From the NCBI GenBank assembly GCA_035635555.1, contig DASQAT010000035.1, positions 1-64,000 of the forward strand: 64,000 nucleotides of DNA, read 5' to 3'. The notes under the pieces were generated by a model. It was not told the DNA's origin, did no database searches, and worked only from the letters and a program-made list of their open reading frames with translations. Source of the DNA: Candidatus Dormiibacterota bacterium. Lineage in GTDB: Bacteria; Acidobacteriota; Polarisedimenticolia; Gp22-AA2. The translations under genes and the position numbers were made by a program. Positions 1 through 64,000 of the stretch are shown here, one piece after another. Positions within the stretch are counted from its first letter, which is position 1. Every line of letters begins with the position of its first letter.

Positions 1-566
<566 letters not shown>

Positions 567-577
567 CAGGGCCTGTC

Positions 578-1429
578 TCACGGACGGTGCATCCTTTCGA
601 GGCGGCGGGTCATCGCCCGGGCGAGGAGCGAAAACGTCAGGATGGCCCCGATCAGCACGGTCGCCCCGGCCCAGGCCTGCCGGTGCCAGTCATCATAAGG
701 AGAAATGGCGTAGGTGTAAACCTGCACCGTCAGCGAGGCGATCGGCTGGTCGAGACGCGTCGACCAGAAGCGGTTGTTGAAGGCGGTGAACAGGAGCGGG
801 GCGGTCTCCCCCGCGATGCGGGCGAGGGCCACGAGCACGCCGGTCAGGATCCCGGGCAGGGCGGCCGACAGGATCACCGTGAACACAGCCCGCGCCCGCG
901 TGGCGCCGAGGGCGAGCGCCCCGTCGCGCAGAGTCGGCGGAACGAGGTTCAGGAGCTCCTCGGTCATCCGGACGATGAGCGGGATCATCATGATCCCGAG
1001 CGCCAGGCCGCCCGCGATCGCCGAGAAGCGCTGGAACGGCAGGACCGCCGTCGTGTACGCGAAGAGGCCGATGACGATCGAGGGGACGCCGTTCAGGATG
1101 TCCGCCGAGAACCTGACGGCGGAGGCCAGGGATGTCTTGCGGTACTCGGAGACGTAGATGCCCGAGACGATCCCGATCGGCACGGCGATGCCGGCCGCCA
1201 GTCCGATGAGGATCAGCGTTCCGGCGATGGCGTTCGCCATGCCGCCGCCGGGCTCCCCCACCGGCTTGGGCATCTGGGTGAAGAACGCCGCGTTCAAGGC
1301 CGGGAGCCCGTGCCCGATCACGAAGAACAGGATGAAGCCGAGGGGGATCAGGGCCAGCACGACCGCGGCCGCGCAGAACGCGACGACCGCACCGGAGACG
1401 ACCTTGCGGCGCAGGCGGTTCCAGGACAT
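578..1429 (-). CDS. pstA: Phosphate ABC transporter permease PstA
   Basis: Inner-membrane permease of the high-affinity phosphate transporter, 283 residues. It starts MSWNRLRRK and has about six hydrophobic segments. The permease EAA loop reads [20 protein letters not shown], followed by the family hallmark [11 protein letters not shown] near residue 215. The gene starts 5 bp after the pstC stop and ends 11 bp before pstB, so it is translated from the same transcript. The same frame stays open upstream across pstC, but that extension is an overlapping shadow; MSWNRL is the first start compatible with the family's usual length (about 280-300 residues). Confidence 0.96.
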
Positions 1430-1434
1430 GGCGC

Positions 1435-2397
1435 TCACACCGCCGCCGCGGGGACCGGCCGCCCGGCCCGGACCGTCCGCTCCCTGCCCACGCGCCAGAC
1501 GAGGACGCGCGACAGGGCGTTGATCGCGACGGTGATCAGGAACAGGACGAGGCCGATTTCGACCAGGGCGTCGAGGTAGAGCGGGTCCGCCGCCTCGGTG
1601 AACTCGTTGGCGATGACCGCGGCCATGGTGTACTGCGGCGCGAACAGCGACAAGGAGATCCTGGGGTTGTTGCCGATCAGCATGGTGACGGCCATCGTCT
1701 CGCCCAGCGCCCGCCCGAGCCCGAGCATGACGGCGCCGATGATCCCCGTCCGCCCATAGAACAGCGCCATCCGGATCGCCTCCCAGCGGGTCGCGCCGAG
1801 GGCGTAGGCCCCTTCGCGCTGCGCGGAGGGGACCGCCTTGAGGATCTCGCGCGCGACGCTCGCCGTGAACGGCACCATCATCACGGCCAGCACGAGGCTG
1901 GCGGCGAGAAGACCCACGCCGAGCGGCGGCCCCTCGAAGAGCGGCACGCCCTTCAGCCAGGCGGGGGTGGCGATTTCCAGGCGGCGGACCAGCGGAACGA
2001 GAACGAAAATGCCCCACAGGCCGTAGACGATCGAGGGGATCGCCGCCAGGAGCTCGGTCAGGAAGATCAGCGGCTGCCTCAGGGCGTGCGGCGACAGATC
2101 CGACAGGAAGATGGCGATCCCGAGCGCTACCGGCGCCGACAGAAGCAGCGCCAGGAGCGACGAGTAGAGCGTCCCCCAGATGAACGGCAAGGCGCCGAAC
2201 TGCCCCGCGACCGGGTCCCAGATGGATGTGCGCCAGAAGGCGAACCCGAACTCGCGGATCGAAAGGAGCGATTCCCGCCAGAGGACGAGCGCGATCCCGG
2301 CGACCAGGCATGGGACGAGAACGGCCGCGGCGCCGGTCAAAAGCGGGAAGAGCCTCCCCTCGCCGGACGATCGCCCGAGTGGTCCCGTCGTGCTCAT
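1435..2397 (-). CDS. pstC: Phosphate ABC transporter permease PstC
   Basis: Second permease of the Pst complex, 320 residues, forming the heterodimeric inner-membrane channel with PstA. It has an N-terminal membrane anchor around residues 20-40 and further hydrophobic segments. The EAA loop is GAYALGATRWEAIRMALFYG near residue 195, followed by LGRALGETMAVTML, typical of PstC. Its ATG overlaps the pstS stop in an ATGA arrangement (2394-2397), which indicates translational coupling. Length agrees with the family (about 300-330). Confidence 0.96.
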   Translation of the reverse strand: MSTTGPLGRSSGEGRLFPLLTGAAAVLVPCLVAGIALVLWRESLLSIREFGFAFWRTSIWDPVAGQFGALPFIWGTLYSSLLALLLSAPVALGIAIFLSDLSPHALRQPLIFLTELLAAIPSIVYGLWGIFVLVPLVRRLEIATPAWLKGVPLFEGPPLGVGLLAASLVLAVMMVPFTASVAREILKAVPSAQREGAYALGATRWEAIRMALFYGRTGIIGAVMLGLGRALGETMAVTMLIGNNPRISLSLFAPQYTMAAVIANEFTEAADPLYLDALVEIGLVLFLITVAINALSRVLVWRVGRERTVRAGRPVPAAAV

Positions 2398-3434
2398 TCG
2401 ACCTTGATCTTCTTCAAGGCGGCGTCCTCAAGGCTGACGACCGTCTGCGGGAGAGGGGCGTAGCCAAGATCGCCGGCGAATTTCTGTCCGTCCGTCAGGG
2501 CCCACTTCATGAAGTCGACCATGAGACGGGACTTGTGCTTGTCCTTGGGGCTCTCGTACAGGAGGATCCAGGTGAACGAGGAGATCGGATAGACGTTCTT
2601 CCCCGGAGCGTTCGTGATCGAGACACGGAAGTCGGCGGGCATCTTCGCCGTCGCGGAGGCGGCCGCGGCCGATACCGAATCGATGGACGCGCGGACGAAC
2701 TCTCCGTCGAAGCTCTTCACCGAGCCGAAGGCGATCTTGTTCTGCAGCGCGTAGATCAGCTCGACGTAGCCGATGGCCCCCGGAGTCTGCTTCACGAGAC
2801 CGGCGACCCCCTCGTTCCCCTTGCCGCCGATCCCGGCCGGCCAGTTCACCGAGGTGGCCACGCCCACCTTCGACTTGTACTCGGGGGAGACCTTGGCCAG
2901 GTAGTCGCAGAAAATGTAGGACGTTCCCGATCCGTCAGCACGATGGACGACGGTGATGTCGCTGTCGGGCAGATTCACGCCGGGGTTGTCCTTGGCGATC
3001 GCCTGATCGCTCCACTTGGTGATCTTCCCCAGGAAGATGTCGGCCAGAACCGTTCCTGCAAACTTCAGCTCGGCATCGACGCCCGGAAGGTTGTAGATCG
3101 GCACGACGCCCCCCAGCACCGTCGGAAAGTGGAAGACCTTCCCAGGGGCGCCCTGGAGCTGATCGTTGGTCATAGGGCCGTCCGAGGCGCCGAAGAATAC
3201 GGTCTGGGCGGTGAGCTGGCGGATACCGCCGCCCGATCCTATCGACTGGTAGTTGATCCGGACGTCGGGGTGGAGTTTGTTGTATTCGGAGAACCACTTC
3301 GAATAGATCGGGTACGGGAAGGTCGCCCCCGCGCCGTCGATCTGGACCGGATCGGCCCAGACGGGCGGGACCAGGACGGCCGCCACGGCGGCCAGGAGCA
3401 GCGCGATGAGCAGGCAGCGCGACAGTTTCGGCAC
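2394..3434 (-). CDS. pstS: Phosphate-binding periplasmic protein PstS
   Basis: Periplasmic phosphate receptor for PstCA. The mature part opens with the PstS signature IDGAGATFPYPIYSKWF and carries the phosphate-contact segments IGSGGGIRQL and HRADGSGTSYIF. A signal peptide runs from PKLSRC to PVWA. I chose the GTG at 3434 because it has the ribosome site GAGGTGA 4-7 nt upstream and gives a normal basic n-region. An in-frame ATG at 3458, also with a GAGG, would add eight residues including an Asp, which is unusual for a signal peptide n-region. It lies directly after the porin gene and is coupled to pstC by an ATGA overlap. Confidence 0.95.
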   Translation of the reverse strand: MPKLSRCLLIALLLAAVAAVLVPPVWADPVQIDGAGATFPYPIYSKWFSEYNKLHPDVRINYQSIGSGGGIRQLTAQTVFFGASDGPMTNDQLQGAPGKVFHFPTVLGGVVPIYNLPGVDAELKFAGTVLADIFLGKITKWSDQAIAKDNPGVNLPDSDITVVHRADGSGTSYIFCDYLAKVSPEYKSKVGVATSVNWPAGIGGKGNEGVAGLVKQTPGAIGYVELIYALQNKIAFGSVKSFDGEFVRASIDSVSAAAASATAKMPADFRVSITNAPGKNVYPISSFTWILLYESPKDKHKSRLMVDFMKWALTDGQKFAGDLGYAPLPQTVVSLEDAALKKIKVE

Positions 3435-3466
3435 GATGTCACCTCGTGTGAGCGGCATGATCAGCC

Positions 3467-4579
3467 TCAGAAATTGAACAGGGTGTGGACGGCGTAGCGC
3501 TTCTCGTCCGGCTTGGCGAGCAACGTGTCGTAGGTCACGTTCTCGTAGTCCAGCAGGATCGCGGCGGTGGCCGGCGCCTGCTGGCTGTGGAACCAGTAGG
3601 CGACGCCCGCGATCTTGCGATCCTTCGCCGCATCGACCGACTTGTTCGGCTTCAGGTAGTCATAACGCAGCAACGCCTCCCATCCCTTTGGGAAGCGAGG
3701 CGTCGCCCAGACCGAGTACCCCTGCGCCTTCACTTCGGCCGCGACGGCGGTCGGCTGATCCGTGGCGTCGAGGTGCGTGTAGCCGGCGTTGACGTACTTG
3801 TGCTCGAAGGTCGCCGCGTAGATGGTCCGACGCCGTGCGTCCCCCTGCATGTAGTTGTCGGCGTCATAGAAGGCGGTGAGGCGGAGCCCCTTGAGCACCC
3901 CCAGCATCGGGAAAGGGCGCAGGGTGGCGCGGATCTGCACGGCCTTCTGGTCGTTCGCCTCGGCTTTGCTGTAGGTGTCGCCGTTGTAGTAGCCGCCGTG
4001 CACGTCGCCGAAATTTCCCTTGAAGTTGTAGTGGGTCGAGAGACCAAAATCTGACGAACTGATGAAACCCTCCCGCTCCGCCATGATCTGCCCCTGGAAG
4101 CGGTACCTGTAGACTTGCTCCTCCCAGTCCACGTAGGGCGTGTGGTGCTCCCCCAGGCGGACCCAGGAGCCCTTGGACCACCTGTCGTCCAGGTTGAACT
4201 GGCCGTAGGCGTACTTGAGGCGGAAGGTGAGGCTGCCGTCCAGGCTGGTGGTCGCTCCCGTGGTGGTCAGCCGCGAGACATCGGGCGTGACCCGGAACGA
4301 GACATTGTGCGAGATGTTCCCGGTCACGTTGATGTAGGCGCGCGTGACGTTGAAGGCCGCCGGATGAATCGTATTGCCGTCCGTGTCCACGGTCGTGGGC
4401 TCTTCCGTATAGGTGTAGTCGGTGTAGATCGTCGTCCCCACCTTGATCGTCGGCGTGTCGTCCGGGGGCGTATATCCGGCGGCCGGCGTCACCTGGGCGA
4501 AGACCGGCAGGCCGCGCAGCAGGCCCACCGTCGTTGCGAGGGCGGCCAGCGACCGCAGGGTGGTTCTCGATGCGTTCAT
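3467..4579 (-). CDS. Outer-membrane beta-barrel porin of the phosphate operon
   Basis: A 370-residue secreted barrel protein, probably an outer-membrane channel delivering phosphate or other anions to PstS. A signal peptide ends near GLPVFAQ. The rest is alternating beta-strand sequence rich in Tyr, Asp and Thr, ends in the aromatic outer-membrane signature HTLFNF, and has no other enzymatic motif. The start MNASRTT at 4579 has GGAGGAG 8 nt upstream; an in-frame start nine codons earlier lacks that support. pstS follows within about 30 bp, and a Pho-box-like repeat array lies about 65-105 bp upstream, so phosphate-starvation induction is likely. It resembles phosphate-selective porins in context rather than by a motif I can prove. 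Confidence 0.8.
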   Translation of the reverse strand: MNASRTTLRSLAALATTVGLLRGLPVFAQVTPAAGYTPPDDTPTIKVGTTIYTDYTYTEEPTTVDTDGNTIHPAAFNVTRAYINVTGNISHNVSFRVTPDVSRLTTTGATTSLDGSLTFRLKYAYGQFNLDDRWSKGSWVRLGEHHTPYVDWEEQVYRYRFQGQIMAEREGFISSSDFGLSTHYNFKGNFGDVHGGYYNGDTYSKAEANDQKAVQIRATLRPFPMLGVLKGLRLTAFYDADNYMQGDARRRTIYAATFEHKYVNAGYTHLDATDQPTAVAAEVKAQGYSVWATPRFPKGWEALLRYDYLKPNKSVDAAKDRKIAGVAYWFHSQQAPATAAILLDYENVTYDTLLAKPDEKRYAVHTLFNF

Positions 4580-4633
4580 CGACAGGGCTCCTCCATGAGG
4601 GTTCACCTCTCCTTGTCCAGTTTCGGCGGGGAG

Positions 4634-4686
4634 AATGTATCGGTGGGGTGACGCCGCGGAGTCGGTCGTGTGACGGTCGTGTGACG
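4634..4686 (-). promoter_or_regulatory. Pho-box-like promoter of the porin-pstSCAB operon
   Basis: Read on the minus strand, two perfect 11-bp direct repeats CGTCACACGAC occupy 4686-4676 and 4675-4665. A degenerate unit follows at 4664-4654 and a fourth, CGTCACCCCAC, at 4653-4643, all in the same 11-bp phase. A -10-like TACATT lies at 4639-4634, a few bases after the last unit. PhoB binds pairs of 11-bp direct repeats with a conserved TGTCA heptamer and replaces the -35 element, so layout, spacing and the downstream pst genes all agree. The regulator itself is encoded at 8352-9050. Confidence 0.72.
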
Positions 4687-4837
4687 ACCGCCCTCAGACG
4701 GCGGGAAGACCGACCCGGAGATCTTTCAGCCTGTCGGGCGGGCTGGTGATGATTCCCCGGACGTCAATGTCCGGCCTGCCGAACCGTCGATCCCCTCCTG
4801 GAGCTCATCGAGCCGCTTGGGTTGCCGCCAGGTCGCG

Positions 4838-6292
4838 CTAAAAGCAAGCCTGCCCGGTAGGAACCTCGGCCAGGAACACGTCGCTTCGCCCGCAGGGCCG
4901 CGTCTCGCACGCCTGCGGGCTGTACTCACACCCGGAGGGCAATTGGACCTTCTGGGTCGCCTTAGTCCCCGCGTTCGGGTGCGTGCCGTCCGCCCAGCAG
5001 GGGCCGTTGCATGCCGTATTCGAGCACTGATCGTTCATGTTGGACGTGAACAGGACGTAGCGTCCGTCCGGCGACAGCTTCGCGAAGGAGTAGAAGTTGT
5101 ACACCTCGCTCGTGTTGTAGGGGTGGCCGAGGAGGCGACGCTCGCCGCCCGGCGTGATGAAGACCATCCCTCCGGGGGAGAGCCAGCTCCAAGCGGGGTC
5201 CGGCACCAGGCCGCCATAGCTGGAAAATAGCGCCCACTGGTTCTCGAGAGAGGCGGCTTCCTGGATCCAGTTCCCGTTGCCGTAGATAAGGCTCCCGTTC
5301 GCGGGGCCGCCGATATGGTCGGTAGGGCCGAGCGGAGTGAACTTGGTGAATCCCGTGGGAAAGGAAAGGTTCCAGTCCACTCCCAGCCAGCGATCCCTGA
5401 GGCTGGCGACGTGGGCGAAGGGGACCGTCCCGTCGGCTCTCTGAACTACGGTCATCGGCGCGTAACGATCCGGTGGATCGGCCGAGCCGAAGTCCAAGAC
5501 GACTATGCCGTTCTGCGGGTCGTCCATGGTGAGTCCGATGTATCGGCCCTCGCGGTCGATCCGAGGCTCGTTGATGGCGCATTCGTTGTAGGTCTTCCGT
5601 GTTCCACTGGCGGGGTGGTAGGCGACCACGACATCCGTGTTGCCGCGCATCCAGACGAAGAGCCCGTCATTCTTGCTCTGGTGCATCCACGACGGACGAT
5701 AAATCAGATCGTCTACCAGGGGCCAGCCGTTCCCCATGATTTCGGTGCAGGCCTGGGTCTGGGTGCAGGTCGTGAAGTCGACCTGATGGATCGCCCCGTC
5801 CCAGCCCGCGATGTAGGCATAGTTCGGCGTCGCAGGGTTGTTGGAGAAGGCGAAGGCCAGATCGGTCCAGGGGGAGATGGTCCCCGTGAGCTTGCGCCAG
5901 TTCGAGACCCCTGTACTCGGGTTGAAATCGATCAGCCAGTGAAAGCCGTCAATCGTGGTGAGGTGGATGGTTCGGGTCGAGCCGTTGTAGGGCAGGGACA
6001 CCTCGTCCCCCCCTTCGGAGTAAGCGTGCCCCCAGGAGAAGCCCGTGGTCGGGAAAGTGGCCGACGTGAGCTTGTAGACCTTCACCTGCGTCCTCGGGTC
6101 CGGATAGTAACTGCCCGCAGCCAGCGCAGGCACATTGAGCGCGCTATAGGCGCTCGTCATGGGCGTTTGATCAGTCCCGGCCGCCAGAAGATGGCATGGA
6201 GCCGGCTCGTCGGCCGATGCCTGCCGCCACCCCGAGAATGGAACGATCGATGCGATCATCAGGAGTCCCACCGCACGCCAGCTCTTTCTCAT
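4838..6292 (-). CDS. Secreted protein of unknown function, propeller-like repeats
   Basis: 484 residues with an N-terminal signal peptide (MRKSWRAVGLLMIASIVPFSG, cleaved near ASA). The body contains weakly repeated segments such as YIAGWDGAIHQVDF, IDREGRYIGLTM and LSPDGRYVLFTSN, which resemble PD40/WD40-type beta-propeller blades. The C-terminal third is rich in cysteine (CSNTACNGPCW, then CEYSPQACETRPCG). No catalytic motif was recognised. The ATG at 6292 follows AGGAAGGAG with 8 nt spacing, better than an in-frame GTG three codons earlier. It points the same way as the phosphate operon but is separated from it by 258 bp containing that operon's promoter. Confidence 0.8.
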   Translation of the reverse strand: MRKSWRAVGLLMIASIVPFSGWRQASADEPAPCHLLAAGTDQTPMTSAYSALNVPALAAGSYYPDPRTQVKVYKLTSATFPTTGFSWGHAYSEGGDEVSLPYNGSTRTIHLTTIDGFHWLIDFNPSTGVSNWRKLTGTISPWTDLAFAFSNNPATPNYAYIAGWDGAIHQVDFTTCTQTQACTEIMGNGWPLVDDLIYRPSWMHQSKNDGLFVWMRGNTDVVVAYHPASGTRKTYNECAINEPRIDREGRYIGLTMDDPQNGIVVLDFGSADPPDRYAPMTVVQRADGTVPFAHVASLRDRWLGVDWNLSFPTGFTKFTPLGPTDHIGGPANGSLIYGNGNWIQEAASLENQWALFSSYGGLVPDPAWSWLSPGGMVFITPGGERRLLGHPYNTSEVYNFYSFAKLSPDGRYVLFTSNMNDQCSNTACNGPCWADGTHPNAGTKATQKVQLPSGCEYSPQACETRPCGRSDVFLAEVPTGQACF

Positions 6293-6329
6293 GGTTTGCA
6301 CTCCTTCCTGAGGTTGACGAGCTGCCCGA

Positions 6330-6349
6330 TGTCAGATGACCCACTGACA
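6330..6349. promoter_or_regulatory. Inverted repeat upstream of the secreted-protein gene
   Basis: TGTCAG and CTGACA form a perfect 6-bp inverted repeat separated by 8 bp, 38-57 bp upstream of the start at 6292. This is a plausible operator or half of one. It is not an 11-bp direct repeat, so I do not call it a Pho box. Confidence 0.3.
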
Positions 6350-6423
6350 GGTTTCGACCCGATTAAGGTAGGCGGGAAGTGCTCGACAACAACAAGCCGA
6401 ATCCTGAATCCCTGATGCGGGGA

Positions 6424-6452
6424 TCCCGGAAAACGGCTCCGGGATATCCCGG
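6424..6452. repeat. Hairpin and overlapping palindrome in the 6293-6578 gap
   Basis: TCCCGGA (6424-6430) and TCCGGGA (6438-6444) can pair around a 7-nt loop, and the second arm is part of a perfect 14-bp palindrome CCGGGATATCCCGG (6439-6452). It lies between the end of phoR and the start of the secreted-protein gene. There is no T-run, so it may be a rho-independent-like element, an operator, or chance in GC-rich DNA. Nothing else was recognised in this 286-bp gap. Confidence 0.3.
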
Positions 6453-6578
6453 GCCGATCGACCCGGTGTTCACCCGAGACCCGCTGGAAGGGCGTGAGTG
6501 GCGCCGGGTCTGCCGGACGAACCGCAGCCTGACGGAGCGGTCAGGTCCTGGACAGGACGGCGTCGGGGTAGGGAGCCG

Positions 6579-8309
6579 TCAGGCGGACGGGAGACTCACC
6601 CGGAAGGTGGTGCCTGAGCCCTGGGTGCTTTCGACCTCGATCGTCCCGCCCATCGCCTGGGTCAGGTGCTTGGCGATCGCCAGGCCGAGCCCCGTCCCCC
6701 CCTCCCGGCGGTCGCGGGAGCGGCCGACTCGGTAGAACCGCTCGAAGATGCGCGGCAGGTCACCGGGAGGGATCCCGACCCCGTTGTCACTCACCGCCAG
6801 GACGACGCGTCCGTCCGCCATCTTCGCCGACAACGTGACCCGCCCCCCCTCGGGCGTGAACTTCACGGCGTTGTCGAGCAGGTTGATCAGGATCTGGGCG
6901 AGCCGATCCCGATCGGCGAGGATGTCCGGGAGATCGGCGGGCAGGTCGATGGCAAGGGTCTGACCGCGGGCCTCGGCCGCGGGACGAACCAGGCCCTCGG
7001 CCTGGGCGACGACGTCGCGCGCCCGGACGACGGCGGGCTTCAGGCGCGCCTCCCCCTGCTCCACCGCGGCCAGATCGAGGAGGTCCTCGATCAGGGCGCG
7101 CAGTCGCTCGGCGTGCCTGTGGATGACACGCACGAACTCGGCCGCCGTCTCGGGATCGCGCAGGCCGCCGTCGCGCAGAGTCTCAGCGTACCCCTTGATC
7201 GCCGTCAGCGGGGTGCGCAGCTCGTGCGACACGTTGGCCACGAACTCCTGCCGCACCCTCTCCAGTCTCTTCAGCTCGGTGACGTCGTGGAACACGGCCA
7301 CCGCTCCGACCGTAGCACCGCGCTCGCGGATGGCGGCGAGGCTGGCCTGGATCACTTTCTGCTGAGCGCCGCCGAGTGCTATCTCCCGCGTGAGCGGCTC
7401 GTCCGCCTCGAGCGCCGACTCGATCGCGTCCTGGAGCGCCGGCACGCGCGCGGTCTCGAGCGGCCGGCGGCCCTCCACCGGGAGCTGCGCGTCGAAGATC
7501 CTCCGGAACGCATCGTTGGCGACCAGGATGCGTCCGGTCGGGTCGGTCAGGACCACCCCCTCGACCATCCCCTCGAGAACGGTGCGGAGCTGGCTTCTCT
7601 CGCGCTCCACGAGGATCAGGCGCTCCTCGAGCTGGTCCGCCATGCGGTTGAGCGACCTCGCCAGGACCGAGGTCTCGTCGTCACCGCCCGGCTCGGCCCG
7701 CACGTCCATCCGGCCGGCGGCGAATTGCGACGCGACGCGCGCGATCGCCTCCAGGCGGCGCGCCGGGCCGCGCGCCACCGCCCACCCGATGAGCCCCGCG
7801 ACCAAAAGCGACAGGACGGCCGCGAGGAGGATCGGCACGCGCACGGCCTCCTGGGCCCGGGTCACGTCGGTGAGCGGGAGGGCCAGGCGGATCACCCCGC
7901 GGGCAGGATCGTCCGGGTCGATGCGCGAGGCCACGTACAGCATGTTCTCGGCGACCGTCCGGCTGTAGCGCATGGATCGGCCCGTCCCGTCACGCACCGC
8001 CTCCATCACCTCGGGCCGGCTCGCGTGGTTCTCGACCTCGCGAAGCGCCGCGCCGTCCAGATCGGTGTCGCCCAGCACCGCCCCGTCGGAGGAAATGATC
8101 GTCACCCTCACACCGAGGTCTCGTCCAAGACGATCGGCCAGCCGGTCGGCCGTCGAGGGCAGGTCCGGCTCGGCGCGAGCCAGGTCGCGGGCGAGCCGGA
8201 CCTCGTCTCCCAGGCGGGCGGCGATCTGCTCGGTCACGCGCCGTGCCACGGCGCGATCGAGGACCAGCGCGGCGAGAAACGACGAGAGACCGGCCACGAG
8301 GACGAACAA
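6579..8309 (-). CDS. phoR: Phosphate-regulon-type sensor histidine kinase PhoR
   Basis: Membrane kinase partner of PhoB. In order: an N-terminal membrane segment, a periplasmic sensor of about 130 residues, a second membrane segment near residue 160, HAMP-like region to about 230, a PAS domain (about 240-345), the dimerisation H-box FVANVSHELRTPLTAIKGYA with His362, and a HATPase domain with NLLDNAVKFTPEGG, DNGVGIP and GGTGLGLAIAKHL. The 8309 start is TTG. The frame is open nine codons further to a CTG at 8336 preceded by GGAAGG, and the added LRIQHRLTLLF reads like a natural kinase N-terminus, so the true start may be there. It lies 15-42 bp after phoB. Confidence 0.93.
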   Translation of the reverse strand: MFVLVAGLSSFLAALVLDRAVARRVTEQIAARLGDEVRLARDLARAEPDLPSTADRLADRLGRDLGVRVTIISSDGAVLGDTDLDGAALREVENHASRPEVMEAVRDGTGRSMRYSRTVAENMLYVASRIDPDDPARGVIRLALPLTDVTRAQEAVRVPILLAAVLSLLVAGLIGWAVARGPARRLEAIARVASQFAAGRMDVRAEPGGDDETSVLARSLNRMADQLEERLILVERERSQLRTVLEGMVEGVVLTDPTGRILVANDAFRRIFDAQLPVEGRRPLETARVPALQDAIESALEADEPLTREIALGGAQQKVIQASLAAIRERGATVGAVAVFHDVTELKRLERVRQEFVANVSHELRTPLTAIKGYAETLRDGGLRDPETAAEFVRVIHRHAERLRALIEDLLDLAAVEQGEARLKPAVVRARDVVAQAEGLVRPAAEARGQTLAIDLPADLPDILADRDRLAQILINLLDNAVKFTPEGGRVTLSAKMADGRVVLAVSDNGVGIPPGDLPRIFERFYRVGRSRDRREGGTGLGLAIAKHLTQAMGGTIEVESTQGSGTTFRVSLPSA

Positions 8310-8351
8310 CAGAGTGAGCCGGTGCTGGATTCGCAGGGAAGGATCCTTCCG

Positions 8352-9050
8352 TCAGTCCGCGGCCGCGAAACCGGCCGGCCGGAATCGGTACCCGACGCCG
8401 CGCACCGTCTGGATCCAGTCTCCGACCGGTCCCAGCTTCGCCCGCAGACGCTTCATGTGCGTGTCCACGGTGCGTGTCTCGATCTCTCCGCCGTAGCCCC
8501 ACACCTCCGAGAGGAGCTGGTCCCGGCTGAACGCGCGGCCGGGCCGCCGGGCCAGACGGTGCAGGAGCTTGAACTCGGTGGCGGTCAGGACGATCTCCTT
8601 TCCCTTCAGCCGGACGAGGTGCGCGCCGACGTCGATGACCAGCGGCTCGTGGACGATGCGCTCGTCCGGCCCCTCCTTCTCGTCGCGTCTCAGGATCGCC
8701 TGCACGCGCAGAACCAGCTCGCGCGGCGAGAACGGCTTCACCACGTAATCGTCCGCGCCCAGCTCGAAGCCGACGACCCGGTCGACCTCCTCGCCCCGCG
8801 CGGTCAGCATCACGATCGGGATGCCGCGGGTCTTCTCATCCTGCTTCAGCATGCGGGCCACCTCGGCTCCGGGCAGGACCGGCAGCATCAGGTCGAGCAC
8901 GACGAGGTCGGGCCGCTCGCGGCGCGCCATCTCCACAGCCTGGCGACCGTCGGTGGCCGACACCACCCGGTACCCGGCCTGCGCCAGGTTGTAGCGCACC
9001 AGCTCGACGATGTCGCGCTCGTCGTCCACCACCAGGATGGTCTGCGGCAT
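8352..9050 (-). CDS. phoB: Phosphate regulon response regulator PhoB (OmpR/PhoB family)
   Basis: 232 residues, close to E. coli PhoB (229). The receiver domain has the acidic pair DDERD, phosphoacceptor Asp53 (VVLDLMLP), Thr83 and Lys105 (VKPFSPREL). The C-terminal winged-helix DNA-binding domain (about 130-225) includes LTATEFKLL, RTVDTHMKRLRAKL and TVRGVGYRF. The start MPQTILVVDDE at 9050 is the first Met that gives a normal receiver N-terminus; the open frame continues upstream but is not conserved-looking. It precedes phoR in one operon. A Pho-box-like repeat about 120 bp upstream suggests autoregulation. Known family role: activation of Pho-regulon promoters such as the one at 4634-4686. 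Confidence 0.94.
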   Translation of the reverse strand: MPQTILVVDDERDIVELVRYNLAQAGYRVVSATDGRQAVEMARRERPDLVVLDLMLPVLPGAEVARMLKQDEKTRGIPIVMLTARGEEVDRVVGFELGADDYVVKPFSPRELVLRVQAILRRDEKEGPDERIVHEPLVIDVGAHLVRLKGKEIVLTATEFKLLHRLARRPGRAFSRDQLLSEVWGYGGEIETRTVDTHMKRLRAKLGPVGDWIQTVRGVGYRFRPAGFAAAD

Positions 9051-9171
9051 GAGCGCTCTGTCTCCCCGGGACCCCGGCCGGACGGGCCGATTATAGCCCC
9101 CGGGCCCGCCGGCCCGGAGATTGCCCCGGCCAAGCGTGTGTCGGGAGGGTGAGAGCGGGATGGCGGTGGAG

Positions 9172-9193
9172 TGACGAATGGGTGACAACCACC
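9172..9193 (-). promoter_or_regulatory. Second Pho-box-like direct repeat between phoB and the redoxin gene
   Basis: On the minus strand TTGTCACCCAT and TCGTCACTCC lie back to back with an exact 11-bp period (TGAC at 9172 and 9183 on the plus strand). They share the (T/C)GTCAC core of the repeats before the porin gene. The orientation fits control of phoBR, but no convincing -10 follows on that strand. On the other strand a perfect TATAAT lies 10 bp away, so the site may influence the divergent redoxin gene as well. Confidence 0.58.
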
Positions 9194-9208
9194 TGGGCTG
9201 CCTATAAT
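9182..9208 (+). promoter_or_regulatory. Promoter of the redoxin/selenoprotein gene
   Basis: A consensus -10 box TATAAT at 9203-9208 stands out in this very GC-rich DNA. The -35-like GTGACA (9182-9187) is 15 bp upstream and is part of the Pho-box-like repeat, so this may be an activator-dependent promoter. The predicted transcript start near 9215 lies upstream of the AAGGAGG and CTG start of the redoxin gene and excludes the earlier in-frame GTG codons at 9149 and 9182. Confidence 0.55.
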
Positions 9209-9256
9209 AATGATAGCGGACCCGGGCGGGCCCGGGTTCGAAGGAGGACCACTCCC

Positions 9257-9730
9257 CTGGGCCGTCCCCTCGCAGTCGGGTCACACGCGCCGGATTTCGA
9301 CCTGCCGGGGATCCCCTCCCCCGTCTCGATCCGGACGATGGGCGCCGTGCCGCGCGTCATCGAGTTCCACCGCGGCACCTGGTGACCCGCCTGCCGCCAC
9401 AGGCTCTCGCAGTTGCGAGACGGATGGGCGAGGGTGGAGGAGCGTGGCGCCCGCCTGGTGGTCGTCCTCTGTCAGGATCCGGGGGCCGCGCGGGCCTATT
9501 TCGACGCGCATCCCGTCCCGTACCCGGTGGCGATCGACCAGGAGAGAAGGGTCGCGAAAGCCTACGGTGTCTACCGTCTCCTCGGTTTCGACTCGGTTCA
9601 CATCGCGCGTCCCGCCACCTTCATCGTCGACGGCGGCGGGATCGTCCGAGATCGGTTCGTGGCGCAGGTGCAGTGGCAGAAGATGCCGATCGATGCGATC
9701 CTGCGAGCCCTGACGGTCAAGGGTTCCTAA
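9257..9730 (+). CDS. Redoxin (AhpC/TSA-type) selenoprotein with in-frame TGA at the active site
   Basis: Thioredoxin-fold redoxin of about 157 residues if TGA at 9383-9385 is read as selenocysteine. Before it comes VGSHAPDFDLPG and VIEFHRGTW; after it PACRHRLSQLRDGW, then AIDQERRVAKAYGVY and PATFIVDGGGIVRD, all in one frame and typical of peroxiredoxin-like proteins. The family motif is RG-x-W-C-P-x-C, so the TGA replaces the first cysteine and gives a U-P-A-C motif. A SECIS-like hairpin follows at the right distance. The start is probably CTG 9257, with AAGGAGG 9 nt upstream; it is the first start after the TATAAT box. Alternatives are a single-base sequencing error or a pseudogene. It converges on the dockerin gene, with a 4-bp overlap of stops. 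Confidence 0.78.
9389..9420 (+). promoter_or_regulatory. Candidate bacterial SECIS element
   Basis: Directly after the TGA two stems abut: GCCTG/CAGGC (9389-9404, 6-nt loop) and TCTCGC/GCGAGA (9405-9420, loop AGTT). The G of the second loop is 27 nt after the TGA. Known bacterial SECIS hairpins lie within the coding region just downstream of UGA, with a G (often GU) in a small apical loop about 16-37 nt away. Position and loop agree; the sequence is not diagnostic by itself. Confidence 0.5.
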
Positions 9731-12696
9731 TGGCAGCCCGGCGTCCGGCGCCCGAAGTACTGGACGAAGACGGCGAGATCGTTCCCGTCGACGACATCGT
9801 CTCCAGTCAGGTCCCACTGGGGACTGAAGCCCGGATCGGCGGACGTCGTGGCCCAGGCACGGGCGAGCACGTTGAGGTCGATCCCGTCCACCGTGCAATT
9901 GCCGTTGAGGTCCGGCGTGCGCACCACTTTCAACGCATTGCGGAGCGTGCCGGACAGCTGGTCCGGGTTGGTGACCGTGATGTCGCGAGGTCCGAGGGCA
10001 GCCGTCGTATCGACCGTGAGCGTCGCCTTCAGGTGCATCGCGTCGATGAGGACCGTCGGGCCGGATGTGATCCCGGATCCGAGGTTCAGGACGGCGCCCT
10101 GCTGAAAGCCTGTCCCGGTCACCTGGATATCCTGCACCCCCGGTTCAACGATGATGGTCGAATTGGTCGTCGTCTCCATGACCGAGGTCACGGTGGGTAT
10201 GGAGGAGACCGTGGTGCTGACAGAGGCGCCCACGGTCGGCGCCGTCTCGACGGGGTCGATGCTGTAAGAGGCGTTCGTGATGACGGTCCCGCTCGCCAGC
10301 GGACTGGCGACACTGACCACCAGCTGCACGGAGCCTGAGCCGCCGGCCGCCAGAGCCCCGATCGACCAGGTTACGACACCGCCCGACAGCGCTCCGCCCC
10401 CTGTCGCGGACACGAACGTCGTATTGACCGGGACCGTGTCGGACAGCACCACTCCGGTCGCGCCCGAGTTCCCCGTGTTTGCGTAGGCGAGCGTGTAGGT
10501 GATCGTTCCACCCGCCGCTACCGGGTCCGGGGCGTCGGTCGCCGACACCGTCAGGACCGGCGCCGAGGTCACGGTCGTCGTGATGGCACTGCCATTGACC
10601 GGCGCGGTCTCCGTGGAGTCGATGCTGTAGTTGCCGTCTGTGATGACCGTCCCGTTCGCCAGCGGGCTGTTGACGCGGACCACGAGCTGGACGGAGCCCG
10701 AGCCGCCAGCCGCCAGCGCCCCGATCGACCAGGTGACCACGCTGCCCGACAGCGTCCCACCCCCGGTCGCCGACACGAACGTCGTATTCACCGGGACCGT
10801 GTCCGACAGCACCACTCCGGTCGCGCCCGAGTTCCCCGTGTTCGCATAGGCGAGCGTGTAGGTGATCGTGCCGCCCGCCGCCACCGGGTCCGGAGCGTCG
10901 GTCGCAGACACCGTCAGGACCGGCGCCGAGGTCACGGTCGTGGTGATGGCATTGCCGGTGACAGGCGAAGTCTCGGTGGAGTCGATGTTGAGTGTGCCGT
11001 TCGTGATGACGGTCCCGTTCGCCAGAGGACTGTTGACCCTGACCGTCAGCGTCAAGGATCCGGAGCCGCCCGCTGCCAGCGCGCCGATCGACCAGGTGAC
11101 GACACCGGCCGACAACGTCCCGCCGCCGGTCGCCGACACGAACGTCGTATTGACCGGAACCGTGTCCGAGAGCATAACCGCGGTCGCGCCGGAGTTCCCC
11201 GTGTTCGAATAAACGAGCGTGTAGGTGATCGTGCCGCCCGCCGCCACCGGGTCCGGCGCGTCGGTCGCAGACACCGTCAGGACCGGCGCCGAAGTCACTG
11301 TGGTGGTGATGGCGCTCCCACTGACCGGCGCGGTCTCCGTGGAGTCGATGTTGTAGGTGCCGTCGGTGACGACGGTCCCGTTCGCCAGAGGACTGTTGAC
11401 GCGGACCACGAGCTGCACCGAGCCGGAGCCGCCCGCCGCCAGCGCGCCGATCGACCAGGTCACGACTCCGGACGACAGCGTCCCGCCTCCCGTCGCCGAC
11501 ACGAACGTCGTATTGACCGGAACCGTGTCCGACAGCACGACCGCGGTCGCGCCCGAGTTCCCCGTGTTCGAGTAAGCGAGCGTGTAGGTGATCGTGCCGC
11601 CCGCCGCCACCGGGTCCGGCGCGTCGCTCGCCGACACCGCCAGGACCGGCGCCGAGGTCACGGTGGTCGTGTCGTCGACACCGTTGACCGCGGTGGTCTG
11701 GGCGCTCGCGACGCTGTACGTCTGGTTGTGGATCACGGTGCCGTTCGCAAGCGGGCTGGCGACGCGGACCGCGAGCTGGACGGTGCCTGAAGCGCCGGCG
11801 GCGAGCGAGGCGATCGACCAGGTGACGACGGAGCCGGAGAGGGTGCCGCTGCCGGCGGAGACCAACGTGGTGTTGGCCGGCAGGGTGTCGGTTACGCGGA
11901 TCGACGTCGCGTCGGCATTGCCGGTGTTCGCGTAGGACAGCGTGTACGTCAGGGTCGCTCCCGCGGGGACCGGGTCGGGCGTATCGGTGGATACGATGGT
12001 CAGGACCGGTGTTGACATCACGGTCGTAGTGATGCCCGGTCCGGCGACAGAACCGGTCTCGTTGCTCACGATCGCATACGCGGCATGTGTGATCAGCGTC
12101 CCGTTCGGCAGCGGGCTGGCGACGCGGACGACGAGCTGCACGGAGCCGGAGGCGCCGGCCGCCAGCGCACCGATCGTCCAGGTGACGACGGAACCCGACA
12201 GGTTGCCGCCGGCGGTGGCGCTGACGAACGCCGTATTGGCTGGAACGGTGTCGCTGATCAGCACGCCGGTGGCCGTGACATTTCCCGAATTCGAATACGA
12301 CAGCGTGTAGGTCAGGGTCGCTCCGGCGGCCACCGGGTCCGGCGCATCCGTCGCCGTGACGGTCGGGCTCGGCGCGAGCACGGTCGGTGTCGACGAGATC
12401 TCGTTCGAGGGCCCGCTCACGTTGCCGGCCAGGTCGTACGCGACGACGGTGAAGTAGTAGGTGGTGCTGGCCGTCAGGCCGCTCACGGCGTACGACGTCT
12501 GATTGCCGACATCGATGGTTGCGGTGTAGTTGCCCGAGGTCGTTCCGTACAGAATCCGGTAGCCGGAGAGATCCGACTCCGTGTTCGCGTCCCAGGCGAG
12601 CTGGACGACCGTCGATGCGTATGCCGTGCCCGTGGCCGCCCCCAGACACACGACGAGCCAGGACACGATTAGCCGGAGACTCCAGCGTCCCGACAC
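9727..12696 (-). CDS. Secreted DUF11-repeat protein with fibronectin III and C-terminal dockerin
   Basis: 989 residues, exported by an N-terminal signal peptide (ending near GTAYAS). Order of parts: a fibronectin type III domain (about 30-105, WDANTESDLSGYRILYG), six DUF11 repeats of about 121 residues (each near DAPDPVAAG-x-x-TYTL and ending in TTTV), an IPT/TIG-like domain (about 830-920), and a dockerin-like pair of calcium loops (about 925-989). The second loop, DLTGDDVVDGNDLAVFVQYF, matches the dockerin pattern closely. Dockerins bind cohesin domains, and two cohesin-like lipoproteins are encoded at 55.4-56.9 kb. The GTG start at 12696 follows a G-rich ribosome site. DUF11 repeats are common in surface adhesins; the ligand is unknown. 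Confidence 0.9.
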   Translation of the reverse strand: MSGRWSLRLIVSWLVVCLGAATGTAYASTVVQLAWDANTESDLSGYRILYGTTSGNYTATIDVGNQTSYAVSGLTASTTYYFTVVAYDLAGNVSGPSNEISSTPTVLAPSPTVTATDAPDPVAAGATLTYTLSYSNSGNVTATGVLISDTVPANTAFVSATAGGNLSGSVVTWTIGALAAGASGSVQLVVRVASPLPNGTLITHAAYAIVSNETGSVAGPGITTTVMSTPVLTIVSTDTPDPVPAGATLTYTLSYANTGNADATSIRVTDTLPANTTLVSAGSGTLSGSVVTWSIASLAAGASGTVQLAVRVASPLANGTVIHNQTYSVASAQTTAVNGVDDTTTVTSAPVLAVSASDAPDPVAAGGTITYTLAYSNTGNSGATAVVLSDTVPVNTTFVSATGGGTLSSGVVTWSIGALAAGGSGSVQLVVRVNSPLANGTVVTDGTYNIDSTETAPVSGSAITTTVTSAPVLTVSATDAPDPVAAGGTITYTLVYSNTGNSGATAVMLSDTVPVNTTFVSATGGGTLSAGVVTWSIGALAAGGSGSLTLTVRVNSPLANGTVITNGTLNIDSTETSPVTGNAITTTVTSAPVLTVSATDAPDPVAAGGTITYTLAYANTGNSGATGVVLSDTVPVNTTFVSATGGGTLSGSVVTWSIGALAAGGSGSVQLVVRVNSPLANGTVITDGNYSIDSTETAPVNGSAITTTVTSAPVLTVSATDAPDPVAAGGTITYTLAYANTGNSGATGVVLSDTVPVNTTFVSATGGGALSGGVVTWSIGALAAGGSGSVQLVVSVASPLASGTVITNASYSIDPVETAPTVGASVSTTVSSIPTVTSVMETTTNSTIIVEPGVQDIQVTGTGFQQGAVLNLGSGITSGPTVLIDAMHLKATLTVDTTAALGPRDITVTNPDQLSGTLRNALKVVRTPDLNGNCTVDGIDLNVLARAWATTSADPGFSPQWDLTGDDVVDGNDLAVFVQYFGRRTPGCH
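10128..12330 (-). repeat. Six tandem DUF11 repeats with a 363-bp period
   Basis: The block GCGTGTAGGT on the plus strand recurs at 10491, 10854, 11217 and 11580, exactly 363 bp (121 codons) apart, and neighbouring units are nearly identical in DNA. The two upstream units are more diverged. The same period is used in the giant gene at 32.5-48.8 kb. Confidence 0.88.
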
Positions 12697-13072
12697 TCAG
12701 CCACCCCCCCGCAGCACGGAAATGAAATCTCGACGGTCTCGCTCTCTTGAGAAGCAAGCGGGATGCCTGCACTCTTTCGAAATGCTTTCGAGATTCAGAA
12801 TTCAAGAGATTGGACGGACAGAACTTGCGATGGGTGGATCTTCGACACGCGCGCCGTCAAAGAGATGTGGCACCGTCAAAGTGATCGCGCGTGACAGGAA
12901 TGTGCTGTGCGGCGCTTCAGAAATGTCATGACGCGGGACTCACGCGCGGCTTCGAACGTGCTGATCCACGTCTGCGCGTTCTTCGGGGTGTCCGATGGGG
13001 AGGGCTTCTTGTCCCTTCAGGCTGGCAGGGCCGAGAGACAGTGGCTCAACGAGGACTCCGAAGGTCGGTGGC
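12697..13072. other. Non-coding gap between the dockerin gene and the TetR promoter
   Basis: This stretch lies between two divergently transcribed genes. It is less GC-rich than its surroundings near 12720-12920. I see no conserved ORF, RNA gene or clear promoter in it; short ORFs here have no recognisable protein character. Confidence 0.5.
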
Positions 13073-13115
13073 TTGACATGAACGGGAACGCGGATATATA
13101 TGAATTCGCATTCAT
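13073..13115 (+). promoter_or_regulatory. Promoter and probable TetR operator
   Basis: A consensus -35 TTGACA (13073-13078) is followed 16 bp later by TATATA (13095-13100). A palindrome ATGAAT-TCGC-ATTCAT (13100-13115) overlaps the -10/start region, and an outer pair CATGAAC (13077-13083)/GTTCATG (13116-13122) encloses it. TetR-family proteins usually bind palindromes of about 16 bp in their own promoters, so autorepression is likely. Confidence 0.55.
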
Positions 13116-13145
13116 GTTCATGGACGCCTCGTGGCGGAGCCCGGC

Positions 13146-13829
13146 ATGAAGAGAAGTCGGGCGGCGGCCCGCATCCCGGAACCTCAGCAGGAGAGAAGCC
13201 GGCGGACGATGCGGCGGCTGATGGAGGCCGCCGAAGAGGTCATCGCCGAGCGCGGAGTGAGCGGTCTGACGGTCGGCGAGGTGGCCCGGCGGGCCGGCAC
13301 GGCGGTGGGGACGATCTACACCCGGTTCCCCGACAAGGACACCTTCCTGCGCACCCTCCATGACCGGTTCTTCGCGCGGGCATCCGTCACCGCGGATACC
13401 GTCTTCGATTCGTCGCGCCGTCGGAACCTGCCCGTGCGTGATTTGCTCGCCGGCTGTGTGCGGCTGCTGGTGAGGAACTACCGCGCGCGCCGCGGCCTGC
13501 TGCGTGCCCTTCTGCTGTACGTGCGCATGCATGACGATGGGGCGTTCCAGACGCGTGCCGAGCGCCTCAACCTGCGCTTCCTGGCTCGGCTCAAGGGGCT
13601 GATCCTGAGCCGTCGCTCGGAGTTGCGGCACCCCGATCCGGAGCGCGCCGTTCTGGTCGGCCTCATGATGATCGACGGGGCGGCCAAGGAGGCGATTCTC
13701 TTCGGCGAGGCGCGGCCGGCGTCGCTCTCCGTGTCCGACGCCTTCCTGGTCGCCGAGCTCACGCGGGCCATCTGCGCCCACCTCGGCGTGGAGACGGCAC
13801 CCCGCCGACACGCGAGATTGAAGTCGTGA
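13146..13829 (+). CDS. TetR/AcrR family transcriptional regulator
   Basis: 227-residue repressor-type regulator. The N-terminal helix-turn-helix runs over about residues 20-70 (RSRRTMRRLMEAAEEVIAER, then GEVARRAGTAVGTIYTRFPD), the classical TetR signature with YxxF. The C-terminal ligand/dimer domain is helical and not assignable. The ATG at 13146 has GGAG 6 nt upstream; an in-frame GTG at 13131 is a weaker start. The gene follows its own candidate operator and converges on the kelch gene, which ends 5 bp away. The regulated targets are unknown; the divergent dockerin gene is a candidate only by position. Confidence 0.9.
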   Translation: MKRSRAAARIPEPQQERSRRTMRRLMEAAEEVIAERGVSGLTVGEVARRAGTAVGTIYTRFPDKDTFLRTLHDRFFARASVTADTVFDSSRRRNLPVRDLLAGCVRLLVRNYRARRGLLRALLLYVRMHDDGAFQTRAERLNLRFLARLKGLILSRRSELRHPDPERAVLVGLMMIDGAAKEAILFGEARPASLSVSDAFLVAELTRAICAHLGVETAPRRHARLKS

Positions 13830-13833
13830 GGAT

Positions 13834-16800
13834 CTACTTCTTCCTCAGTGACTGTGAGCCAGGAAACCCACTCGCCTCGCCCGGGCAGGCGAGATCGCAA
13901 AGCGTCGGCTCCTCCGGCCAGGGAGCCGTCTCCGTCCCCCACCCGCTCGGGGTCTGCGCGTCCCAGTACTGCACGAGATAGAAGAAGGCCTTCCCCGCTG
14001 TCGGGATATCAGCCGTATTCCCTTCCGTGTAGCTCGCCACCGGCAAGCCCGAGGCCAGGACACGGACCGGCCCCAGCCACAGCGTTCCCGATTGCTCCGT
14101 CACCTGATCGAGATCGCCCTGGATCACGTCGTACTTCAGCGCCCCCGGCACGTCATTCCAGTACACATGCGCCAGGGCAGGGGCCCCGCCCGGCTCGAGA
14201 ATCATCAGCAGGGGCTCCGGCCCCGTCCCGAGATCGTGAGGCACCGTCACGACTCCGAGCGCGGACGTCGCGTTGCCCGAAGCGTCGCGTGCCCTGTACG
14301 TCAGCGTGTAGGTCCGCCCCGGTCCATCGGCGGATCGCTCCGCGCGCAAGTGCGGCCTGTTCGCCGCGGTGTCGTGGACCGCATCCTGGATGTCTCCCGA
14401 GGTGTTCCCGTCCCCGGCGCCCGGATCGTCGTCTGGCTCGCTGCTCGTCGCCGAGACCAGCACCGCGCCCGCCGTCGGGTCACAGACATCGCTCACCTGC
14501 CACGCCGCTGGGTCCGGAACCATACGGTGATTCGGCGGCCAGAGAACGGTCTCCGCAAGGGCGAGCGAGATCTGAGGCGGAGCCGTATCCACGACGTTGG
14601 CGACGACACCTTCCGTGGCTCTGCGGCCGTCGCTGTCCTCGACGGTCAGCGTCAGGTGACTCGTCCCGAGAGGAAGCGTGACCACGGGCGCGGCCTCCTT
14701 GAGTACGCCATCCCCCTCGGGGAACGGGCCGCTCCAGCTGAACGAGAGCTCGCTCGCGGGGTTGCAGCTGAGCGCCGTGGCGCTCAGCGCGACAGGCGTG
14801 CCGGCGGCCCGGGCGCACTCGATCGTCCGGCTCGCATCGGTCGAGATGCCGATCTCCCCGATCGCAGCAGGGATGTATTGACCGCCCGTGCTCTCGTCGC
14901 CCCAGAGGATCATCGAGGTGCCCGTCCAGATCGCCACGTGGGCCTCGCGTGCCGAGGGGGCATCGTCGAGCGAAGTCGCGCTCCATGCATCGCGGACCGG
15001 ATCGTACCTTCCCCCTGTATTGAGGGTGTTGCCGTACCTGCCGCCCCACACGATCATCTCGTGCCCCGTCCAGACGGCCGAGTGCGACCAGCGGCCGGCG
15101 GGAGCAGCGACCGTGCTCGTGGGCGTCCAGGCATCGGCGATCGGATCGTACTGCCCCCCAGTGTCCAGTCCGGAGGACGCATCGTTGGCTCCGCCCCAGA
15201 CGATCGCTTCGTGTCCGTCCCAGAGGATCGAGTGTCCGTATCGACCGGAGGGTGCGCCGGTCGTCGAAATCGGGGACCATGCATCGGCGAGCGGATCGTA
15301 TCGCGCACCATCGTCATAGTAGGTCGTCGGATACTCCGCCGTCGCCCCTCCCCAGACGAGCATGACGCTCCCGGTCCAGGCCGCTGTGGTGTCGCTCCGG
15401 TAGGTCGGGAAATCCCGCGGCGCGGGCGCTCCGACGGTCGAGGTGGGCAGCCAGACGTCGGCGTCGGGATCGTAACGCCCGCCGGTGTTGAAACCCGCGG
15501 AGATGTAGGGGCCACCGCTGCGCCCGCCCCACACGATCATCTGGTGACCCGTCCAGACGGCCGTGTGATTTGCCCTGGGGGCCGGGGCATCGACCAATGA
15601 GGTCGTCTGCCACGCGTCCGCGATCGGATCGTACCGTCCCCCGCTGTCCAGATCGGTGGAGCCGAAGGATCCTCCCCAGACCACCATGCGAGTACCGGTC
15701 CAGATGGCCGTGTTGAAGCCGCGTGCCGACGGAACATCGATCATGGAGGTGGCCGCCCAGGAATCGGAAGCCGGGTCGTACCGTCCCCCGGTGTTCAACA
15801 GGCCCCCGCTGTACGTGCCTCCCCACACTGCCATCACGCTGCCAGTCCAGATTGCCGAGCTCGTGAAGCGCGGCGAGGGGGCATCGCCGGTCGAGATGGG
15901 CGTCCAGCTGTCGCTCGAGGGATCGTATCGTCCACCGTCTCCGGGAGGACCCGGAGTCGACTGGCCCCCCCAGACGAGCATGAGACCCCCCGTCCACACC
16001 GCCTCATGGTTGACCCGGGCGCCCGGCGCATTGCTCTGGGACGTGGGCGTCCAGCTGTCGACTTCCGGGTCGTATCGGCCTCCGGAGCTCGTCCCATTCG
16101 AGCCCGCCCAGACGATCATCAGGGACCCCGTCCAGACGGCGGAGTGAGACGAGCGCCCCTCCGGCGCCCCGGCCGTTGTCATCGGACTCCACGCATCTGT
16201 CTCGGGGTCGTATCGACCTCCGCTGTTCATGTCGTCGTGTCCTCGTCTCGGATCGTCGAGACCCCCGCCCCAGACGAGCATGACGCTCCCCGTCCAGACC
16301 GCGGAATGCGCCGAGCGCTTCGTGGGCACGTTGATAATCGAGGTGGTCTCCCAGCTGTCCGAGTCCGGATCGTAACGTCCCCCCGTGTTCAGGCTGAAGG
16401 TCCCGTCCGTGCCCCCCCAGACGACCATCCTCGTGCCTGTCCACACCGCCGTGTGTCCCGACCTTGGCGATGGAGCGTTCACCAGGGATGTTGGACTCCA
16501 GGCATCCGTCAGCGGGTCGTACATTCCCCCGGTGTCCTGACCGAAGCCTCCCCATACGATCATCCTGCTCCCGGTCCAGACCGTGGTGTGCTGTGTCCGG
16601 CCGCTCGGAGCATTGATCGTACTCATGGGCATCCAGGTGTCCGTGAGAGGGTTGTATCGGCCCCCCGTCGGAAGGTAATCGACCGTGATGCCGCTCCAGA
16701 CCAGTCCGCCCCAGACGATCATCTCCGTACCGGTCCAGATCGCAGAATGCGCCAGGCGGGGGTCGGGCGCGCCCTTGGTCGTGATCGATGTCCAGGTGTC

Positions 16801-17838
16801 GGTCAAGGGATCGTATCGAGCCCCCGAATTTCGCGACGCACCCCCCCAGACGATCATGTCCGTGCCGGTCCAGACGGCCGATTGCCCCGTGACGAATTCG
16901 GGTACGTCATCCAGGCTGCCGTTGTCCCAGGTGTCGCCCGGGAGACAGGGCTGTCCCCCGACCGTGAGAGGACAGGCCTCGGGCATCCCGTCGATCACGG
17001 TCCCCACGGATTCCGCGCTCAGCGCGGCCGACCCCTGTCGCGTCTGCGCCCACCAATCGGCCCATGTCATCTTGGGAACCGTGTATGCCGCGAACGTGAG
17101 GTGTCGAGCATCCAGAGCGAGGGTCGCGGTCATGACGAACCTCTCCCGTTCTTCGGCGATGGGGCTCACCTGGCCGACCGCGGACGGGAGCCGACCTCGT
17201 AGTCTCTGGAACTCCTCCTCTGCCACCGGCAGGATCAGCCGGTCCGGTTTTCCGCCCGGGCCCTTCGGCTGTCCGTGAGCCATCGGCACGACTTCCATCA
17301 CCGATCGCTGCGGCTCTTCCTCCCAGACACTGCGCCTTCCGCTCGACAGGGAGTCGTGCAGGTCCTGCGACTTCCGACGGCTGTCGCCGTGGATGCGCGT
17401 GTCATGGTCGAAGAAATTGTGCGCCAGACGCTCGGCCAGAATCGCCCGGACATAGCACTCCTGGAACAGGAATGAATCGCCGCCGAGAGCCGATCGAATC
17501 TCCCGCAGGCGCTCGGGCAGGCGCGAGTGGCGACTGATGCGCTCCTGCTCCGCGTGGAGCATCTTCGCGGTGATGGGAGTCCGCCAGATCGACCGGAGCG
17601 CCGTCGATTCCTCGAGGTAGGTCCTCACCTTGCGCTCCAGGGTCGCGCGCGGCACCGCCTCCTCGAACGACTTCGTCGCCCCGATCTGATGCGAGTAGTA
17701 GACGCGCTCGATCGCCTCCTGGGCCCTGACGCGGTCCTCGAAGGACAGATCGCGTGCAACGGCCCCGGTGGCGGAGGCGAGCAGAGTGCTGGACGCGAGG
17801 ATTGAGGCTGCGGCCAGGCGACGTCGAATGGGGGTCAA
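13834..17838 (-). CDS. Secreted protein with 14 kelch repeats
   Basis: 1,334 residues. A signal peptide (RRRLAAASILASSTLLAS) is followed by a helical region (about 30-300) with no family I recognise, then 14 kelch repeats (about 320-985) of the form HSAVWTG-x-x-MIVWGG, NTGGRYDP, W-x-P-x-S, enough for two beta-propellers. A PKD/HYR-like region follows, and a C-terminal module (YDVIQGDL, AFFYLVQYWD, CDLACPG) resembles the end of the protein encoded at 18.1-20.6 kb. The start is odd: the only standard codon after an in-frame stop is TTG 17838, which touches the ribosome site AGGAG. ATT at 17829 has ideal 9-nt spacing and gives a cleaner signal peptide. Probably a surface or secreted binding protein. 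Confidence 0.87.
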   Translation of the reverse strand: MTPIRRRLAAASILASSTLLASATGAVARDLSFEDRVRAQEAIERVYYSHQIGATKSFEEAVPRATLERKVRTYLEESTALRSIWRTPITAKMLHAEQERISRHSRLPERLREIRSALGGDSFLFQECYVRAILAERLAHNFFDHDTRIHGDSRRKSQDLHDSLSSGRRSVWEEEPQRSVMEVVPMAHGQPKGPGGKPDRLILPVAEEEFQRLRGRLPSAVGQVSPIAEERERFVMTATLALDARHLTFAAYTVPKMTWADWWAQTRQGSAALSAESVGTVIDGMPEACPLTVGGQPCLPGDTWDNGSLDDVPEFVTGQSAVWTGTDMIVWGGASRNSGARYDPLTDTWTSITTKGAPDPRLAHSAIWTGTEMIVWGGLVWSGITVDYLPTGGRYNPLTDTWMPMSTINAPSGRTQHTTVWTGSRMIVWGGFGQDTGGMYDPLTDAWSPTSLVNAPSPRSGHTAVWTGTRMVVWGGTDGTFSLNTGGRYDPDSDSWETTSIINVPTKRSAHSAVWTGSVMLVWGGGLDDPRRGHDDMNSGGRYDPETDAWSPMTTAGAPEGRSSHSAVWTGSLMIVWAGSNGTSSGGRYDPEVDSWTPTSQSNAPGARVNHEAVWTGGLMLVWGGQSTPGPPGDGGRYDPSSDSWTPISTGDAPSPRFTSSAIWTGSVMAVWGGTYSGGLLNTGGRYDPASDSWAATSMIDVPSARGFNTAIWTGTRMVVWGGSFGSTDLDSGGRYDPIADAWQTTSLVDAPAPRANHTAVWTGHQMIVWGGRSGGPYISAGFNTGGRYDPDADVWLPTSTVGAPAPRDFPTYRSDTTAAWTGSVMLVWGGATAEYPTTYYDDGARYDPLADAWSPISTTGAPSGRYGHSILWDGHEAIVWGGANDASSGLDTGGQYDPIADAWTPTSTVAAPAGRWSHSAVWTGHEMIVWGGRYGNTLNTGGRYDPVRDAWSATSLDDAPSAREAHVAIWTGTSMILWGDESTGGQYIPAAIGEIGISTDASRTIECARAAGTPVALSATALSCNPASELSFSWSGPFPEGDGVLKEAAPVVTLPLGTSHLTLTVEDSDGRRATEGVVANVVDTAPPQISLALAETVLWPPNHRMVPDPAAWQVSDVCDPTAGAVLVSATSSEPDDDPGAGDGNTSGDIQDAVHDTAANRPHLRAERSADGPGRTYTLTYRARDASGNATSALGVVTVPHDLGTGPEPLLMILEPGGAPALAHVYWNDVPGALKYDVIQGDLDQVTEQSGTLWLGPVRVLASGLPVASYTEGNTADIPTAGKAFFYLVQYWDAQTPSGWGTETAPWPEEPTLCDLACPGEASGFPGSQSLRKK
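14880..16880 (-). repeat. Tandem kelch-repeat coding array
   Basis: Fourteen units of about 45-60 codons encode the kelch blades. Core DNA such as CAGACGATCAT and GGATCGTATCG (plus strand) recurs in most units, but spacing varies, unlike the strict 363-bp DUF11 arrays. Confidence 0.8.
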
Positions 17839-18141
17839 CTCCTGAAAGGCTCAACTCCGGCTAAGCCAGGTGAGATGCGGATCATTTACGCTGCACGGGC
17901 ATTCGTGTCAAGGAGATTCACCCCCCGCCTCCGGGTGGGACCGCCTTTCGAAAAGGAGGCCGTCCGATTCCCAAAGCGTAAGACGCCGGGAACGCGCCCC
18001 CGACTCCGGGCGCTGAAGAACGGGACACGAGCCGGGCGTGGCGGGGACTTGGCTCCCGGAGCGCGCTTGGAGTACGATTCGGGCATCCTCGCGCCAGGAC
18101 TCGATGGGGTACGCCGCGACTCGCGGCAAGGGGGGCGTCCG
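17839..18141. other. Divergent intergenic region between the kelch and sugar-dehydrogenase-like genes
   Basis: About 300 bp that must hold both promoters. For the rightward gene, TTGGCT (18049-18054) and TACGAT (18071-18076) with a 16-bp spacer are a weak candidate. The frame of the rightward gene stays open through this region but has no protein-like character. Nothing clearer was seen for the leftward gene. Confidence 0.4.
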
Positions 18142-20580
18142 ATGTCTTCGCGTCGAACCTGTCTTCCGCTCGCTCTCCTCCTCTTCTCCGGAGCCGGGTC
18201 TCTCGCCAGCCCCGCCGGCGGCGCTTCCCTGCCCCCTGACTTCGACGAGGAGGAGATCGTCGCTCCGCTCGATTTTCCGACCGCCTTCGCGTACGCCCCG
18301 GACGGCAGGCTGTTCGTCGCCGAGAAGGAGGGGAGGGTTCGCGTGGTGTCGGCTTCGGGGGCTCTTCTACCGACTCCTTTCGCGACAGTCGACGTCAACA
18401 CCGACAACGACCGGGGGCTGATCGGGTTGGCCCTCGATCCGGATTTCCCGACCACGCCCTACGTCTACCTCGCGTACACGACCGACATCGTGCCGCCGAA
18501 TCCCATCAACCGGCTCTCGAGGATCCACAGGATCACGCGCATGACGGCGAACGGAGACGTCGCGCTCCCGGGGAGCGAGGTCGTCCTGATCGACGGTATC
18601 CCGTCGGACACCGATTCGCACGCCGGCGGCGCCCTGCGGTTCGGACCGGACGGCAAGCTGTACGTCTCCACCGGCGACGGCTCCACCTATCACGGCGCCA
18701 CGTCCCAGGCCTTGCGAGCCCTGGACATCGATCAGCTGGTCGGCAAGATCCTGCGCGTCAACCCGGACGGCTCGGCGCCCCCTGACAACCCGTTCTACAG
18801 CGGACCGGAGGCGGTGAGATCCAAGGTCTGGCAGTCGGGCCTGCGCAATCCGTTCAAGGCGAACTTTCGCCCGGGGACGGGAAGGCTCTACATCAACGAT
18901 GTCGGATGGGACTCCTGGGAGGAAGTGAATCTGGGCTCCCCGGGCGCGAGCTTCGGCTGGCCCTGTTTCGAGGGGGATGCCCCGGAGGGGGAATACACTT
19001 CACTCTTCGGTTCCCTCTGCGCGTCCGTCCTGCCCGTGCCTCCGCTCTACAGTTACGAGCACCCTCCCAACCTGGGAGGGGCGATCACCGGAGGAGCATT
19101 CTACGAAGGCTCGAACTACCCTCTTCTCTACCGCGACACCTACTTCGTGGCCGACTATGTCCTGAGCCGGATCCAGGCCCTCACGCTCACGCCGGAGGAC
19201 TCGCTCGTGTCGAGCGCCGACTTCGCGACGGGCGACACGACGTTCACCCCGGTCGATCTCACGATGGGCCCGGACGGCAACCTCGTGTACCTGAACCTGG
19301 CCAGCAATTTCACCATCCCCTCCGGCAGCGTCCACCGGGTCGTCTATGTCGGCGCGGGGAACCACGCGCCGCAGGCGGTCGCCTCGGCGACCCCGACCTC
19401 GGGGTACGCGCCCCTCTCCGTCTCCTTCTCGAATGCCGGTTCGATCGATCGGGACGGCGATTCGCTCTCCTGCCACTGGCAGTTCGGCGACGGCGGGGAG
19501 TCGGACACGTGCCTTGCGGAGCACGTCTATGGATCGGGCGGTCCCTATGTCGCCACCCTCCGGCTGAGCGACAGGACGGTGACGCGGGAGGCGAAGGTGA
19601 CGATCACCGTCGGCTCGCTGCCTCCGACGGCGCTGATCACGGAGCCGCCCCCCTATGCGACCTTTCTGGACGATGACGGCGTCCGGTTCTTGGGTCTCGC
19701 CCAGGACCCGGACGATGGAGCGATCGATCCCGGCTCGCTTCGCTGGACCGTGATCCTGCACCACAATGAGCACCAGCACGACTACCTCGACGCGACCGGT
19801 CCGGAAGGATCGTTCATCGCCGCCGGGGGCGCCCCGGGCGACATCATCTCCTACGAGGTCGTCCTGACCGCGACCGACTCCTCGGGCCTCTCCGACACCC
19901 GCAGCGTCACGGTGCGCAAGAACCATCCTCCGATCGCAGTCGTCGGGCCCACCTGGACGGTCGGGTGCGCGCTGGCCGCTCCGACCGTCACCCTCGACGG
20001 CAGTCGGAGCGCCGACGCCGACAATCAGCCGTTCTCATATTCCTGGAGCCAGATCGGCGGCCCTCCGGTCTCCCTGACCCGGGCCGACACACCGTTCGTC
20101 TCCTTCCAGGCGCCCACCTTGCCGGGGGGGGCGATCCTGACGTTCAGGCTGGAAGTCGACGACAGCCACGAAGTCTCTTTCGCCACGATCGATTTGAGCG
20201 TCCCCGATCTGACAGACACGGACGGCGACGGCGGTCCTGCCTGCTCGGATTGCGCGCCGTTCGATTCCACTCTCGCGGCGCCGGCGGAGGCGGCCGACCT
20301 GTCGATCGACTCGGACGAAGCCACGATCTCGTGGACAGGTGTCCCGAATGCAACCGGCTACGATCTCGACCGAGGCCTCATCACGGGTCCATTCGTCTAC
20401 GATCACGCGTGCCTGGGGACCGATCTCGGCGCGCCGGCGTTTCGAGATGTCGAAAGCCCTCCGACCGGCCGGGCGTTCTACTACGTGGCGCGCGCCCACA
20501 ACGCGTGCGGCGCGGGAATACTGGGGATGGCCAGCCGGGGATCCGCGATCGAACAGACCACCTGCTCCGGTTCGCAATAA
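18142..20580 (+). CDS. Secreted PQQ-dependent sugar dehydrogenase-like protein with PKD domain
   Basis: 812 residues. A signal peptide (MSSRRTCLPLALLLFSGAG) precedes a six-bladed propeller of the glucose/sorbosone dehydrogenase type (about 35-410): FPTAFAYAPDGRLFVAEK, DRGLIGLALDPDFP, HAGGALRFGPDGKLYVSTGD, SGLRNPFKANFRPGTGRLYI. Next come a PKD domain (about 415-490, WQFGDGG), two Ig-like segments, and a C-terminal fibronectin-like module (YDLDRGLIT, AFYYVARAHNACGAG). Family members oxidise sugars in the periplasm using PQQ, but many such propellers are uncharacterised and I cannot confirm the catalytic residues. The ATG at 18142 has AAGGGGGG 6 nt upstream; the longer frame is not credible. Confidence 0.85.
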   Translation: MSSRRTCLPLALLLFSGAGSLASPAGGASLPPDFDEEEIVAPLDFPTAFAYAPDGRLFVAEKEGRVRVVSASGALLPTPFATVDVNTDNDRGLIGLALDPDFPTTPYVYLAYTTDIVPPNPINRLSRIHRITRMTANGDVALPGSEVVLIDGIPSDTDSHAGGALRFGPDGKLYVSTGDGSTYHGATSQALRALDIDQLVGKILRVNPDGSAPPDNPFYSGPEAVRSKVWQSGLRNPFKANFRPGTGRLYINDVGWDSWEEVNLGSPGASFGWPCFEGDAPEGEYTSLFGSLCASVLPVPPLYSYEHPPNLGGAITGGAFYEGSNYPLLYRDTYFVADYVLSRIQALTLTPEDSLVSSADFATGDTTFTPVDLTMGPDGNLVYLNLASNFTIPSGSVHRVVYVGAGNHAPQAVASATPTSGYAPLSVSFSNAGSIDRDGDSLSCHWQFGDGGESDTCLAEHVYGSGGPYVATLRLSDRTVTREAKVTITVGSLPPTALITEPPPYATFLDDDGVRFLGLAQDPDDGAIDPGSLRWTVILHHNEHQHDYLDATGPEGSFIAAGGAPGDIISYEVVLTATDSSGLSDTRSVTVRKNHPPIAVVGPTWTVGCALAAPTVTLDGSRSADADNQPFSYSWSQIGGPPVSLTRADTPFVSFQAPTLPGGAILTFRLEVDDSHEVSFATIDLSVPDLTDTDGDGGPACSDCAPFDSTLAAPAEAADLSIDSDEATISWTGVPNATGYDLDRGLITGPFVYDHACLGTDLGAPAFRDVESPPTGRAFYYVARAHNACGAGILGMASRGSAIEQTTCSGSQ

Positions 20581-20602
20581 CGATGAGGCGCGAAAGGGCG
20601 GG

Positions 20603-20616
20603 CGCTCCGCGGAGCG
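20603..20616. terminator. Palindrome between convergent genes
   Basis: CGCTCCGCGGAGCG is a perfect 14-bp palindrome in the 45-bp gap between two converging genes. It could act as a bidirectional terminator, but there is no T-run. Confidence 0.3.
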
Positions 20617-20625
20617 GCGGGGATC

Positions 20626-21132
20626 TCAGTCGGGCGGGTGGCGATCGAGGATCCGCTCGAGACCTGCCCGATCGAGCGAGCCCATCTGGACATGCTCGGC
20701 CACCCGGCCGTCCGGCCCGATCACGAGCGTGATCGGGAGGGACAGGACACCGTACGCGGCGGCCACCTTCCCGCGCGCGTCCAGCAGAATCGGGAAGGAA
20801 ATGCCCGACGCCTTGACGTAGGTCGCGACCTTCGAGCGCTTCTCCCCCAGATTGACCCCCAGGATCACGAGCGTGCGCGGGTGGGCGCGCGCCGCCTCCT
20901 CCAGGATGGTCATTTCCTCGCGGCAGGTCGGGCACCAGGTCGCCCAGAAGTGCAGGAGGACGAGGCGGTCCTTGAATGACGATAGCGTCACCGGCCGGCC
21001 GTCGAGATCGGGAAGCGTGAACGGATGCGCCGGCTCCCCCGGGTCCGGGGGGCCGGAGGCGGGCGCGGGGCCTGCGAGGAGGAGCCCCGCGCCCAGGATC
21101 AGAAAGAAGAGGACGACAGCGCGCCGAGACAA
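20626..21132 (-). CDS. TlpA/ResA-type thiol-disulfide oxidoreductase
   Basis: 168 residues, exported or membrane-anchored by its N-terminal hydrophobic stretch (VVLFFLILGAGLLLAGPA). The redoxin domain has the active site WATWCPTC (Cys67, Cys70), the cis-proline region LPITLVIGPDG, and LPDLDGRPVTLSSFKD. It would reduce or isomerise disulfides in the periplasm. The start is TTG at 21132, 2 bp after the stop of the upstream barrel gene and without a strong ribosome site, so translation is probably coupled. Third gene of an operon with a Cys-rich secreted protein and an outer-membrane protein, so those cysteines may be its substrates (inference). Unlike the redoxin at 9.3 kb, it keeps both cysteines. 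Confidence 0.9.
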   Translation of the reverse strand: MSRRAVVLFFLILGAGLLLAGPAPASGPPDPGEPAHPFTLPDLDGRPVTLSSFKDRLVLLHFWATWCPTCREEMTILEEAARAHPRTLVILGVNLGEKRSKVATYVKASGISFPILLDARGKVAAAYGVLSLPITLVIGPDGRVAEHVQMGSLDRAGLERILDRHPPD

Positions 21133-21134
21133 GG

Positions 21135-22136
21135 TCAGTAGCTCTTCGAGACGCCCAGGAGCAGGGCGGTGCGTGGCGCCAGCTGCACCTCGTTGACATC
21201 CTGTCTCACCGGGACCTGGACGAAACCGTACAGGGACGTCCCGGTGGACGTTTCGAGGCGGAGGCCCGGGGTCAGGTCCAGGAAGGTCGCGCCCGTCGAG
21301 GGGACCACCTGGGACAGGAAACTGTCGCGGCCGGTGTGGCGCCAATTCACCTGAAGCGACCAGATCACGCGGTCGCCGGCTTTGTGCCACAGCCCGGCGT
21401 TCGCGACGGTCTCGTCGCCGAACTGGTATTCGAGATCGTTCTTGCGGCCGTCGCGCCAGGCAGCCGAGACGAACCACTCGAGACGCGCCGGCACGACCTG
21501 GTGGGCGTAGTGCGCCGACAGGATGACATCGGTCGTGCCGGTCCCAGGCTGGATCGTCGGCTCGTTGATCGCCCCCTCGCTGTCGTGCAGCGTGTACGCC
21601 CCGGTCGGCAGCTTGAGCGTCACGGCCCCGGTCAGGAGGTCCTTGGTCTTCACGATGAGAGCGTAGCGCGCCCCGAGCCGGACGTCGCCGAACCCGGAGG
21701 AGCCGTCCGAGCGGGTGAAGTGCTCGTCGACGGGATCCCCGACGTCATCCCAGTGCTCGTGGTCGCGCTGGTTGATGATCGGCAGCGATCCCGCCAGGGT
21801 CAGTCGCGGGGTCAGCCCGTACGACAGGTCGATCTGCACGAGCGTGTTCTGCGTGCGGATCTCGCGGTGATGGTCGAGAAGGAGAACACCGTTCTCGAAG
21901 TCGACCTTCGGGGTCAGGACCTCGCTGACCTCCTTCGTCCCGGACAGCTTGCGGCTCTGCGAGATGAACCGGTACGACAGATCCACGGTCAGGATGCCGG
22001 AGGCGCTGACCCCCTCCTGCGTCCCTGTGACCAGGAAGCAGTTGGCGGAACCGCAGGTGGCCCTAGCCGAGGGTGCAATGGTAAGAACACCGAGGAGCAC
22101 GACGCTCCCCAGGAAAATCTGATGCCTCGCTTGCAT
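21135..22136 (-). CDS. Outer-membrane beta-barrel protein
   Basis: 333 residues starting MQARHQIF, with a signal peptide ending at SARA. The mature part alternates beta strands (LTVDLSYRFISQSRK, LVQIDLSYGLTPRLTLAGSL, TLKLPTGAYTL) and resembles the transporter/MetA-like barrel family found next to redox and metal proteins. It has an N-terminal pair of cysteines (CGSANC). The ATG at 22136 has GGAGAG 6 nt upstream; the longer open frame has no such site. It lies between a Cys-rich small protein and the TlpA-like gene. The transported compound is unknown. Confidence 0.75.
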   Translation of the reverse strand: MQARHQIFLGSVVLLGVLTIAPSARATCGSANCFLVTGTQEGVSASGILTVDLSYRFISQSRKLSGTKEVSEVLTPKVDFENGVLLLDHHREIRTQNTLVQIDLSYGLTPRLTLAGSLPIINQRDHEHWDDVGDPVDEHFTRSDGSSGFGDVRLGARYALIVKTKDLLTGAVTLKLPTGAYTLHDSEGAINEPTIQPGTGTTDVILSAHYAHQVVPARLEWFVSAAWRDGRKNDLEYQFGDETVANAGLWHKAGDRVIWSLQVNWRHTGRDSFLSQVVPSTGATFLDLTPGLRLETSTGTSLYGFVQVPVRQDVNEVQLAPRTALLLGVSKSY

Positions 22137-22239
22137 GCGCGACTCTCCAGTCTCGCCGCGCGGGGAGCACCCTGTCTCCGCCGCGCCGCGGACCATCGTC
22201 TGTTGGTATGCCGATCCTTGCCTGTGGACGATCGAACGA

Positions 22240-22590
22240 CTAGAGAGAGGGCTCGGGCGGCGGGTCGGGCGGGACAGCGGGGAGATCGGCCGGCTCGAAG
22301 GGAGAGTCGATCCGGAGGGCCGGTTGCGGCGCCGGCGGCACGAGGGGGGTGACCGGCGCTTCTGCCAGCGCCTTCTCCAGATCCTGTGGCGCCATCACGC
22401 CCTCACCGCCGGCGGCGGGTCCGCACGGACGGGCCAGCCCGCAGCCACCCGTTCCCCGCGAAGGAGCGCAGCAGCACCGTGCGGCCCCGGCGCAGCGAGC
22501 ACAGTCGACGCGAGCCGAAGCGACGAGCGGCGCCGCCAGCGGACCCGCGATGGCCAGCGCCAGGACGAAAGCGACCCATCGGCGTTTCAT
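22240..22590 (-). CDS. Small Cys-rich secreted protein
   Basis: 116 residues: signal peptide (about 1-27), then a cluster of seven cysteines within 30 residues (CARC, CCC, GGC, RPC), and a Pro-rich tail (PPAPQPALR, VPPDPPPEPS). I recognise no family. The cysteine cluster suggests metal binding or disulfide cross-linking. It heads an operon with the barrel protein and the TlpA-type oxidoreductase, which fits a substrate or partner of that enzyme. Coding is supported by the signal peptide and operon position, not by homology. Confidence 0.6.
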   Translation of the reverse strand: MKRRWVAFVLALAIAGPLAAPLVASARVDCARCAGAARCCCAPSRGTGGCGLARPCGPAAGGEGVMAPQDLEKALAEAPVTPLVPPAPQPALRIDSPFEPADLPAVPPDPPPEPSL

Positions 22591-22641
22591 GAGAGGCCCA
22601 TCCTAGCACGGGCCCGCGCGACCCGCCACGCCACGGTCCTT

Positions 22642-24624
22642 TCAGTCGCTCATCAGGAAGATGATCGGCCGCACGTCGTCCTCGGGCGTCCACTGCCAGT
22701 AGCGCCTCAGGATCTTGTAGGTCATGAGTCCGATCTCCCCCTCGCCCCACAGGAGGTAACGCAGCGCCTGGGTCATCTGGTTCTCCCCCGTCAGGCTGAG
22801 GAACAGGCGGATCGGATCGATGAGCTCGCTGATGTAGGCGACGGTGTTGGCGACCGAGACGGCGCCGTGCACGTCGATGACGTAGTCGCCGCCGGCGCGC
22901 CGCACCGTGACGCGAAGGTCGGCCATGAACTCGCTGCGGTCGTCGATCAGGTGGACGTGCAGGAAGGCCAGGGGCCCGCTGACCGCGTAGTGACGGCGCA
23001 GCTCGGCCGTCTTGCGCTCGTAGGCCGCCGGCTCCTTCGAGCGCAGCGGCACGAGGTTGACCTTCTTCGACACGACCGACTTCCACAGCTCGATCGAGTC
23101 GTCGTCCTCGAAGCGGATCTTCGCCGCCCGCAGCTCGGTCGAGCGGATGTACCGGCTGATGCCTCCGAAGGCCATGATCCCGACGATGAAGACGCTGGCG
23201 ATGATCACGCCGTCGGGCCGCGTGATCACGTTGTCGACGAAGGTGAACGTGAAGACACCGGTCACGACCCAGAAGTACAGGCTGAGACCGAGCGTCTGCA
23301 GGCGCTCGCGCAGGTCGCGTCCGGCCCGGGACTCCTTCCACAGGGCGAGCGCCACGGCGACGGCGGCGGACAGGATGAGCGCCAGGACGCCCGTGGCGTA
23401 GGCGCCCGCCTGCGACTCCACGTCGGCCCGGAAGATCAGGGTGACCACGACGCACACCGCGAACAGAAGCAGCACGAGAGGACGGCGGTACTCGGTCCAC
23501 TGGGGGGCCATGCCGAATCGCGGCAGGTAGCGCGGCAGCAGATTCAGGAGCCCCGCCATGGCCGAGGCCCCCGCGAACCAGAGAATGGCGATGGTCCATA
23601 GGTCGTAGAGGGTGCCGAAGCCGCTCCCGAGGAGCCCGTGCGCCAGGTAGGCGATGGCGCGGCCCGAGGCGCTCCCTCCGCGGGCGTACGCCTCCGGCGG
23701 GATCAGGAGGGTGGTCACGACGCTCGACAGGAGCAGCATGAGGCTCATCATGAGGGCCGCCGACAGGAGGAGCCGGCGCGTGGCGCGGATGCGGCCGCGC
23801 GGGACGGGCGCCGCCTCGTCCCCGGGCTCCCCTTCCACGATCGGCATGACCGACACTCCGGTCTCGAAGCCGCTCAGCCCCAGCGCCAGCTTGGGGAAGA
23901 TGATCGCCGAGGCCAGAAGGAGCGCCGGGAAGTCGCCGTGCACGTGCAGGGCGGCGCGCCAGTCCACGACCCGATCAGGGTGCACTAGGATCTCGACCAG
24001 GCCGCGCAGAAGGACCACGAGGTTCAGCCCCATGTACGGGATCGCCACCAGCATGGCGACCCGGATAGCCTCGCGGAACCCCTTGAAGAACACCGCCGTC
24101 AGGAGCGCCAGCAGTCCGAGGGTGAGGAGCAGGCGGTGACTTCCGAGGTAGGGATGCAGGAGCGGGTTCTCCACCGCGTGCTGCGCGGCGTCCGCCGCCG
24201 ACAGGGTCATGGTGATCACGAAATCGGTGGCGGCGAAGCCGAGGAGGGCCAGGACGAACGTCTTGCCGGTCCACTCCGGCAGGAGCGCCTCGAGCATCGC
24301 GATCGACCCCTGCCCCGCGTACGACCGGCGCGCCACCTGCGCGTACACCGGCACCGCGCCGAGGAGAGTGACCAGGACGAGGATCCCGGTCGCCAGAGGG
24401 GACAGGGCCCCCGCCGCGAGCAGCGCGATCCCCGGCTGGTAGCCGAGGGTGGAGAAATAGTCCACGCCGGTCAGCCAGAGGACCTTGTGCCAGGGGTGCG
24501 GCGCCTCGGCCGCGTGCTGCGGCTCGCTCAACCGCTCCCCCGCCGTCAGCCAGCGCCCGACGGCGGTGCGCGGCGGCGTCGTGCGCGGCACCGGCAAGAG
24601 AGGAATCGTGTAGTCGACGGCCAA
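22642..24624 (-). CDS. APC-superfamily amino-acid permease with C-terminal soluble domain
   Basis: Inner-membrane transporter of about 660 residues. It has roughly 12-13 hydrophobic segments from WLTGVDYFSTLGYQPGIALLA (TM1 with the APC-type unwound GY-x-P region) to FVDNVITRPDGVIIASVFIV, then a soluble tail of about 140 residues (DDDSIELWKSV to IIFLMSD). Substrate is not evident; amino acids or K+ are family possibilities. The start is probably TTG 24624, with GGAGG 4 nt upstream. The annotated frame extends to a GTG at 24708, but that would overlap the divergent gene's promoter. No neighbour explains its role. Confidence 0.85.
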   Translation of the reverse strand: MAVDYTIPLLPVPRTTPPRTAVGRWLTAGERLSEPQHAAEAPHPWHKVLWLTGVDYFSTLGYQPGIALLAAGALSPLATGILVLVTLLGAVPVYAQVARRSYAGQGSIAMLEALLPEWTGKTFVLALLGFAATDFVITMTLSAADAAQHAVENPLLHPYLGSHRLLLTLGLLALLTAVFFKGFREAIRVAMLVAIPYMGLNLVVLLRGLVEILVHPDRVVDWRAALHVHGDFPALLLASAIIFPKLALGLSGFETGVSVMPIVEGEPGDEAAPVPRGRIRATRRLLLSAALMMSLMLLLSSVVTTLLIPPEAYARGGSASGRAIAYLAHGLLGSGFGTLYDLWTIAILWFAGASAMAGLLNLLPRYLPRFGMAPQWTEYRRPLVLLLFAVCVVVTLIFRADVESQAGAYATGVLALILSAAVAVALALWKESRAGRDLRERLQTLGLSLYFWVVTGVFTFTFVDNVITRPDGVIIASVFIVGIMAFGGISRYIRSTELRAAKIRFEDDDSIELWKSVVSKKVNLVPLRSKEPAAYERKTAELRRHYAVSGPLAFLHVHLIDDRSEFMADLRVTVRRAGGDYVIDVHGAVSVANTVAYISELIDPIRLFLSLTGENQMTQALRYLLWGEGEIGLMTYKILRRYWQWTPEDDVRPIIFLMSD

Positions 24625-24684
24625 GGCACCTCCGTGCAGCGGGATTCTACGTCGTGTCGCCACGGCCCGGGCCGCCGCGTGTGT

Positions 24685-24690
24685 TAGCAT
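24685..24690 (+). promoter_or_regulatory. -10-like box placed for a leaderless transcript
   Basis: TAGCAT ends 8 bp before the GTG start at 24699, so transcription would begin at or within a few bases of the start codon. No ribosome site precedes that GTG, consistent with leaderless translation. Confidence 0.4.
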
Positions 24691-24698
24691 GCCCGAAC

Positions 24699-25805
24699 GT
24701 GAGCGCACCGGTCCTCGCTGGTGACCTGCGGGTCATTCCCCTCCCCGACATCCTTCTGCTCCTGAACACGAATCACAAGACCGGCACTCTGCGTTGCCTG
24801 GCGGCCGGAGCGACCAAGACGATCGAATGGGAGAAGGGGGACATCGTGTTCGCGCGCTCGACCATGCCCGGGGATCGACTGGGCGCCTTTCTCCTGGCCC
24901 AGGGCAGGATCACCACCGCGCAGCTGCAGGAAGCGTCCCCGCTGGTGTCCCGGCAGGACCGGCTCGGAAAGGTGCTCATCAAGATCGGCGCGCTGACGCC
25001 CGCGACCCTGTGGAGCGGTGTCCAGACACAGGTCACCGAGATCGTCTACTCCCTGTTCCACTGGAAGGAGGGGCTGTTCGAGTTCCGCGAGGGGCCCCCC
25101 TCGGGGGAGAAGATTGCCCTCGACATCAGCGTCATGAACCTCATCATGGAGGGGACGCGGCGCCTGGACGAGTGGTCGCGCGTCAAGGAGAAGATCCACA
25201 ACGACCGGGTCATCCTCGCGCCGGTCAAGTCGGCCGACGAGCTGGCGCGCCAGGTGAAGCTGTCCGACTTCGAGAGGACCGTCCTGGGTCTGGTGGACGG
25301 GCGCCGCGCCGTGCGCGAGATCGTCGCCGTCGCCGGCCGCGCCGAGTTCGAGACCTGGCAGGCGCTGCACGCCCTGCTGTCCGCCGGCGTCATCCGGATC
25401 CAGCTCCTGTCGTTCGATCCCGCGGAGGCGGCCGCTGACCCGCCGGCCGCCGCCCGCACCGAGGACGACGCGGATCTGGAGAAGGCGATCGACCAGTATG
25501 GCGGAGCAGTGACGCTCCTCCTGGCCCGCGCCGCGACGGTCGGTCCCGACGAGACCGCCCGTCTGCGCCTCCGCCTGCGCGACGCGACGTTCGAGCGGGC
25601 CGAGCTCCTCAGGGAGATGGCGATCGATCCCGACGGCCGCATCGACCGCAGGGTCCTCCTGGCGAACGTCGCCGACTTTCCGCCCGGCGAGCGGGCGCAC
25701 GCCCTGCAGGGCGCGCTCGAGCGGCTGCTGCGACTCTTGATGGAAGAGCTGAAGGGGAAGGTCTCGGTGGACGACGTGGCCGCGGCGCTGGAGCCGGAGG
25801 ATTGA
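24699..25805 (+). CDS. DUF4388 (PATAN-type) domain protein
   Basis: 368 residues, cytoplasmic. The N-terminal domain (about 1-100) has LAGDLRVIPLPDILLLLNTN, KTGTLRCL and GDIVFARST, the DUF4388/PATAN pattern found in regulators of motility and small-GTPase pathways. The middle (about 100-230) resembles the same family's helical follow-on region (LGKVLIKIGALTP, FHWKEGLFEFREG), and the C-terminus is helical and charged. The GTG at 24699 gives the expected N-terminus; a GTG 15 codons upstream does not. It overlaps the next gene by a TTGA start/stop. The role is probably signalling; the partner is not visible in the window. Confidence 0.8.
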   Translation: MSAPVLAGDLRVIPLPDILLLLNTNHKTGTLRCLAAGATKTIEWEKGDIVFARSTMPGDRLGAFLLAQGRITTAQLQEASPLVSRQDRLGKVLIKIGALTPATLWSGVQTQVTEIVYSLFHWKEGLFEFREGPPSGEKIALDISVMNLIMEGTRRLDEWSRVKEKIHNDRVILAPVKSADELARQVKLSDFERTVLGLVDGRRAVREIVAVAGRAEFETWQALHALLSAGVIRIQLLSFDPAEAAADPPAAARTEDDADLEKAIDQYGGAVTLLLARAATVGPDETARLRLRLRDATFERAELLREMAIDPDGRIDRRVLLANVADFPPGERAHALQGALERLLRLLMEELKGKVSVDDVAAALEPED

Positions 25806-26068
25806 GGGCCAATTGGCGCCATGTCGCGGCGCTGGCGATCGCCGTCGCCGCCGATGCCGTGCAGATCGGCCTGCTGCCTCTGTTCATCGAGGGAGCCGCG
25901 GCGCCGTGGAACGACTCGCTGGACATCGCCGTGGGCGCGGCGTTGCTCGCGCTGCTCGGCTGGCACGTGGCGCTCCTGCCGGCGTTTCTCGGCGAGCTGG
26001 TGCCGGTCTTCGATCTATTCCCGACGTGGACGGCGGCCGTGCTGTTCGTGGTTACGAGGAAAAGATAG
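25802..26068 (+). CDS. Small integral membrane protein
   Basis: 88 residues with three likely membrane segments (HVAALAIAVAADAVQIGLL, LDIAVGAALLALLGWHVALL, and WTAAVLFVVTRKR). The TTG start overlaps the upstream stop (TTGA at 25802-25805) and GGAGG is just upstream, so it is translationally coupled to the DUF4388 gene. I know no function for it. Coding is supported by overlap, ribosome site and membrane character. Confidence 0.65.
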   Translation: MRANWRHVAALAIAVAADAVQIGLLPLFIEGAAAPWNDSLDIAVGAALLALLGWHVALLPAFLGELVPVFDLFPTWTAAVLFVVTRKR

Positions 26069-26126
26069 AACCGGCAGCGTCGGGTTGGCCGCCTGGCTTC
26101 CAGCGCGTCCATTATGTTTCATGGTG

Positions 26127-26132
26127 TACAAT
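26127..26132 (+). promoter_or_regulatory. -10 box of the porin O/P-type gene
   Basis: TACAAT stands in the least GC-rich part of the 170-bp gap, about 106 bp upstream of the ATG at 26239. No good -35 is seen at standard spacing. It is a candidate promoter only. Confidence 0.4.
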
Positions 26133-26238
26133 GCATCGCTCATTGGCGTTTCAGAGTCAGTCGACTCCCGGGAGCCTCCCACAACCCGGACTCTGGCCCC
26201 GACTCGGTTGGGCAAACCCGACCCGATGGAGGATAGCG

Positions 26239-27453
26239 ATGTCCGACAGGGTGGACGCAGGTGAAGTCGACTTGAATGACGCTGAAGGGACCGCCGGATG
26301 GAGGGCCGGTGTCATCACGGTGCTGCTCGCGATGCTCTGGGCCGCGACGGAGAGCCGGGCGGCGGTCACTTTGGTGGATGGGGTGAAGGGGAAGCTCGAA
26401 ATGGAGGCCCGATTCATGTTCTGGGCGGTGGACAGCGGGCCGGACCTGATAGCCGGAACCAACACCGCTCCGCCTCCGCCCCAGGAAGAGAACATGACTG
26501 ACTTTTTCGTGCGCCGCGCCCGTCTGATCTTCCACGTGCAGCTTTCGAAATCCCTCGAAATCGGGCTCCAGGTCGGCCAGGACAACATCGGCAGCAAGGT
26601 GCTTCGGGACGACGCTGGATTTCGCGTGAAGGATGCTTTCATCAACTACAAGAAGAATGACACGCTGCAGCTGATGGCGGGGCAGTTCAAGATTCCGTTC
26701 CTCCGGCAGAACCTGCAATCAGGATTCAACCAGCTCCTCGTGGATCGCTCCCTGGTCACGGCGCTCCGGCCGGCGCTCGAAGGCTCACGTGACGAGGGGG
26801 GAATGATCTGGGGGAATCACAAAGGGCTCCAGTATCGCGTGGCCGTCTTTGACGGCTCCGACCAGGAGGACATCAACACCCGGAGCAGCGTGCGCGGCTC
26901 GGCGCGGGTGTCGTGGAACTGGTTCACTCCCGAGCCGACCTACGGCCTCACCGGCACGACCTTCGGGCAGAAGAAGATCCTGCAAATCGGCGTCCAGGGT
27001 GATGCCCAGAACGCCCGCCTCGATTCACGCGACGACCCGGCCTTTGCCACCCAGACGCGTGCCTACCGTAATTGGGCCGTGGACCTCTTCTACGACCAGC
27101 CCCTCGGAGCCGGAGCCTGGGCCGTGACCTTCGAAGGAGCGTGGCTTCAGCGCCGCGACGATTACGATGCGCCCGGCCTCGAGACCCGCTCGATCGACGG
27201 GGATTACGTGCAGGCTGGGGTGCTTATGCCCGGGCACCTGGGGCCGGGCCGGGTACAACTCAACGCACGCTACGAGAGCATCCACAGCGAGCGCGGCTCC
27301 GCCGACACCGATCTGGATGCGAGCACGTTCGGCATGACCTGGTTCACCAAGGGCCACGATCGCAAGATTCAATTCGACCACATCAACATCCACGAGCGGC
27401 CGACCGATCTTGACGACGACGTCTACCGGCTGTCCCTCGTGGTCTGCTTCTGA
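26239..27453 (+). CDS. Phosphate-selective porin O/P-type outer-membrane protein
   Basis: 404 residues. A short leader and hydrophobic signal (GVITVLLAMLWAATESRA) precede a barrel with features of the porin O/P family: FFVRRARLIFHVQLSKSLEI, KDAFINYKKNDTLQLMAGQF, KIPFLRQNLQS, and a C-terminal strand ending in VVCF. The ATG at 26239 has GGAGG 6 nt upstream. No Pho-box-like repeat is visible upstream, so its ligand may not be phosphate despite the family name. It stands alone, converging on the 27.5-50.7 kb operon. Confidence 0.82.
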   Translation: MSDRVDAGEVDLNDAEGTAGWRAGVITVLLAMLWAATESRAAVTLVDGVKGKLEMEARFMFWAVDSGPDLIAGTNTAPPPPQEENMTDFFVRRARLIFHVQLSKSLEIGLQVGQDNIGSKVLRDDAGFRVKDAFINYKKNDTLQLMAGQFKIPFLRQNLQSGFNQLLVDRSLVTALRPALEGSRDEGGMIWGNHKGLQYRVAVFDGSDQEDINTRSSVRGSARVSWNWFTPEPTYGLTGTTFGQKKILQIGVQGDAQNARLDSRDDPAFATQTRAYRNWAVDLFYDQPLGAGAWAVTFEGAWLQRRDDYDAPGLETRSIDGDYVQAGVLMPGHLGPGRVQLNARYESIHSERGSADTDLDASTFGMTWFTKGHDRKIQFDHINIHERPTDLDDDVYRLSLVVCF

Positions 27454-27462
27454 CTCGCGTAC

Positions 27463-27479
27463 CCGGGTTCTCGAACCGG
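27463..27479. terminator. Hairpin between convergent genes
   Basis: CCGG-g-TT and AACCGG pair around a CTCG loop, with one bulged G, in the 28-bp gap between two converging coding regions. There is no T-run; it may terminate in both directions. Confidence 0.35.
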
Positions 27480-27481
27480 AT

Positions 27482-29263
27482 TCAGTTCTGCGGGGTGAGC
27501 GTCATCAGGTGGCGGGCGATCTCGAAGCGGGCCCGGCCGGCCGGCATCTCCTTCACGCGCTCTAGGAGAGCGTCGCGCGACTGTGAATCCAGGCGGACGG
27601 CGCGGCCGGTCGAGGCGATGACCTCGGCGACCACTTCCTCGTACAGCCCTTTGAGATTCGAGTCGCCGCCCGCCGGCCAGTCGAAGGTCGCGCACGACTG
27701 CGCCAGCTCGGGCGGAGCCGGCAGGCGGGGGGAGGTCAGGACCAGCATCAGACGCGAGGTCTCCAGGTCCATGACCATTTCGCGCAGGACGCGCACGACC
27801 GTCTTGTCGTCGAGACACGGCCGGAAATCGGCCAGGACGTAGAGTCCGTTGTTCTTCTGTCGCCTGATGAACTCCAGGGTGCGGCCGGCGTCGCGATAGG
27901 TTTCCCCCATCGCCTGGCCCCCCTCCTTGACCAGGCCGCGGGCGGCCGACCAGACGAAGAACTCGCGGTGCAGCTCTGTGGCGAGGCGACGCAGAGCCGC
28001 GATGGCGCCTCTTTCCTCCCAGGTCTGCAGACAGACGATCGGCACCTGCATGCGCATCCTGCCGGTGTCGAAGCTCGTGGCCATTCGGAAGATCGCCTCC
28101 AGATCGGCCGGCATCTCCGGGATCGCTTCTTCGGGCGCTTCGTGGACCGCCGTGTGATCGGGGCGGGGGTGCGCCGGGTGCGCCGCGGGACGGACAGTCT
28201 CGTGCGGGGTGGGCGGGCTGGGCGCGGGTGGTGCGTGGCGTGGATCAGGCGGCGGCGTTGCAGCGGGGCGCGCCGCCTGCACAGGCGCGGGGGCTGCCGG
28301 TGGTGCGATGGGTGCGGGCGTTGCGGTCGGGGCCGGGCGCGACGCCGGCGGCGATGCCGGGGGGCGCGCGGGGGACGCTGGTCGCGCCGGTGGGGCCGGC
28401 CGCGCAGGGGGCGGCTGGGGTGTCGCCTCGGTGCGGGCCGGTACCGGTGGAGCCGTCGGCATCGGCGATCCCTCGGGCACCACCGCGGCGCGTGCCGGCG
28501 CGGGTTCGGCCGGCGGCCTGGGCGATGGAGCCGGCGGCGTCTCGTTTCCCGTCAGATCGGCCTGCCATGTGTCGAGATCGGGAAGAGCCCCACCATCGGA
28601 GGACCCCGTGGTCACCACGGGCTCCGGCGCCGTCTCCGCCGGCGCCACCGGGACCGGCGCCGGCGCCGCGCTCTTGCGCGCCGGCCACAGCTCCTTCTTC
28701 GGCGCCGACCACGAAGCGGGCTTCACCGGCGGCGTCTTGACCGCATGGGGAGCGGGCCGCGCGGGCGTCTCGTGCGCGGGGGTCTCGCGTGCCGGCGGCT
28801 CGGGCCCGGCCTGCGCGACCTCGGCCGCGGCGACCGGCTGCGGCAGGCCGTGGCCGTTCCCGTCGCCGTTGATTCGGGCACGCGCGGTCTTGACGGACCG
28901 CAGCGCCTTGTTGATCTCCGCCTCGATCACCTCCAGGTCGTCGAACGGCTTGAGGATGACGCTGCGGGCGCCGAGCCTGCGCGCCGTCTCGACGTTCTCG
29001 GGCGTCGCGTTGGCGGTCATCACCAGGATCTCCGGCTTGAAGTTGATCTTCTTCATGTCGGCCATCAGCTCGAGCCCGGTGAACCCCGGCATGTGGATGT
29101 CGGTCAGGACCATGTCGATGCGGTTCGCCGCGAACTGCCGCACGGCCTCCTTGCCGTCGGCCGCGATCAGCAGACGGAATTCCGGCCGGCTCGCCAGGAG
29201 CTCCGACAGGAGCCTGCGGATGTTGGGATCGTCATCGATCACCAGAAGGTTGTAGGTGTCCAT
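27482..29263 (-). CDS. Response regulator fused to a Ycf46-like P-loop-less ATPase-type domain
   Basis: 593 residues. The receiver domain (1-120) has DDDPN, phosphoacceptor Asp55 (VLTDIHMPG), Thr83 and Lys105. A Pro/Ala-rich linker follows (about 130-375). The C-terminal domain (about 385-593) has PIVCLQTWEERGAIAALRRL, WSAARGLV, YVLADFRPCLDDKTVVRVLR and LTSPRLPAPPEL. This pattern resembles the N-terminal inactive domain of Ycf46-type AAA proteins; no Walker A is present. No DNA-binding or cyclic-di-GMP domain is seen. It is the last gene of the five-gene operon, 6 bp after the sensor kinase, its likely phosphodonor. The Ycf46 relation is my pattern reading and should be tested. Confidence 0.82.
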   Translation of the reverse strand: MDTYNLLVIDDDPNIRRLLSELLASRPEFRLLIAADGKEAVRQFAANRIDMVLTDIHMPGFTGLELMADMKKINFKPEILVMTANATPENVETARRLGARSVILKPFDDLEVIEAEINKALRSVKTARARINGDGNGHGLPQPVAAAEVAQAGPEPPARETPAHETPARPAPHAVKTPPVKPASWSAPKKELWPARKSAAPAPVPVAPAETAPEPVVTTGSSDGGALPDLDTWQADLTGNETPPAPSPRPPAEPAPARAAVVPEGSPMPTAPPVPARTEATPQPPPARPAPPARPASPARPPASPPASRPAPTATPAPIAPPAAPAPVQAARPAATPPPDPRHAPPAPSPPTPHETVRPAAHPAHPRPDHTAVHEAPEEAIPEMPADLEAIFRMATSFDTGRMRMQVPIVCLQTWEERGAIAALRRLATELHREFFVWSAARGLVKEGGQAMGETYRDAGRTLEFIRRQKNNGLYVLADFRPCLDDKTVVRVLREMVMDLETSRLMLVLTSPRLPAPPELAQSCATFDWPAGGDSNLKGLYEEVVAEVIASTGRAVRLDSQSRDALLERVKEMPAGRARFEIARHLMTLTPQN

Positions 29264-29269
29264 GGCTTC

Positions 29270-31171
29270 TCAGCGCAGGTTGATGACCCTGACGCGCTTC
29301 TCCTTCGCAGTCGACGGCGCCGCGGCCGCCTCCGCGCTCTGCTGCACCCGCGGGATCAGGATCGTGAACGTCGTCCCCTCGCCCATCCTGCTCTCGACCG
29401 AGATCTCCCCCTTGTGCTCTTTCACGATGCCGTACGACACCGACAGCCCGAGGCCGGTCCCCTTCCCCACCGGCTTGGTGGTGAAGAACGGATCGAAGAT
29501 TTTCCCGACGACCTCCGGCGGGATGCCGCTGCCGTTGTCCCCCACCCGGATGCGCGCCATCGAGGCTTCCGGCGCATCGACGGTCACGGTGATCCTCCCC
29601 TCCCCCTTCCCCTCCATCGCGTCCCCGGCGTTGATGAACAGGTTGAGGAGGACCTGCTCGATCTGGTTGGCGTTCCCGTTGACGTAGAGGGATTGCGCGA
29701 ACAGATGGGGCTCGAGCCGGACCTCCTTCATCATCAGCTGGTGCGACACCAGCTTGACGGTATCGGCGACGACCGCGTTGAGGTCGATCACCATCATCTC
29801 GGCGGTCTCCTGGCGCGAGAACTTCAGGAGGTTCTTCAGGATCTCCAGCGAGCGGTCGGTCTCCTTCTCGATCGTCTTGAAATACTCGCTCAGCGGGTGA
29901 TCGTGCGGGATCTTGCGCTGCCCCATCTGGGCGTAGCCGCGGATCGAGGTCAGGGGGTTCTTCACCTCGTGCGCGATGCCGGCGCCGAGCTGCCCCAAGG
30001 CACTCATCTTCTCCGACTCCATGAGTCGCTGGTTGGCATTCTTCAGGGCGTGCTCGCGTGTCGACAGCTCCTCGGTCATCCGCTGGAAGCGGGTCGCGAG
30101 CGCTGCGATCTCTCCGCCGCCTGTCACCGGCACCTGGACGTCGAACTGTCCCTGCCCGATCTGCTCGGTGGCGCGCGCCAGGGTCACGAGCGACCGGGTC
30201 AAGGACGACGCGAACAGGAAGACGAGGGCGAGAGCGCCGACGCAGACGACGCCCGCGATGATGAGCGAGCGCGTCACCAGACGCCGGGCGGCCTCGAAGG
30301 CGCGCGCCTTCCGGATCTGCACGATGCTGAACAGCCCGAGGTCGCCGACCGGCGAGTAGGCCGCCAGCATCGGCACGCCCGAGGCGGCGTACTCGCGCGT
30401 GCCGGCCGTCTGCGCCGTCTTCGGCAGGAGGTCGGCGAACGACCCGGCGGCCCCGGCGCCGACCGCCGATTCCATCCCCTCGGTGACGGAGATCAGCGGT
30501 CTTCCCGTCGTATCGGTGACGTAGATCTCGAACAGCTTCGACTCGCCGCGCGCCGTGTACAGGCGGTCGAGGGGGAACTCGGCGATCAGGATCGGCCCGT
30601 CCGGCGCGGGGGCCGCCGCCGCGGCCCCGACGGCCGCACCGGCCGCGGGCGCCCCGCCCGACGGCAGGCCGCGCACGGCCAGGGTGAAGGTCGGGAGCTT
30701 CGCGGACAGGATGAGGCGCGCGATGCTCGGCCGCTCCCCTGTCAGGGCGTCGAGATTCAGGATGCCCTCCGAGTAGGCCACGTGCATCTTCTCCACGGAC
30801 AGGCCGAGATCGGACAGGGTGCGCGACAGGAAGACGTTCTTGAGAGTTCCGTCGGTCTCGCGCACGCTGAACAGCAGGAACTCCGGGTACTGGCGCAGCA
30901 TGGCCGACAGCATGACGCGCCTGTCGGTTCCCTCCGGCACCGGCAGGCGGGCCGCCTCGGCGAAGATGCGCATCTTCTCGGTGAGGTGCCGCACGTTCGC
31001 CTGGACCTCGTCCGCGATCTTGATGGCGCGCGAGGCGTTGAGGTCGAAGATGTAGGAGGACTTGTCCTGCTGGAACAGAAGGACCGCCTGGCTCGCCACG
31101 AGCCCGATCGACACGCTGATGATCAGGAACATCGCGAGCAGGAGCTTCGCCCGCAGGCCCAGCCGGTTCAT
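29270..31171 (-). CDS. Membrane sensor histidine kinase (HAMP, HisKA, HATPase)
   Basis: 633 residues: membrane segment (about 8-33), periplasmic sensor region (about 34-300) with an Ala/Gly-rich insert near 172-190, second membrane segment (about 302-323), HAMP (to about 375), H-box ALGQLGAGIAHEVKNPLTSI with His401, and an ATPase domain (NLFINAGDAMEGKG, VGDNGSGIPPE, GTGLGLSVSYGIV). This is the NtrB/ZraS-like soluble core. It overlaps the FecR gene by one base (TGATG) and is followed by the receiver-Ycf46 gene, its probable partner. The same frame is open upstream to 32224, but that is a shadow of the FecR gene. Signal unknown; the surface proteins of the operon are candidates. Confidence 0.93.
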   Translation of the reverse strand: MNRLGLRAKLLLAMFLIISVSIGLVASQAVLLFQQDKSSYIFDLNASRAIKIADEVQANVRHLTEKMRIFAEAARLPVPEGTDRRVMLSAMLRQYPEFLLFSVRETDGTLKNVFLSRTLSDLGLSVEKMHVAYSEGILNLDALTGERPSIARLILSAKLPTFTLAVRGLPSGGAPAAGAAVGAAAAAPAPDGPILIAEFPLDRLYTARGESKLFEIYVTDTTGRPLISVTEGMESAVGAGAAGSFADLLPKTAQTAGTREYAASGVPMLAAYSPVGDLGLFSIVQIRKARAFEAARRLVTRSLIIAGVVCVGALALVFLFASSLTRSLVTLARATEQIGQGQFDVQVPVTGGGEIAALATRFQRMTEELSTREHALKNANQRLMESEKMSALGQLGAGIAHEVKNPLTSIRGYAQMGQRKIPHDHPLSEYFKTIEKETDRSLEILKNLLKFSRQETAEMMVIDLNAVVADTVKLVSHQLMMKEVRLEPHLFAQSLYVNGNANQIEQVLLNLFINAGDAMEGKGEGRITVTVDAPEASMARIRVGDNGSGIPPEVVGKIFDPFFTTKPVGKGTGLGLSVSYGIVKEHKGEISVESRMGEGTTFTILIPRVQQSAEAAAAPSTAKEKRVRVINLR

Positions 31172-32496
31172 CAGTGTCCCGTCATCGAGGCGGTCGCCCG
31201 CTTCGATCCCTTGTAGGTAATGAGACGCTTCCCGTACTCCGAGTTGCCGGCCGTGTCGATCGCCTCGATGGTGAACAGGTTGACCCCTTCCTTGAGCGTC
31301 AGAGGGAAGGTGAACGTCCCGTCGGGGCCGACAGTGACCTTCTGCCCGTTCACCTTGACCCTCGCGTCCCGCTCGGTCTTCCCCTTGAGCTCGACGCTCG
31401 GCGCGGGGGCGACGAACATCTCGGGGGGGGACAGGATGGCGAGCACCGGCGGCGTGTCGTCGTAGTCCGCCTTCACCGAGCGCACGACGCTGTAGGGTCC
31501 GGCGAAGCCGTCGGCGTCCTGCGCCCGCACCCGCCAGTAATAGGTCCCGGGCTGCCGGATCTGCACGGGGAGGGATGTGCCGTCGACCTTCTCGTCGGCG
31601 AAGATCCTCTGGAACCTGGGGTCGGTGGCCACAACCAATCGGTAGGAGCGGCCGCGATCGGCCGGACGCCACTTCAGCTCGACCTTGGGGGCCTTTCTCT
31701 GGAATCCGTAGGTCGCGCCGTCCGCGGGGAAGAGCGGCTCCGGGCTTCCGGGGAGAGCGCGCGGCTGCAGCACGCCGTTCTCGGTGACCTTCACCACCAT
31801 CTTTTCCTTGAGGACCACCTCGCCCCCCTTCGGACCGGTGATCTTCAGCGATCCGGAGAGGGCGGCCACGCTCGTCGATCGATCCGGCAGCGTGTGCAGG
31901 GCGACGCGTGTCTTCTCTCCCGGCTTGCGGCTTCCCGGGACAGGCCTGATGGTCAACGAGCGACTCGAAGCGGCGGCCTGGATCGCCTTCGCCTGCTCGG
32001 GGGCCGGCTTCGACGCCAGACCGTCCAGGAAGTCGGAGGACAGGAGTGCCAGCGAGATCTCCGAATCCTCCGCCCCCTTCGCGCGCGGCTTGATGATCAC
32101 CAGCGCGTTCTGGTCGACGTCGAGGAGGTCGTCCGGTCCGAACGCGATGGTCGCGGACGACTTGTCGAAGGTGCGCACCGCGTCGTTCTCGTACAGCGGC
32201 ATCTGCTGCCGGGCGTCCTCCCACGACAGGTCGGAGGCGCGCTTCGCCTTCACGTTCCGCTCCAGGTTCACGAGGGTCGCCATGACGTCCCCCCCGGCCG
32301 GGGGCGCCGTGGGCTCGCCCGACAGGATCGGTGGCTGGAGCTCGACCGGAGCGGGGGTCTCGGCCGGGGGGGCCGCGGGCGGCAGCGGCTTCGGCGGCTG
32401 GAATCCCGGCAGGGAGCCCGTGAAGTAATAGAACCCTCCCCCGGCCAGTGCGGCCAGGACCAGCAGAACCGCCAGCACCGTGAACGTCTTCTTCAT
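31171..32496 (-). CDS. Membrane-anchored FecR-domain protein with Ig-like C-terminus
   Basis: 441 residues: N-terminal membrane anchor (TVLAVLLVLAALAGGGFYYF), Pro-rich stretch (about 30-68), FecR domain (about 70-240: ARQQMPLYENDAVRTFDKS, ATIAFGPDDLLDVDQNALV), a fibronectin-like segment (about 255-345: GTYYWRVRAQDADGFAGPYS) and an Ig-like bacterial domain (about 350-435: VKVNGQKVTVGPDGTFTF). FecR domains in such proteins are periplasmic and often linked to envelope sensing. The ATG at 32496 has GAGGGGGGGG just upstream. It lies 27 bp after the giant gene and overlaps the kinase gene, so it may connect the outer-membrane giant to the kinase (inference). Confidence 0.88.
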   Translation of the reverse strand: MKKTFTVLAVLLVLAALAGGGFYYFTGSLPGFQPPKPLPPAAPPAETPAPVELQPPILSGEPTAPPAGGDVMATLVNLERNVKAKRASDLSWEDARQQMPLYENDAVRTFDKSSATIAFGPDDLLDVDQNALVIIKPRAKGAEDSEISLALLSSDFLDGLASKPAPEQAKAIQAAASSRSLTIRPVPGSRKPGEKTRVALHTLPDRSTSVAALSGSLKITGPKGGEVVLKEKMVVKVTENGVLQPRALPGSPEPLFPADGATYGFQRKAPKVELKWRPADRGRSYRLVVATDPRFQRIFADEKVDGTSLPVQIRQPGTYYWRVRAQDADGFAGPYSVVRSVKADYDDTPPVLAILSPPEMFVAPAPSVELKGKTERDARVKVNGQKVTVGPDGTFTFPLTLKEGVNLFTIEAIDTAGNSEYGKRLITYKGSKRATASMTGH

Positions 32497-32523
32497 GTCC
32501 CCCCCCTCAATCCGCGGCGGCGG

Positions 32524-35500
32524 TCAGTACTTGCCCTGGATGCGGAAGAAGTAACCCTGGGCCGAATAGTCGTTCGCCGAGAACTCGTTGTCGGTGAAAT
32601 CGGTGAAGTTGTAGCCGACGCCGATCCGCATGTGCTTGAAGAACAGGCGGTTCACTTCGAACAGCGAGCCGCTGGCCGAATCGTCCGCGCCCTGGTCCAT
32701 GCTCAGGGTCCGGTACTCGAGCGCCGCGTCCCAGGTGTCGCTCAGGTGATAGCTGAACCGGTTGATCCAAAGCCGCATGCGGCTCTTGAGGTCCGCCAGA
32801 AGCGCCTGATCGATGGCGCGGTCGCGAACGGCGTACTTCTCTGTAAGCGACAGGCGGCGGTGCAGGTCGACGACTGTCTGCAGCGAGAAGACCTGGTCGG
32901 TCTTGCGATCCGGCACCGCGGCCGCCTGGATCGCGGGGGGCAGGTTCTGCACCTGCGTGTAGCGCGCCAGGACCTGGATCCAGTCGTAGCCGATGGGCCT
33001 GAAGGCGATGCCGTAGCTCTCCTCGCGGAACAGCGACTCGTCGATCCCGGCCACCTTGTCCCTGGTCACGCCATAATTGAGCCGGCCGAGGAAGGTGAAG
33101 TCGCGCGACAGTTTCACCTCCACCGCGTTGCTCGACACCCACTGGTCGCGGTCGGTCGGCGGCGCGGGCAGGCCCGGCGAGGGGGCCTCGTCGTGGCGCA
33201 GCTCGAACTTGGAGAAGATCTTGAACCAGGTCGAGGCGTACGACGCGCTGACCGACGCTGCCTGGCGCAGCGTATCGGGGTTCGTGCCCGTCCCGTCGAG
33301 GCGCGAGCGCTCGAAGTTCACTCCCGTCGTCAGGCGGTCGCTGACCTTGGTGTTGAGCCCGACCACCGTGCTGGCGCCGGCCTCGCTGGAGTTCGACTTG
33401 AACTGCTCCTCGGTGTACAGGCGCGTGCGATCGCCCAGGAGGGTGGCGGCGCCGGCGGTCAGGACCGAGGTCATGGCACCGGTGTGGTCGGGCGACATGG
33501 CGTAGGTCCCGTACAGGACCGTCTTCTCGTCGACTTTCGTGGTCAGGCCGACGAGGCCTCCGTCCCCCTCCTCGGCGGCGATCAACTCGGCCTTCGCGGT
33601 CACCTTCGGGCTCACCTGCGCGTCCAGGCCGACCGCCGTCTGCCGCTTGGTGCCGGTAATCGCGGTCGTCCCGCCCACCTGCTGCAGGAAGTCGTCCTGA
33701 TAGCGGGTGTAGAAGTCGAGCCTGGTCGTCGGCCGGTAGTCGAAGCGCAGCGCGCCGATCCCCTCCGCCTGGTCGGGCTGTGTTGTGTTGTCGGTCGAGC
33801 GGTAGCGCGCCTCGATCGTCGCGCCGAACTTTCCGAACGTCTGCTGGTACTGCAGGGTCGACGTCAGGATGGTCGCCGTCCCCTTCACGTCGCGGTCGTC
33901 GACCATCAAGTTGAGGGTCCCGCTCTTGCCCATCCGGACTCCCAGCGTCACGCCGCTCTGGTCGCTCTCGTCCTGCGCCACGGTGAAGGAGGACGAGAAG
34001 CCGGCATCGATGTGGCGGAAGTAGCCGGTCGCACGGACGGGGCCGCCCCCCGTGGCGAACTCGAGCTTGTACGCCTGGGCCTTGCCGGCCGAGAACGGCA
34101 CGGTCTTCTTCTGGAAGTCGAGACCGCCGTCGGTGGACACGTACTGCGGCAGCGCCTCGTTGGCGCTCTGGCTGAACTCGGCGGTCACCGAGGACGAAGA
34201 GCCGAGGCGCGCCGTCACATCGCCGCCCGTGAGCGTATAGGTCCCGGTCGGACGCTGCTCCTGCACGTAGGTGCCCCCGACAACGACTCCACCGCCGAGC
34301 GCCGTCTTCGCCCGTGCGCCGTAGGTGTTCACGTCGATCGCCGAGCCCGACAGATCGGTGTACTCATAGTCCACGACGACGAAGACCGGATTCCCGTTCA
34401 GGATCCCGTCGCTGATGATCGTCGACGAGTCGCTCACCGACGAGACGGGGGCACGGAACAGGATCCGGCCTTCCGCATAGTCAATCTCGTAATCAACGTA
34501 ATTCCTGCGGGTTACGTTCGCAACCGGGATGCCGGTGATCTTGTCGCGCACCTCCAGGCGGACCTTCTCCGATCCCGGCACGACCCCCTGGTTGCGCAGG
34601 AAATAGAGCGACCCGCCGGTGCCGGCGAACTCGTCGTGCGCCGCGATGGTCTCCGGCACCGCGGCGAACACGAGGGCCTGACCGAGCGGCTGGCCGTCCT
34701 TCTGTTTCGCCAGGCTCTTCCAGGTGACCTTGCCGCCGTACAGGGAGCGATTGAAGGAGGAGAACTCGTTGCCGGTAATTCCGGAATTGTAATTGCCCCA
34801 CTGCGCGCTGCCGTACGGCGCCTCCAGCAGGACGTAGAAGCGCCCCTGGCTGTTGGTGTCGGCGTAGGTGCGGCTGGAGTCGCCGTACACGGGATAGAAC
34901 GCGTCCGGATCGAGGTTGCGGTAGAACGAGGAGTCGTCCCGCTGGCCGAGACGCGAGCCGGCGTCCTTCAGGTCCCCCTGGCCGGTGTCCATCGAGGCGG
35001 TGATCAGATATTTCCCCTGGATCCTTCCCTTCAGGTAGAAGGCGATCCTGCCGTCGACGAAGAGATCGTCCTTGTATTTGTCGGGGACCGGACCTTCGGT
35101 CGTGATCTTGTTGACCGTGGCGTCCCCCAGCGCGACCAGGAAGACGTAGTTGCTCTGCACCTGGACCGGCACCCCCACGCGCCCCTCGGTGCTGTTCGGC
35201 ATCGACACCACGACGTCGATGACCGACGGCCCCTCGGGCAGGCGGACGGTCCCCAGGAACGCGCCGTTCGGCAGGACCGGCACGCGCCACTTGTTGATGG
35301 TCACGGTCGCCTTCGCGGGGGCCGTGCCGCGCACGAACAGGCTCGGGCTGGACAGGACGGCGCCGCGCGGCGGCAGCTCGATGCTGAACTGCGGCACCGG
35401 CTTGCGCACGACGATCAGATCCAGCTGCTTGTCGACGCCGCTCAGGTTGACCGCGAGGTTGACCAGGCTGGTGAGACCGCCCGGGGCCATGGCCACGACA

Positions 35501-38500
35501 CCGAAGGTGTTCTCGCCGACCGCCAGGGGCAGGTCGGTCTCGAACGCGCCGGTCCCCTGGACCTGGACCGCCTCGCCGTCGATGAACACCTGGTTGCCCG
35601 GCTCCGTCCTCCCGCGCACGCGGATCTTGATGCTCGGGTAGCGCGGCCCGTCCTTCGACGGAGTCGGCTGCATCAGCTTGATGACGTCCTCGCGCTTGCC
35701 GATCTCGAGCTTCACGTCGGTCGTCGGCTCGAGGATGGCGATCGTCGGCAGGGTCACGGTGGTCGCCGCGACGCCGCCGTCCTCCGTCTTGATCCCGACG
35801 TACACCCTGCCGTGGTCCTTGATCGGATCGACGACCGTCCGGAACGAACCGTCCTCGTCGGCCGGGATGGTCTTGCCGTTGACCACGACCTCGCGCTCCC
35901 CCGAAGCGGACGTTTCGGCATAGGTGCGCGCCACTTCGGTGTCCTCGAGCTGGGCCTTGATCTCGACGCGGCGGTTGCGCGCCCGGCCCGCGGAGCTCGT
36001 GTTCGGCACCACCGGGCTGGCCGAGCCGCGCCCCTCGCTGGTGAGGCGCTCGCCGTCGATGCCGGCGGCCACGAGGTACACCTTCACCGCCTCGGCGCGC
36101 ATCAGGGACAGCCTGGTGTTCCAGTCCGCCGCACCGGTGTTGTCCGTGTGGCCGCGGATCACCACCTTCTCGTCGGGATATTTCTTCAGGGTGTCGGCGA
36201 CCTCCTTGAGCGTCGTCACGGCGGTCGAGTTGAGCACGGCGGTGTTCGTCTCGAAGGAGGCGCCGGTCAGCTCGAACGAGATGGCGTTGGTCCGGTTGAC
36301 GCCGAAGATGCGCAGCGGGCTCTTCGACAACGACCCGTCGGTGAACTCGATGGTGAGCTGGTACGAGTAGATCGCACCCCCCTTGACCAGGTTGCCGGCG
36401 GCGTCCTTGCCGTCCCAGGTGAGCTGCGTGGTCTTCTGATCGGTGCCGCGGAAGCCCCGGATGCGCCGCATCTGCGCGTCGAAGATCTCGAACACCCACT
36501 CCTTCACGAAGCGATCGCCCGGATAGGAGATGCGGAACACCGCCGGTTTGTCGAGCCGGCCGTTCACCACGCGGAGGTTCCGCTCCAGGCTCATCACGTC
36601 CATCTTGACGCGTGTCTTCGGCAGGCGCGCCTGGACGCCGTTGACGACCGCCGTCATGTCGTCGAGGTTCCCGATGACCTCGGCCTGGGCCTCGACCTTC
36701 TCGTCGGTCACGGCGATCCCGTAGGTGCCGGGGCGGCCCTGGCGGATCACGACCGGCGGCTTCAGGCGGGCGGCGAAATTCACCTTGGCCAGAAGACCCG
36801 GCGTCAGCGTGATCGTCTGCGCCTCGGGGAGGGTCAGGCCGTCGTTCGGCGGCAGCGTGTGGACGTTGATCTTCACCAGGCGGTTTCCCGGACGCACGGC
36901 GGCGATGTGGTACAGGCCGTTGCCGTCGGTGACCGAGTAGACGCCGTCCTCCATCGCCACCATAACACCGCCGACGCCGTTCTCGCCCGGTCCCTGCACG
37001 CCGTTGCCGTCCTTGTCGTCGAACACCTTGCCGACGATCGTCCCGAGGTCGAACTCGGGGTCCTCGAGGAGCTCGACGGTGTTGTCCGCCTGCGCGGACA
37101 GCGGCTGGGCGATCGCGTCCTGCGCCCGGACCTTGGTCACGAGGCCGCCCAGGAGCGCGCCCGTGTTCACCAGCGCCCTGTAGCTCAGCGTGATCGTCTG
37201 TCCCGAGGCGATGGCGCCCACGGGGACGAGACGCGGGATGGCCGGTGCCGGATCGGGCTGTACTGTGCAGGCCGGGGAGCACATCGACATCGTCCCGGAA
37301 ACCAGCTGCATCCCGACGGGCAGCAGGTCGCTCAGGTCCACGTTGGTCACCGCGAGCGCCGTGGGGTTGGCGAGAGTGACGGTGTACAGGATGAAGTCGC
37401 CCCGGCGCACGACCGGCGTGTCGGACGTGATCGACAGCCGCAGGACGTCGCCGAGGAAGACCGGAGCCGTCACGGTCGGATCGTCGTCGGCCGGGTCGGC
37501 CGGGTTGTTGCCGGTCTCGAGGGCGTCGGAACGGCCCGGGTCGTCGGAGATGGAGATCAGCGGCCCGGCAGCGGTGAGCGCCGCCTGGTTGCTGATCGCC
37601 GTGCCGCCCGGCGCCGCCCCGTCCACGGTGACGCGGTACATCAGGGTGGCCGAAGTCATCGACGGGACACCACCGACGTTCCACACCAGGCTCGGCAGAG
37701 CGGTGTCGTCGGCGCCGGGGCCGCTGATCGACGCCGGCACGTAGGTCGTGTTCGCCGGCACCGGGTCGGTCACCACGACCGCGGCGGCGGCGCCGAAGCC
37801 GCTGTTCCTGACGGTGATCGTGTAGACCAGCGTATCGCCTGGATTGAGGCTTCCGCCGTTCAGGTCGGCGACCGTCTCGAGGAGCTGGATCACGGGGCCG
37901 GACGACGTCACGACGAGTGCGGTCCCGTCGTTCGGGGCAGGCGTCGACGGGTCGTCCGAGACGAGGCTGACCCCTCCGTTGGCGATGACCGAGGCCTGGT
38001 TGGCGATCACCGTGCCGCCCGCCAGCGGACTGTTCAGACGCACCCGGAAGGTGATCACGACGTCGCTGTCGGCTCCGCCCGCGCCGTTGAGCGTGCCGAT
38101 GGCCACCGACAGCGGGTTCCCCTCGACCGTGACATCGGCCGCATCGTCCGAGGCGAGGCTGCCGGCGACCAGAGTCGTGTTGGCCGGGATCGCATCCGTC
38201 AGGACGACGCCCGTGGCGTCGTCGTTGCCGGTGTTGGTCACGGTCACGGTGTAGGTGACCGTCTCGTTCTCGAACAGCGGCGCGCCGTTGTCGTCTGCGG
38301 CGGTCTTGGTCGCCCGCAGGACCGGCGCCGAGACCACGGTCCGGACCGTCGCGTCGTTCGGGACGGCCGTCGACGGATCGTCGGTGACGATGCTGACGCC
38401 TCCGTTGGCCGTGATCGTCGCCTGGTTCCCGATCGCGGTGCCGTTCGCGAGCGGCGTCTGGACCCGCACGCGGAACGTCACGACGACGTCGTTGTCCGCG

Positions 38501-41500
38501 CCGCCGGCCCCGGTCAGCGTCCCGATCGCCACGCTCAGCGGGTTGCCGGGGGTCAGCGCGTCGGTCGGATCATCCGAGGCCAGGCTGCCGGCCACGAGGA
38601 CCGTGTTCGCCGGGATCGTGTCGGACAGGACCACTCCCGTGGCGTCGCCGTTCCCCGAGTTCGTCACCGTGATCGTGTAGGTGATCACGTCCCCCGGCTG
38701 CAGCGAACCGCCGTTGTTGTCCGTGAATGTCTTCGTCGCGGACAGGCTCACGGTCGAGGTCACGGTGTTGCTCGTGGCCAGCCCGGCGATCGCGGGCGTC
38801 TCGTTCGAATCGATGCTGTAGGCGCCGTTGGTGATCAGAAGCCCGTTCGGAAGCGGGCTGTTCACCCGCACGACGAGCTGCATCGAGCCCGACCCGCCTG
38901 CGGCCAGTACGCCGATGTTCCAGGTCACGACACCCGCGGCGACGGAACCGCCGGCGGTCGCCGACACGAACGTCGTATTGGCCGGCAGGGTGTCCCGCAC
39001 CGCCACGCCCGTGGCGTTGGCGGTGCCGGTGTTGACGTAGGACAGCGTGTAGGTGATGTTCGACCCCGCATTGACCGGGTCGGGGGCCCCCGACTTGGTG
39101 ATGCTGAGGACGGGGGACGAGTTCACCGTGGTGGTGACCGCGGCGCCGCCTACCGGGGCGGTCTCGTTCGAGTCGATGCCGTAACTGCCATTGGTGATGA
39201 CCGTGCCGTTCGCCAGCGGCGTCACCACCTGCACGACGAGCTGCACGCTGCCGGAGGCGCTGGCCGGCAGGGTGCCGATCGCCCAGGTCACGATGCCCCC
39301 CGCCAGCGTCCCGCCGCCGGTCGCCGACACGAAGGTGGTGTTCACGGGAACTGTGTCGGTGATCGCCACACCGGTCGCGTCGGCCGTGCCTGTGTTGGAG
39401 TACGCGATCGTGTAGGTGATGTCGCTGCCGGCGTTAACCGGGTCCGGCGCGTCGGTCTTGGAGACGTTCAGCACCGGGGTCGACGTGACGGTCGTCGTCG
39501 CGGCCGCTCCGGCGACCGGCGCCGTCTCGTTCGAGTCGATCGTGTACGAGCCGTTCGTGATGACCGTGCCGTTCGCCAGCGGGCTGTTCACCCGGACCAC
39601 GAGCAGCACCGAGGACGACACGCCGGTGTTGAGAGCCCCGATCGTCCAGGTCACGATGCCTCCCGCGAGCGTCCCGCCGCCGGTCGCGGACACGAAGGTC
39701 GTGTTCGCGGGGACCGCGTCGGAGACGACCACGCCGGTGGCGTTCTCGTTCCCGGTGTTCGAGTAGGACAGCGTGTACGTGATGTTCGCGCCCGCGGCCG
39801 CCGGGTCGGGCGCGTCCGTCTTCGAGATCCCGAGGACCGGGCTCGAGGCCACGGTCGTGGTCGCGTCCGGGCCGGTCTGCGGCAGGATCTCGTTGCTGTC
39901 GATCGTCCAGCCGGTGTTGGTGATCACCGTGCCGTTCAGGAGCGGACTGTTCGCGCGGACGACGAGCTGCACCGATCCCGACGCCCCGGCGCTCACCGCT
40001 CCGATGTTCCAGGTCACCACACCGGCGGACAGCGTCCCGCCGCCGGTGGCCGACACGAAGGATGTGCTGGCCGGAAGCGGGTCGCGCAGGACCACGCCGG
40101 TCGCGTTGCTGGTCCCGGTGTTCTGGTAGCCGAGCGTGTAGGTGATGTCGCTCCCGGCCGCCACGGGGTCCGGCGCGTCGGTCTTGGTCAGGGTGAACCG
40201 CACGCTGGAGAGGACCGTCGTCCCTATCGCCGTGCCGCTGACTGCGGCCGTCTCGTTGCAGTCGATGCTGTAGGTGCCGTTGGTGACCACCGCCCCGTTG
40301 GCCACCGGCGTGTTGATCGACACCACCAGCTGGACCGAACCGGAGCCGCCGGAGGGGACGTTGCCGACGGTCCAGGTCACGACACCCCCCGCCAGCGTCC
40401 CGCCGGCCGTGGCGCTGACGAAGGCGGTGCCCGCCGGCAGCGTGTCGGCGATCACGACGCCCGTGGCGTTGGCGTTGCCGGCGTTCGAGTACGACAGCGT
40501 GTAGGTGACGCTGTCCGTTCCCGCCACGGCGGGGTCGGGGGAGTCGGTCTTGCCGATGCTCAGGATCGGGTCCGATGTGACCGTGGTCGTGATGGGCGCT
40601 CCGGATACCGGGGCGGTCTCGTTGCTGTCGATGTCGTACGACCCGTTGGTGAGGAGCGTGCCGCTGGGCAGCGGGCTCGCCACCTGCACGACCATCTGCA
40701 CCGAGCCGGACGAGCCGGCGTTCAGAGCGCCGATGTTCCAGGTCACGACACCGCCCGCGAGGGATCCGCCGCCCGTGGCCGACACGAACGCGGTGTTGGC
40801 CGGCACCGTGTCGGTGATCACCACGCCGGTGGCGTTCTCGTTCCCCGTGTTGGAGTACGAGAGGGTGTAGGTGACGTTGTTCCCCGCCGCGACCGGGTCG
40901 GGGGCGTCGGTCTTCGAGATGCCGAGGATCGGAGCCGACGTCACCGTGGTCGTGATGACCGCGCCGGCCACGGGGGGGGTCTCGTTGCTGTCGATGGCAT
41001 AGGTCGAGTTGGTGATCACCGTGCCGTTCGCCAGCGGGCTCGCGACCTGCACGACCAGCTGTACCGAGCCGGACGACCCCGCGGGCAGGAACCCGAGATT
41101 CCAGGTCACGATTCCCCCCGCCTGCGTCCCGCCGGCCGTGGCCGAGACGAACGTCGTGTTCGCGGGCAGCGTGTCCGTGATCACGACGCCGCTGGCGTTG
41201 GCGTTGCCGGTGTTCGAGTACGACAGCGTGTAGGTGATGTTCGCGCCCGCGCCCACCGGGTCGGGCGCATCGGTCTTCGAGAGGCCGAGCACGGGGATCG
41301 ATGTCACCGTCGTCGTGATGGCCGCACCGGCGGTGGGGGGGGTCTCGGTGCTGTCGACGCTGTAGGTCGAGTTCGTGATGACGGTGCCGTTCGCCAGCGG
41401 GCTCGCCACATGCACGACCACCTGCACCGATCCCGACGATGCCGCGTTCAACGCGCCGATGTTCCAGGTCACGACACCGGCCGACAGCGTCCCTCCCGCT

Positions 41501-44500
41501 GTCGCGGAGACGAAGGTGGTATTCGTCGGCACCGTGTCGGCGATCACGACGCCGCTGGCGTTGGCGTTGCCGCTGTTCGAGTAGGACAGCGTGTAGGTGA
41601 TGTTCGCGCCGGCGCTCACCGGGTCGGGGGCGTCGGCCTTCGAGATCGCCAGGACCGGAGTCGAGGAGACGGTGGTCGGGATCGCCGCGCCTGCGGTCGG
41701 CGCGGTCTCGTTGCTGTCGATGCCGTAGGTCGCGTTGGTGATGACCGTCCCGTTCGCCAGCGGGCTGGCGGCCTGGACGACCATCTGCACCGAAGAGGAC
41801 GACCCGGCGTTCAGCGCCCCGATGTTCCAGGTCACGACCCCGGCCGACAGGCTCCCGCCCGCCGTCGCCGACACGAAGGTCGTGTTCGCCGGCACCGTGT
41901 CGGTGATCACGACGCCGCTGGCGTTGGCGTTGCCGCTGTTCGAGTACGACAGCGTGTAGGTGATGCCGGCGCCGGCGTTCACCGGGTCGGGGGCGTCGGT
42001 CTTCGAGATGGTCAGGACCGGCACCGACGACACCGTCGTCGTGATCACAGCGCCCGCGACCGGGGCCGTCTCGTTGCTGTCGATGCCGTACGTCGCGTTG
42101 CTGATCACCGTTCCGTTCGCCAGCGGGCTCGCGGCCTGCACGATCATCTGCACCGACGAGGACGCCCCGGCGTTCAGCGCCCCGATGTTCCAGGTCACGA
42201 CGCCTGCCGACAGGGTCCCGCCCGCCGTCGCCGACACGAAGGTCGTGTTCGCCGGCACCGTGTCGGTGATCACGACTCCGCTGGCGTTGGCGTTGCCGCC
42301 ATTCGAGTACGACAGCGTGTAGGTGATGTTCGCGCCGGCGTTCACGGGATCCGGGGCGTCGGTCTTCGCGATCGCCAGGACCGGCGCCGACGACACCGTG
42401 GTCGTGATCGCGGCCCCCGGCGACGGCGCCGTCTCGTTGCTGTCGATGCTGTAGGTCGAGTTCGTGATCACGCTGCCGTTCGCCAGCGGGCTCGTCACCT
42501 GCACGACGAGCTGGACCGACGAGGACGACCCGGCGTTCAGCGCCCCGATGTTCCAGGTCACCACACCGGCCGACAGGCTCCCGCCCGCCGTCGCCGACAC
42601 GAAGGTCGTGTTCGCGGGCAGCGTGTCGGCGATCACGACACCGGTGGCGTTCGCCGACCCGGTGTTCGAGAACGACAGGGTGTAGGTGATGTTGCTTCCC
42701 GCGACGACCGGGTCCGGGGCGTCCGTCTTGGAGATGCCCAGCACCGGGGTCGACGCCACCATGGTCGTCACGGCGGCGCCCGACGTGGGCGCCGTCTCGT
42801 TCGAGGTGACCTGGTAGGAGCCGTTCGTGATGACCGTGCCGTTCGCGAGCGGGCTCGCCACCTGCACGACCATCTGCACCGAGCCCGACAATGCGGCGTT
42901 CAGCGCCCCGATCGTCCAGGTCACGACACCGCCTGCGATCGTCCCCCCGGCGGTGGCGGAGACGAACGAGGTGTTGGCCGGCACCGTGTCGGTGATCGCG
43001 ACTCCGGTGGCGTTCATGTTCCCGGTGTTGGCGTAGGACAAGGTGTAGGTGATGTTCGCGCCCGGCGCGACCGGATCCGGCGAGTCGGTCTTGGACAGGG
43101 TCAGGACCGGCGCCGCGGTCACCGTTGTCGTCGCGTTCGGGCCGGTCTGCGGCAGCGACTCGTTGCTGTCGATGGTCCAGCCGGTGTTGCTGATGACCGT
43201 GCCGTTGGCCAGCGGACTGTTGACGCGCACCACGAGCTGGACCGACCCGGACGTCCCGGCGTTCACGTTGCCGACGTTCCAGCTCACCACACCGCCCGAG
43301 GGCGTCCCGCCCGCGGTCGCCGACACGAACGTCGTGTTGGCCGGCAGCGTGTCGCTGATCACGACCCCCGTCGCGTTGTTGGTGCCGACGTTCTGGTAAC
43401 CCAGCGTGTAGGTGATCGTGCTCCCCGCGGCCACCGGGTCGGGGGCGTCGGTCTTGGTGAGGGTGAATCGCGGGTCCGAAAGGACCGTGGTCGTGATGGC
43501 CGCCCCGGTCGTCGGCGCCGTCTCGGTGCAGTCGATGGCGTACGTGCCGTTGGTGATCGTCGTGTTGTTGGCGATCGGCGTGTTGATCGACACGACCATC
43601 TGCACCGAGCCGGAGCCAGCCGCCGCCAGGCCGCCGAGGGTCCAGGTGACGACGCCGCCCGACTGCGTCCCGCCCGCGGTCGCCGAAACGAAGGTCGTGC
43701 TGGCCGGCACGGTGTCGGTGATGACCACCCCGGTCGCGCCCGCCGTTCCGGTGTTCGAGTACGACAGCGTGTAGGTGATGTTGTCGGTCCCCGCGACCGC
43801 CGGATCGGGCGCGTCGCTCTTGGCGATGTTGAGGATCGGGTCGGACGTGACCGTCGTCGTGATCGCCGTTCCCGGGGCGGGGGCCGTCTCGTTGCTGTCG
43901 ATGGCGTACGACCCGTTCGTGATCACGGTGCCGTTCGCCAGAGGGCTCGCGACCTGCACCACCAGCTGGACGCTGCCGGAGGCGCCGGCCGCCAGGTTCA
44001 CGATGTTCCAGGTCACAACACCGCCGGCGAGCGCGCCGCCACCCGTGGCCGAGACGAACGCCGTGTTGGCCGGGACGGTGTCGGTGACGACGACACCGGT
44101 CGCATTGGCGTTCCCGGTGTTCGAGTAGGAGAGCGTGTACGTGATGTTGTTCCCCGCCGGGACCGGGTCCGGGGCGTCGCTCTTCGAGATCGACAGGATC
44201 GGCGACGACGTGACGGTGGTCGTGATCGCTCCCCCCGCGGCCGGCGCGGTCTCGTTCGAGTCCACGCTGTAAGAGCCGTTGGTGATGACCGTGCCGTTCA
44301 CGAGCGGGCTCGCGACTTGAACGATCAGGGTGCGCGTCAGCGTCGTGCCGGCCGCCAGGATCCCGATGTTCCAGGTCACCACGCCGGCCGAAAGCGTGCC
44401 GCCGCCCGACGCCGATACGAAGCTGGTGTTCCCCGGGACGGTGTCCGTGACCACGACGCCGCTGGCGTTGGCGTTCCCCGTGTTGCCGAAGCTCAGCGTG

Positions 44501-47500
44501 TAGGTGATGTTGCCGCCGGCCGCCACGGGGTCGGGAGCGTCGCTCTTCGAGAGGGTCAGGATCGGCGAGGAGGACACGGTCGTGGTGATCGCCGTTCCCG
44601 CGACGGGCGCCGTCTCGTTGCTGTCGATGTTGAACGTCGCGTTGGTGATGACGGTGCCGTTCGCCAGCGGGCTCGCGACCTGCACGACCATCTGAACCGA
44701 CCCCGAGGCGCCCGCGTTCAGGGCGCCGATGGTCCAGGTCACCACCCCGGCCGACACGCTCCCCCCGGCGGTCGCCGACACGAAGCTGGTGTTCCCGGGG
44801 ACCGTGTCGGTGATCACGACGCCGCTGGCGTTGGCGTTCCCGGTGTTCGAGTACGACAGCGTGTAGGTGATGTTCGACCCCGCGTTCACCGGGTCGGGCG
44901 CGTCGGTCTTGGAGATCGTCAGGACCGGCAGGGACGACACCGTCGTCGTGATCGCCGTCCCCGCCACCGGCGCCGTCTCGTTGCTGTCGATGCTGAACGT
45001 GGCGTTGCTGATCACCGTGCCGTTCGCCAGGGGGCTGGCGACCTGCACCACCAGCTGCACCGACGCGGAACTGCCCGCGTTCAGCGCCCCGATGTTCCAG
45101 GTCACCACCCCGGCCGCCAGAGTGCCGCCGCCGGTCGCCGATACGAAGCTGGTGTTCCCCGGAACCGTGTCGGTGATCACGACGCCGCTGGCGTTCGCGT
45201 TCCCGGTGTTCGAGTACGACAGCGTATAGGTGATGTTCGACCCCGCGTTCACCGGGTCGGGCGCGTCGGCCTTCGAAATGGTCAGGACCGGCTGGGACGA
45301 CACGGTCGTTGTGATCGCCGTCCCCGACACCGGCGTCGTCTCGTTGCTGTCGATATTGAAGGTCGAGTTGGCGATCACGGTGCCGTTCGCCAGCGGACTC
45401 GCGACCTGCACCACGAGCTGCACGGAGCCGGAGCCGCCGGCCGCCACGGCGCCGATGTTCCAGGTCACCAGCCCGGCCGCCAGGGCGCCGCCGGCCGTCG
45501 CCGAGACGAACGTGGTGTTCGCCGGAACGGTGTCGGTGATCACGACCCCCGTGGCGCCCGCCGTGCCGGTGTTCGAGTACGACAACGTGTAGGTGATGTT
45601 GCTCCCCGCGTTGACCGGGTCCGGCGCGTCGGTCTTGGAGATCGTCAGGACCGGCTTCACGACCGTCGTGGTTGCGGTGTAGTTCGCGGGACCGCCCAGG
45701 TTGTTGCAGCTGTCGGCGTAGGTCGTGGTGAGGACGTCGTCCCTGGCGACCGCCAGGACACCCACGGCCGGATCCGGGACCGATCCTTCCGAGCTCGCGA
45801 GCGTGCCGCTGAACACCCCCGTGTTCACGCCGGTCTCCGTGAGCGTCACGGTTTCGGTCTCGCCGGTCGTCGGGTTGTTCACCGTGACGGTGAACGTCTG
45901 CGCCGTGGCCGGGTTGGTGTTGCGGTCGGCGTCTGTGACGGTGATGGCGATCGCCTGGGTCGGCAGGATGGTCGCGGACGCGCCCGGCGCCCCGGTCACA
46001 CAGGTCGTCGTCACCGTGGTCGTGGCGGTCACGGTCGCGCTCCCGCCCGATGCGGTGAAGGCGTCGTTGTAGGTCGTCACCAGGGTGTCGCCGGCCTTCA
46101 CGTTGAAGGTGCCGTCGTTGTTGGTGCCGGCCGAGGCCCCGAACACGGTCGCGACCGTTGCCGTGAACACGCCCGTGTTCGCACCGGTCTCCGTGCAGGT
46201 GCGCGTTTCGCTCTCCCCCGTGACCGAGTTCACCGTGGTCAGGGTCAGCGTCTGGACGGTCGCCGGATTGGTGTTGAGGTTGCGGTCGGTGAGCGTCAGC
46301 GTGACGGTGCTCCCCGGGCCGATCGGGGTCGTCGACGTCAGCGTCCCCGAGAAACCCGCCTGCACGGTCGAGGTGGCGGTGTTGGTGTTGACGGCGGCCG
46401 TCTGCGTGCTCGCGATCGACGCGACGTTCGAGATCACGGTGCCGCCCGCGACCGCGTCGCCGAGGGTCGCGTCGAACGTCAGCGTCGTCGTCGCCCCGCC
46501 GCCGTTCAGGGGTCCGACGTTCCACACGAGATTGGGCGCGCCCGCTGCGTTGGCGCCGGTCCCGGTGATCGAGCCGGCGACGTAGGTGGTGTTCGCCGGC
46601 ACCGTGTCGCTCACGACGATGCCGGTCGCGTTCATGTTGCCGCTGTTGCGCACGACAATCGTGTAGCGCAGGACATCGCCCGTCGTGACCAGGCCGCCGT
46701 TGAGGTCGCTCACGGTCTTGGTCGAGATGGTGAAGTTCGGCGAGGCCGTGATGTTCGTCGTGGCGGTGCTGGTGTTGACCGCCGCGGTCTGTGTGCTCGT
46801 GATGGACGCGGTGTTGGTGATCGACGTCGTGCCGGCCGGCACCGGGTTGTTGACCAGGGCCTGGTAGGTCAGGTTGACCGTTGCGCCCGCCGCCACGTTC
46901 CCCACGTTCCACACCAGGTTCGGGTTGCCGGCGGCGCTGGCGCCCGTCCCGGTGATCGACCCGCCCACATACGTGGTGTTCGGCGGGATCGTGTCGCTCA
47001 CGACCACACCGGTGGCCGGATTGACGCCTGAATTGATGACGCTGATCGTATAGGTGAGAGTCGAGCCGGGCGTCGCGATGCCGAAATTCACGGTCTTCGT
47101 GCTCGTGGCGAACGACACGGGCGACTGGACCGTCGTGGTCACGGTCGCCTGCACCGGGGTGCCGAGGCCGGTCTCGGTGCTCACGACCGACACCGTGTTG
47201 CTGATCACGGTGCCGTTCGTCACGCCGGCACCCACGGTGACCGTGAGCGTCAGGATCTGCGACGCCCCCGAAGCCATGTTTCCGATGGCCCACGTGACCG
47301 TGCCGCCGACGTTGTTCCCGGGGGCGCTCGCCGAGACGAAGGTCGTGTTCGCGGGCACGGCGTCGGTCACGCTGACCCCGGTCAGAGCCTGACTGCCGTT
47401 GTTGGTCACCGCGATCGTGTAGGTGATGTTCGAGCCCGCCGCCACCGGGTCGGGCGAATCACTCTTGCTGATGGCGATGCTCGTCGTGCTCGGTGACACG

Positions 47501-48813
47501 CTCGTGGTGAAGGTCGCCGTGTCGGAGACTGCCGGGTTGAAGTTCGAGGTCGCCAGGATCCTGTAGATATCGGTCTGGTTGTTCCCGCCCCCGCCCGGCT
47601 TCGTGAATCGGACCTGGTAGACGACCGTCGTTCCGGCGGCGATGTTCCCCGTGTCGGGCAGTCCGTCCCCATCGGTGTCCGCGGCCGGCAGGACCGAGTC
47701 CCAGGTTCCGTTCGCGGGGGAGTTGTCGGTCGCGAGAACGGTCCCCGTGGGATTCAGCAGCTCGACCATCACGTTGTACTGGTTCTGGACGAGAACATCG
47801 GTCAGATCGAACCGGTCGGTGCCGTTGCCGGTATTGGTGACGGTGAAGGTGTAGGTGTAGAGCGTCCCGTTCGAGGGCCGGATGCTTCCGGACTGATCCG
47901 GGTCCACCAGGACCGAGGCGACCTGCGTCACGGTCGTCGTGACGGTGCTGGAGGCCACCGGGTTCTGCGTGTTGCCCAGGTTGTCCTGGAAGGAGATCGA
48001 CCCGCTGTTGCTGATGATCGTCCCCGCCACCACCCCCGCGTTGATCGTGACCGTGAATTGCCGGGAGCCCGAGCCGCCCGCCGCGATCGACCCGATGTTC
48101 CAGGTGACCACGCCACCGGTCAAGATGCCGCCGCCGGTCGCGCTCTGGAACGTGGTGTTGGACGGCACGAAGTCGGACAGGGTGACGTTGGTGGCGCTCA
48201 CGCTCCCGGCGTTGCCGTACGTGAGGGTGTAGGTGATCGGCTGGCCCGGGCCGGCGCTCGCGACGCTGCGCGTCTTGGTCAGGGAGATGTTCAGCGGATT
48301 CACGACTGTGATGCTGGTCGGGTCGTTGAGAGCACCGGTGCCGGGGTCGTCGGAGAGGACGGTGATCGGTCCGGTCGCCGTGATCGTCGCCTGGTTGCCG
48401 ATCACGAGACCGTTGGCGGCGCCGGCGCTGATCTGCACCTTGAAGGTGACCGTCACGCTGCCGCCCGAGGCCGCGAGCCCGCCGGCCTGCACCTGAAGCG
48501 GGTTCCCCTCGATCACGATGTCGGTCGGATCGCTGGACGTGAGGGATCCCGGCAGGTAGGTGGTATTCGCGGGAATCGGATCGGAGATCACGACGTTCGC
48601 CGCCGCCGTGGTGCCGGTGTTCGTGACCGTCAGCGTGTAGGTCAGGGTCTCGCTCGGCCGGGGCGATCCGCCGTTGTCGTCGGCGACCGTCTTGCTGGCC
48701 ACGAGATTGACCGCGGCCAGCGCCTGGGCCGACAGGACCGGACAGAAGGAGACGGCCGCCGCCAGCAGCGCAAGGAGGGCGACTCGCCGGGCCGGACCGG
48801 GGAGGCGGCTCAT
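32524..48813 (-). CDS. Giant outer-membrane protein: DUF11 repeats, OmpA domain, C-terminal beta-barrel
   Basis: 5,429 residues. Signal peptide (about 1-33); six diverged DUF11-type domains and two short repeats with TETG-x-NTGVF (about 34-1050); 19 uninterrupted DUF11 units of about 121 residues (about 1051-3351); four more diverged domains; an SdrD-B-like domain (about 3923-3975, DDKDGNGVQGPGENG); an OmpA peptidoglycan-binding domain (about 4175-4290, VVIRGHTDNTGAADWNTRLS, GRARNRRVEI); Ig-like segments; and a large barrel (about 4580-5429: FYLKGRIQGKYLITASMD, YGGKVTWKSL), ending FRIQGKY. This suggests a cell-surface fibre fixed in the outer membrane. The ATG 48813 overlaps the upstream stop (ATGA). 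Adhesion or contact sensing is inferred. Confidence 0.93.
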   Translation of the reverse strand: MSRLPGPARRVALLALLAAAVSFCPVLSAQALAAVNLVASKTVADDNGGSPRPSETLTYTLTVTNTGTTAAANVVISDPIPANTTYLPGSLTSSDPTDIVIEGNPLQVQAGGLAASGGSVTVTFKVQISAGAANGLVIGNQATITATGPITVLSDDPGTGALNDPTSITVVNPLNISLTKTRSVASAGPGQPITYTLTYGNAGSVSATNVTLSDFVPSNTTFQSATGGGILTGGVVTWNIGSIAAGGSGSRQFTVTINAGVVAGTIISNSGSISFQDNLGNTQNPVASSTVTTTVTQVASVLVDPDQSGSIRPSNGTLYTYTFTVTNTGNGTDRFDLTDVLVQNQYNVMVELLNPTGTVLATDNSPANGTWDSVLPAADTDGDGLPDTGNIAAGTTVVYQVRFTKPGGGGNNQTDIYRILATSNFNPAVSDTATFTTSVSPSTTSIAISKSDSPDPVAAGSNITYTIAVTNNGSQALTGVSVTDAVPANTTFVSASAPGNNVGGTVTWAIGNMASGASQILTLTVTVGAGVTNGTVISNTVSVVSTETGLGTPVQATVTTTVQSPVSFATSTKTVNFGIATPGSTLTYTISVINSGVNPATGVVVSDTIPPNTTYVGGSITGTGASAAGNPNLVWNVGNVAAGATVNLTYQALVNNPVPAGTTSITNTASITSTQTAAVNTSTATTNITASPNFTISTKTVSDLNGGLVTTGDVLRYTIVVRNSGNMNATGIVVSDTVPANTTYVAGSITGTGANAAGAPNLVWNVGPLNGGGATTTLTFDATLGDAVAGGTVISNVASIASTQTAAVNTNTATSTVQAGFSGTLTSTTPIGPGSTVTLTLTDRNLNTNPATVQTLTLTTVNSVTGESETRTCTETGANTGVFTATVATVFGASAGTNNDGTFNVKAGDTLVTTYNDAFTASGGSATVTATTTVTTTCVTGAPGASATILPTQAIAITVTDADRNTNPATAQTFTVTVNNPTTGETETVTLTETGVNTGVFSGTLASSEGSVPDPAVGVLAVARDDVLTTTYADSCNNLGGPANYTATTTVVKPVLTISKTDAPDPVNAGSNITYTLSYSNTGTAGATGVVITDTVPANTTFVSATAGGALAAGLVTWNIGAVAAGGSGSVQLVVQVASPLANGTVIANSTFNIDSNETTPVSGTAITTTVSSQPVLTISKADAPDPVNAGSNITYTLSYSNTGNANASGVVITDTVPGNTSFVSATGGGTLAAGVVTWNIGALNAGSSASVQLVVQVASPLANGTVISNATFSIDSNETAPVAGTAITTTVSSLPVLTISKTDAPDPVNAGSNITYTLSYSNTGNANASGVVITDTVPGNTSFVSATAGGSVSAGVVTWTIGALNAGASGSVQMVVQVASPLANGTVITNATFNIDSNETAPVAGTAITTTVSSSPILTLSKSDAPDPVAAGGNITYTLSFGNTGNANASGVVVTDTVPGNTSFVSASGGGTLSAGVVTWNIGILAAGTTLTRTLIVQVASPLVNGTVITNGSYSVDSNETAPAAGGAITTTVTSSPILSISKSDAPDPVPAGNNITYTLSYSNTGNANATGVVVTDTVPANTAFVSATGGGALAGGVVTWNIVNLAAGASGSVQLVVQVASPLANGTVITNGSYAIDSNETAPAPGTAITTTVTSDPILNIAKSDAPDPAVAGTDNITYTLSYSNTGTAGATGVVITDTVPASTTFVSATAGGTQSGGVVTWTLGGLAAAGSGSVQMVVSINTPIANNTTITNGTYAIDCTETAPTTGAAITTTVLSDPRFTLTKTDAPDPVAAGSTITYTLGYQNVGTNNATGVVISDTLPANTTFVSATAGGTPSGGVVSWNVGNVNAGTSGSVQLVVRVNSPLANGTVISNTGWTIDSNESLPQTGPNATTTVTAAPVLTLSKTDSPDPVAPGANITYTLSYANTGNMNATGVAITDTVPANTSFVSATAGGTIAGGVVTWTIGALNAALSGSVQMVVQVASPLANGTVITNGSYQVTSNETAPTSGAAVTTMVASTPVLGISKTDAPDPVVAGSNITYTLSFSNTGSANATGVVIADTLPANTTFVSATAGGSLSAGVVTWNIGALNAGSSSSVQLVVQVTSPLANGSVITNSTYSIDSNETAPSPGAAITTTVSSAPVLAIAKTDAPDPVNAGANITYTLSYSNGGNANASGVVITDTVPANTTFVSATAGGTLSAGVVTWNIGALNAGASSSVQMIVQAASPLANGTVISNATYGIDSNETAPVAGAVITTTVSSVPVLTISKTDAPDPVNAGAGITYTLSYSNSGNANASGVVITDTVPANTTFVSATAGGSLSAGVVTWNIGALNAGSSSSVQMVVQAASPLANGTVITNATYGIDSNETAPTAGAAIPTTVSSTPVLAISKADAPDPVSAGANITYTLSYSNSGNANASGVVIADTVPTNTTFVSATAGGTLSAGVVTWNIGALNAASSGSVQVVVHVASPLANGTVITNSTYSVDSTETPPTAGAAITTTVTSIPVLGLSKTDAPDPVGAGANITYTLSYSNTGNANASGVVITDTLPANTTFVSATAGGTQAGGIVTWNLGFLPAGSSGSVQLVVQVASPLANGTVITNSTYAIDSNETPPVAGAVITTTVTSAPILGISKTDAPDPVAAGNNVTYTLSYSNTGNENATGVVITDTVPANTAFVSATGGGSLAGGVVTWNIGALNAGSSGSVQMVVQVASPLPSGTLLTNGSYDIDSNETAPVSGAPITTTVTSDPILSIGKTDSPDPAVAGTDSVTYTLSYSNAGNANATGVVIADTLPAGTAFVSATAGGTLAGGVVTWTVGNVPSGGSGSVQLVVSINTPVANGAVVTNGTYSIDCNETAAVSGTAIGTTVLSSVRFTLTKTDAPDPVAAGSDITYTLGYQNTGTSNATGVVLRDPLPASTSFVSATGGGTLSAGVVTWNIGAVSAGASGSVQLVVRANSPLLNGTVITNTGWTIDSNEILPQTGPDATTTVASSPVLGISKTDAPDPAAAGANITYTLSYSNTGNENATGVVVSDAVPANTTFVSATGGGTLAGGIVTWTIGALNTGVSSSVLLVVRVNSPLANGTVITNGSYTIDSNETAPVAGAAATTTVTSTPVLNVSKTDAPDPVNAGSDITYTIAYSNTGTADATGVAITDTVPVNTTFVSATGGGTLAGGIVTWAIGTLPASASGSVQLVVQVVTPLANGTVITNGSYGIDSNETAPVGGAAVTTTVNSSPVLSITKSGAPDPVNAGSNITYTLSYVNTGTANATGVAVRDTLPANTTFVSATAGGSVAAGVVTWNIGVLAAGGSGSMQLVVRVNSPLPNGLLITNGAYSIDSNETPAIAGLATSNTVTSTVSLSATKTFTDNNGGSLQPGDVITYTITVTNSGNGDATGVVLSDTIPANTVLVAGSLASDDPTDALTPGNPLSVAIGTLTGAGGADNDVVVTFRVRVQTPLANGTAIGNQATITANGGVSIVTDDPSTAVPNDATVRTVVSAPVLRATKTAADDNGAPLFENETVTYTVTVTNTGNDDATGVVLTDAIPANTTLVAGSLASDDAADVTVEGNPLSVAIGTLNGAGGADSDVVITFRVRLNSPLAGGTVIANQASVIANGGVSLVSDDPSTPAPNDGTALVVTSSGPVIQLLETVADLNGGSLNPGDTLVYTITVRNSGFGAAAAVVVTDPVPANTTYVPASISGPGADDTALPSLVWNVGGVPSMTSATLMYRVTVDGAAPGGTAISNQAALTAAGPLISISDDPGRSDALETGNNPADPADDDPTVTAPVFLGDVLRLSITSDTPVVRRGDFILYTVTLANPTALAVTNVDLSDLLPVGMQLVSGTMSMCSPACTVQPDPAPAIPRLVPVGAIASGQTITLSYRALVNTGALLGGLVTKVRAQDAIAQPLSAQADNTVELLEDPEFDLGTIVGKVFDDKDGNGVQGPGENGVGGVMVAMEDGVYSVTDGNGLYHIAAVRPGNRLVKINVHTLPPNDGLTLPEAQTITLTPGLLAKVNFAARLKPPVVIRQGRPGTYGIAVTDEKVEAQAEVIGNLDDMTAVVNGVQARLPKTRVKMDVMSLERNLRVVNGRLDKPAVFRISYPGDRFVKEWVFEIFDAQMRRIRGFRGTDQKTTQLTWDGKDAAGNLVKGGAIYSYQLTIEFTDGSLSKSPLRIFGVNRTNAISFELTGASFETNTAVLNSTAVTTLKEVADTLKKYPDEKVVIRGHTDNTGAADWNTRLSLMRAEAVKVYLVAAGIDGERLTSEGRGSASPVVPNTSSAGRARNRRVEIKAQLEDTEVARTYAETSASGEREVVVNGKTIPADEDGSFRTVVDPIKDHGRVYVGIKTEDGGVAATTVTLPTIAILEPTTDVKLEIGKREDVIKLMQPTPSKDGPRYPSIKIRVRGRTEPGNQVFIDGEAVQVQGTGAFETDLPLAVGENTFGVVAMAPGGLTSLVNLAVNLSGVDKQLDLIVVRKPVPQFSIELPPRGAVLSSPSLFVRGTAPAKATVTINKWRVPVLPNGAFLGTVRLPEGPSVIDVVVSMPNSTEGRVGVPVQVQSNYVFLVALGDATVNKITTEGPVPDKYKDDLFVDGRIAFYLKGRIQGKYLITASMDTGQGDLKDAGSRLGQRDDSSFYRNLDPDAFYPVYGDSSRTYADTNSQGRFYVLLEAPYGSAQWGNYNSGITGNEFSSFNRSLYGGKVTWKSLAKQKDGQPLGQALVFAAVPETIAAHDEFAGTGGSLYFLRNQGVVPGSEKVRLEVRDKITGIPVANVTRRNYVDYEIDYAEGRILFRAPVSSVSDSSTIISDGILNGNPVFVVVDYEYTDLSGSAIDVNTYGARAKTALGGGVVVGGTYVQEQRPTGTYTLTGGDVTARLGSSSSVTAEFSQSANEALPQYVSTDGGLDFQKKTVPFSAGKAQAYKLEFATGGGPVRATGYFRHIDAGFSSSFTVAQDESDQSGVTLGVRMGKSGTLNLMVDDRDVKGTATILTSTLQYQQTFGKFGATIEARYRSTDNTTQPDQAEGIGALRFDYRPTTRLDFYTRYQDDFLQQVGGTTAITGTKRQTAVGLDAQVSPKVTAKAELIAAEEGDGGLVGLTTKVDEKTVLYGTYAMSPDHTGAMTSVLTAGAATLLGDRTRLYTEEQFKSNSSEAGASTVVGLNTKVSDRLTTGVNFERSRLDGTGTNPDTLRQAASVSASYASTWFKIFSKFELRHDEAPSPGLPAPPTDRDQWVSSNAVEVKLSRDFTFLGRLNYGVTRDKVAGIDESLFREESYGIAFRPIGYDWIQVLARYTQVQNLPPAIQAAAVPDRKTDQVFSLQTVVDLHRRLSLTEKYAVRDRAIDQALLADLKSRMRLWINRFSYHLSDTWDAALEYRTLSMDQGADDSASGSLFEVNRLFFKHMRIGVGYNFTDFTDNEFSANDYSAQGYFFRIQGKY
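38760..45660 (-). repeat. 19 tandem DUF11 units, 363-bp period
   Basis: About 6,900 bp equals 19 units of 363 bp. Each unit encodes (V/I)L-x-(I/L)-x-K-x-DAPDPV, then TYTLSYSNTGN, TVPANTTFVSAT, VTWNIG, SPLANGTVI, and TTTV. A higher-order duplication of about nine units is visible: units 11-14 and 20-23 match in order, including the rare AGTD insertion and the only IDC cysteine variants. Corresponding bases lie 3,270 bp apart (43831 and 40561), nine periods plus one codon. Confidence 0.85.
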
Positions 48814-50690
48814 CGTCCCCCTCCGTCCAGGGCGCGCAGGAGCGCAGCCACGACTTCGGGATCGTGCTTGCGGCCGCGTCTCTTCTCGATCGCCTCCAGA
48901 GCCAGCGCCCTGGCCCGCGTCTCGTCGCCCGCGGGGCACAGGGAGACGAACTCCTCGCAGGTCGCCAGGACGCGGGACTCGACCGGCACGTTCCCGGCGC
49001 CGCCGCCGAGCGGCGAGGGGGAAGCGTCGAACCAGTCGGCGGAGCGCAGGATGATGTCGCGCACGTTGCGCAGGGAGGCGATCGGCGCGAGAAGGCGTTC
49101 GGTCGCCATGACGGCGACCGGGAACCACTCCGCCGCGGGACGCAGCCGCCCGCCGGCCCGTTCCTGCTCTTCGGGCGGCGCCGTCAGGCGCCCCGCCTCG
49201 TGCAACGCCGCGGCGCGCGTGACCAGGTCCACCCGCTCTTCCGGCAGGCCGAGCCCGCGCGCCACGGCCGCCGCCAGCTCCGCGACCCGCCGCGAATGAC
49301 CGCGCGTCTCGGCGCGAAGCCCCTCCATCGCATGGATCACGCCGATCAGCGCCGTGAGGTAGCCGTCCTCCATCTCCTTCACCAGGCGGGCGTTCTCGAT
49401 CGCGACCGCCATCTGCGACGCGAGAGTCGAGAGAAACTCCAGGTCCTGCTCGGTGAACGGCTCGCCCGAGTGCTTGTCGCTGACGTTGATGACGCCGACC
49501 CGCCTGCGCTGGTAGCGGATCGGGTAGGAGACCGTGAGCGGCGTGATCATGAAGGAGGCGGTCGAGTACTTCCCGCCGGTGCGCATCGTCCTGAGCGCGG
49601 TCTTCTCGATGTCCTGCACCAGGAGGGGCGCCTGGGACGCGGCCACGCGCCCGGCGATCCCCTCCCCGACCCGCAGCGTGCGCCTCAGGCCTTCCTCATC
49701 CGGGATGCCGACGGAGGCGACCAGCTTCAGCGTGTCGCTGTCGGTGCCCGACACGAACACCGACACGCGGCGCGCCTTCAGGTGCTGCGCGACCAGGCGC
49801 ACCAGCGAGTCGTACAGATCGCCCGTGTCGAGGAGCCCGGCGGTTGCCTTGCCGATCTCGTTGACCGCCGCCAGGCGGGCCACGGTCTCGGTCAGCTCGA
49901 CGTTGCGCGTCTGCAGGCTGCCGACGAGCATCCGGTTCTCCTGGGCGAGGCGGCGTTTCTCCAGGGCGCGGTCGACCACGCGGTACAGGGCATCGAGCTC
50001 TGTCACGGGCTTGGTGATCAGGTCGTAGGCGCCGTCGCGCAGCGCCTGGATCGCGGTGTCGAGGCTGGCATGCGCCGTGACGACGATCACCTCGGCGCCC
50101 GGGCTCACCTGCTTGACGGTCTGCAGGACATGGAGCCCCGACATCCCGGGCATGCGCACGTCGGTCAGGACCACGTCGCATGGCTGCGTCCGGAAGATCT
50201 CGACTCCGCGCTCGCCGTCCTCGGCCGCGGCGACGCTGTGACCGGCCTCGGTGAGAGCGGCGACGAGGAACTTGCGGACCGAGGCGTCGTCGTCGATGAC
50301 CAGGATCCGGCCCGGCGCCTCGCGCGCGCTCCTGCGGGGGGAGGTGACGCCGCCGGTGGCGGTGGCGCCGGCCGGAGCCGCCGATGGCGCCTCCGCCCTT
50401 CGCGCCGTGTCCGTGCGCGCTGCGGAAGGACCCCTCGGGTGGGAGTAAAAGGCGGTCCCGCCGATCAGTCGCCTGTCGAGAAGACCCTTGTCGTGCAGAT
50501 CGACCAGCGCGCGCTCGACGACACCTCGATCCTCCCGCACCCAGAAGCGGGCGATCCCCTCGACCGAGTCCATGGCCTCCGAGTTGCGGCGGAAGTACGC
50601 CAGCACGCGCTCGCTGATTTCCGGACTCGATCCGTCGGCCGGCGCCTCCACCGGTTCCGGCTGCGGCTCTGTCCCCTTGACCGACTCCAT
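48810..50690 (-). CDS. Response regulator with GAF and degenerate HD-GYP domains
   Basis: 626 residues: an N-terminal winged-helix-like segment (about 20-90, AYFRRNSEAMDSVEGIARFW), a receiver domain (about 127-245) with Asp177 (VVLTDVRMPG) and Lys227, a GAF domain (about 285-430), and an HD-GYP-like domain (about 440-610). The last has GHSRRVAELAAAVARGLGL but AALHEAGRL where HD-x-GK is expected, and no GYP or HHE motif, so cyclic-di-GMP hydrolysis is unlikely. The ATG at 50690 (MESVKGTE) has GGAGG 8 nt upstream, better than the ATG at 50711. First gene of the operon, coupled to the giant gene by a 4-bp overlap; probably its regulator or an adaptor. Confidence 0.88.
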   Translation of the reverse strand: MESVKGTEPQPEPVEAPADGSSPEISERVLAYFRRNSEAMDSVEGIARFWVREDRGVVERALVDLHDKGLLDRRLIGGTAFYSHPRGPSAARTDTARRAEAPSAAPAGATATGGVTSPRRSAREAPGRILVIDDDASVRKFLVAALTEAGHSVAAAEDGERGVEIFRTQPCDVVLTDVRMPGMSGLHVLQTVKQVSPGAEVIVVTAHASLDTAIQALRDGAYDLITKPVTELDALYRVVDRALEKRRLAQENRMLVGSLQTRNVELTETVARLAAVNEIGKATAGLLDTGDLYDSLVRLVAQHLKARRVSVFVSGTDSDTLKLVASVGIPDEEGLRRTLRVGEGIAGRVAASQAPLLVQDIEKTALRTMRTGGKYSTASFMITPLTVSYPIRYQRRRVGVINVSDKHSGEPFTEQDLEFLSTLASQMAVAIENARLVKEMEDGYLTALIGVIHAMEGLRAETRGHSRRVAELAAAVARGLGLPEERVDLVTRAAALHEAGRLTAPPEEQERAGGRLRPAAEWFPVAVMATERLLAPIASLRNVRDIILRSADWFDASPSPLGGGAGNVPVESRVLATCEEFVSLCPAGDETRARALALEAIEKRRGRKHDPEVVAALLRALDGGGR

Positions 50691-50805
50691 CTGACGGACC
50701 TCCGGGTCCATGCACTGCGAGGCGCATGCCCCCGTGGGGCTTTGGCCGACGGACGCTTCATGGGTGTGTTTTCAGCGGGTTGGAGCGGTGCGACAGAATG
50801 GCGCC

Positions 50806-50838
50806 CGGGAGCGATGACAGAAAAGGACATCGCTCCCG
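50806..50838. promoter_or_regulatory. Long perfect inverted repeat (operator or attenuator)
   Basis: CGGGAGCGATG (50806-50816) and CATCGCTCCCG (50828-50838) are perfect 11-bp inverted repeats around the 11-nt loop ACAGAAAAGGA. There is no T-run on either strand, so it is unlikely to be a simple terminator; it lies midway between two divergent signalling genes. Confidence 0.5.
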
Positions 50839-50839
50839 T

Positions 50840-50914
50840 GGGGAATCCCCCGCATGCGGCCTGTCATGACGATTCCAGGCGCGGGGTTTTCGGGGCGCGT
50901 GCGGGGAATTTCCC
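50840..50914. promoter_or_regulatory. Two related palindromic elements about six helical turns apart
   Basis: GGGGAATCCCCC (50840-50851) and GGGGAATTTCCC (50903-50914) share GGGGAAT and are each nearly palindromic; starts are 63 bp apart. This could be a pair of binding sites for one regulator in the divergent promoter region. The G/C-rich composition makes chance possible. Confidence 0.3.
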
Positions 50915-51036
50915 TCGGTGGACCGTCCTGGATCTGAGGAGATTCGACCGGCTCGTTGAGGAATTCACCTGATTGCGGACGACGGACCCGCAACCGAACG
51001 TGGACTATGGAGAGGTCTGAGGTCGAGGAGTACACG

Positions 51037-53316
51037 ATGGGCAGACGCATGGAAGCAACGGGCCCGCTCTTGAAGACCGCCGCGCCCCGCGGGACGCCGC
51101 TCGACATTCTCCTGGTGGAGGACAACCCCGCCGATGCGCGCCTGGCGGCGGAGGCCCTGAAGGAGAGCGGCTTCCCCAGCAGGCTGCACTGGGCCGCGGA
51201 CGGAATCCACGCCCTCGAGATCCTGCGCGGACAGGACGAGGCGGCGACCGGCGTGCACCCCGGCCTGATCCTCCTCGACCTGAATCTGCCCAAGAAGGAC
51301 GGCCGCGAGGTCCTGGCGGAAATCAAGCGGGACCCTGCTCTGCGCCGCATCCCGGTCATCGTCCTGACCAACTCGCGCGCCGAGGCCGACCGCGACCAGA
51401 GCTACGATCTGCAGGCCAACTGCTTCATCAACAAGCCGGCGCAATGGGACGAGTTCGTCGCCGTGGTGCGGTCGATCAAGGAGTTCTGGTTCGGCCGTGT
51501 CGCGCTCCCGGGGGCCGATCGGCTGCGCGCCGGCCAGCCCGGAGTATCGTCACCGTTCGCGACGGCCGAACCCGGCACCCGCGGCGCGGCAGGCCCGCCG
51601 CTCAGGGTCCTTCTCGTCGAGGACAACCCGGGCGACATCCGGCTGGTGCGTGACCTGCTGGCGGGAGTCGGCCAGAGGCAACTCGAGGTCCTGACCGCCG
51701 GCTCGGTCAGGCAGGCGCTCGTTCTGCTCGGGGAGGAGAAGGTCGACGCGATCCTGCTCGACCTGACGCTGCCGGACGGCGAGGATCTCGAAGGGCTGGC
51801 GGAGCTGCACGGCCTCATGACCGGTGTCCCGATCCTCGTCCTCGCGAGCCAGCACAACGAGGCGACGGCGGCCCGGTCCCTGCGACGGGGGGCCCAGGAT
51901 TATCTGGTCAAGGGGTTGTTCGACGGCGAGGGGCTGGCGCGCGCCGTCGGGAACGCCATCGAGCGGAACCGATTCGAGAAGATCCTCGAATACATGGCCC
52001 AGCACGACGTGCTCACGGAATTGCCGAATCGCACCCTCCTGGAGGACCGGCTGTCCCACACGCTGGAGCATGCGCGACGCGACAGCCAGGGACTGGCGGT
52101 CCTCTTTCTCGACCTCGATCGCTTCAAGATCCTCAACGACTCCCTGGGTCACGTGGCGGCCGACCAGCTTCTTCAGGCGATCGCGGGCCGGCTCTCCGCC
52201 GCAGTGCGCGCCAGCGACACGGTGTCGCGTGTCGGCGGCGACGAATTCGTCATCCTGTTGCCGGACATCGATAGTACCGAGGACGTGACCCTGGTGGCCC
52301 GGAAGATCCTCGACTGCCTGCGCTCGCCGTTCTCGATCGGCGGCTGCGAGGTGAGCGTGTCCGCCAGTCTGGGCGCCAGCGTGTATCCGCAGGACGGCTC
52401 AGACGCCGAGACCCTTCTCAAGAACGCGGACACCGCCATGTACCGCGCCAAGCAGATCGGACGCGGCAATTTCCAGATGCACTCGCCGGCCGCGGCGGTG
52501 CCGCGGGGCGAGCGCGAGTCGATGGTCATCGCGCTGCAGCGGGCGCTCGAGCGGGACGAGCTGCTCCTGCACTACCAGCCGGTCGTCGACGCCCTCAGCG
52601 GGTCGATCGTCGCACTCGAGGCCCTCGTCCGCTGGCGGCACCCGACCGGGGGACTCCTCTCGGCGAAACGGTTCCTTCCCCTGGCGGAGGAGACCGGCAT
52701 GATCGTCGACGTCGGGGAATGGGTGCTCCGGCACGCCGGCCTGCGGGCGCGGGACTGGCAGGGGGAGGGACTGCTGCCGATGCGCATCGTCGTCAACGTG
52801 TCTTACCGCCAGCTCAACCGCGGCCGGGAGTATTCCGACGCGGTGTCGCGAATCCTGCGCGAGACCGGCCTCGAGCCGCAGCGCCTGGAGCTGGATGTCA
52901 CGGAGGAGACCTTCCTCAGGGAAGGGTCGACCGCCGTGCGGACTCTGCGGACCCTGCACGATCTGGGGATCCGGATCAGCGTCGACGATTTCGGGAGCGG
53001 ATTCGCCTCCCTGATCCGGCTCAAGAATTTTCCCTTCGCCAACATCAAGATCGCCCGCTCGTTCATCCATCACGTCACCGTCAACCCGGACGACGCCGCC
53101 GTGGTGTCCGCGATCATCGCCATGGGACACAACCTGAGGATGAGCGTTCTGGCGCAGGGGGTGTCGACCGCCGAGCAGGTCGCCTACCTTCTCAGGCATC
53201 AGGTCGATTTGATGCAGGGTTACTACTTCTCGCGCCCGCTGCCCGAGGACGCCTGCACCCGGCTGATCCGTGGACCCAGGCTGCACCCGGTGGTCGACCG
53301 GCTCAAGGTCCCCTGA
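51037..53316 (+). CDS. Dual-receiver GGDEF-EAL protein (cyclic-di-GMP signalling)
   Basis: 759 residues. REC1 (about 22-150, VEDNPADARL, Asp81) is Rcp1-like; REC2 (about 188-305) has Asp242; GGDEF (about 315-480) has an intact VGGDEF (400-404) and an inhibitory I-site RASD (391-394), so diguanylate cyclase activity is expected. The EAL domain (about 495-745) keeps EAL (528-530), NVSYRQL, VDDFGSGF and LMQGYYF. However, KID reads KIA (671-673) and the catalytic glutamate of AEGVET is Gln707 (AQGVST), so phosphodiesterase activity is probably lost. The ATG at 51037 follows GAGGAG by 6 nt. Divergent from the giant operon. Confidence 0.93.
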   Translation: MGRRMEATGPLLKTAAPRGTPLDILLVEDNPADARLAAEALKESGFPSRLHWAADGIHALEILRGQDEAATGVHPGLILLDLNLPKKDGREVLAEIKRDPALRRIPVIVLTNSRAEADRDQSYDLQANCFINKPAQWDEFVAVVRSIKEFWFGRVALPGADRLRAGQPGVSSPFATAEPGTRGAAGPPLRVLLVEDNPGDIRLVRDLLAGVGQRQLEVLTAGSVRQALVLLGEEKVDAILLDLTLPDGEDLEGLAELHGLMTGVPILVLASQHNEATAARSLRRGAQDYLVKGLFDGEGLARAVGNAIERNRFEKILEYMAQHDVLTELPNRTLLEDRLSHTLEHARRDSQGLAVLFLDLDRFKILNDSLGHVAADQLLQAIAGRLSAAVRASDTVSRVGGDEFVILLPDIDSTEDVTLVARKILDCLRSPFSIGGCEVSVSASLGASVYPQDGSDAETLLKNADTAMYRAKQIGRGNFQMHSPAAAVPRGERESMVIALQRALERDELLLHYQPVVDALSGSIVALEALVRWRHPTGGLLSAKRFLPLAEETGMIVDVGEWVLRHAGLRARDWQGEGLLPMRIVVNVSYRQLNRGREYSDAVSRILRETGLEPQRLELDVTEETFLREGSTAVRTLRTLHDLGIRISVDDFGSGFASLIRLKNFPFANIKIARSFIHHVTVNPDDAAVVSAIIAMGHNLRMSVLAQGVSTAEQVAYLLRHQVDLMQGYYFSRPLPEDACTRLIRGPRLHPVVDRLKVP

Positions 53317-53323
53317 ATGGGTG

Positions 53324-54343
<1,020 letters not shown>

Positions 54344-54402
54344 GCTCCCCTCCCCTCGGGGCAGTGTCGCGCTCTGGGGCGAATATAGGAGCGCGCCGGC
54401 CC

Positions 54403-54942
54403 CTAATCCAGCGCGAGCGAGGGTTTTTTCCCACTCCTGCGCAGGAGCGCCTGGCGTCCTCCGAGAACGCTGAGAGCCAGGAGGAGCCGGAGTCCGGCCA
54501 GGAGGAGCATGCGGCCGGCGACTTCCCCCGGGCCGGCCGCCCCCGCCAGGGCAAACAGGAGGGTGTCCTCGATGATGGCGTGGCAGGTGCAGAGAAACAG
54601 TCCCAGGCTGTGCAGCTCTTCCGGTCCGATCTTCTTCTCCTCGGCGATGGGGATGATGATCCCCGCCCCGTAGATGATCCCGAGGAAGAACCCCGCCACG
54701 AGCGGCGCTGTACACGGCGGGGACATCCCGAGTCGCGACAGCCACGGCCCCAGCGCGCGTCCCCAGCGCTCGAACAACGGCAGCGGCGCCAGCACCTCGT
54801 ACAGGATCAGCGCCGGGACGAGGATGAGCGCGATCTTCAGCGAGAACAGCACCCCGGACAGGGCCGCCCCGAGAACGGCGCCGCCGAACGATCCCCCTTC
54901 GGGAATGAACGCCGCGAGGAAGGCCGCTCCGCCCGGCGTCAT
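54403..54942 (-). CDS. Nucleoside-recognition/gate-domain membrane protein (SpmB-like)
   Basis: 179 residues with about five hydrophobic segments and gate-domain features: SLKIALILVPALILYEVL, MSPPCTAPLVAGFFLGIIYGAG and CHAIIEDTLLFALA. Together with the upstream gene it matches the SpmA/SpmB-type split pair of nucleoside-recognition proteins. The ATG overlaps the SpmA-like stop (54939-54942, ATGA). In spore formers such pairs affect spore core dehydration; in non-sporulating bacteria the transported solute is unknown. It closes the subtilase/cohesin operon, 59 bp before the AAA+ gene. Confidence 0.85.
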   Translation of the reverse strand: MTPGGAAFLAAFIPEGGSFGGAVLGAALSGVLFSLKIALILVPALILYEVLAPLPLFERWGRALGPWLSRLGMSPPCTAPLVAGFFLGIIYGAGIIIPIAEEKKIGPEELHSLGLFLCTCHAIIEDTLLFALAGAAGPGEVAGRMLLLAGLRLLLALSVLGGRQALLRRSGKKPSLALD

Positions 54943-55385
54943 GGGGCCGACCCGATGAACAGGCGCGACGCGGCCCACCCGACCACGAGCGCCATCACCA
55001 TCCGGTAGACCAGGAGCCGCAGGGCCCGGGCCCCGGCCGACCTTAGAACGGTCGTCTCGACGAACAGCGAGTGCGCCATCCCGAGCATCAGTCCAAGGGT
55101 GGTGATCTGGCCGCCGCTCAGACCGAGGCTTCCGAGGGCGGCGGTGGCCGTGTAGACGTTGAGGAAGCACCCGAGAAGGACGGGGATCGCCGCCTCGCCG
55201 GGGAGCCGGAAGATCGACATGAACGGGGAGCAGGCCACGCCGATCGCCTGGACGACACCGAGGCGGCCGAGCAGATCCATGACGATGAAGGTCGGCACGG
55301 TCACGCGGAACAGGACGAAGCAGGTGTGGCCGCCGCGACGCAGGCCGCGGCGCATGCGGTCGCGCAGCGCAGGGGACGGCTCCAC
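54939..55385 (-). CDS. Nucleoside-recognition/gate-domain membrane protein (SpmA-like)
   Basis: 148 residues, hydrophobic. Segments CFVLFRVTVPTFIVMDLLG, GEAAIPVLLGCFLNVYTATA and LGLMLGMAHSLFVETTVLR fit the SpmA-like half of the pair. The start is probably GTG 55385, whose first base is the last base of the upstream TAG (TAGTG), with AGG 7 nt upstream. A Met nine codons in (MRRGLRRGG) is an alternative. The overlap shows co-transcription with the cohesin-like lipoproteins, which is an unusual partnership. Confidence 0.82.
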   Translation of the reverse strand: MEPSPALRDRMRRGLRRGGHTCFVLFRVTVPTFIVMDLLGRLGVVQAIGVACSPFMSIFRLPGEAAIPVLLGCFLNVYTATAALGSLGLSGGQITTLGLMLGMAHSLFVETTVLRSAGARALRLLVYRMVMALVVGWAASRLFIGSAP

Positions 55386-56230
55386 TAGGGGACCTGGATC
55401 TCCGCGGCCCCGGTGCTCACCGGAAGCAGGCGGCTGTCGGCACCCCAGGCCATCGCCGAGCCGATCGCGACCGTCGTGGCGCCGGAGGCGAGCACCTTGA
55501 ACCGGACGAGGCACAGAGTGCCGTGACCGCCGGACTCGTGGGAGCGGTCGGTCCGGCCGATGCCGATCACGACGTCCCCCGGACGCGACTGCCCGTTGAC
55601 CAGAAACACCGTGGAGGCGCCATCGCGATTCATGAAGTCTCCCTCCGTCGCCGCGACGAACCGGAGCCGCGCCGGATCATAGAGAAGATGCAGCGGCGCG
55701 TCCACGACCCCGGTCGAGGTCGCGGCTCCAATCTCGACCGTCACCTCGTCCCCCACGCGAGGCGTCCCCGGTCTCATGACGACCGACAACGCCAATCCCC
55801 CCCCCGAGGATCCGCCGGCCGGCGCCGGAACCGGCACCGTCGTGGCCTCGCCTCCCTGGGGGGGCGGAGGCGGGCTCGCCGTTCTCGACGCGGACGACTT
55901 GTCGTCCGGCCTCCTGCCGGAAGAGGTGCCGATCGCCGTGCCTCCGTTCGCGCCACCGGCTTCCCCTTGCGTCCCCGCATTCGCTGATCCCTCCGCTGCC
56001 ACGCTCCTGTCCCCTTCCCCCGACCCTTGCCCCACGGCCGGCCTCGGGGTGGCGGGCGGCTGTGCCGGGGGGGGCGGAACGGGGGTGGGCGAGGGGGTCG
56101 GCGCCGCTGCGGCCGGGCCGGGCGCGGGGCTCGTCGGTGCAGGGGGGACCGAGACGCACGCCGCCAGCGTCCAGGCGAGGACGAGCGGCGCTCCGGCGCG
56201 GGAGCGCCCGCTTCCGGATCGGCCCCGCAC
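55385..56230 (-). CDS. Lipoprotein with C-terminal cohesin-like domain
   Basis: About 281 residues. A lipobox LAAC (Cys25) is followed by a long Pro/Ala/Gly-rich spacer (to about 145) and a domain with the cohesin pattern (about 150-281): VVMRPGTPRVGDEVTVEIGA, APLHLLYDPARLRFVAA, GDVVIGIGRTDRS, GTLCLVRFKVLASG. Cohesins bind dockerins; a dockerin-like segment ends the subtilase two genes upstream. The GTG at 56230 gives a standard 25-residue lipoprotein signal. The GTG at 56281 would overlap the upstream gene by 29 bp and make the signal 42 residues; neither has a strong ribosome site. It is likely held on a membrane surface with the cohesin on a flexible stalk. Confidence 0.78.
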   Translation of the reverse strand: MRGRSGSGRSRAGAPLVLAWTLAACVSVPPAPTSPAPGPAAAAPTPSPTPVPPPPAQPPATPRPAVGQGSGEGDRSVAAEGSANAGTQGEAGGANGGTAIGTSSGRRPDDKSSASRTASPPPPPQGGEATTVPVPAPAGGSSGGGLALSVVMRPGTPRVGDEVTVEIGAATSTGVVDAPLHLLYDPARLRFVAATEGDFMNRDGASTVFLVNGQSRPGDVVIGIGRTDRSHESGGHGTLCLVRFKVLASGATTVAIGSAMAWGADSRLLPVSTGAAEIQVP

Positions 56231-56252
56231 GGCCGGTCGGCGCGCCGCGGAC

Positions 56253-56879
56253 CTATTGAACCGACAGCAGGAGCTGGTCACTGAACGTGATGGAGGGGAT
56301 CGGTTGAGCCTGGGCGGACGAATCGAGGGCCTGGAATCTATTCATGTCGAACGCCAGGTGTCGGGGGTCAGCATCGAACTCCGCCCCCGGCACGGCCTTC
56401 ATCGAGAAGCTCATGATGAGATCATATCCGGGAATCCCTTGGACGCCCGCCGCCCCGCTGGTCCGGTTGATCCCGACGACCAGGCGGCCCGGGTCGCTGA
56501 TCCGCGCGATGAGAAGCGGCGTGTCGGCATCCTGATACAGCATGGCCCCCGCGCGGGCGCTGTCAGGCACATACTCGAGAATCGTCGGATCGAACAGGAG
56601 GTCGAAGGCGAACCCCCCGATGTCGGTGGAGGTCGTCGGGGTGCCGATCACGACGTCGATCTGCCAGACGTTTCCGGGGAGCGGGGCGCCGCACTTCAGG
56701 GCGACCTTGTTGACCATCACCAGTGAGTCCGTGCACCGGAAGGTCGGCGTGGGCGGAGGGGGCGGCGTCACCACGCCTCCGCCGCCGCCGTCGCCGCTCT
56801 TGCGGCCGCAGCCCAGGAGGAGTGCGACGAGCACCGCCGACAGGAGCCGGCGATGATACTCGAACACCGGAGGTCTCAT
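56253..56879 (-). CDS. Lipoprotein with cohesin-like domain
   Basis: 208 residues. Lipobox LLGC (Cys24), a short Gly/Pro linker, then a cohesin-like domain: GNVWQIDVVIGTPTTSTDIG, FAFDLLFDPTILEYVPDS, GRLVVGINRTSGAAGVQGI and IMSFSMKAVPG. The pattern strand - DP-x-x-LE - G-x-x-x-G - small-residue loop - F-x-V/A is that of cohesins. The start MRPPVFEYH at 56879 overlaps the subtilase stop (ATGA). The second cohesin lipoprotein begins about 22 bp downstream. Together they could tether the dockerin-bearing protease to the cell surface. The domain call is by pattern; a profile search would settle it. Confidence 0.78.
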   Translation of the reverse strand: MRPPVFEYHRRLLSAVLVALLLGCGRKSGDGGGGGVVTPPPPPTPTFRCTDSLVMVNKVALKCGAPLPGNVWQIDVVIGTPTTSTDIGGFAFDLLFDPTILEYVPDSARAGAMLYQDADTPLLIARISDPGRLVVGINRTSGAAGVQGIPGYDLIMSFSMKAVPGAEFDADPRHLAFDMNRFQALDSSAQAQPIPSITFSDQLLLSVQ

Positions 56880-59800
56880 GATCCCCCTGCGCAAGTCACC
56901 GCGAACACGCTCATGAACAGGTGGAAGTCCGCCATGTCCACACAGGCCCCGGTTCCGCTGGTCGCCAGATCCAGGTTCGCCGCGCTCCCCGCCGAGGCGG
57001 CCGCAGGACAGGTCCCGAAGGCGCGCGCGAAGCTCGCCAGGTCGCGGCCGTCGACGCGATCCTTCGAGAACCCCTCGGCGTCCAGGTTGGCCCGCAGGCA
57101 GATCGCCTGCGGCTCGCAGGCATCGCCGATGCCGTTCCCGTCGGCGTCCTCCTGGAGAGGGTTCCAGACGACCGGGCAGTTGTCACAGATGTCGCCGATC
57201 AGATCGCCGTCGGCATCCAGGCCCGCGAGACTCTCGTCGATAAGCCCGTTGCAGTTGTCGTCGAGCCCGTTGCAGGTCTCCTCCACGAACGGATGCACGA
57301 CCGCGTTCGAGTCGTCGCAGTCACCGCAGCGGTTGTTCCCCGCGAGCGCGCAGGCGCCGCTGCAGACGGCGTACCCGTCCTTGTCCTGGTCCGGGCAGAT
57401 CGGGTCCACCGTGATCGACGCCGGGATGTTCAGGAGCGGTGTCGTCGGATCGTTGCTCATGACCTCGATGTCGGTCCGGTAGGTCCCGCCGAACAGGTCG
57501 CCGCTGTCGAACAGGACGGACAGGTCCATGGAGCCCCCCGGGGCGAGCTCCCCGGCGGTCGGATCGACCGTCAGAAAATCGATCTCGCAGCCGGCGGGGG
57601 TCAGGACCGCCACGCCGGCCGGTCCGGACAGGCCGTGCCCGAGGAGGGAATTGATCCCGGTCTGCAGGTCGACGACTCTCAGGCTGTTCTTGCGGAACTC
57701 CGCGATATAGGCGATCGTTCCGCCGGCGAAGATCGACAGGCCCTGCGGATCCTCGAGATTGAAGGCGAGGATGGTGACCGTCTTCGTGGCGAGGTCGACC
57801 TTCAGGAACCGGCCGCCACCCGACTCGGTGAGGTAGGCGGTCGACTCGTCGTGGCTCAGGACGATGCTGTTCGGTCCGATGAGACCGGAGAGGATCGTCG
57901 TGACCGCACCGGTCTGCAGATCGATCGAGGAGAATTTCCCCGCCGATCGCTCGTTGACGTACAGGGTGGTCAGCGCCGCGTTCAGGGCCAGGCCGTTGGG
58001 CGCCCCCAACCCCGTCGCGACCGGGGTCTTCGCGCCCGTCGACAGGTCGACCAAGGTGACCTGCCCGCTGCGGGCCTCGCTGATGTAGGCGGTGGTCCCC
58101 GAGGGGGTGATCGCCACGCCGACCGGGAACTCGAGCCCGGAAACCACCCGGCTCACCCTGCCGTTCGACAGGTCGATCGCGGCCAGCGTCCCGGGATCCG
58201 ACTCCGCCACGTAGGCGACCGTGCCGGTGGGGTCGAGCGCCACGTTCTCCTGCGGCGTGCGCAGGCCGACGGTCACGGGGGTCGTGGCCCCGGTGGTCAG
58301 GTTGACCGCCGACAGCCGGCCCGCGCTCCACTCGGAGACGTACGCGGTCGGCGCGCAGAGCGCCGGGTCGGGCGCGGTCGTCCTGGTTCTCAGGTTCAGC
58401 GAGAAGTCGAGGGGGTTGCCGCCCGAGTTCGACAGCGTGAGAGTCTGGCTGCTGCGCTGCCTCTTGAACAGCGTCAGCCCGAACTGGGACGGACTGGCGC
58501 CGATCACCGGCGACAGCAGCCCCGAGCCGCGAAGCGCGAGCGTGGCCACGTGGGTGTCCGGGTCGTTGCTCGCGATCGACAGCGTCCCGGTGTACGAGGT
58601 GTCGGACGTCGGAGCGAAGGTCACGGACAGCGCCGCCGTGCTTCGTGCCGGAACATCGAGGGACACCGCCGACGGCGTGAACGCCGGCTGGTCGGTGCCG
58701 ATCGGCTGGACCTTGAGCGACTCGCTCCCCCTGTTGTGGATGGCGATTGTCATCGTCTTCTGCAGGCCGATGAAGAGGGGGCCGAAATCGAGCAGGTCGC
58801 GCGCCCCGGCGTAGGTGAGTTTCAGGGTGTGACGGTTGATCTGACAGAAGACGTCGACGTTGTCGTTGTTTTGGACCGTCACCTCGACCGCATCGTCGGC
58901 GGCCATCAGCGCGAACAGGAAGGCGTCGATCGGGAAGCTCCTCGTCACGGTGCCGCAGTCGCCACCGCCGGCTCCCACCTTTCCCAGCAGGATGCGCTCC
59001 GCCGTGACGTCCGCCGTTTCGAACGTGGCGCCGAAGTTTCCCTCGACAGTCACATCGAGAGTGGCCGCTCCGCCCGGGGCGAATGTCAGCGGCAGCCGGT
59101 GGACCGTCCTGGCCCCGAAGACGCTGAACGTCTTCTGCGACTGGACCAGGAACGGCTCGTCCGAGATGGCGATGTTCGGGGCGCCGGCGACGTTCAGGAC
59201 CACCGGGATGCGCTGGACGGGATTGCCCAGCAGGTTCGACCGGATGGAGACGTCGCCGCTCAGGCTCGTCGTGCCGAAATCTCCGGCGTCCAATTTCACC
59301 GAGAAATTCTGGGTCGTCCCGGGGGCGATCGAAGCACCGGAGGGCGACACGCTCAGCCAGGGAGCCAGGCCCGTGAACTCGGCCTGCAGGGCGACCTCCA
59401 GGCTGCTCCCGCCTTGGTTTTGGATCTGAAGCTGGCGGGTCACGGTTGCACCGGTCCGAAGCGTCTCATTGAAACCCGCGGGCGTGACCAGCATCTGCGG
59501 CGGGGGCGTGGACGAGCCGCGGGCCGGGATCGGGAGCGCCTGGACGTTCGCGGCGTTGCTGGTGATCACCAGGATCGCGTCCAGGGTCCCCGGCACCGCC
59601 GGGGAGTAGGTCACGGTGACCGCCTGGCTTCCCCCCTTCGGGACGCTGAACGCGGTGGGAGACGCCGAAACGGCCGAGTCACCCGAGGAGATGCCGCCGA
59701 CCGCGAGGACGTCGGTGCCGGTGTTGCGCACCACGAGCGGCAGGCTGCGGGAGTCGCCGGAGAACACGTTGCCGAACTCGAGGGCGGCGGCGTCCACGGC

Positions 59801-62479
59801 GATCATCGGGACGGGAGTCACCTGGACCGTCACGGCGTGGGCGACGGACGGACGGAGCGGATCGTTCGTGCCCACGATCACGGCCCCCTCGTAGTCGCCC
59901 CCCTCCAGCCCTGTGGCGTCGATCGTGAGGGTGATGTCCCGGCTCTGGGCGGCGAAGAGTCGCCCGGCGGTCGGGGAAGCCTTCAGCCACTGGGGTATGT
60001 TGAAGATGCGGATCGCCATCCGGTCGTGCAGATACAGGGAGTTGAAGACGACCTGAAGCCCTTGACTCTGGCTTTCGTCCTGGATGCCGATCGTGGCGCT
60101 GCCGGTCTCGCCGGTCATCGAAAAATAGCGATAGACGATCTCTCCGCTTCTGTACAGGGTCGCCTGGAACGTGAAATCGCCCACCCCCGCGAATGGGGGC
60201 ACGTGGTTGTACTGCACCGTGAAGCTGTCGGCGTCCCGGGTGTAAAGGGCACGGGTGTCTCCCAGGAACCTCAGATCGTCCCAGAACGGTGCGATCAGGT
60301 TCGGCGGGGCGGCGAGGTTGGGAAGAGGCTTGTTCAGGTAGGGGGGGCTGCTGCCGGTGAACGTCAGGAAGCCGTTCGTGCTGATCCGGACGGAGTTGAA
60401 GGTCTGTCCATAGAAGGGAAAGGGGAAGCCGAGCGGAATCGCCTCCGAGATCTGATCATCTCCGACGAGGGATTCGACCGGGAGTCCCTTTCCGGAGATG
60501 GTCAGATCGTCCCAGCTGAAAACCGGACCGCCCGGCTGATCGCTGTCGATGTAGCGGTACCCGAAGGGGTCGGGTCCGCCGGTTCCTCCCGACTGCGCCG
60601 ATTCGTCCTGCGCGGCCGCCACCGAGGCGCCCGCCACGCTCCCGCCGGGTCCGCTGATGATCGGAGTCGGGATGGTCCAGTCGAGCGTCCCGACGCCGGT
60701 GTTCCGGATCGTCAGGGTCCGTATCGCGGACTCGCCGGTGCTGAGCGCCGCCGAGAAGGAGGGGGGCGACGAGTCGAAGGTCGGAGACGGGAGCGTCCTT
60801 CCGGAGGCCAGGTTTCCGAAGGGGCCGGCGTTTCCCCAATCGTCCCGGGCCCTGATCGCCAGGACGTAGTCCGTGTCGGCTTCGAGATTCGGGACCTCCA
60901 TCGATTCGGTCGCTGCGGCGAGCTGCGGGAGGGGCGGATGGTCCACGGACGGCCACTGGGTGATGTCCGCGGTCGACGGCGGATCGGGCGAGTAGCGCAG
61001 GTCATAGGCCCCCGCCCGGCCGACGCCGCCGTCGTCGCCGGTCGCCGTCCATCGCAGGACGAGCGAGTTGCTGTTGGACGAGGTCACGCTCAGGTCGAGG
61101 ATGGACCCGGGCGGTACGTCGTCCTTCGTGGCGACGAGAGTGCTGAGGTTGAGGCGTCCGCCCCCGGCGATCAGGCCGGAGAGGGAGGGGAGGTGCGTGG
61201 CCGAGTCCATGATCCTGCGCCTGACCTGGTCGGCGGGGATGTCGGGCGCCACCGAACGGATGAGGGCCACCGCCCCCGTGACGTGGGGCGCCGCCATCGA
61301 GGTGCCGCTGTCGAGCCCGTATTCGCGGCCCGGAAGCGTGCTCAGGATGTCCTTTCCGGGCGCGGCGATGTGGACGGACGTGGGGCCGAAATTGGAGAAC
61401 GAAGCCTTCTGATCGAACGGATCGACGGCCGCGACCGAGATCACGTTGGGGAGGTTGTAGCCCGCAGGATAGAAGGGCGTCTGGTCGTTGTTGCTGGACA
61501 GATTGCCCGCCGCGGCGACGAACACCACGTCCGAGGCACCCGCAACCGCGATCGCCTCCGCCAGCGTCTGCGAAAAGTCCTCGTTCCCCCACGAGTTGTT
61601 CAGGATGCGCACGCCCATGCGCGTGGCGTAATCGATGGCGCGCACGGCCGCCGAGGTGGGGCCGCTGCCCGAGGATCCCAGGAACTTCAAGGGGACGATC
61701 GAGACGTTCCACGCCACTCCCGTGACCCCGAGGTTGTTGTCGCCGACGGCCCCGATGATGCCGGCCACGTGGGTGCCATGCCCGAAATCGTCCATCGGAT
61801 CGTTGTCGTCGTTGTAGAAGTCCCATCCATGCACGTCGTCCACGAAGCCGTTGCCGTCGTCGTCGATGCCGTTTCCCGGGATCTCGCCCGGGTTGGTCCA
61901 GATGTTCGCCGCCAGGTCGGGATGCGTGTAATCGACGCCGCTGTCGATGACCCCCACCAGGACGGCGTGGTCCCCCACGGTGGTGTTCCAAGCCAGCTCC
62001 GCCGAAATGTCGGCGCCCGGGATGCCGCCCGTCTGTCCGGTGTTGTTCAGCCCCCACTGGGACGCGTAGCCCGGATCGTCCGGGGTCCGTGCCGCCTGCA
62101 CGATGTAATCCGCCTCGGCGTAATCGACGTGCGGGTTGCGCAGCAGGCGCTCGATCGCCTGCGCCGTCGTGCGGCCCGGTCCCAGGCGCAAGTGCTCGGC
62201 ATGGCTCCTGAATTCGTGCAGACGCTTCGCGCCGAGGTCGGCGCGCGCCTTGCCGCGCTCGCTCTGGGGAGCGCGCGCCTTGAACTTGACCAGGACGTCC
62301 CCCTCGACGTAGGGCAGCCCGGTCTTCTTCCCGGTAAGCGCGGGGGTTCCGGAAGTCGGCCCTCCGGTCTGCGGGGCGCCGCCGGCAGACAGTGCCGACA
62401 GGGTCAATGCCGTGAGGAGGACGAGGGCAAAGCGCGCCCCCGCCCTGAAGGCTGGTGCCTGGCCTTGTCCCCGTTTCAT
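56876..62479 (-). CDS. Multidomain secreted subtilase (S8) with propeller and C-terminal dockerin
   Basis: 1,867 residues. Signal peptide (about 1-32), a fervidolysin-like propeptide (about 55-130), then the S8 protease: Asp179 (GVIDSGVDYTHPD), His234 (FGHGTHVAGI), Asn326 and Ser394 (SGTSMAAPHV), so all catalytic residues are present. Beyond it: fibronectin-like and ASPM/SPD-2-type repeats (about 500-1350), an SMP-30/YncE-like propeller (about 1390-1640, TAYISEARSGQVTLVDLSTG), a MopE/thrombospondin-3-like calcium region (CNGLDDNCNGLIDES, DICDNCPVV), and a dockerin-like end (about 1793-1867, DRVDGRDLASFARAFG, VDMADFHLFMSVF). The ATG 62479 follows GGAGG. Heads the operon of cohesin-like lipoproteins. 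Confidence 0.92.
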   Translation of the reverse strand: MKRGQGQAPAFRAGARFALVLLTALTLSALSAGGAPQTGGPTSGTPALTGKKTGLPYVEGDVLVKFKARAPQSERGKARADLGAKRLHEFRSHAEHLRLGPGRTTAQAIERLLRNPHVDYAEADYIVQAARTPDDPGYASQWGLNNTGQTGGIPGADISAELAWNTTVGDHAVLVGVIDSGVDYTHPDLAANIWTNPGEIPGNGIDDDGNGFVDDVHGWDFYNDDNDPMDDFGHGTHVAGIIGAVGDNNLGVTGVAWNVSIVPLKFLGSSGSGPTSAAVRAIDYATRMGVRILNNSWGNEDFSQTLAEAIAVAGASDVVFVAAAGNLSSNNDQTPFYPAGYNLPNVISVAAVDPFDQKASFSNFGPTSVHIAAPGKDILSTLPGREYGLDSGTSMAAPHVTGAVALIRSVAPDIPADQVRRRIMDSATHLPSLSGLIAGGGRLNLSTLVATKDDVPPGSILDLSVTSSNSNSLVLRWTATGDDGGVGRAGAYDLRYSPDPPSTADITQWPSVDHPPLPQLAAATESMEVPNLEADTDYVLAIRARDDWGNAGPFGNLASGRTLPSPTFDSSPPSFSAALSTGESAIRTLTIRNTGVGTLDWTIPTPIISGPGGSVAGASVAAAQDESAQSGGTGGPDPFGYRYIDSDQPGGPVFSWDDLTISGKGLPVESLVGDDQISEAIPLGFPFPFYGQTFNSVRISTNGFLTFTGSSPPYLNKPLPNLAAPPNLIAPFWDDLRFLGDTRALYTRDADSFTVQYNHVPPFAGVGDFTFQATLYRSGEIVYRYFSMTGETGSATIGIQDESQSQGLQVVFNSLYLHDRMAIRIFNIPQWLKASPTAGRLFAAQSRDITLTIDATGLEGGDYEGAVIVGTNDPLRPSVAHAVTVQVTPVPMIAVDAAALEFGNVFSGDSRSLPLVVRNTGTDVLAVGGISSGDSAVSASPTAFSVPKGGSQAVTVTYSPAVPGTLDAILVITSNAANVQALPIPARGSSTPPPQMLVTPAGFNETLRTGATVTRQLQIQNQGGSSLEVALQAEFTGLAPWLSVSPSGASIAPGTTQNFSVKLDAGDFGTTSLSGDVSIRSNLLGNPVQRIPVVLNVAGAPNIAISDEPFLVQSQKTFSVFGARTVHRLPLTFAPGGAATLDVTVEGNFGATFETADVTAERILLGKVGAGGGDCGTVTRSFPIDAFLFALMAADDAVEVTVQNNDNVDVFCQINRHTLKLTYAGARDLLDFGPLFIGLQKTMTIAIHNRGSESLKVQPIGTDQPAFTPSAVSLDVPARSTAALSVTFAPTSDTSYTGTLSIASNDPDTHVATLALRGSGLLSPVIGASPSQFGLTLFKRQRSSQTLTLSNSGGNPLDFSLNLRTRTTAPDPALCAPTAYVSEWSAGRLSAVNLTTGATTPVTVGLRTPQENVALDPTGTVAYVAESDPGTLAAIDLSNGRVSRVVSGLEFPVGVAITPSGTTAYISEARSGQVTLVDLSTGAKTPVATGLGAPNGLALNAALTTLYVNERSAGKFSSIDLQTGAVTTILSGLIGPNSIVLSHDESTAYLTESGGGRFLKVDLATKTVTILAFNLEDPQGLSIFAGGTIAYIAEFRKNSLRVVDLQTGINSLLGHGLSGPAGVAVLTPAGCEIDFLTVDPTAGELAPGGSMDLSVLFDSGDLFGGTYRTDIEVMSNDPTTPLLNIPASITVDPICPDQDKDGYAVCSGACALAGNNRCGDCDDSNAVVHPFVEETCNGLDDNCNGLIDESLAGLDADGDLIGDICDNCPVVWNPLQEDADGNGIGDACEPQAICLRANLDAEGFSKDRVDGRDLASFARAFGTCPAAASAGSAANLDLATSGTGACVDMADFHLFMSVFAVTCAGGS

Positions 62480-62653
62480 GCCGCCTCCGGCCGGCCCGGG
62501 CCCCGGATCCTGGCAGGGTCCACGACGGGCTGGGGGGCCTTCCGTCCTGAGGGCTGACCTGTCGCGACTATACCCCACCCGGGCACCGGCTCACAAAGCG
62601 CGGGGTGCGCGGTCGCGGCCGTTGCGGCTCGGATACAGCAGGCCTCGGGAGTC
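62480..62653. other. Promoter gap upstream of the subtilase operon
   Basis: 174 bp between two genes in the same direction. It must contain the promoter of the subtilase/cohesin operon and any terminator of the EamA gene. I see no consensus -35/-10 pair and no hairpin followed by a T-run. Confidence 0.4.
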
Positions 62654-63568
62654 TTAGTTTTTGACCCGGATCCGCGCTGCGTTCACCACCGCGACCCCCC
62701 CGAGGATGATTCCGGTGCCGGCGGCCATCCTCCAGTCGAGCGACTCGTCGAGCAGAAGCCAGCCGAGGAAGACGGCGATGATCGGGTTGACGTAGGCGTA
62801 CGTGGATACCTTGGCGGCCGGCACGTGGTGCAGCAGCCAGATATAGGAGGAGTAGCCGCACAGGGAGCCGGCGACGACGAGCCATCCCACCGCCAGCGCG
62901 GCGCGGGGCGTGAGATGGTAATGGGGCGCCTCTCCGAGGAGAAGGCCCGCCAGCGTCAGGGCCGCGCCGGCGATCAGCATCTCGAGGGCCACGCCCATGA
63001 GCGGGGCGATGCCGCGGATGTGCCGGCGGGAGTAGATCGATCCGTACGCCCAGCACAGGTTCGCGGCCAGGAGCGCGAACTCGCCCCGGAAGTCGCCGAG
63101 CCCGTGGTGCCCGGTCGAGGCCAGCTTGGGCCACATCAGGACGAGCATCCCGGCGAATCCGATCACGAGCCCCAGCACACCGGTGCCGGACAGGCGCTCG
63201 CCGTCCTTGCGGCCCGCTTCGATCGCGGCCACGAAGAACGGCAGATTCGCCACGATGACCGCCGCCATGCCGGACGGCACGGTGAGCTCGGCCCAGGTGA
63301 CCAGATAATTTCCGCCGAACAGGAGGAGCATCCCGGTGATTGCGATCGGCAGGAGCAGCGACCTCGGCGGCAGCGGCACGCGGCGCACCAGGAGCCACGA
63401 GAACAGGAGCGCGCCGGCGATCAGGAAACGGGTCCCGGCCAGGAGCGCCGGCGGCAGGTCCTGGACCCCGAACCGGATGGCGAGGTAGGTCGACCCCCAC
63501 AACGTGTAGACGGAGGCGAAATTCAGCGCGACCAGGAATGTACGGCGGGACTCGGCGGCATCCTGCAT
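62654..63568 (-). CDS. EamA/DMT-family transporter
   Basis: 304 residues, ten hydrophobic segments arranged as two EamA repeats. Signatures: ASVYTLWGSTYLAIRFGV and GTRFLIAGALLF in the first half; LAANLCWAYGSIYSRR and VNPIIAVFLGWLLLDES in the second. It is probably a metabolite exporter of the inner membrane; substrate is not predictable. The ATG at 63568 (MQDAAESRR) lies 12 bp after a TAGAAT box and has no ribosome site, so the message may be almost leaderless. The upstream open frame to 63850 overlaps the divergent gene and is a shadow. Confidence 0.92.
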   Translation of the reverse strand: MQDAAESRRTFLVALNFASVYTLWGSTYLAIRFGVQDLPPALLAGTRFLIAGALLFSWLLVRRVPLPPRSLLLPIAITGMLLLFGGNYLVTWAELTVPSGMAAVIVANLPFFVAAIEAGRKDGERLSGTGVLGLVIGFAGMLVLMWPKLASTGHHGLGDFRGEFALLAANLCWAYGSIYSRRHIRGIAPLMGVALEMLIAGAALTLAGLLLGEAPHYHLTPRAALAVGWLVVAGSLCGYSSYIWLLHHVPAAKVSTYAYVNPIIAVFLGWLLLDESLDWRMAAGTGIILGGVAVVNAARIRVKN

Positions 63569-63579
63569 AAGAGCGCCGG

Positions 63580-63585
63580 ATTCTA
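63580..63585 (-). promoter_or_regulatory. -10 box of the EamA gene
   Basis: TAGAAT on the minus strand, 11 bp before the ATG at 63568, in a strongly GC-rich gap. The octamer TAGAATCC is repeated in the divergent promoter at 63622-63629. Confidence 0.5.
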
Positions 63586-63621
63586 GCAGAGCGACCGCGC
63601 CCGGGGGCGCGGCGTCTCGTG

Positions 63622-63627
63622 TAGAAT
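63622..63627 (+). promoter_or_regulatory. -10 box of the histidine phosphatase gene
   Basis: TAGAAT followed by CC, the same octamer as in the divergent EamA promoter. Transcription would begin near 63634, after the ATG at 63630, which supports the GTG at 63666 as the real start. Confidence 0.5.
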
Positions 63628-63665
63628 CCATGCGTTCAGGCGCGGCCCGAGGGGGAATCGCGTTC

Positions 63666-64000
63666 GTGGCGGAATCTTCAGTCTCCAAGTGGCCTTCGCT
63701 TCTGGCCGTGATGCGGCACGCCGAGAGCCTCGCGACCGAGAGACGCAAGCATCTCGAGGACAGCCGCTCGCAGGAGATCCATCTCGGCCTCCCGATGCGC
63801 GACGTCGACGTGCCGCTGACGTCCGAGGGACGCGAGCACGCGCACGCCACCGGGACGCGCCTGAACGACCTCGGCCCCTTCGACGTCCTGTATGTCTCCC
63901 CCTACCGGCGGACCGTGCAGACCGCCGAGGAGGTCATGACCGCGCTCGCGGAGCGCCCTCCCCTCGTCAAGGAGGAGCGGCTGCGCGAGAAGGAGTGGGG
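63666..64000 (+). CDS. Histidine phosphatase/phosphoglycerate-mutase-like protein (partial, C-terminus off window)
   Basis: At least 111 residues of a cytoplasmic histidine phosphatase. The catalytic RHG-type motif reads MRHAES (Arg-His-Ala; Ala for Gly is tolerated in this superfamily), followed by DVPLTSEGREHAHATG and DVLYVSPYRRTVQTAEEV, then LREKEWG at the edge. I chose GTG 63666, preceded by GAGGGGG, over the in-frame ATG at 63630, which lies upstream of the predicted transcript start. Substrate is unknown; it is divergent from the EamA gene and shares its promoter gap. Confidence 0.88.
   Translation, partial: MAESSVSKWPSLLAVMRHAESLATERRKHLEDSRSQEIHLGLPMRDVDVPLTSEGREHAHATGTRLNDLGPFDVLYVSPYRRTVQTAEEVMTALAERPPLVKEERLREKEW

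Follow-up and report, generated by a model that had tools for sequence, protein, structure and literature searches.

A redoxin reading frame interrupted by a single TGA may be a gene broken by a stop codon, or an intact gene in which that codon specifies selenocysteine (Sec), and we asked which of the two holds for the frame at 9257-9730 (+) of the window (the whole 64,000-nucleotide stretch of DNA analysed). With the TGA (9383-9385) read as Sec, the frame contained no further stop or frameshift and was closed by a TAA at 9728-9730, giving the product LGRPLAVGSHAPDFDL...RVIEFHRGTWUPACRHRLSQLRDG...HIARPATFIVD... The original prediction of one redoxin frame running through FHRGTW-U-PAC was thus borne out, and the Pfam families AhpC-TSA (PF00578; 5.8e-22, 78.4 bits against a cut-off of 26) and Redoxin (1.9e-15) each matched across both halves of the read-through product. 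An ordinary ORF caller, which takes TGA as a stop, split the frame into 9149-9385 and 9413-9730, just as had been anticipated for standard gene callers. On the sequence evidence described below, we consider it very probable that 9257-9730 encodes a functional selenoprotein of ~157 residues with a redoxin fold and a UxxC motif, its UGA being decoded as Sec; the gene, seemingly broken by a stop, is almost certainly intact. The features of the locus are collected in Table 1.

Table 1. Positions of the redoxin gene, its signals and its neighbours in the window.
Feature	Position	Strand	Basis or remark
Histidine kinase, upstream of the redoxin	6579-8309	-	
Response regulator (PF00072 + PF00486), upstream of the redoxin	8352-9050	-	
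Candidate sigma-70-like promoter GTGACA-18-AATAAT	9182-9211	+	consensus match only, 10/12
Shine-Dalgarno AGGAGG	9242-9247	+	sequence; 9 nt 5' of CTG 9257
Probable CTG start codon	9257-9259	+	homologue ATG alignment; Shine-Dalgarno spacing
Probable Sec-containing redoxin (AhpC/TSA fold), 157 aa	9257-9730	+	PF00578, AlphaFold2 model, homologues
UGA codon, probably read as selenocysteine (Sec43 of UPAC)	9383-9385	+	conserved TGA; Sec apparatus of the genome
Cys46, second residue of the UxxC motif	9392-9394	+	invariant in 13-row subfamily alignment
SECIS-like hairpin, stem UCUCGC/GCGAGA (9405-9410/9415-9420), apical loop AGUU (9411-9414)	9405-9420	+	fold, pair counts, recoding test, bacterial SECIS rules
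DUF11-repeat protein with fn3 domain, downstream, convergent	9727-12696	-	stop codon overlaps redoxin end by a few bases

The caller's output could be taken at face value, i.e., translation would truly end at the TGA, and the frame beyond it would be a separate protein beginning at TTG 9413. In favour of this stands the ORF 9413-9730 itself, as called mechanically; however, the fold requires both halves, since the Sec site lies between strand 33-38 and helix 44-62 in an AlphaFold2 model built from the 13-row subfamily alignment (pLDDT 92.1), and the WUPxC motif that spans the TGA is invariant. We regard two separate proteins as very unlikely.

We examined the conservation of the TGA at three levels, in 60 relatives, in 41 genomes belonging to the class and in 396 belonging to the phylum, the phylum search scoring only the best candidates per genome. 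Fourteen homologues from seven bacterial families of the phylum formed a single clade in the tree (support 97/95). All 14 members carried an in-frame TGA at the same codon, with coding sequence on both sides, which settles in favour of TGA the question of whether Cys or TGA occupies this column. The residues on either side of it are also conserved (T41, W42, Sec43, P44 and C46 are invariant in the 13-row alignment), and the clade bears the signature F-x-RGTWUPxC ... I-A-R/H-P. Its sister groups include the WUPYC type, with TGA, and the WCPFC and TPTC/TPGC types, with Cys; no Cys form of the clade itself was found among the best candidates scored per genome in the phylum sample. A plasmid collection contained homologues below 60% identity only (best 31%) and no orthologues, and a peptide-pattern scan of the genome contigs returned just two distant relatives (25-29% identical). 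A codon-usage screen of the window for further TGA genes gave no convincing case and likewise missed the known TGA of the redoxin.

These results bear directly on two further explanations of the TGA. A pseudogene with a nonsense mutation would account for the lone in-frame stop, given that Cys is found in the better known members of the family, yet it would have to have acquired the identical TGA in every member and all seven families while remaining free of other lesions, in a genome whose Sec apparatus is complete (see below). Likewise, a single-base error of sequencing or assembly could be suspected where one assembly is the only copy of the species examined, but the TGA stands at the aligned codon in independent assemblies from other genera and families. 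Because the TGA occupies this exact column in all 14 homologues and no Cys form was found in the phylum sample, we rejected both, decay of the gene being exceedingly improbable and an error in the assembly no less so.

Decoding of UGA as Sec calls on a dedicated apparatus, and the prediction of a selenoprotein would have failed had the genome lacked the Sel genes and tRNA-Sec altogether. In the source genome (4.28 Mb, 99% complete) we found tRNA-Sec (75.9 bits, anticodon TCA), SelB (a 657 aa frame), SelA (451 bits) and SelD (366 bits), that is, the full set expected of a bacterial host of selenoproteins. SelD has a TGA of its own at its GGUAAK active site (C46:119634-120566, L042), and SelB was found in 52 of the 60 relatives searched. 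Together, this apparatus and the conservation of the TGA support the call of a probable selenoprotein. The same genome also encodes a second WUPxC redoxin with a TGA (FYRGYWUPLC; C39:52856-53335, L085), to which a protein of a congener (L028/L057) is closely related, and a Bcp-type peroxiredoxin with a TGA at the peroxidatic position (TPGU; C9:38441-38830, L092). A Cys paralogue, a TlpA-like redoxin with the motif FWATWCPTC, lies in the window at 20647-21039 on the - strand (L086).

Bacterial SECIS elements are described as having a loop of 3-9 nt with a G within the first two positions and a stem of 4-16 bp, at 16-37 nt from the UGA (PMC13188914). The hairpin downstream of the TGA, which had been predicted to lie at SECIS distance, has a loop of AGUU 25 nt after the UGA and a stem of 6 bp, and conforms to this description. 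Its fold energy is unremarkable when taken alone (11 of 200 shuffles fold equally well), and, of 150 recodings assessed under the SECIS rules, 35 gave a fold as good as that of the window hairpin. Fold energy, being weak (z -1.84), was dropped as the sole evidence. A loop of AGU or GGU recurs 25-26 nt 3' of the UGA in 11 of the 14 subfamily members. In the four sequences of the window's closest group, 24 of 24 pair cells are kept (100%), one pair varying between U-A, U-G and G-C; in a second group of seven, in which the register is shifted by half a base pair and the loop is one base longer, 97.6% of pairs are kept and one changes from U-A to G-C. When the partner was slid as a control, pairing fell to 21-67% in the first register and 29-48% in the second. 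Compensatory changes are few, amounting to one pair per register.

A synonymous recoding test found the stem unusual in 7 of 14 members (fractions 0.0016-0.051); for the window sequence itself the fraction was 0.20, i.e., 20% of recodings reach an equal stem length. Seven members have Leu at the loop, and each of them encodes it with TTG, a rare codon that makes up 15 of the 283 Leu codons in five genes of the window; the loop is thereby kept. Three distant members (L066-L068) are without this hairpin at this position, each having another whose loop and distance conform to the rules. Searched with Rfam at gathering thresholds, the window returned nothing. Overall, the hairpin is made convincing by its position, loop and conservation rather than by its fold energy; both its existence and its distance from the UGA hold, and only as a fold in its own right is it weak.

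As for the active site, the TGA had been assigned to either the peroxidatic or the first CXXC cysteine, and the second of these proved correct. In PDB sequence alignments with the peroxiredoxins 2cx3 and 2ywn, it is Cys46 that falls on the peroxidatic Cys, with Sec43 on a Ser or Thr three residues before it; the Arg in 'KRAVFIV' and in 'KRAVFVI' is aligned with Pro119, a residue that also stands at the thioredoxin cis-Pro position. Sec43 as the peroxidatic position was ruled out by the alignment with Bcp-type peroxiredoxins and by the TPGU peroxiredoxin of the same genome. From these alignments and the contrast with TPGU, we infer the UxxC and cis-Pro arrangement typical of thiol:disulfide oxidoreductases, set on a peroxiredoxin-type scaffold.

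The protein combines an AhpC-TSA domain with a UxxC motif (Sec43-P-A-Cys46), the features of a Prx-like thiol:disulfide oxidoreductase, and departs from the classical peroxiredoxin pattern (PxxxTxxC and an active-site Arg) at two points, Sec replacing the Thr and Pro119 the Arg. These replacements make a thiol:disulfide oxidoreductase more likely than a classical peroxidase, and we moderately favour disulfide reduction as the role. Alternatively, the enzyme could be mainly a peroxidase, i.e., a selenoperoxiredoxin in which either Sec43 or Cys46 attacks hydroperoxides and the other resolves, and which would be a selenoprotein all the same. AhpC-TSA is indeed its best Pfam family, Cys46 aligns as a peroxidatic Cys would, and Bcp and 1-Cys peroxiredoxins score like DsbE/ResA-type oxidoreductases among the best matches to solved structures, the predicted fold being one that cannot separate the two activities. 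Nevertheless, the Thr of the TxxC motif and the active-site Arg are both replaced, and the other Sec peroxiredoxin of the genome (TPGU) has its Sec at the peroxidatic position instead; a mainly peroxidatic enzyme thus seems to us rather unlikely.

Prx-like thiol:disulfide oxidoreductases, defined as PF00578 with UxxC/UxxU, are a listed kind of selenoprotein (PMC13188914 Table 1; PMC1794560 Table 1). Judged by domain and motif, the redoxin belongs to this already recognised kind, with which it shares the AhpC-TSA domain, Sec as the first residue of UxxC and a bacterial SECIS-type hairpin directly downstream, whereas the window clade has a signature of its own and is without a Cys form in the phylum sample. 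The peroxiredoxin-like family cd02970, listed with UxxS (PMC13188914), and the WCPFC-type proteins resemble it in fold and in the motif F-x-RG-x-W-[CU]-P-x-C; the window clade, however, has UxxC rather than UxxS and occupies a separate branch of the tree, with WUPYC and WCPFC proteins as its sisters. Classical Bcp/AhpE peroxiredoxins, TPGU included, share the fold and the Cys46 position but not the Sec three residues before the peroxidatic site, and they retain the Thr and Arg that the redoxin lacks. ResA/DsbE (TlpA-like) proteins are similar in the positions of CxxC and cis-Pro and in profile and fold matches, yet the redoxin remains below their curated cut-offs (ResA NF002854, 41.8 against 170 bits) and has no signal or anchor segment, no export signal being obvious in it. 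A SelL-related redox protein profile (NF040769) matched weakly over residues 34-135 (40.6 bits against a curated cut-off of 120). Because no NCBIfam model reached its cut-off for the window redoxin, the clade may be without a name there, and perhaps is an unnamed Sec-only subfamily. Tentatively, and at somewhat less than even confidence, we read the 14 members as a separate, obligately Sec-using redoxin subfamily that has no Cys form, has been missed because callers cut at UGA, and has a hybrid active site in which a scaffold of the peroxiredoxin type carries UxxC together with the thioredoxin proline, with a CTG start in addition in the window species.

Upstream of the gene, the consensus -10, Shine-Dalgarno sequence and CTG codon of the original prediction are all present. 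An exact TATAAT, a -10-like site, lies at 9203-9208 (+), and a consensus scan for promoters found one site in this region (Table 1), where shuffled sequences gave 0.0 on average. CTG 9257 is the only in-frame start candidate at Shine-Dalgarno spacing, and in the alignment its counterpart in the closest homologue is an ATG (LGRPLAVG here, MSRPLEVG there); the nearest common in-frame start 5' of it, GTG 9149, is itself upstream of the -10-like site. Translation thus most probably begins at CTG 9257, a start that we grade as probable only, since CTG starts are rare in bacteria. As its neighbours on both sides lie on the - strand, the redoxin gene is most likely transcribed alone.

Taken together, genomics and conservation support a course of events in which the ribosome would reach the UGA, SelB, guided by the hairpin, would bring Sec-tRNA(Sec), and Sec would be inserted. 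The motif and fold further suggest that Sec43 acts as the first, nucleophilic residue of UxxC with Cys46 as its partner, the enzyme most likely alternating between two states, a selenol/thiol pair and a Sec-Cys selenenylsulfide, as it reduces disulfides or related oxidised substrates inside the cell. The picture of how selenoproteins work is unchanged by this redoxin. What it offers is a gene that standard annotation loses or cuts in two, and one more probable Sec enzyme beside Sec-SelD, the Sec peroxiredoxin and the second WUPxC redoxin of the same genome; its clade is a natural set in which to ask why Sec is retained by a redoxin that has no Cys form to fall back on.
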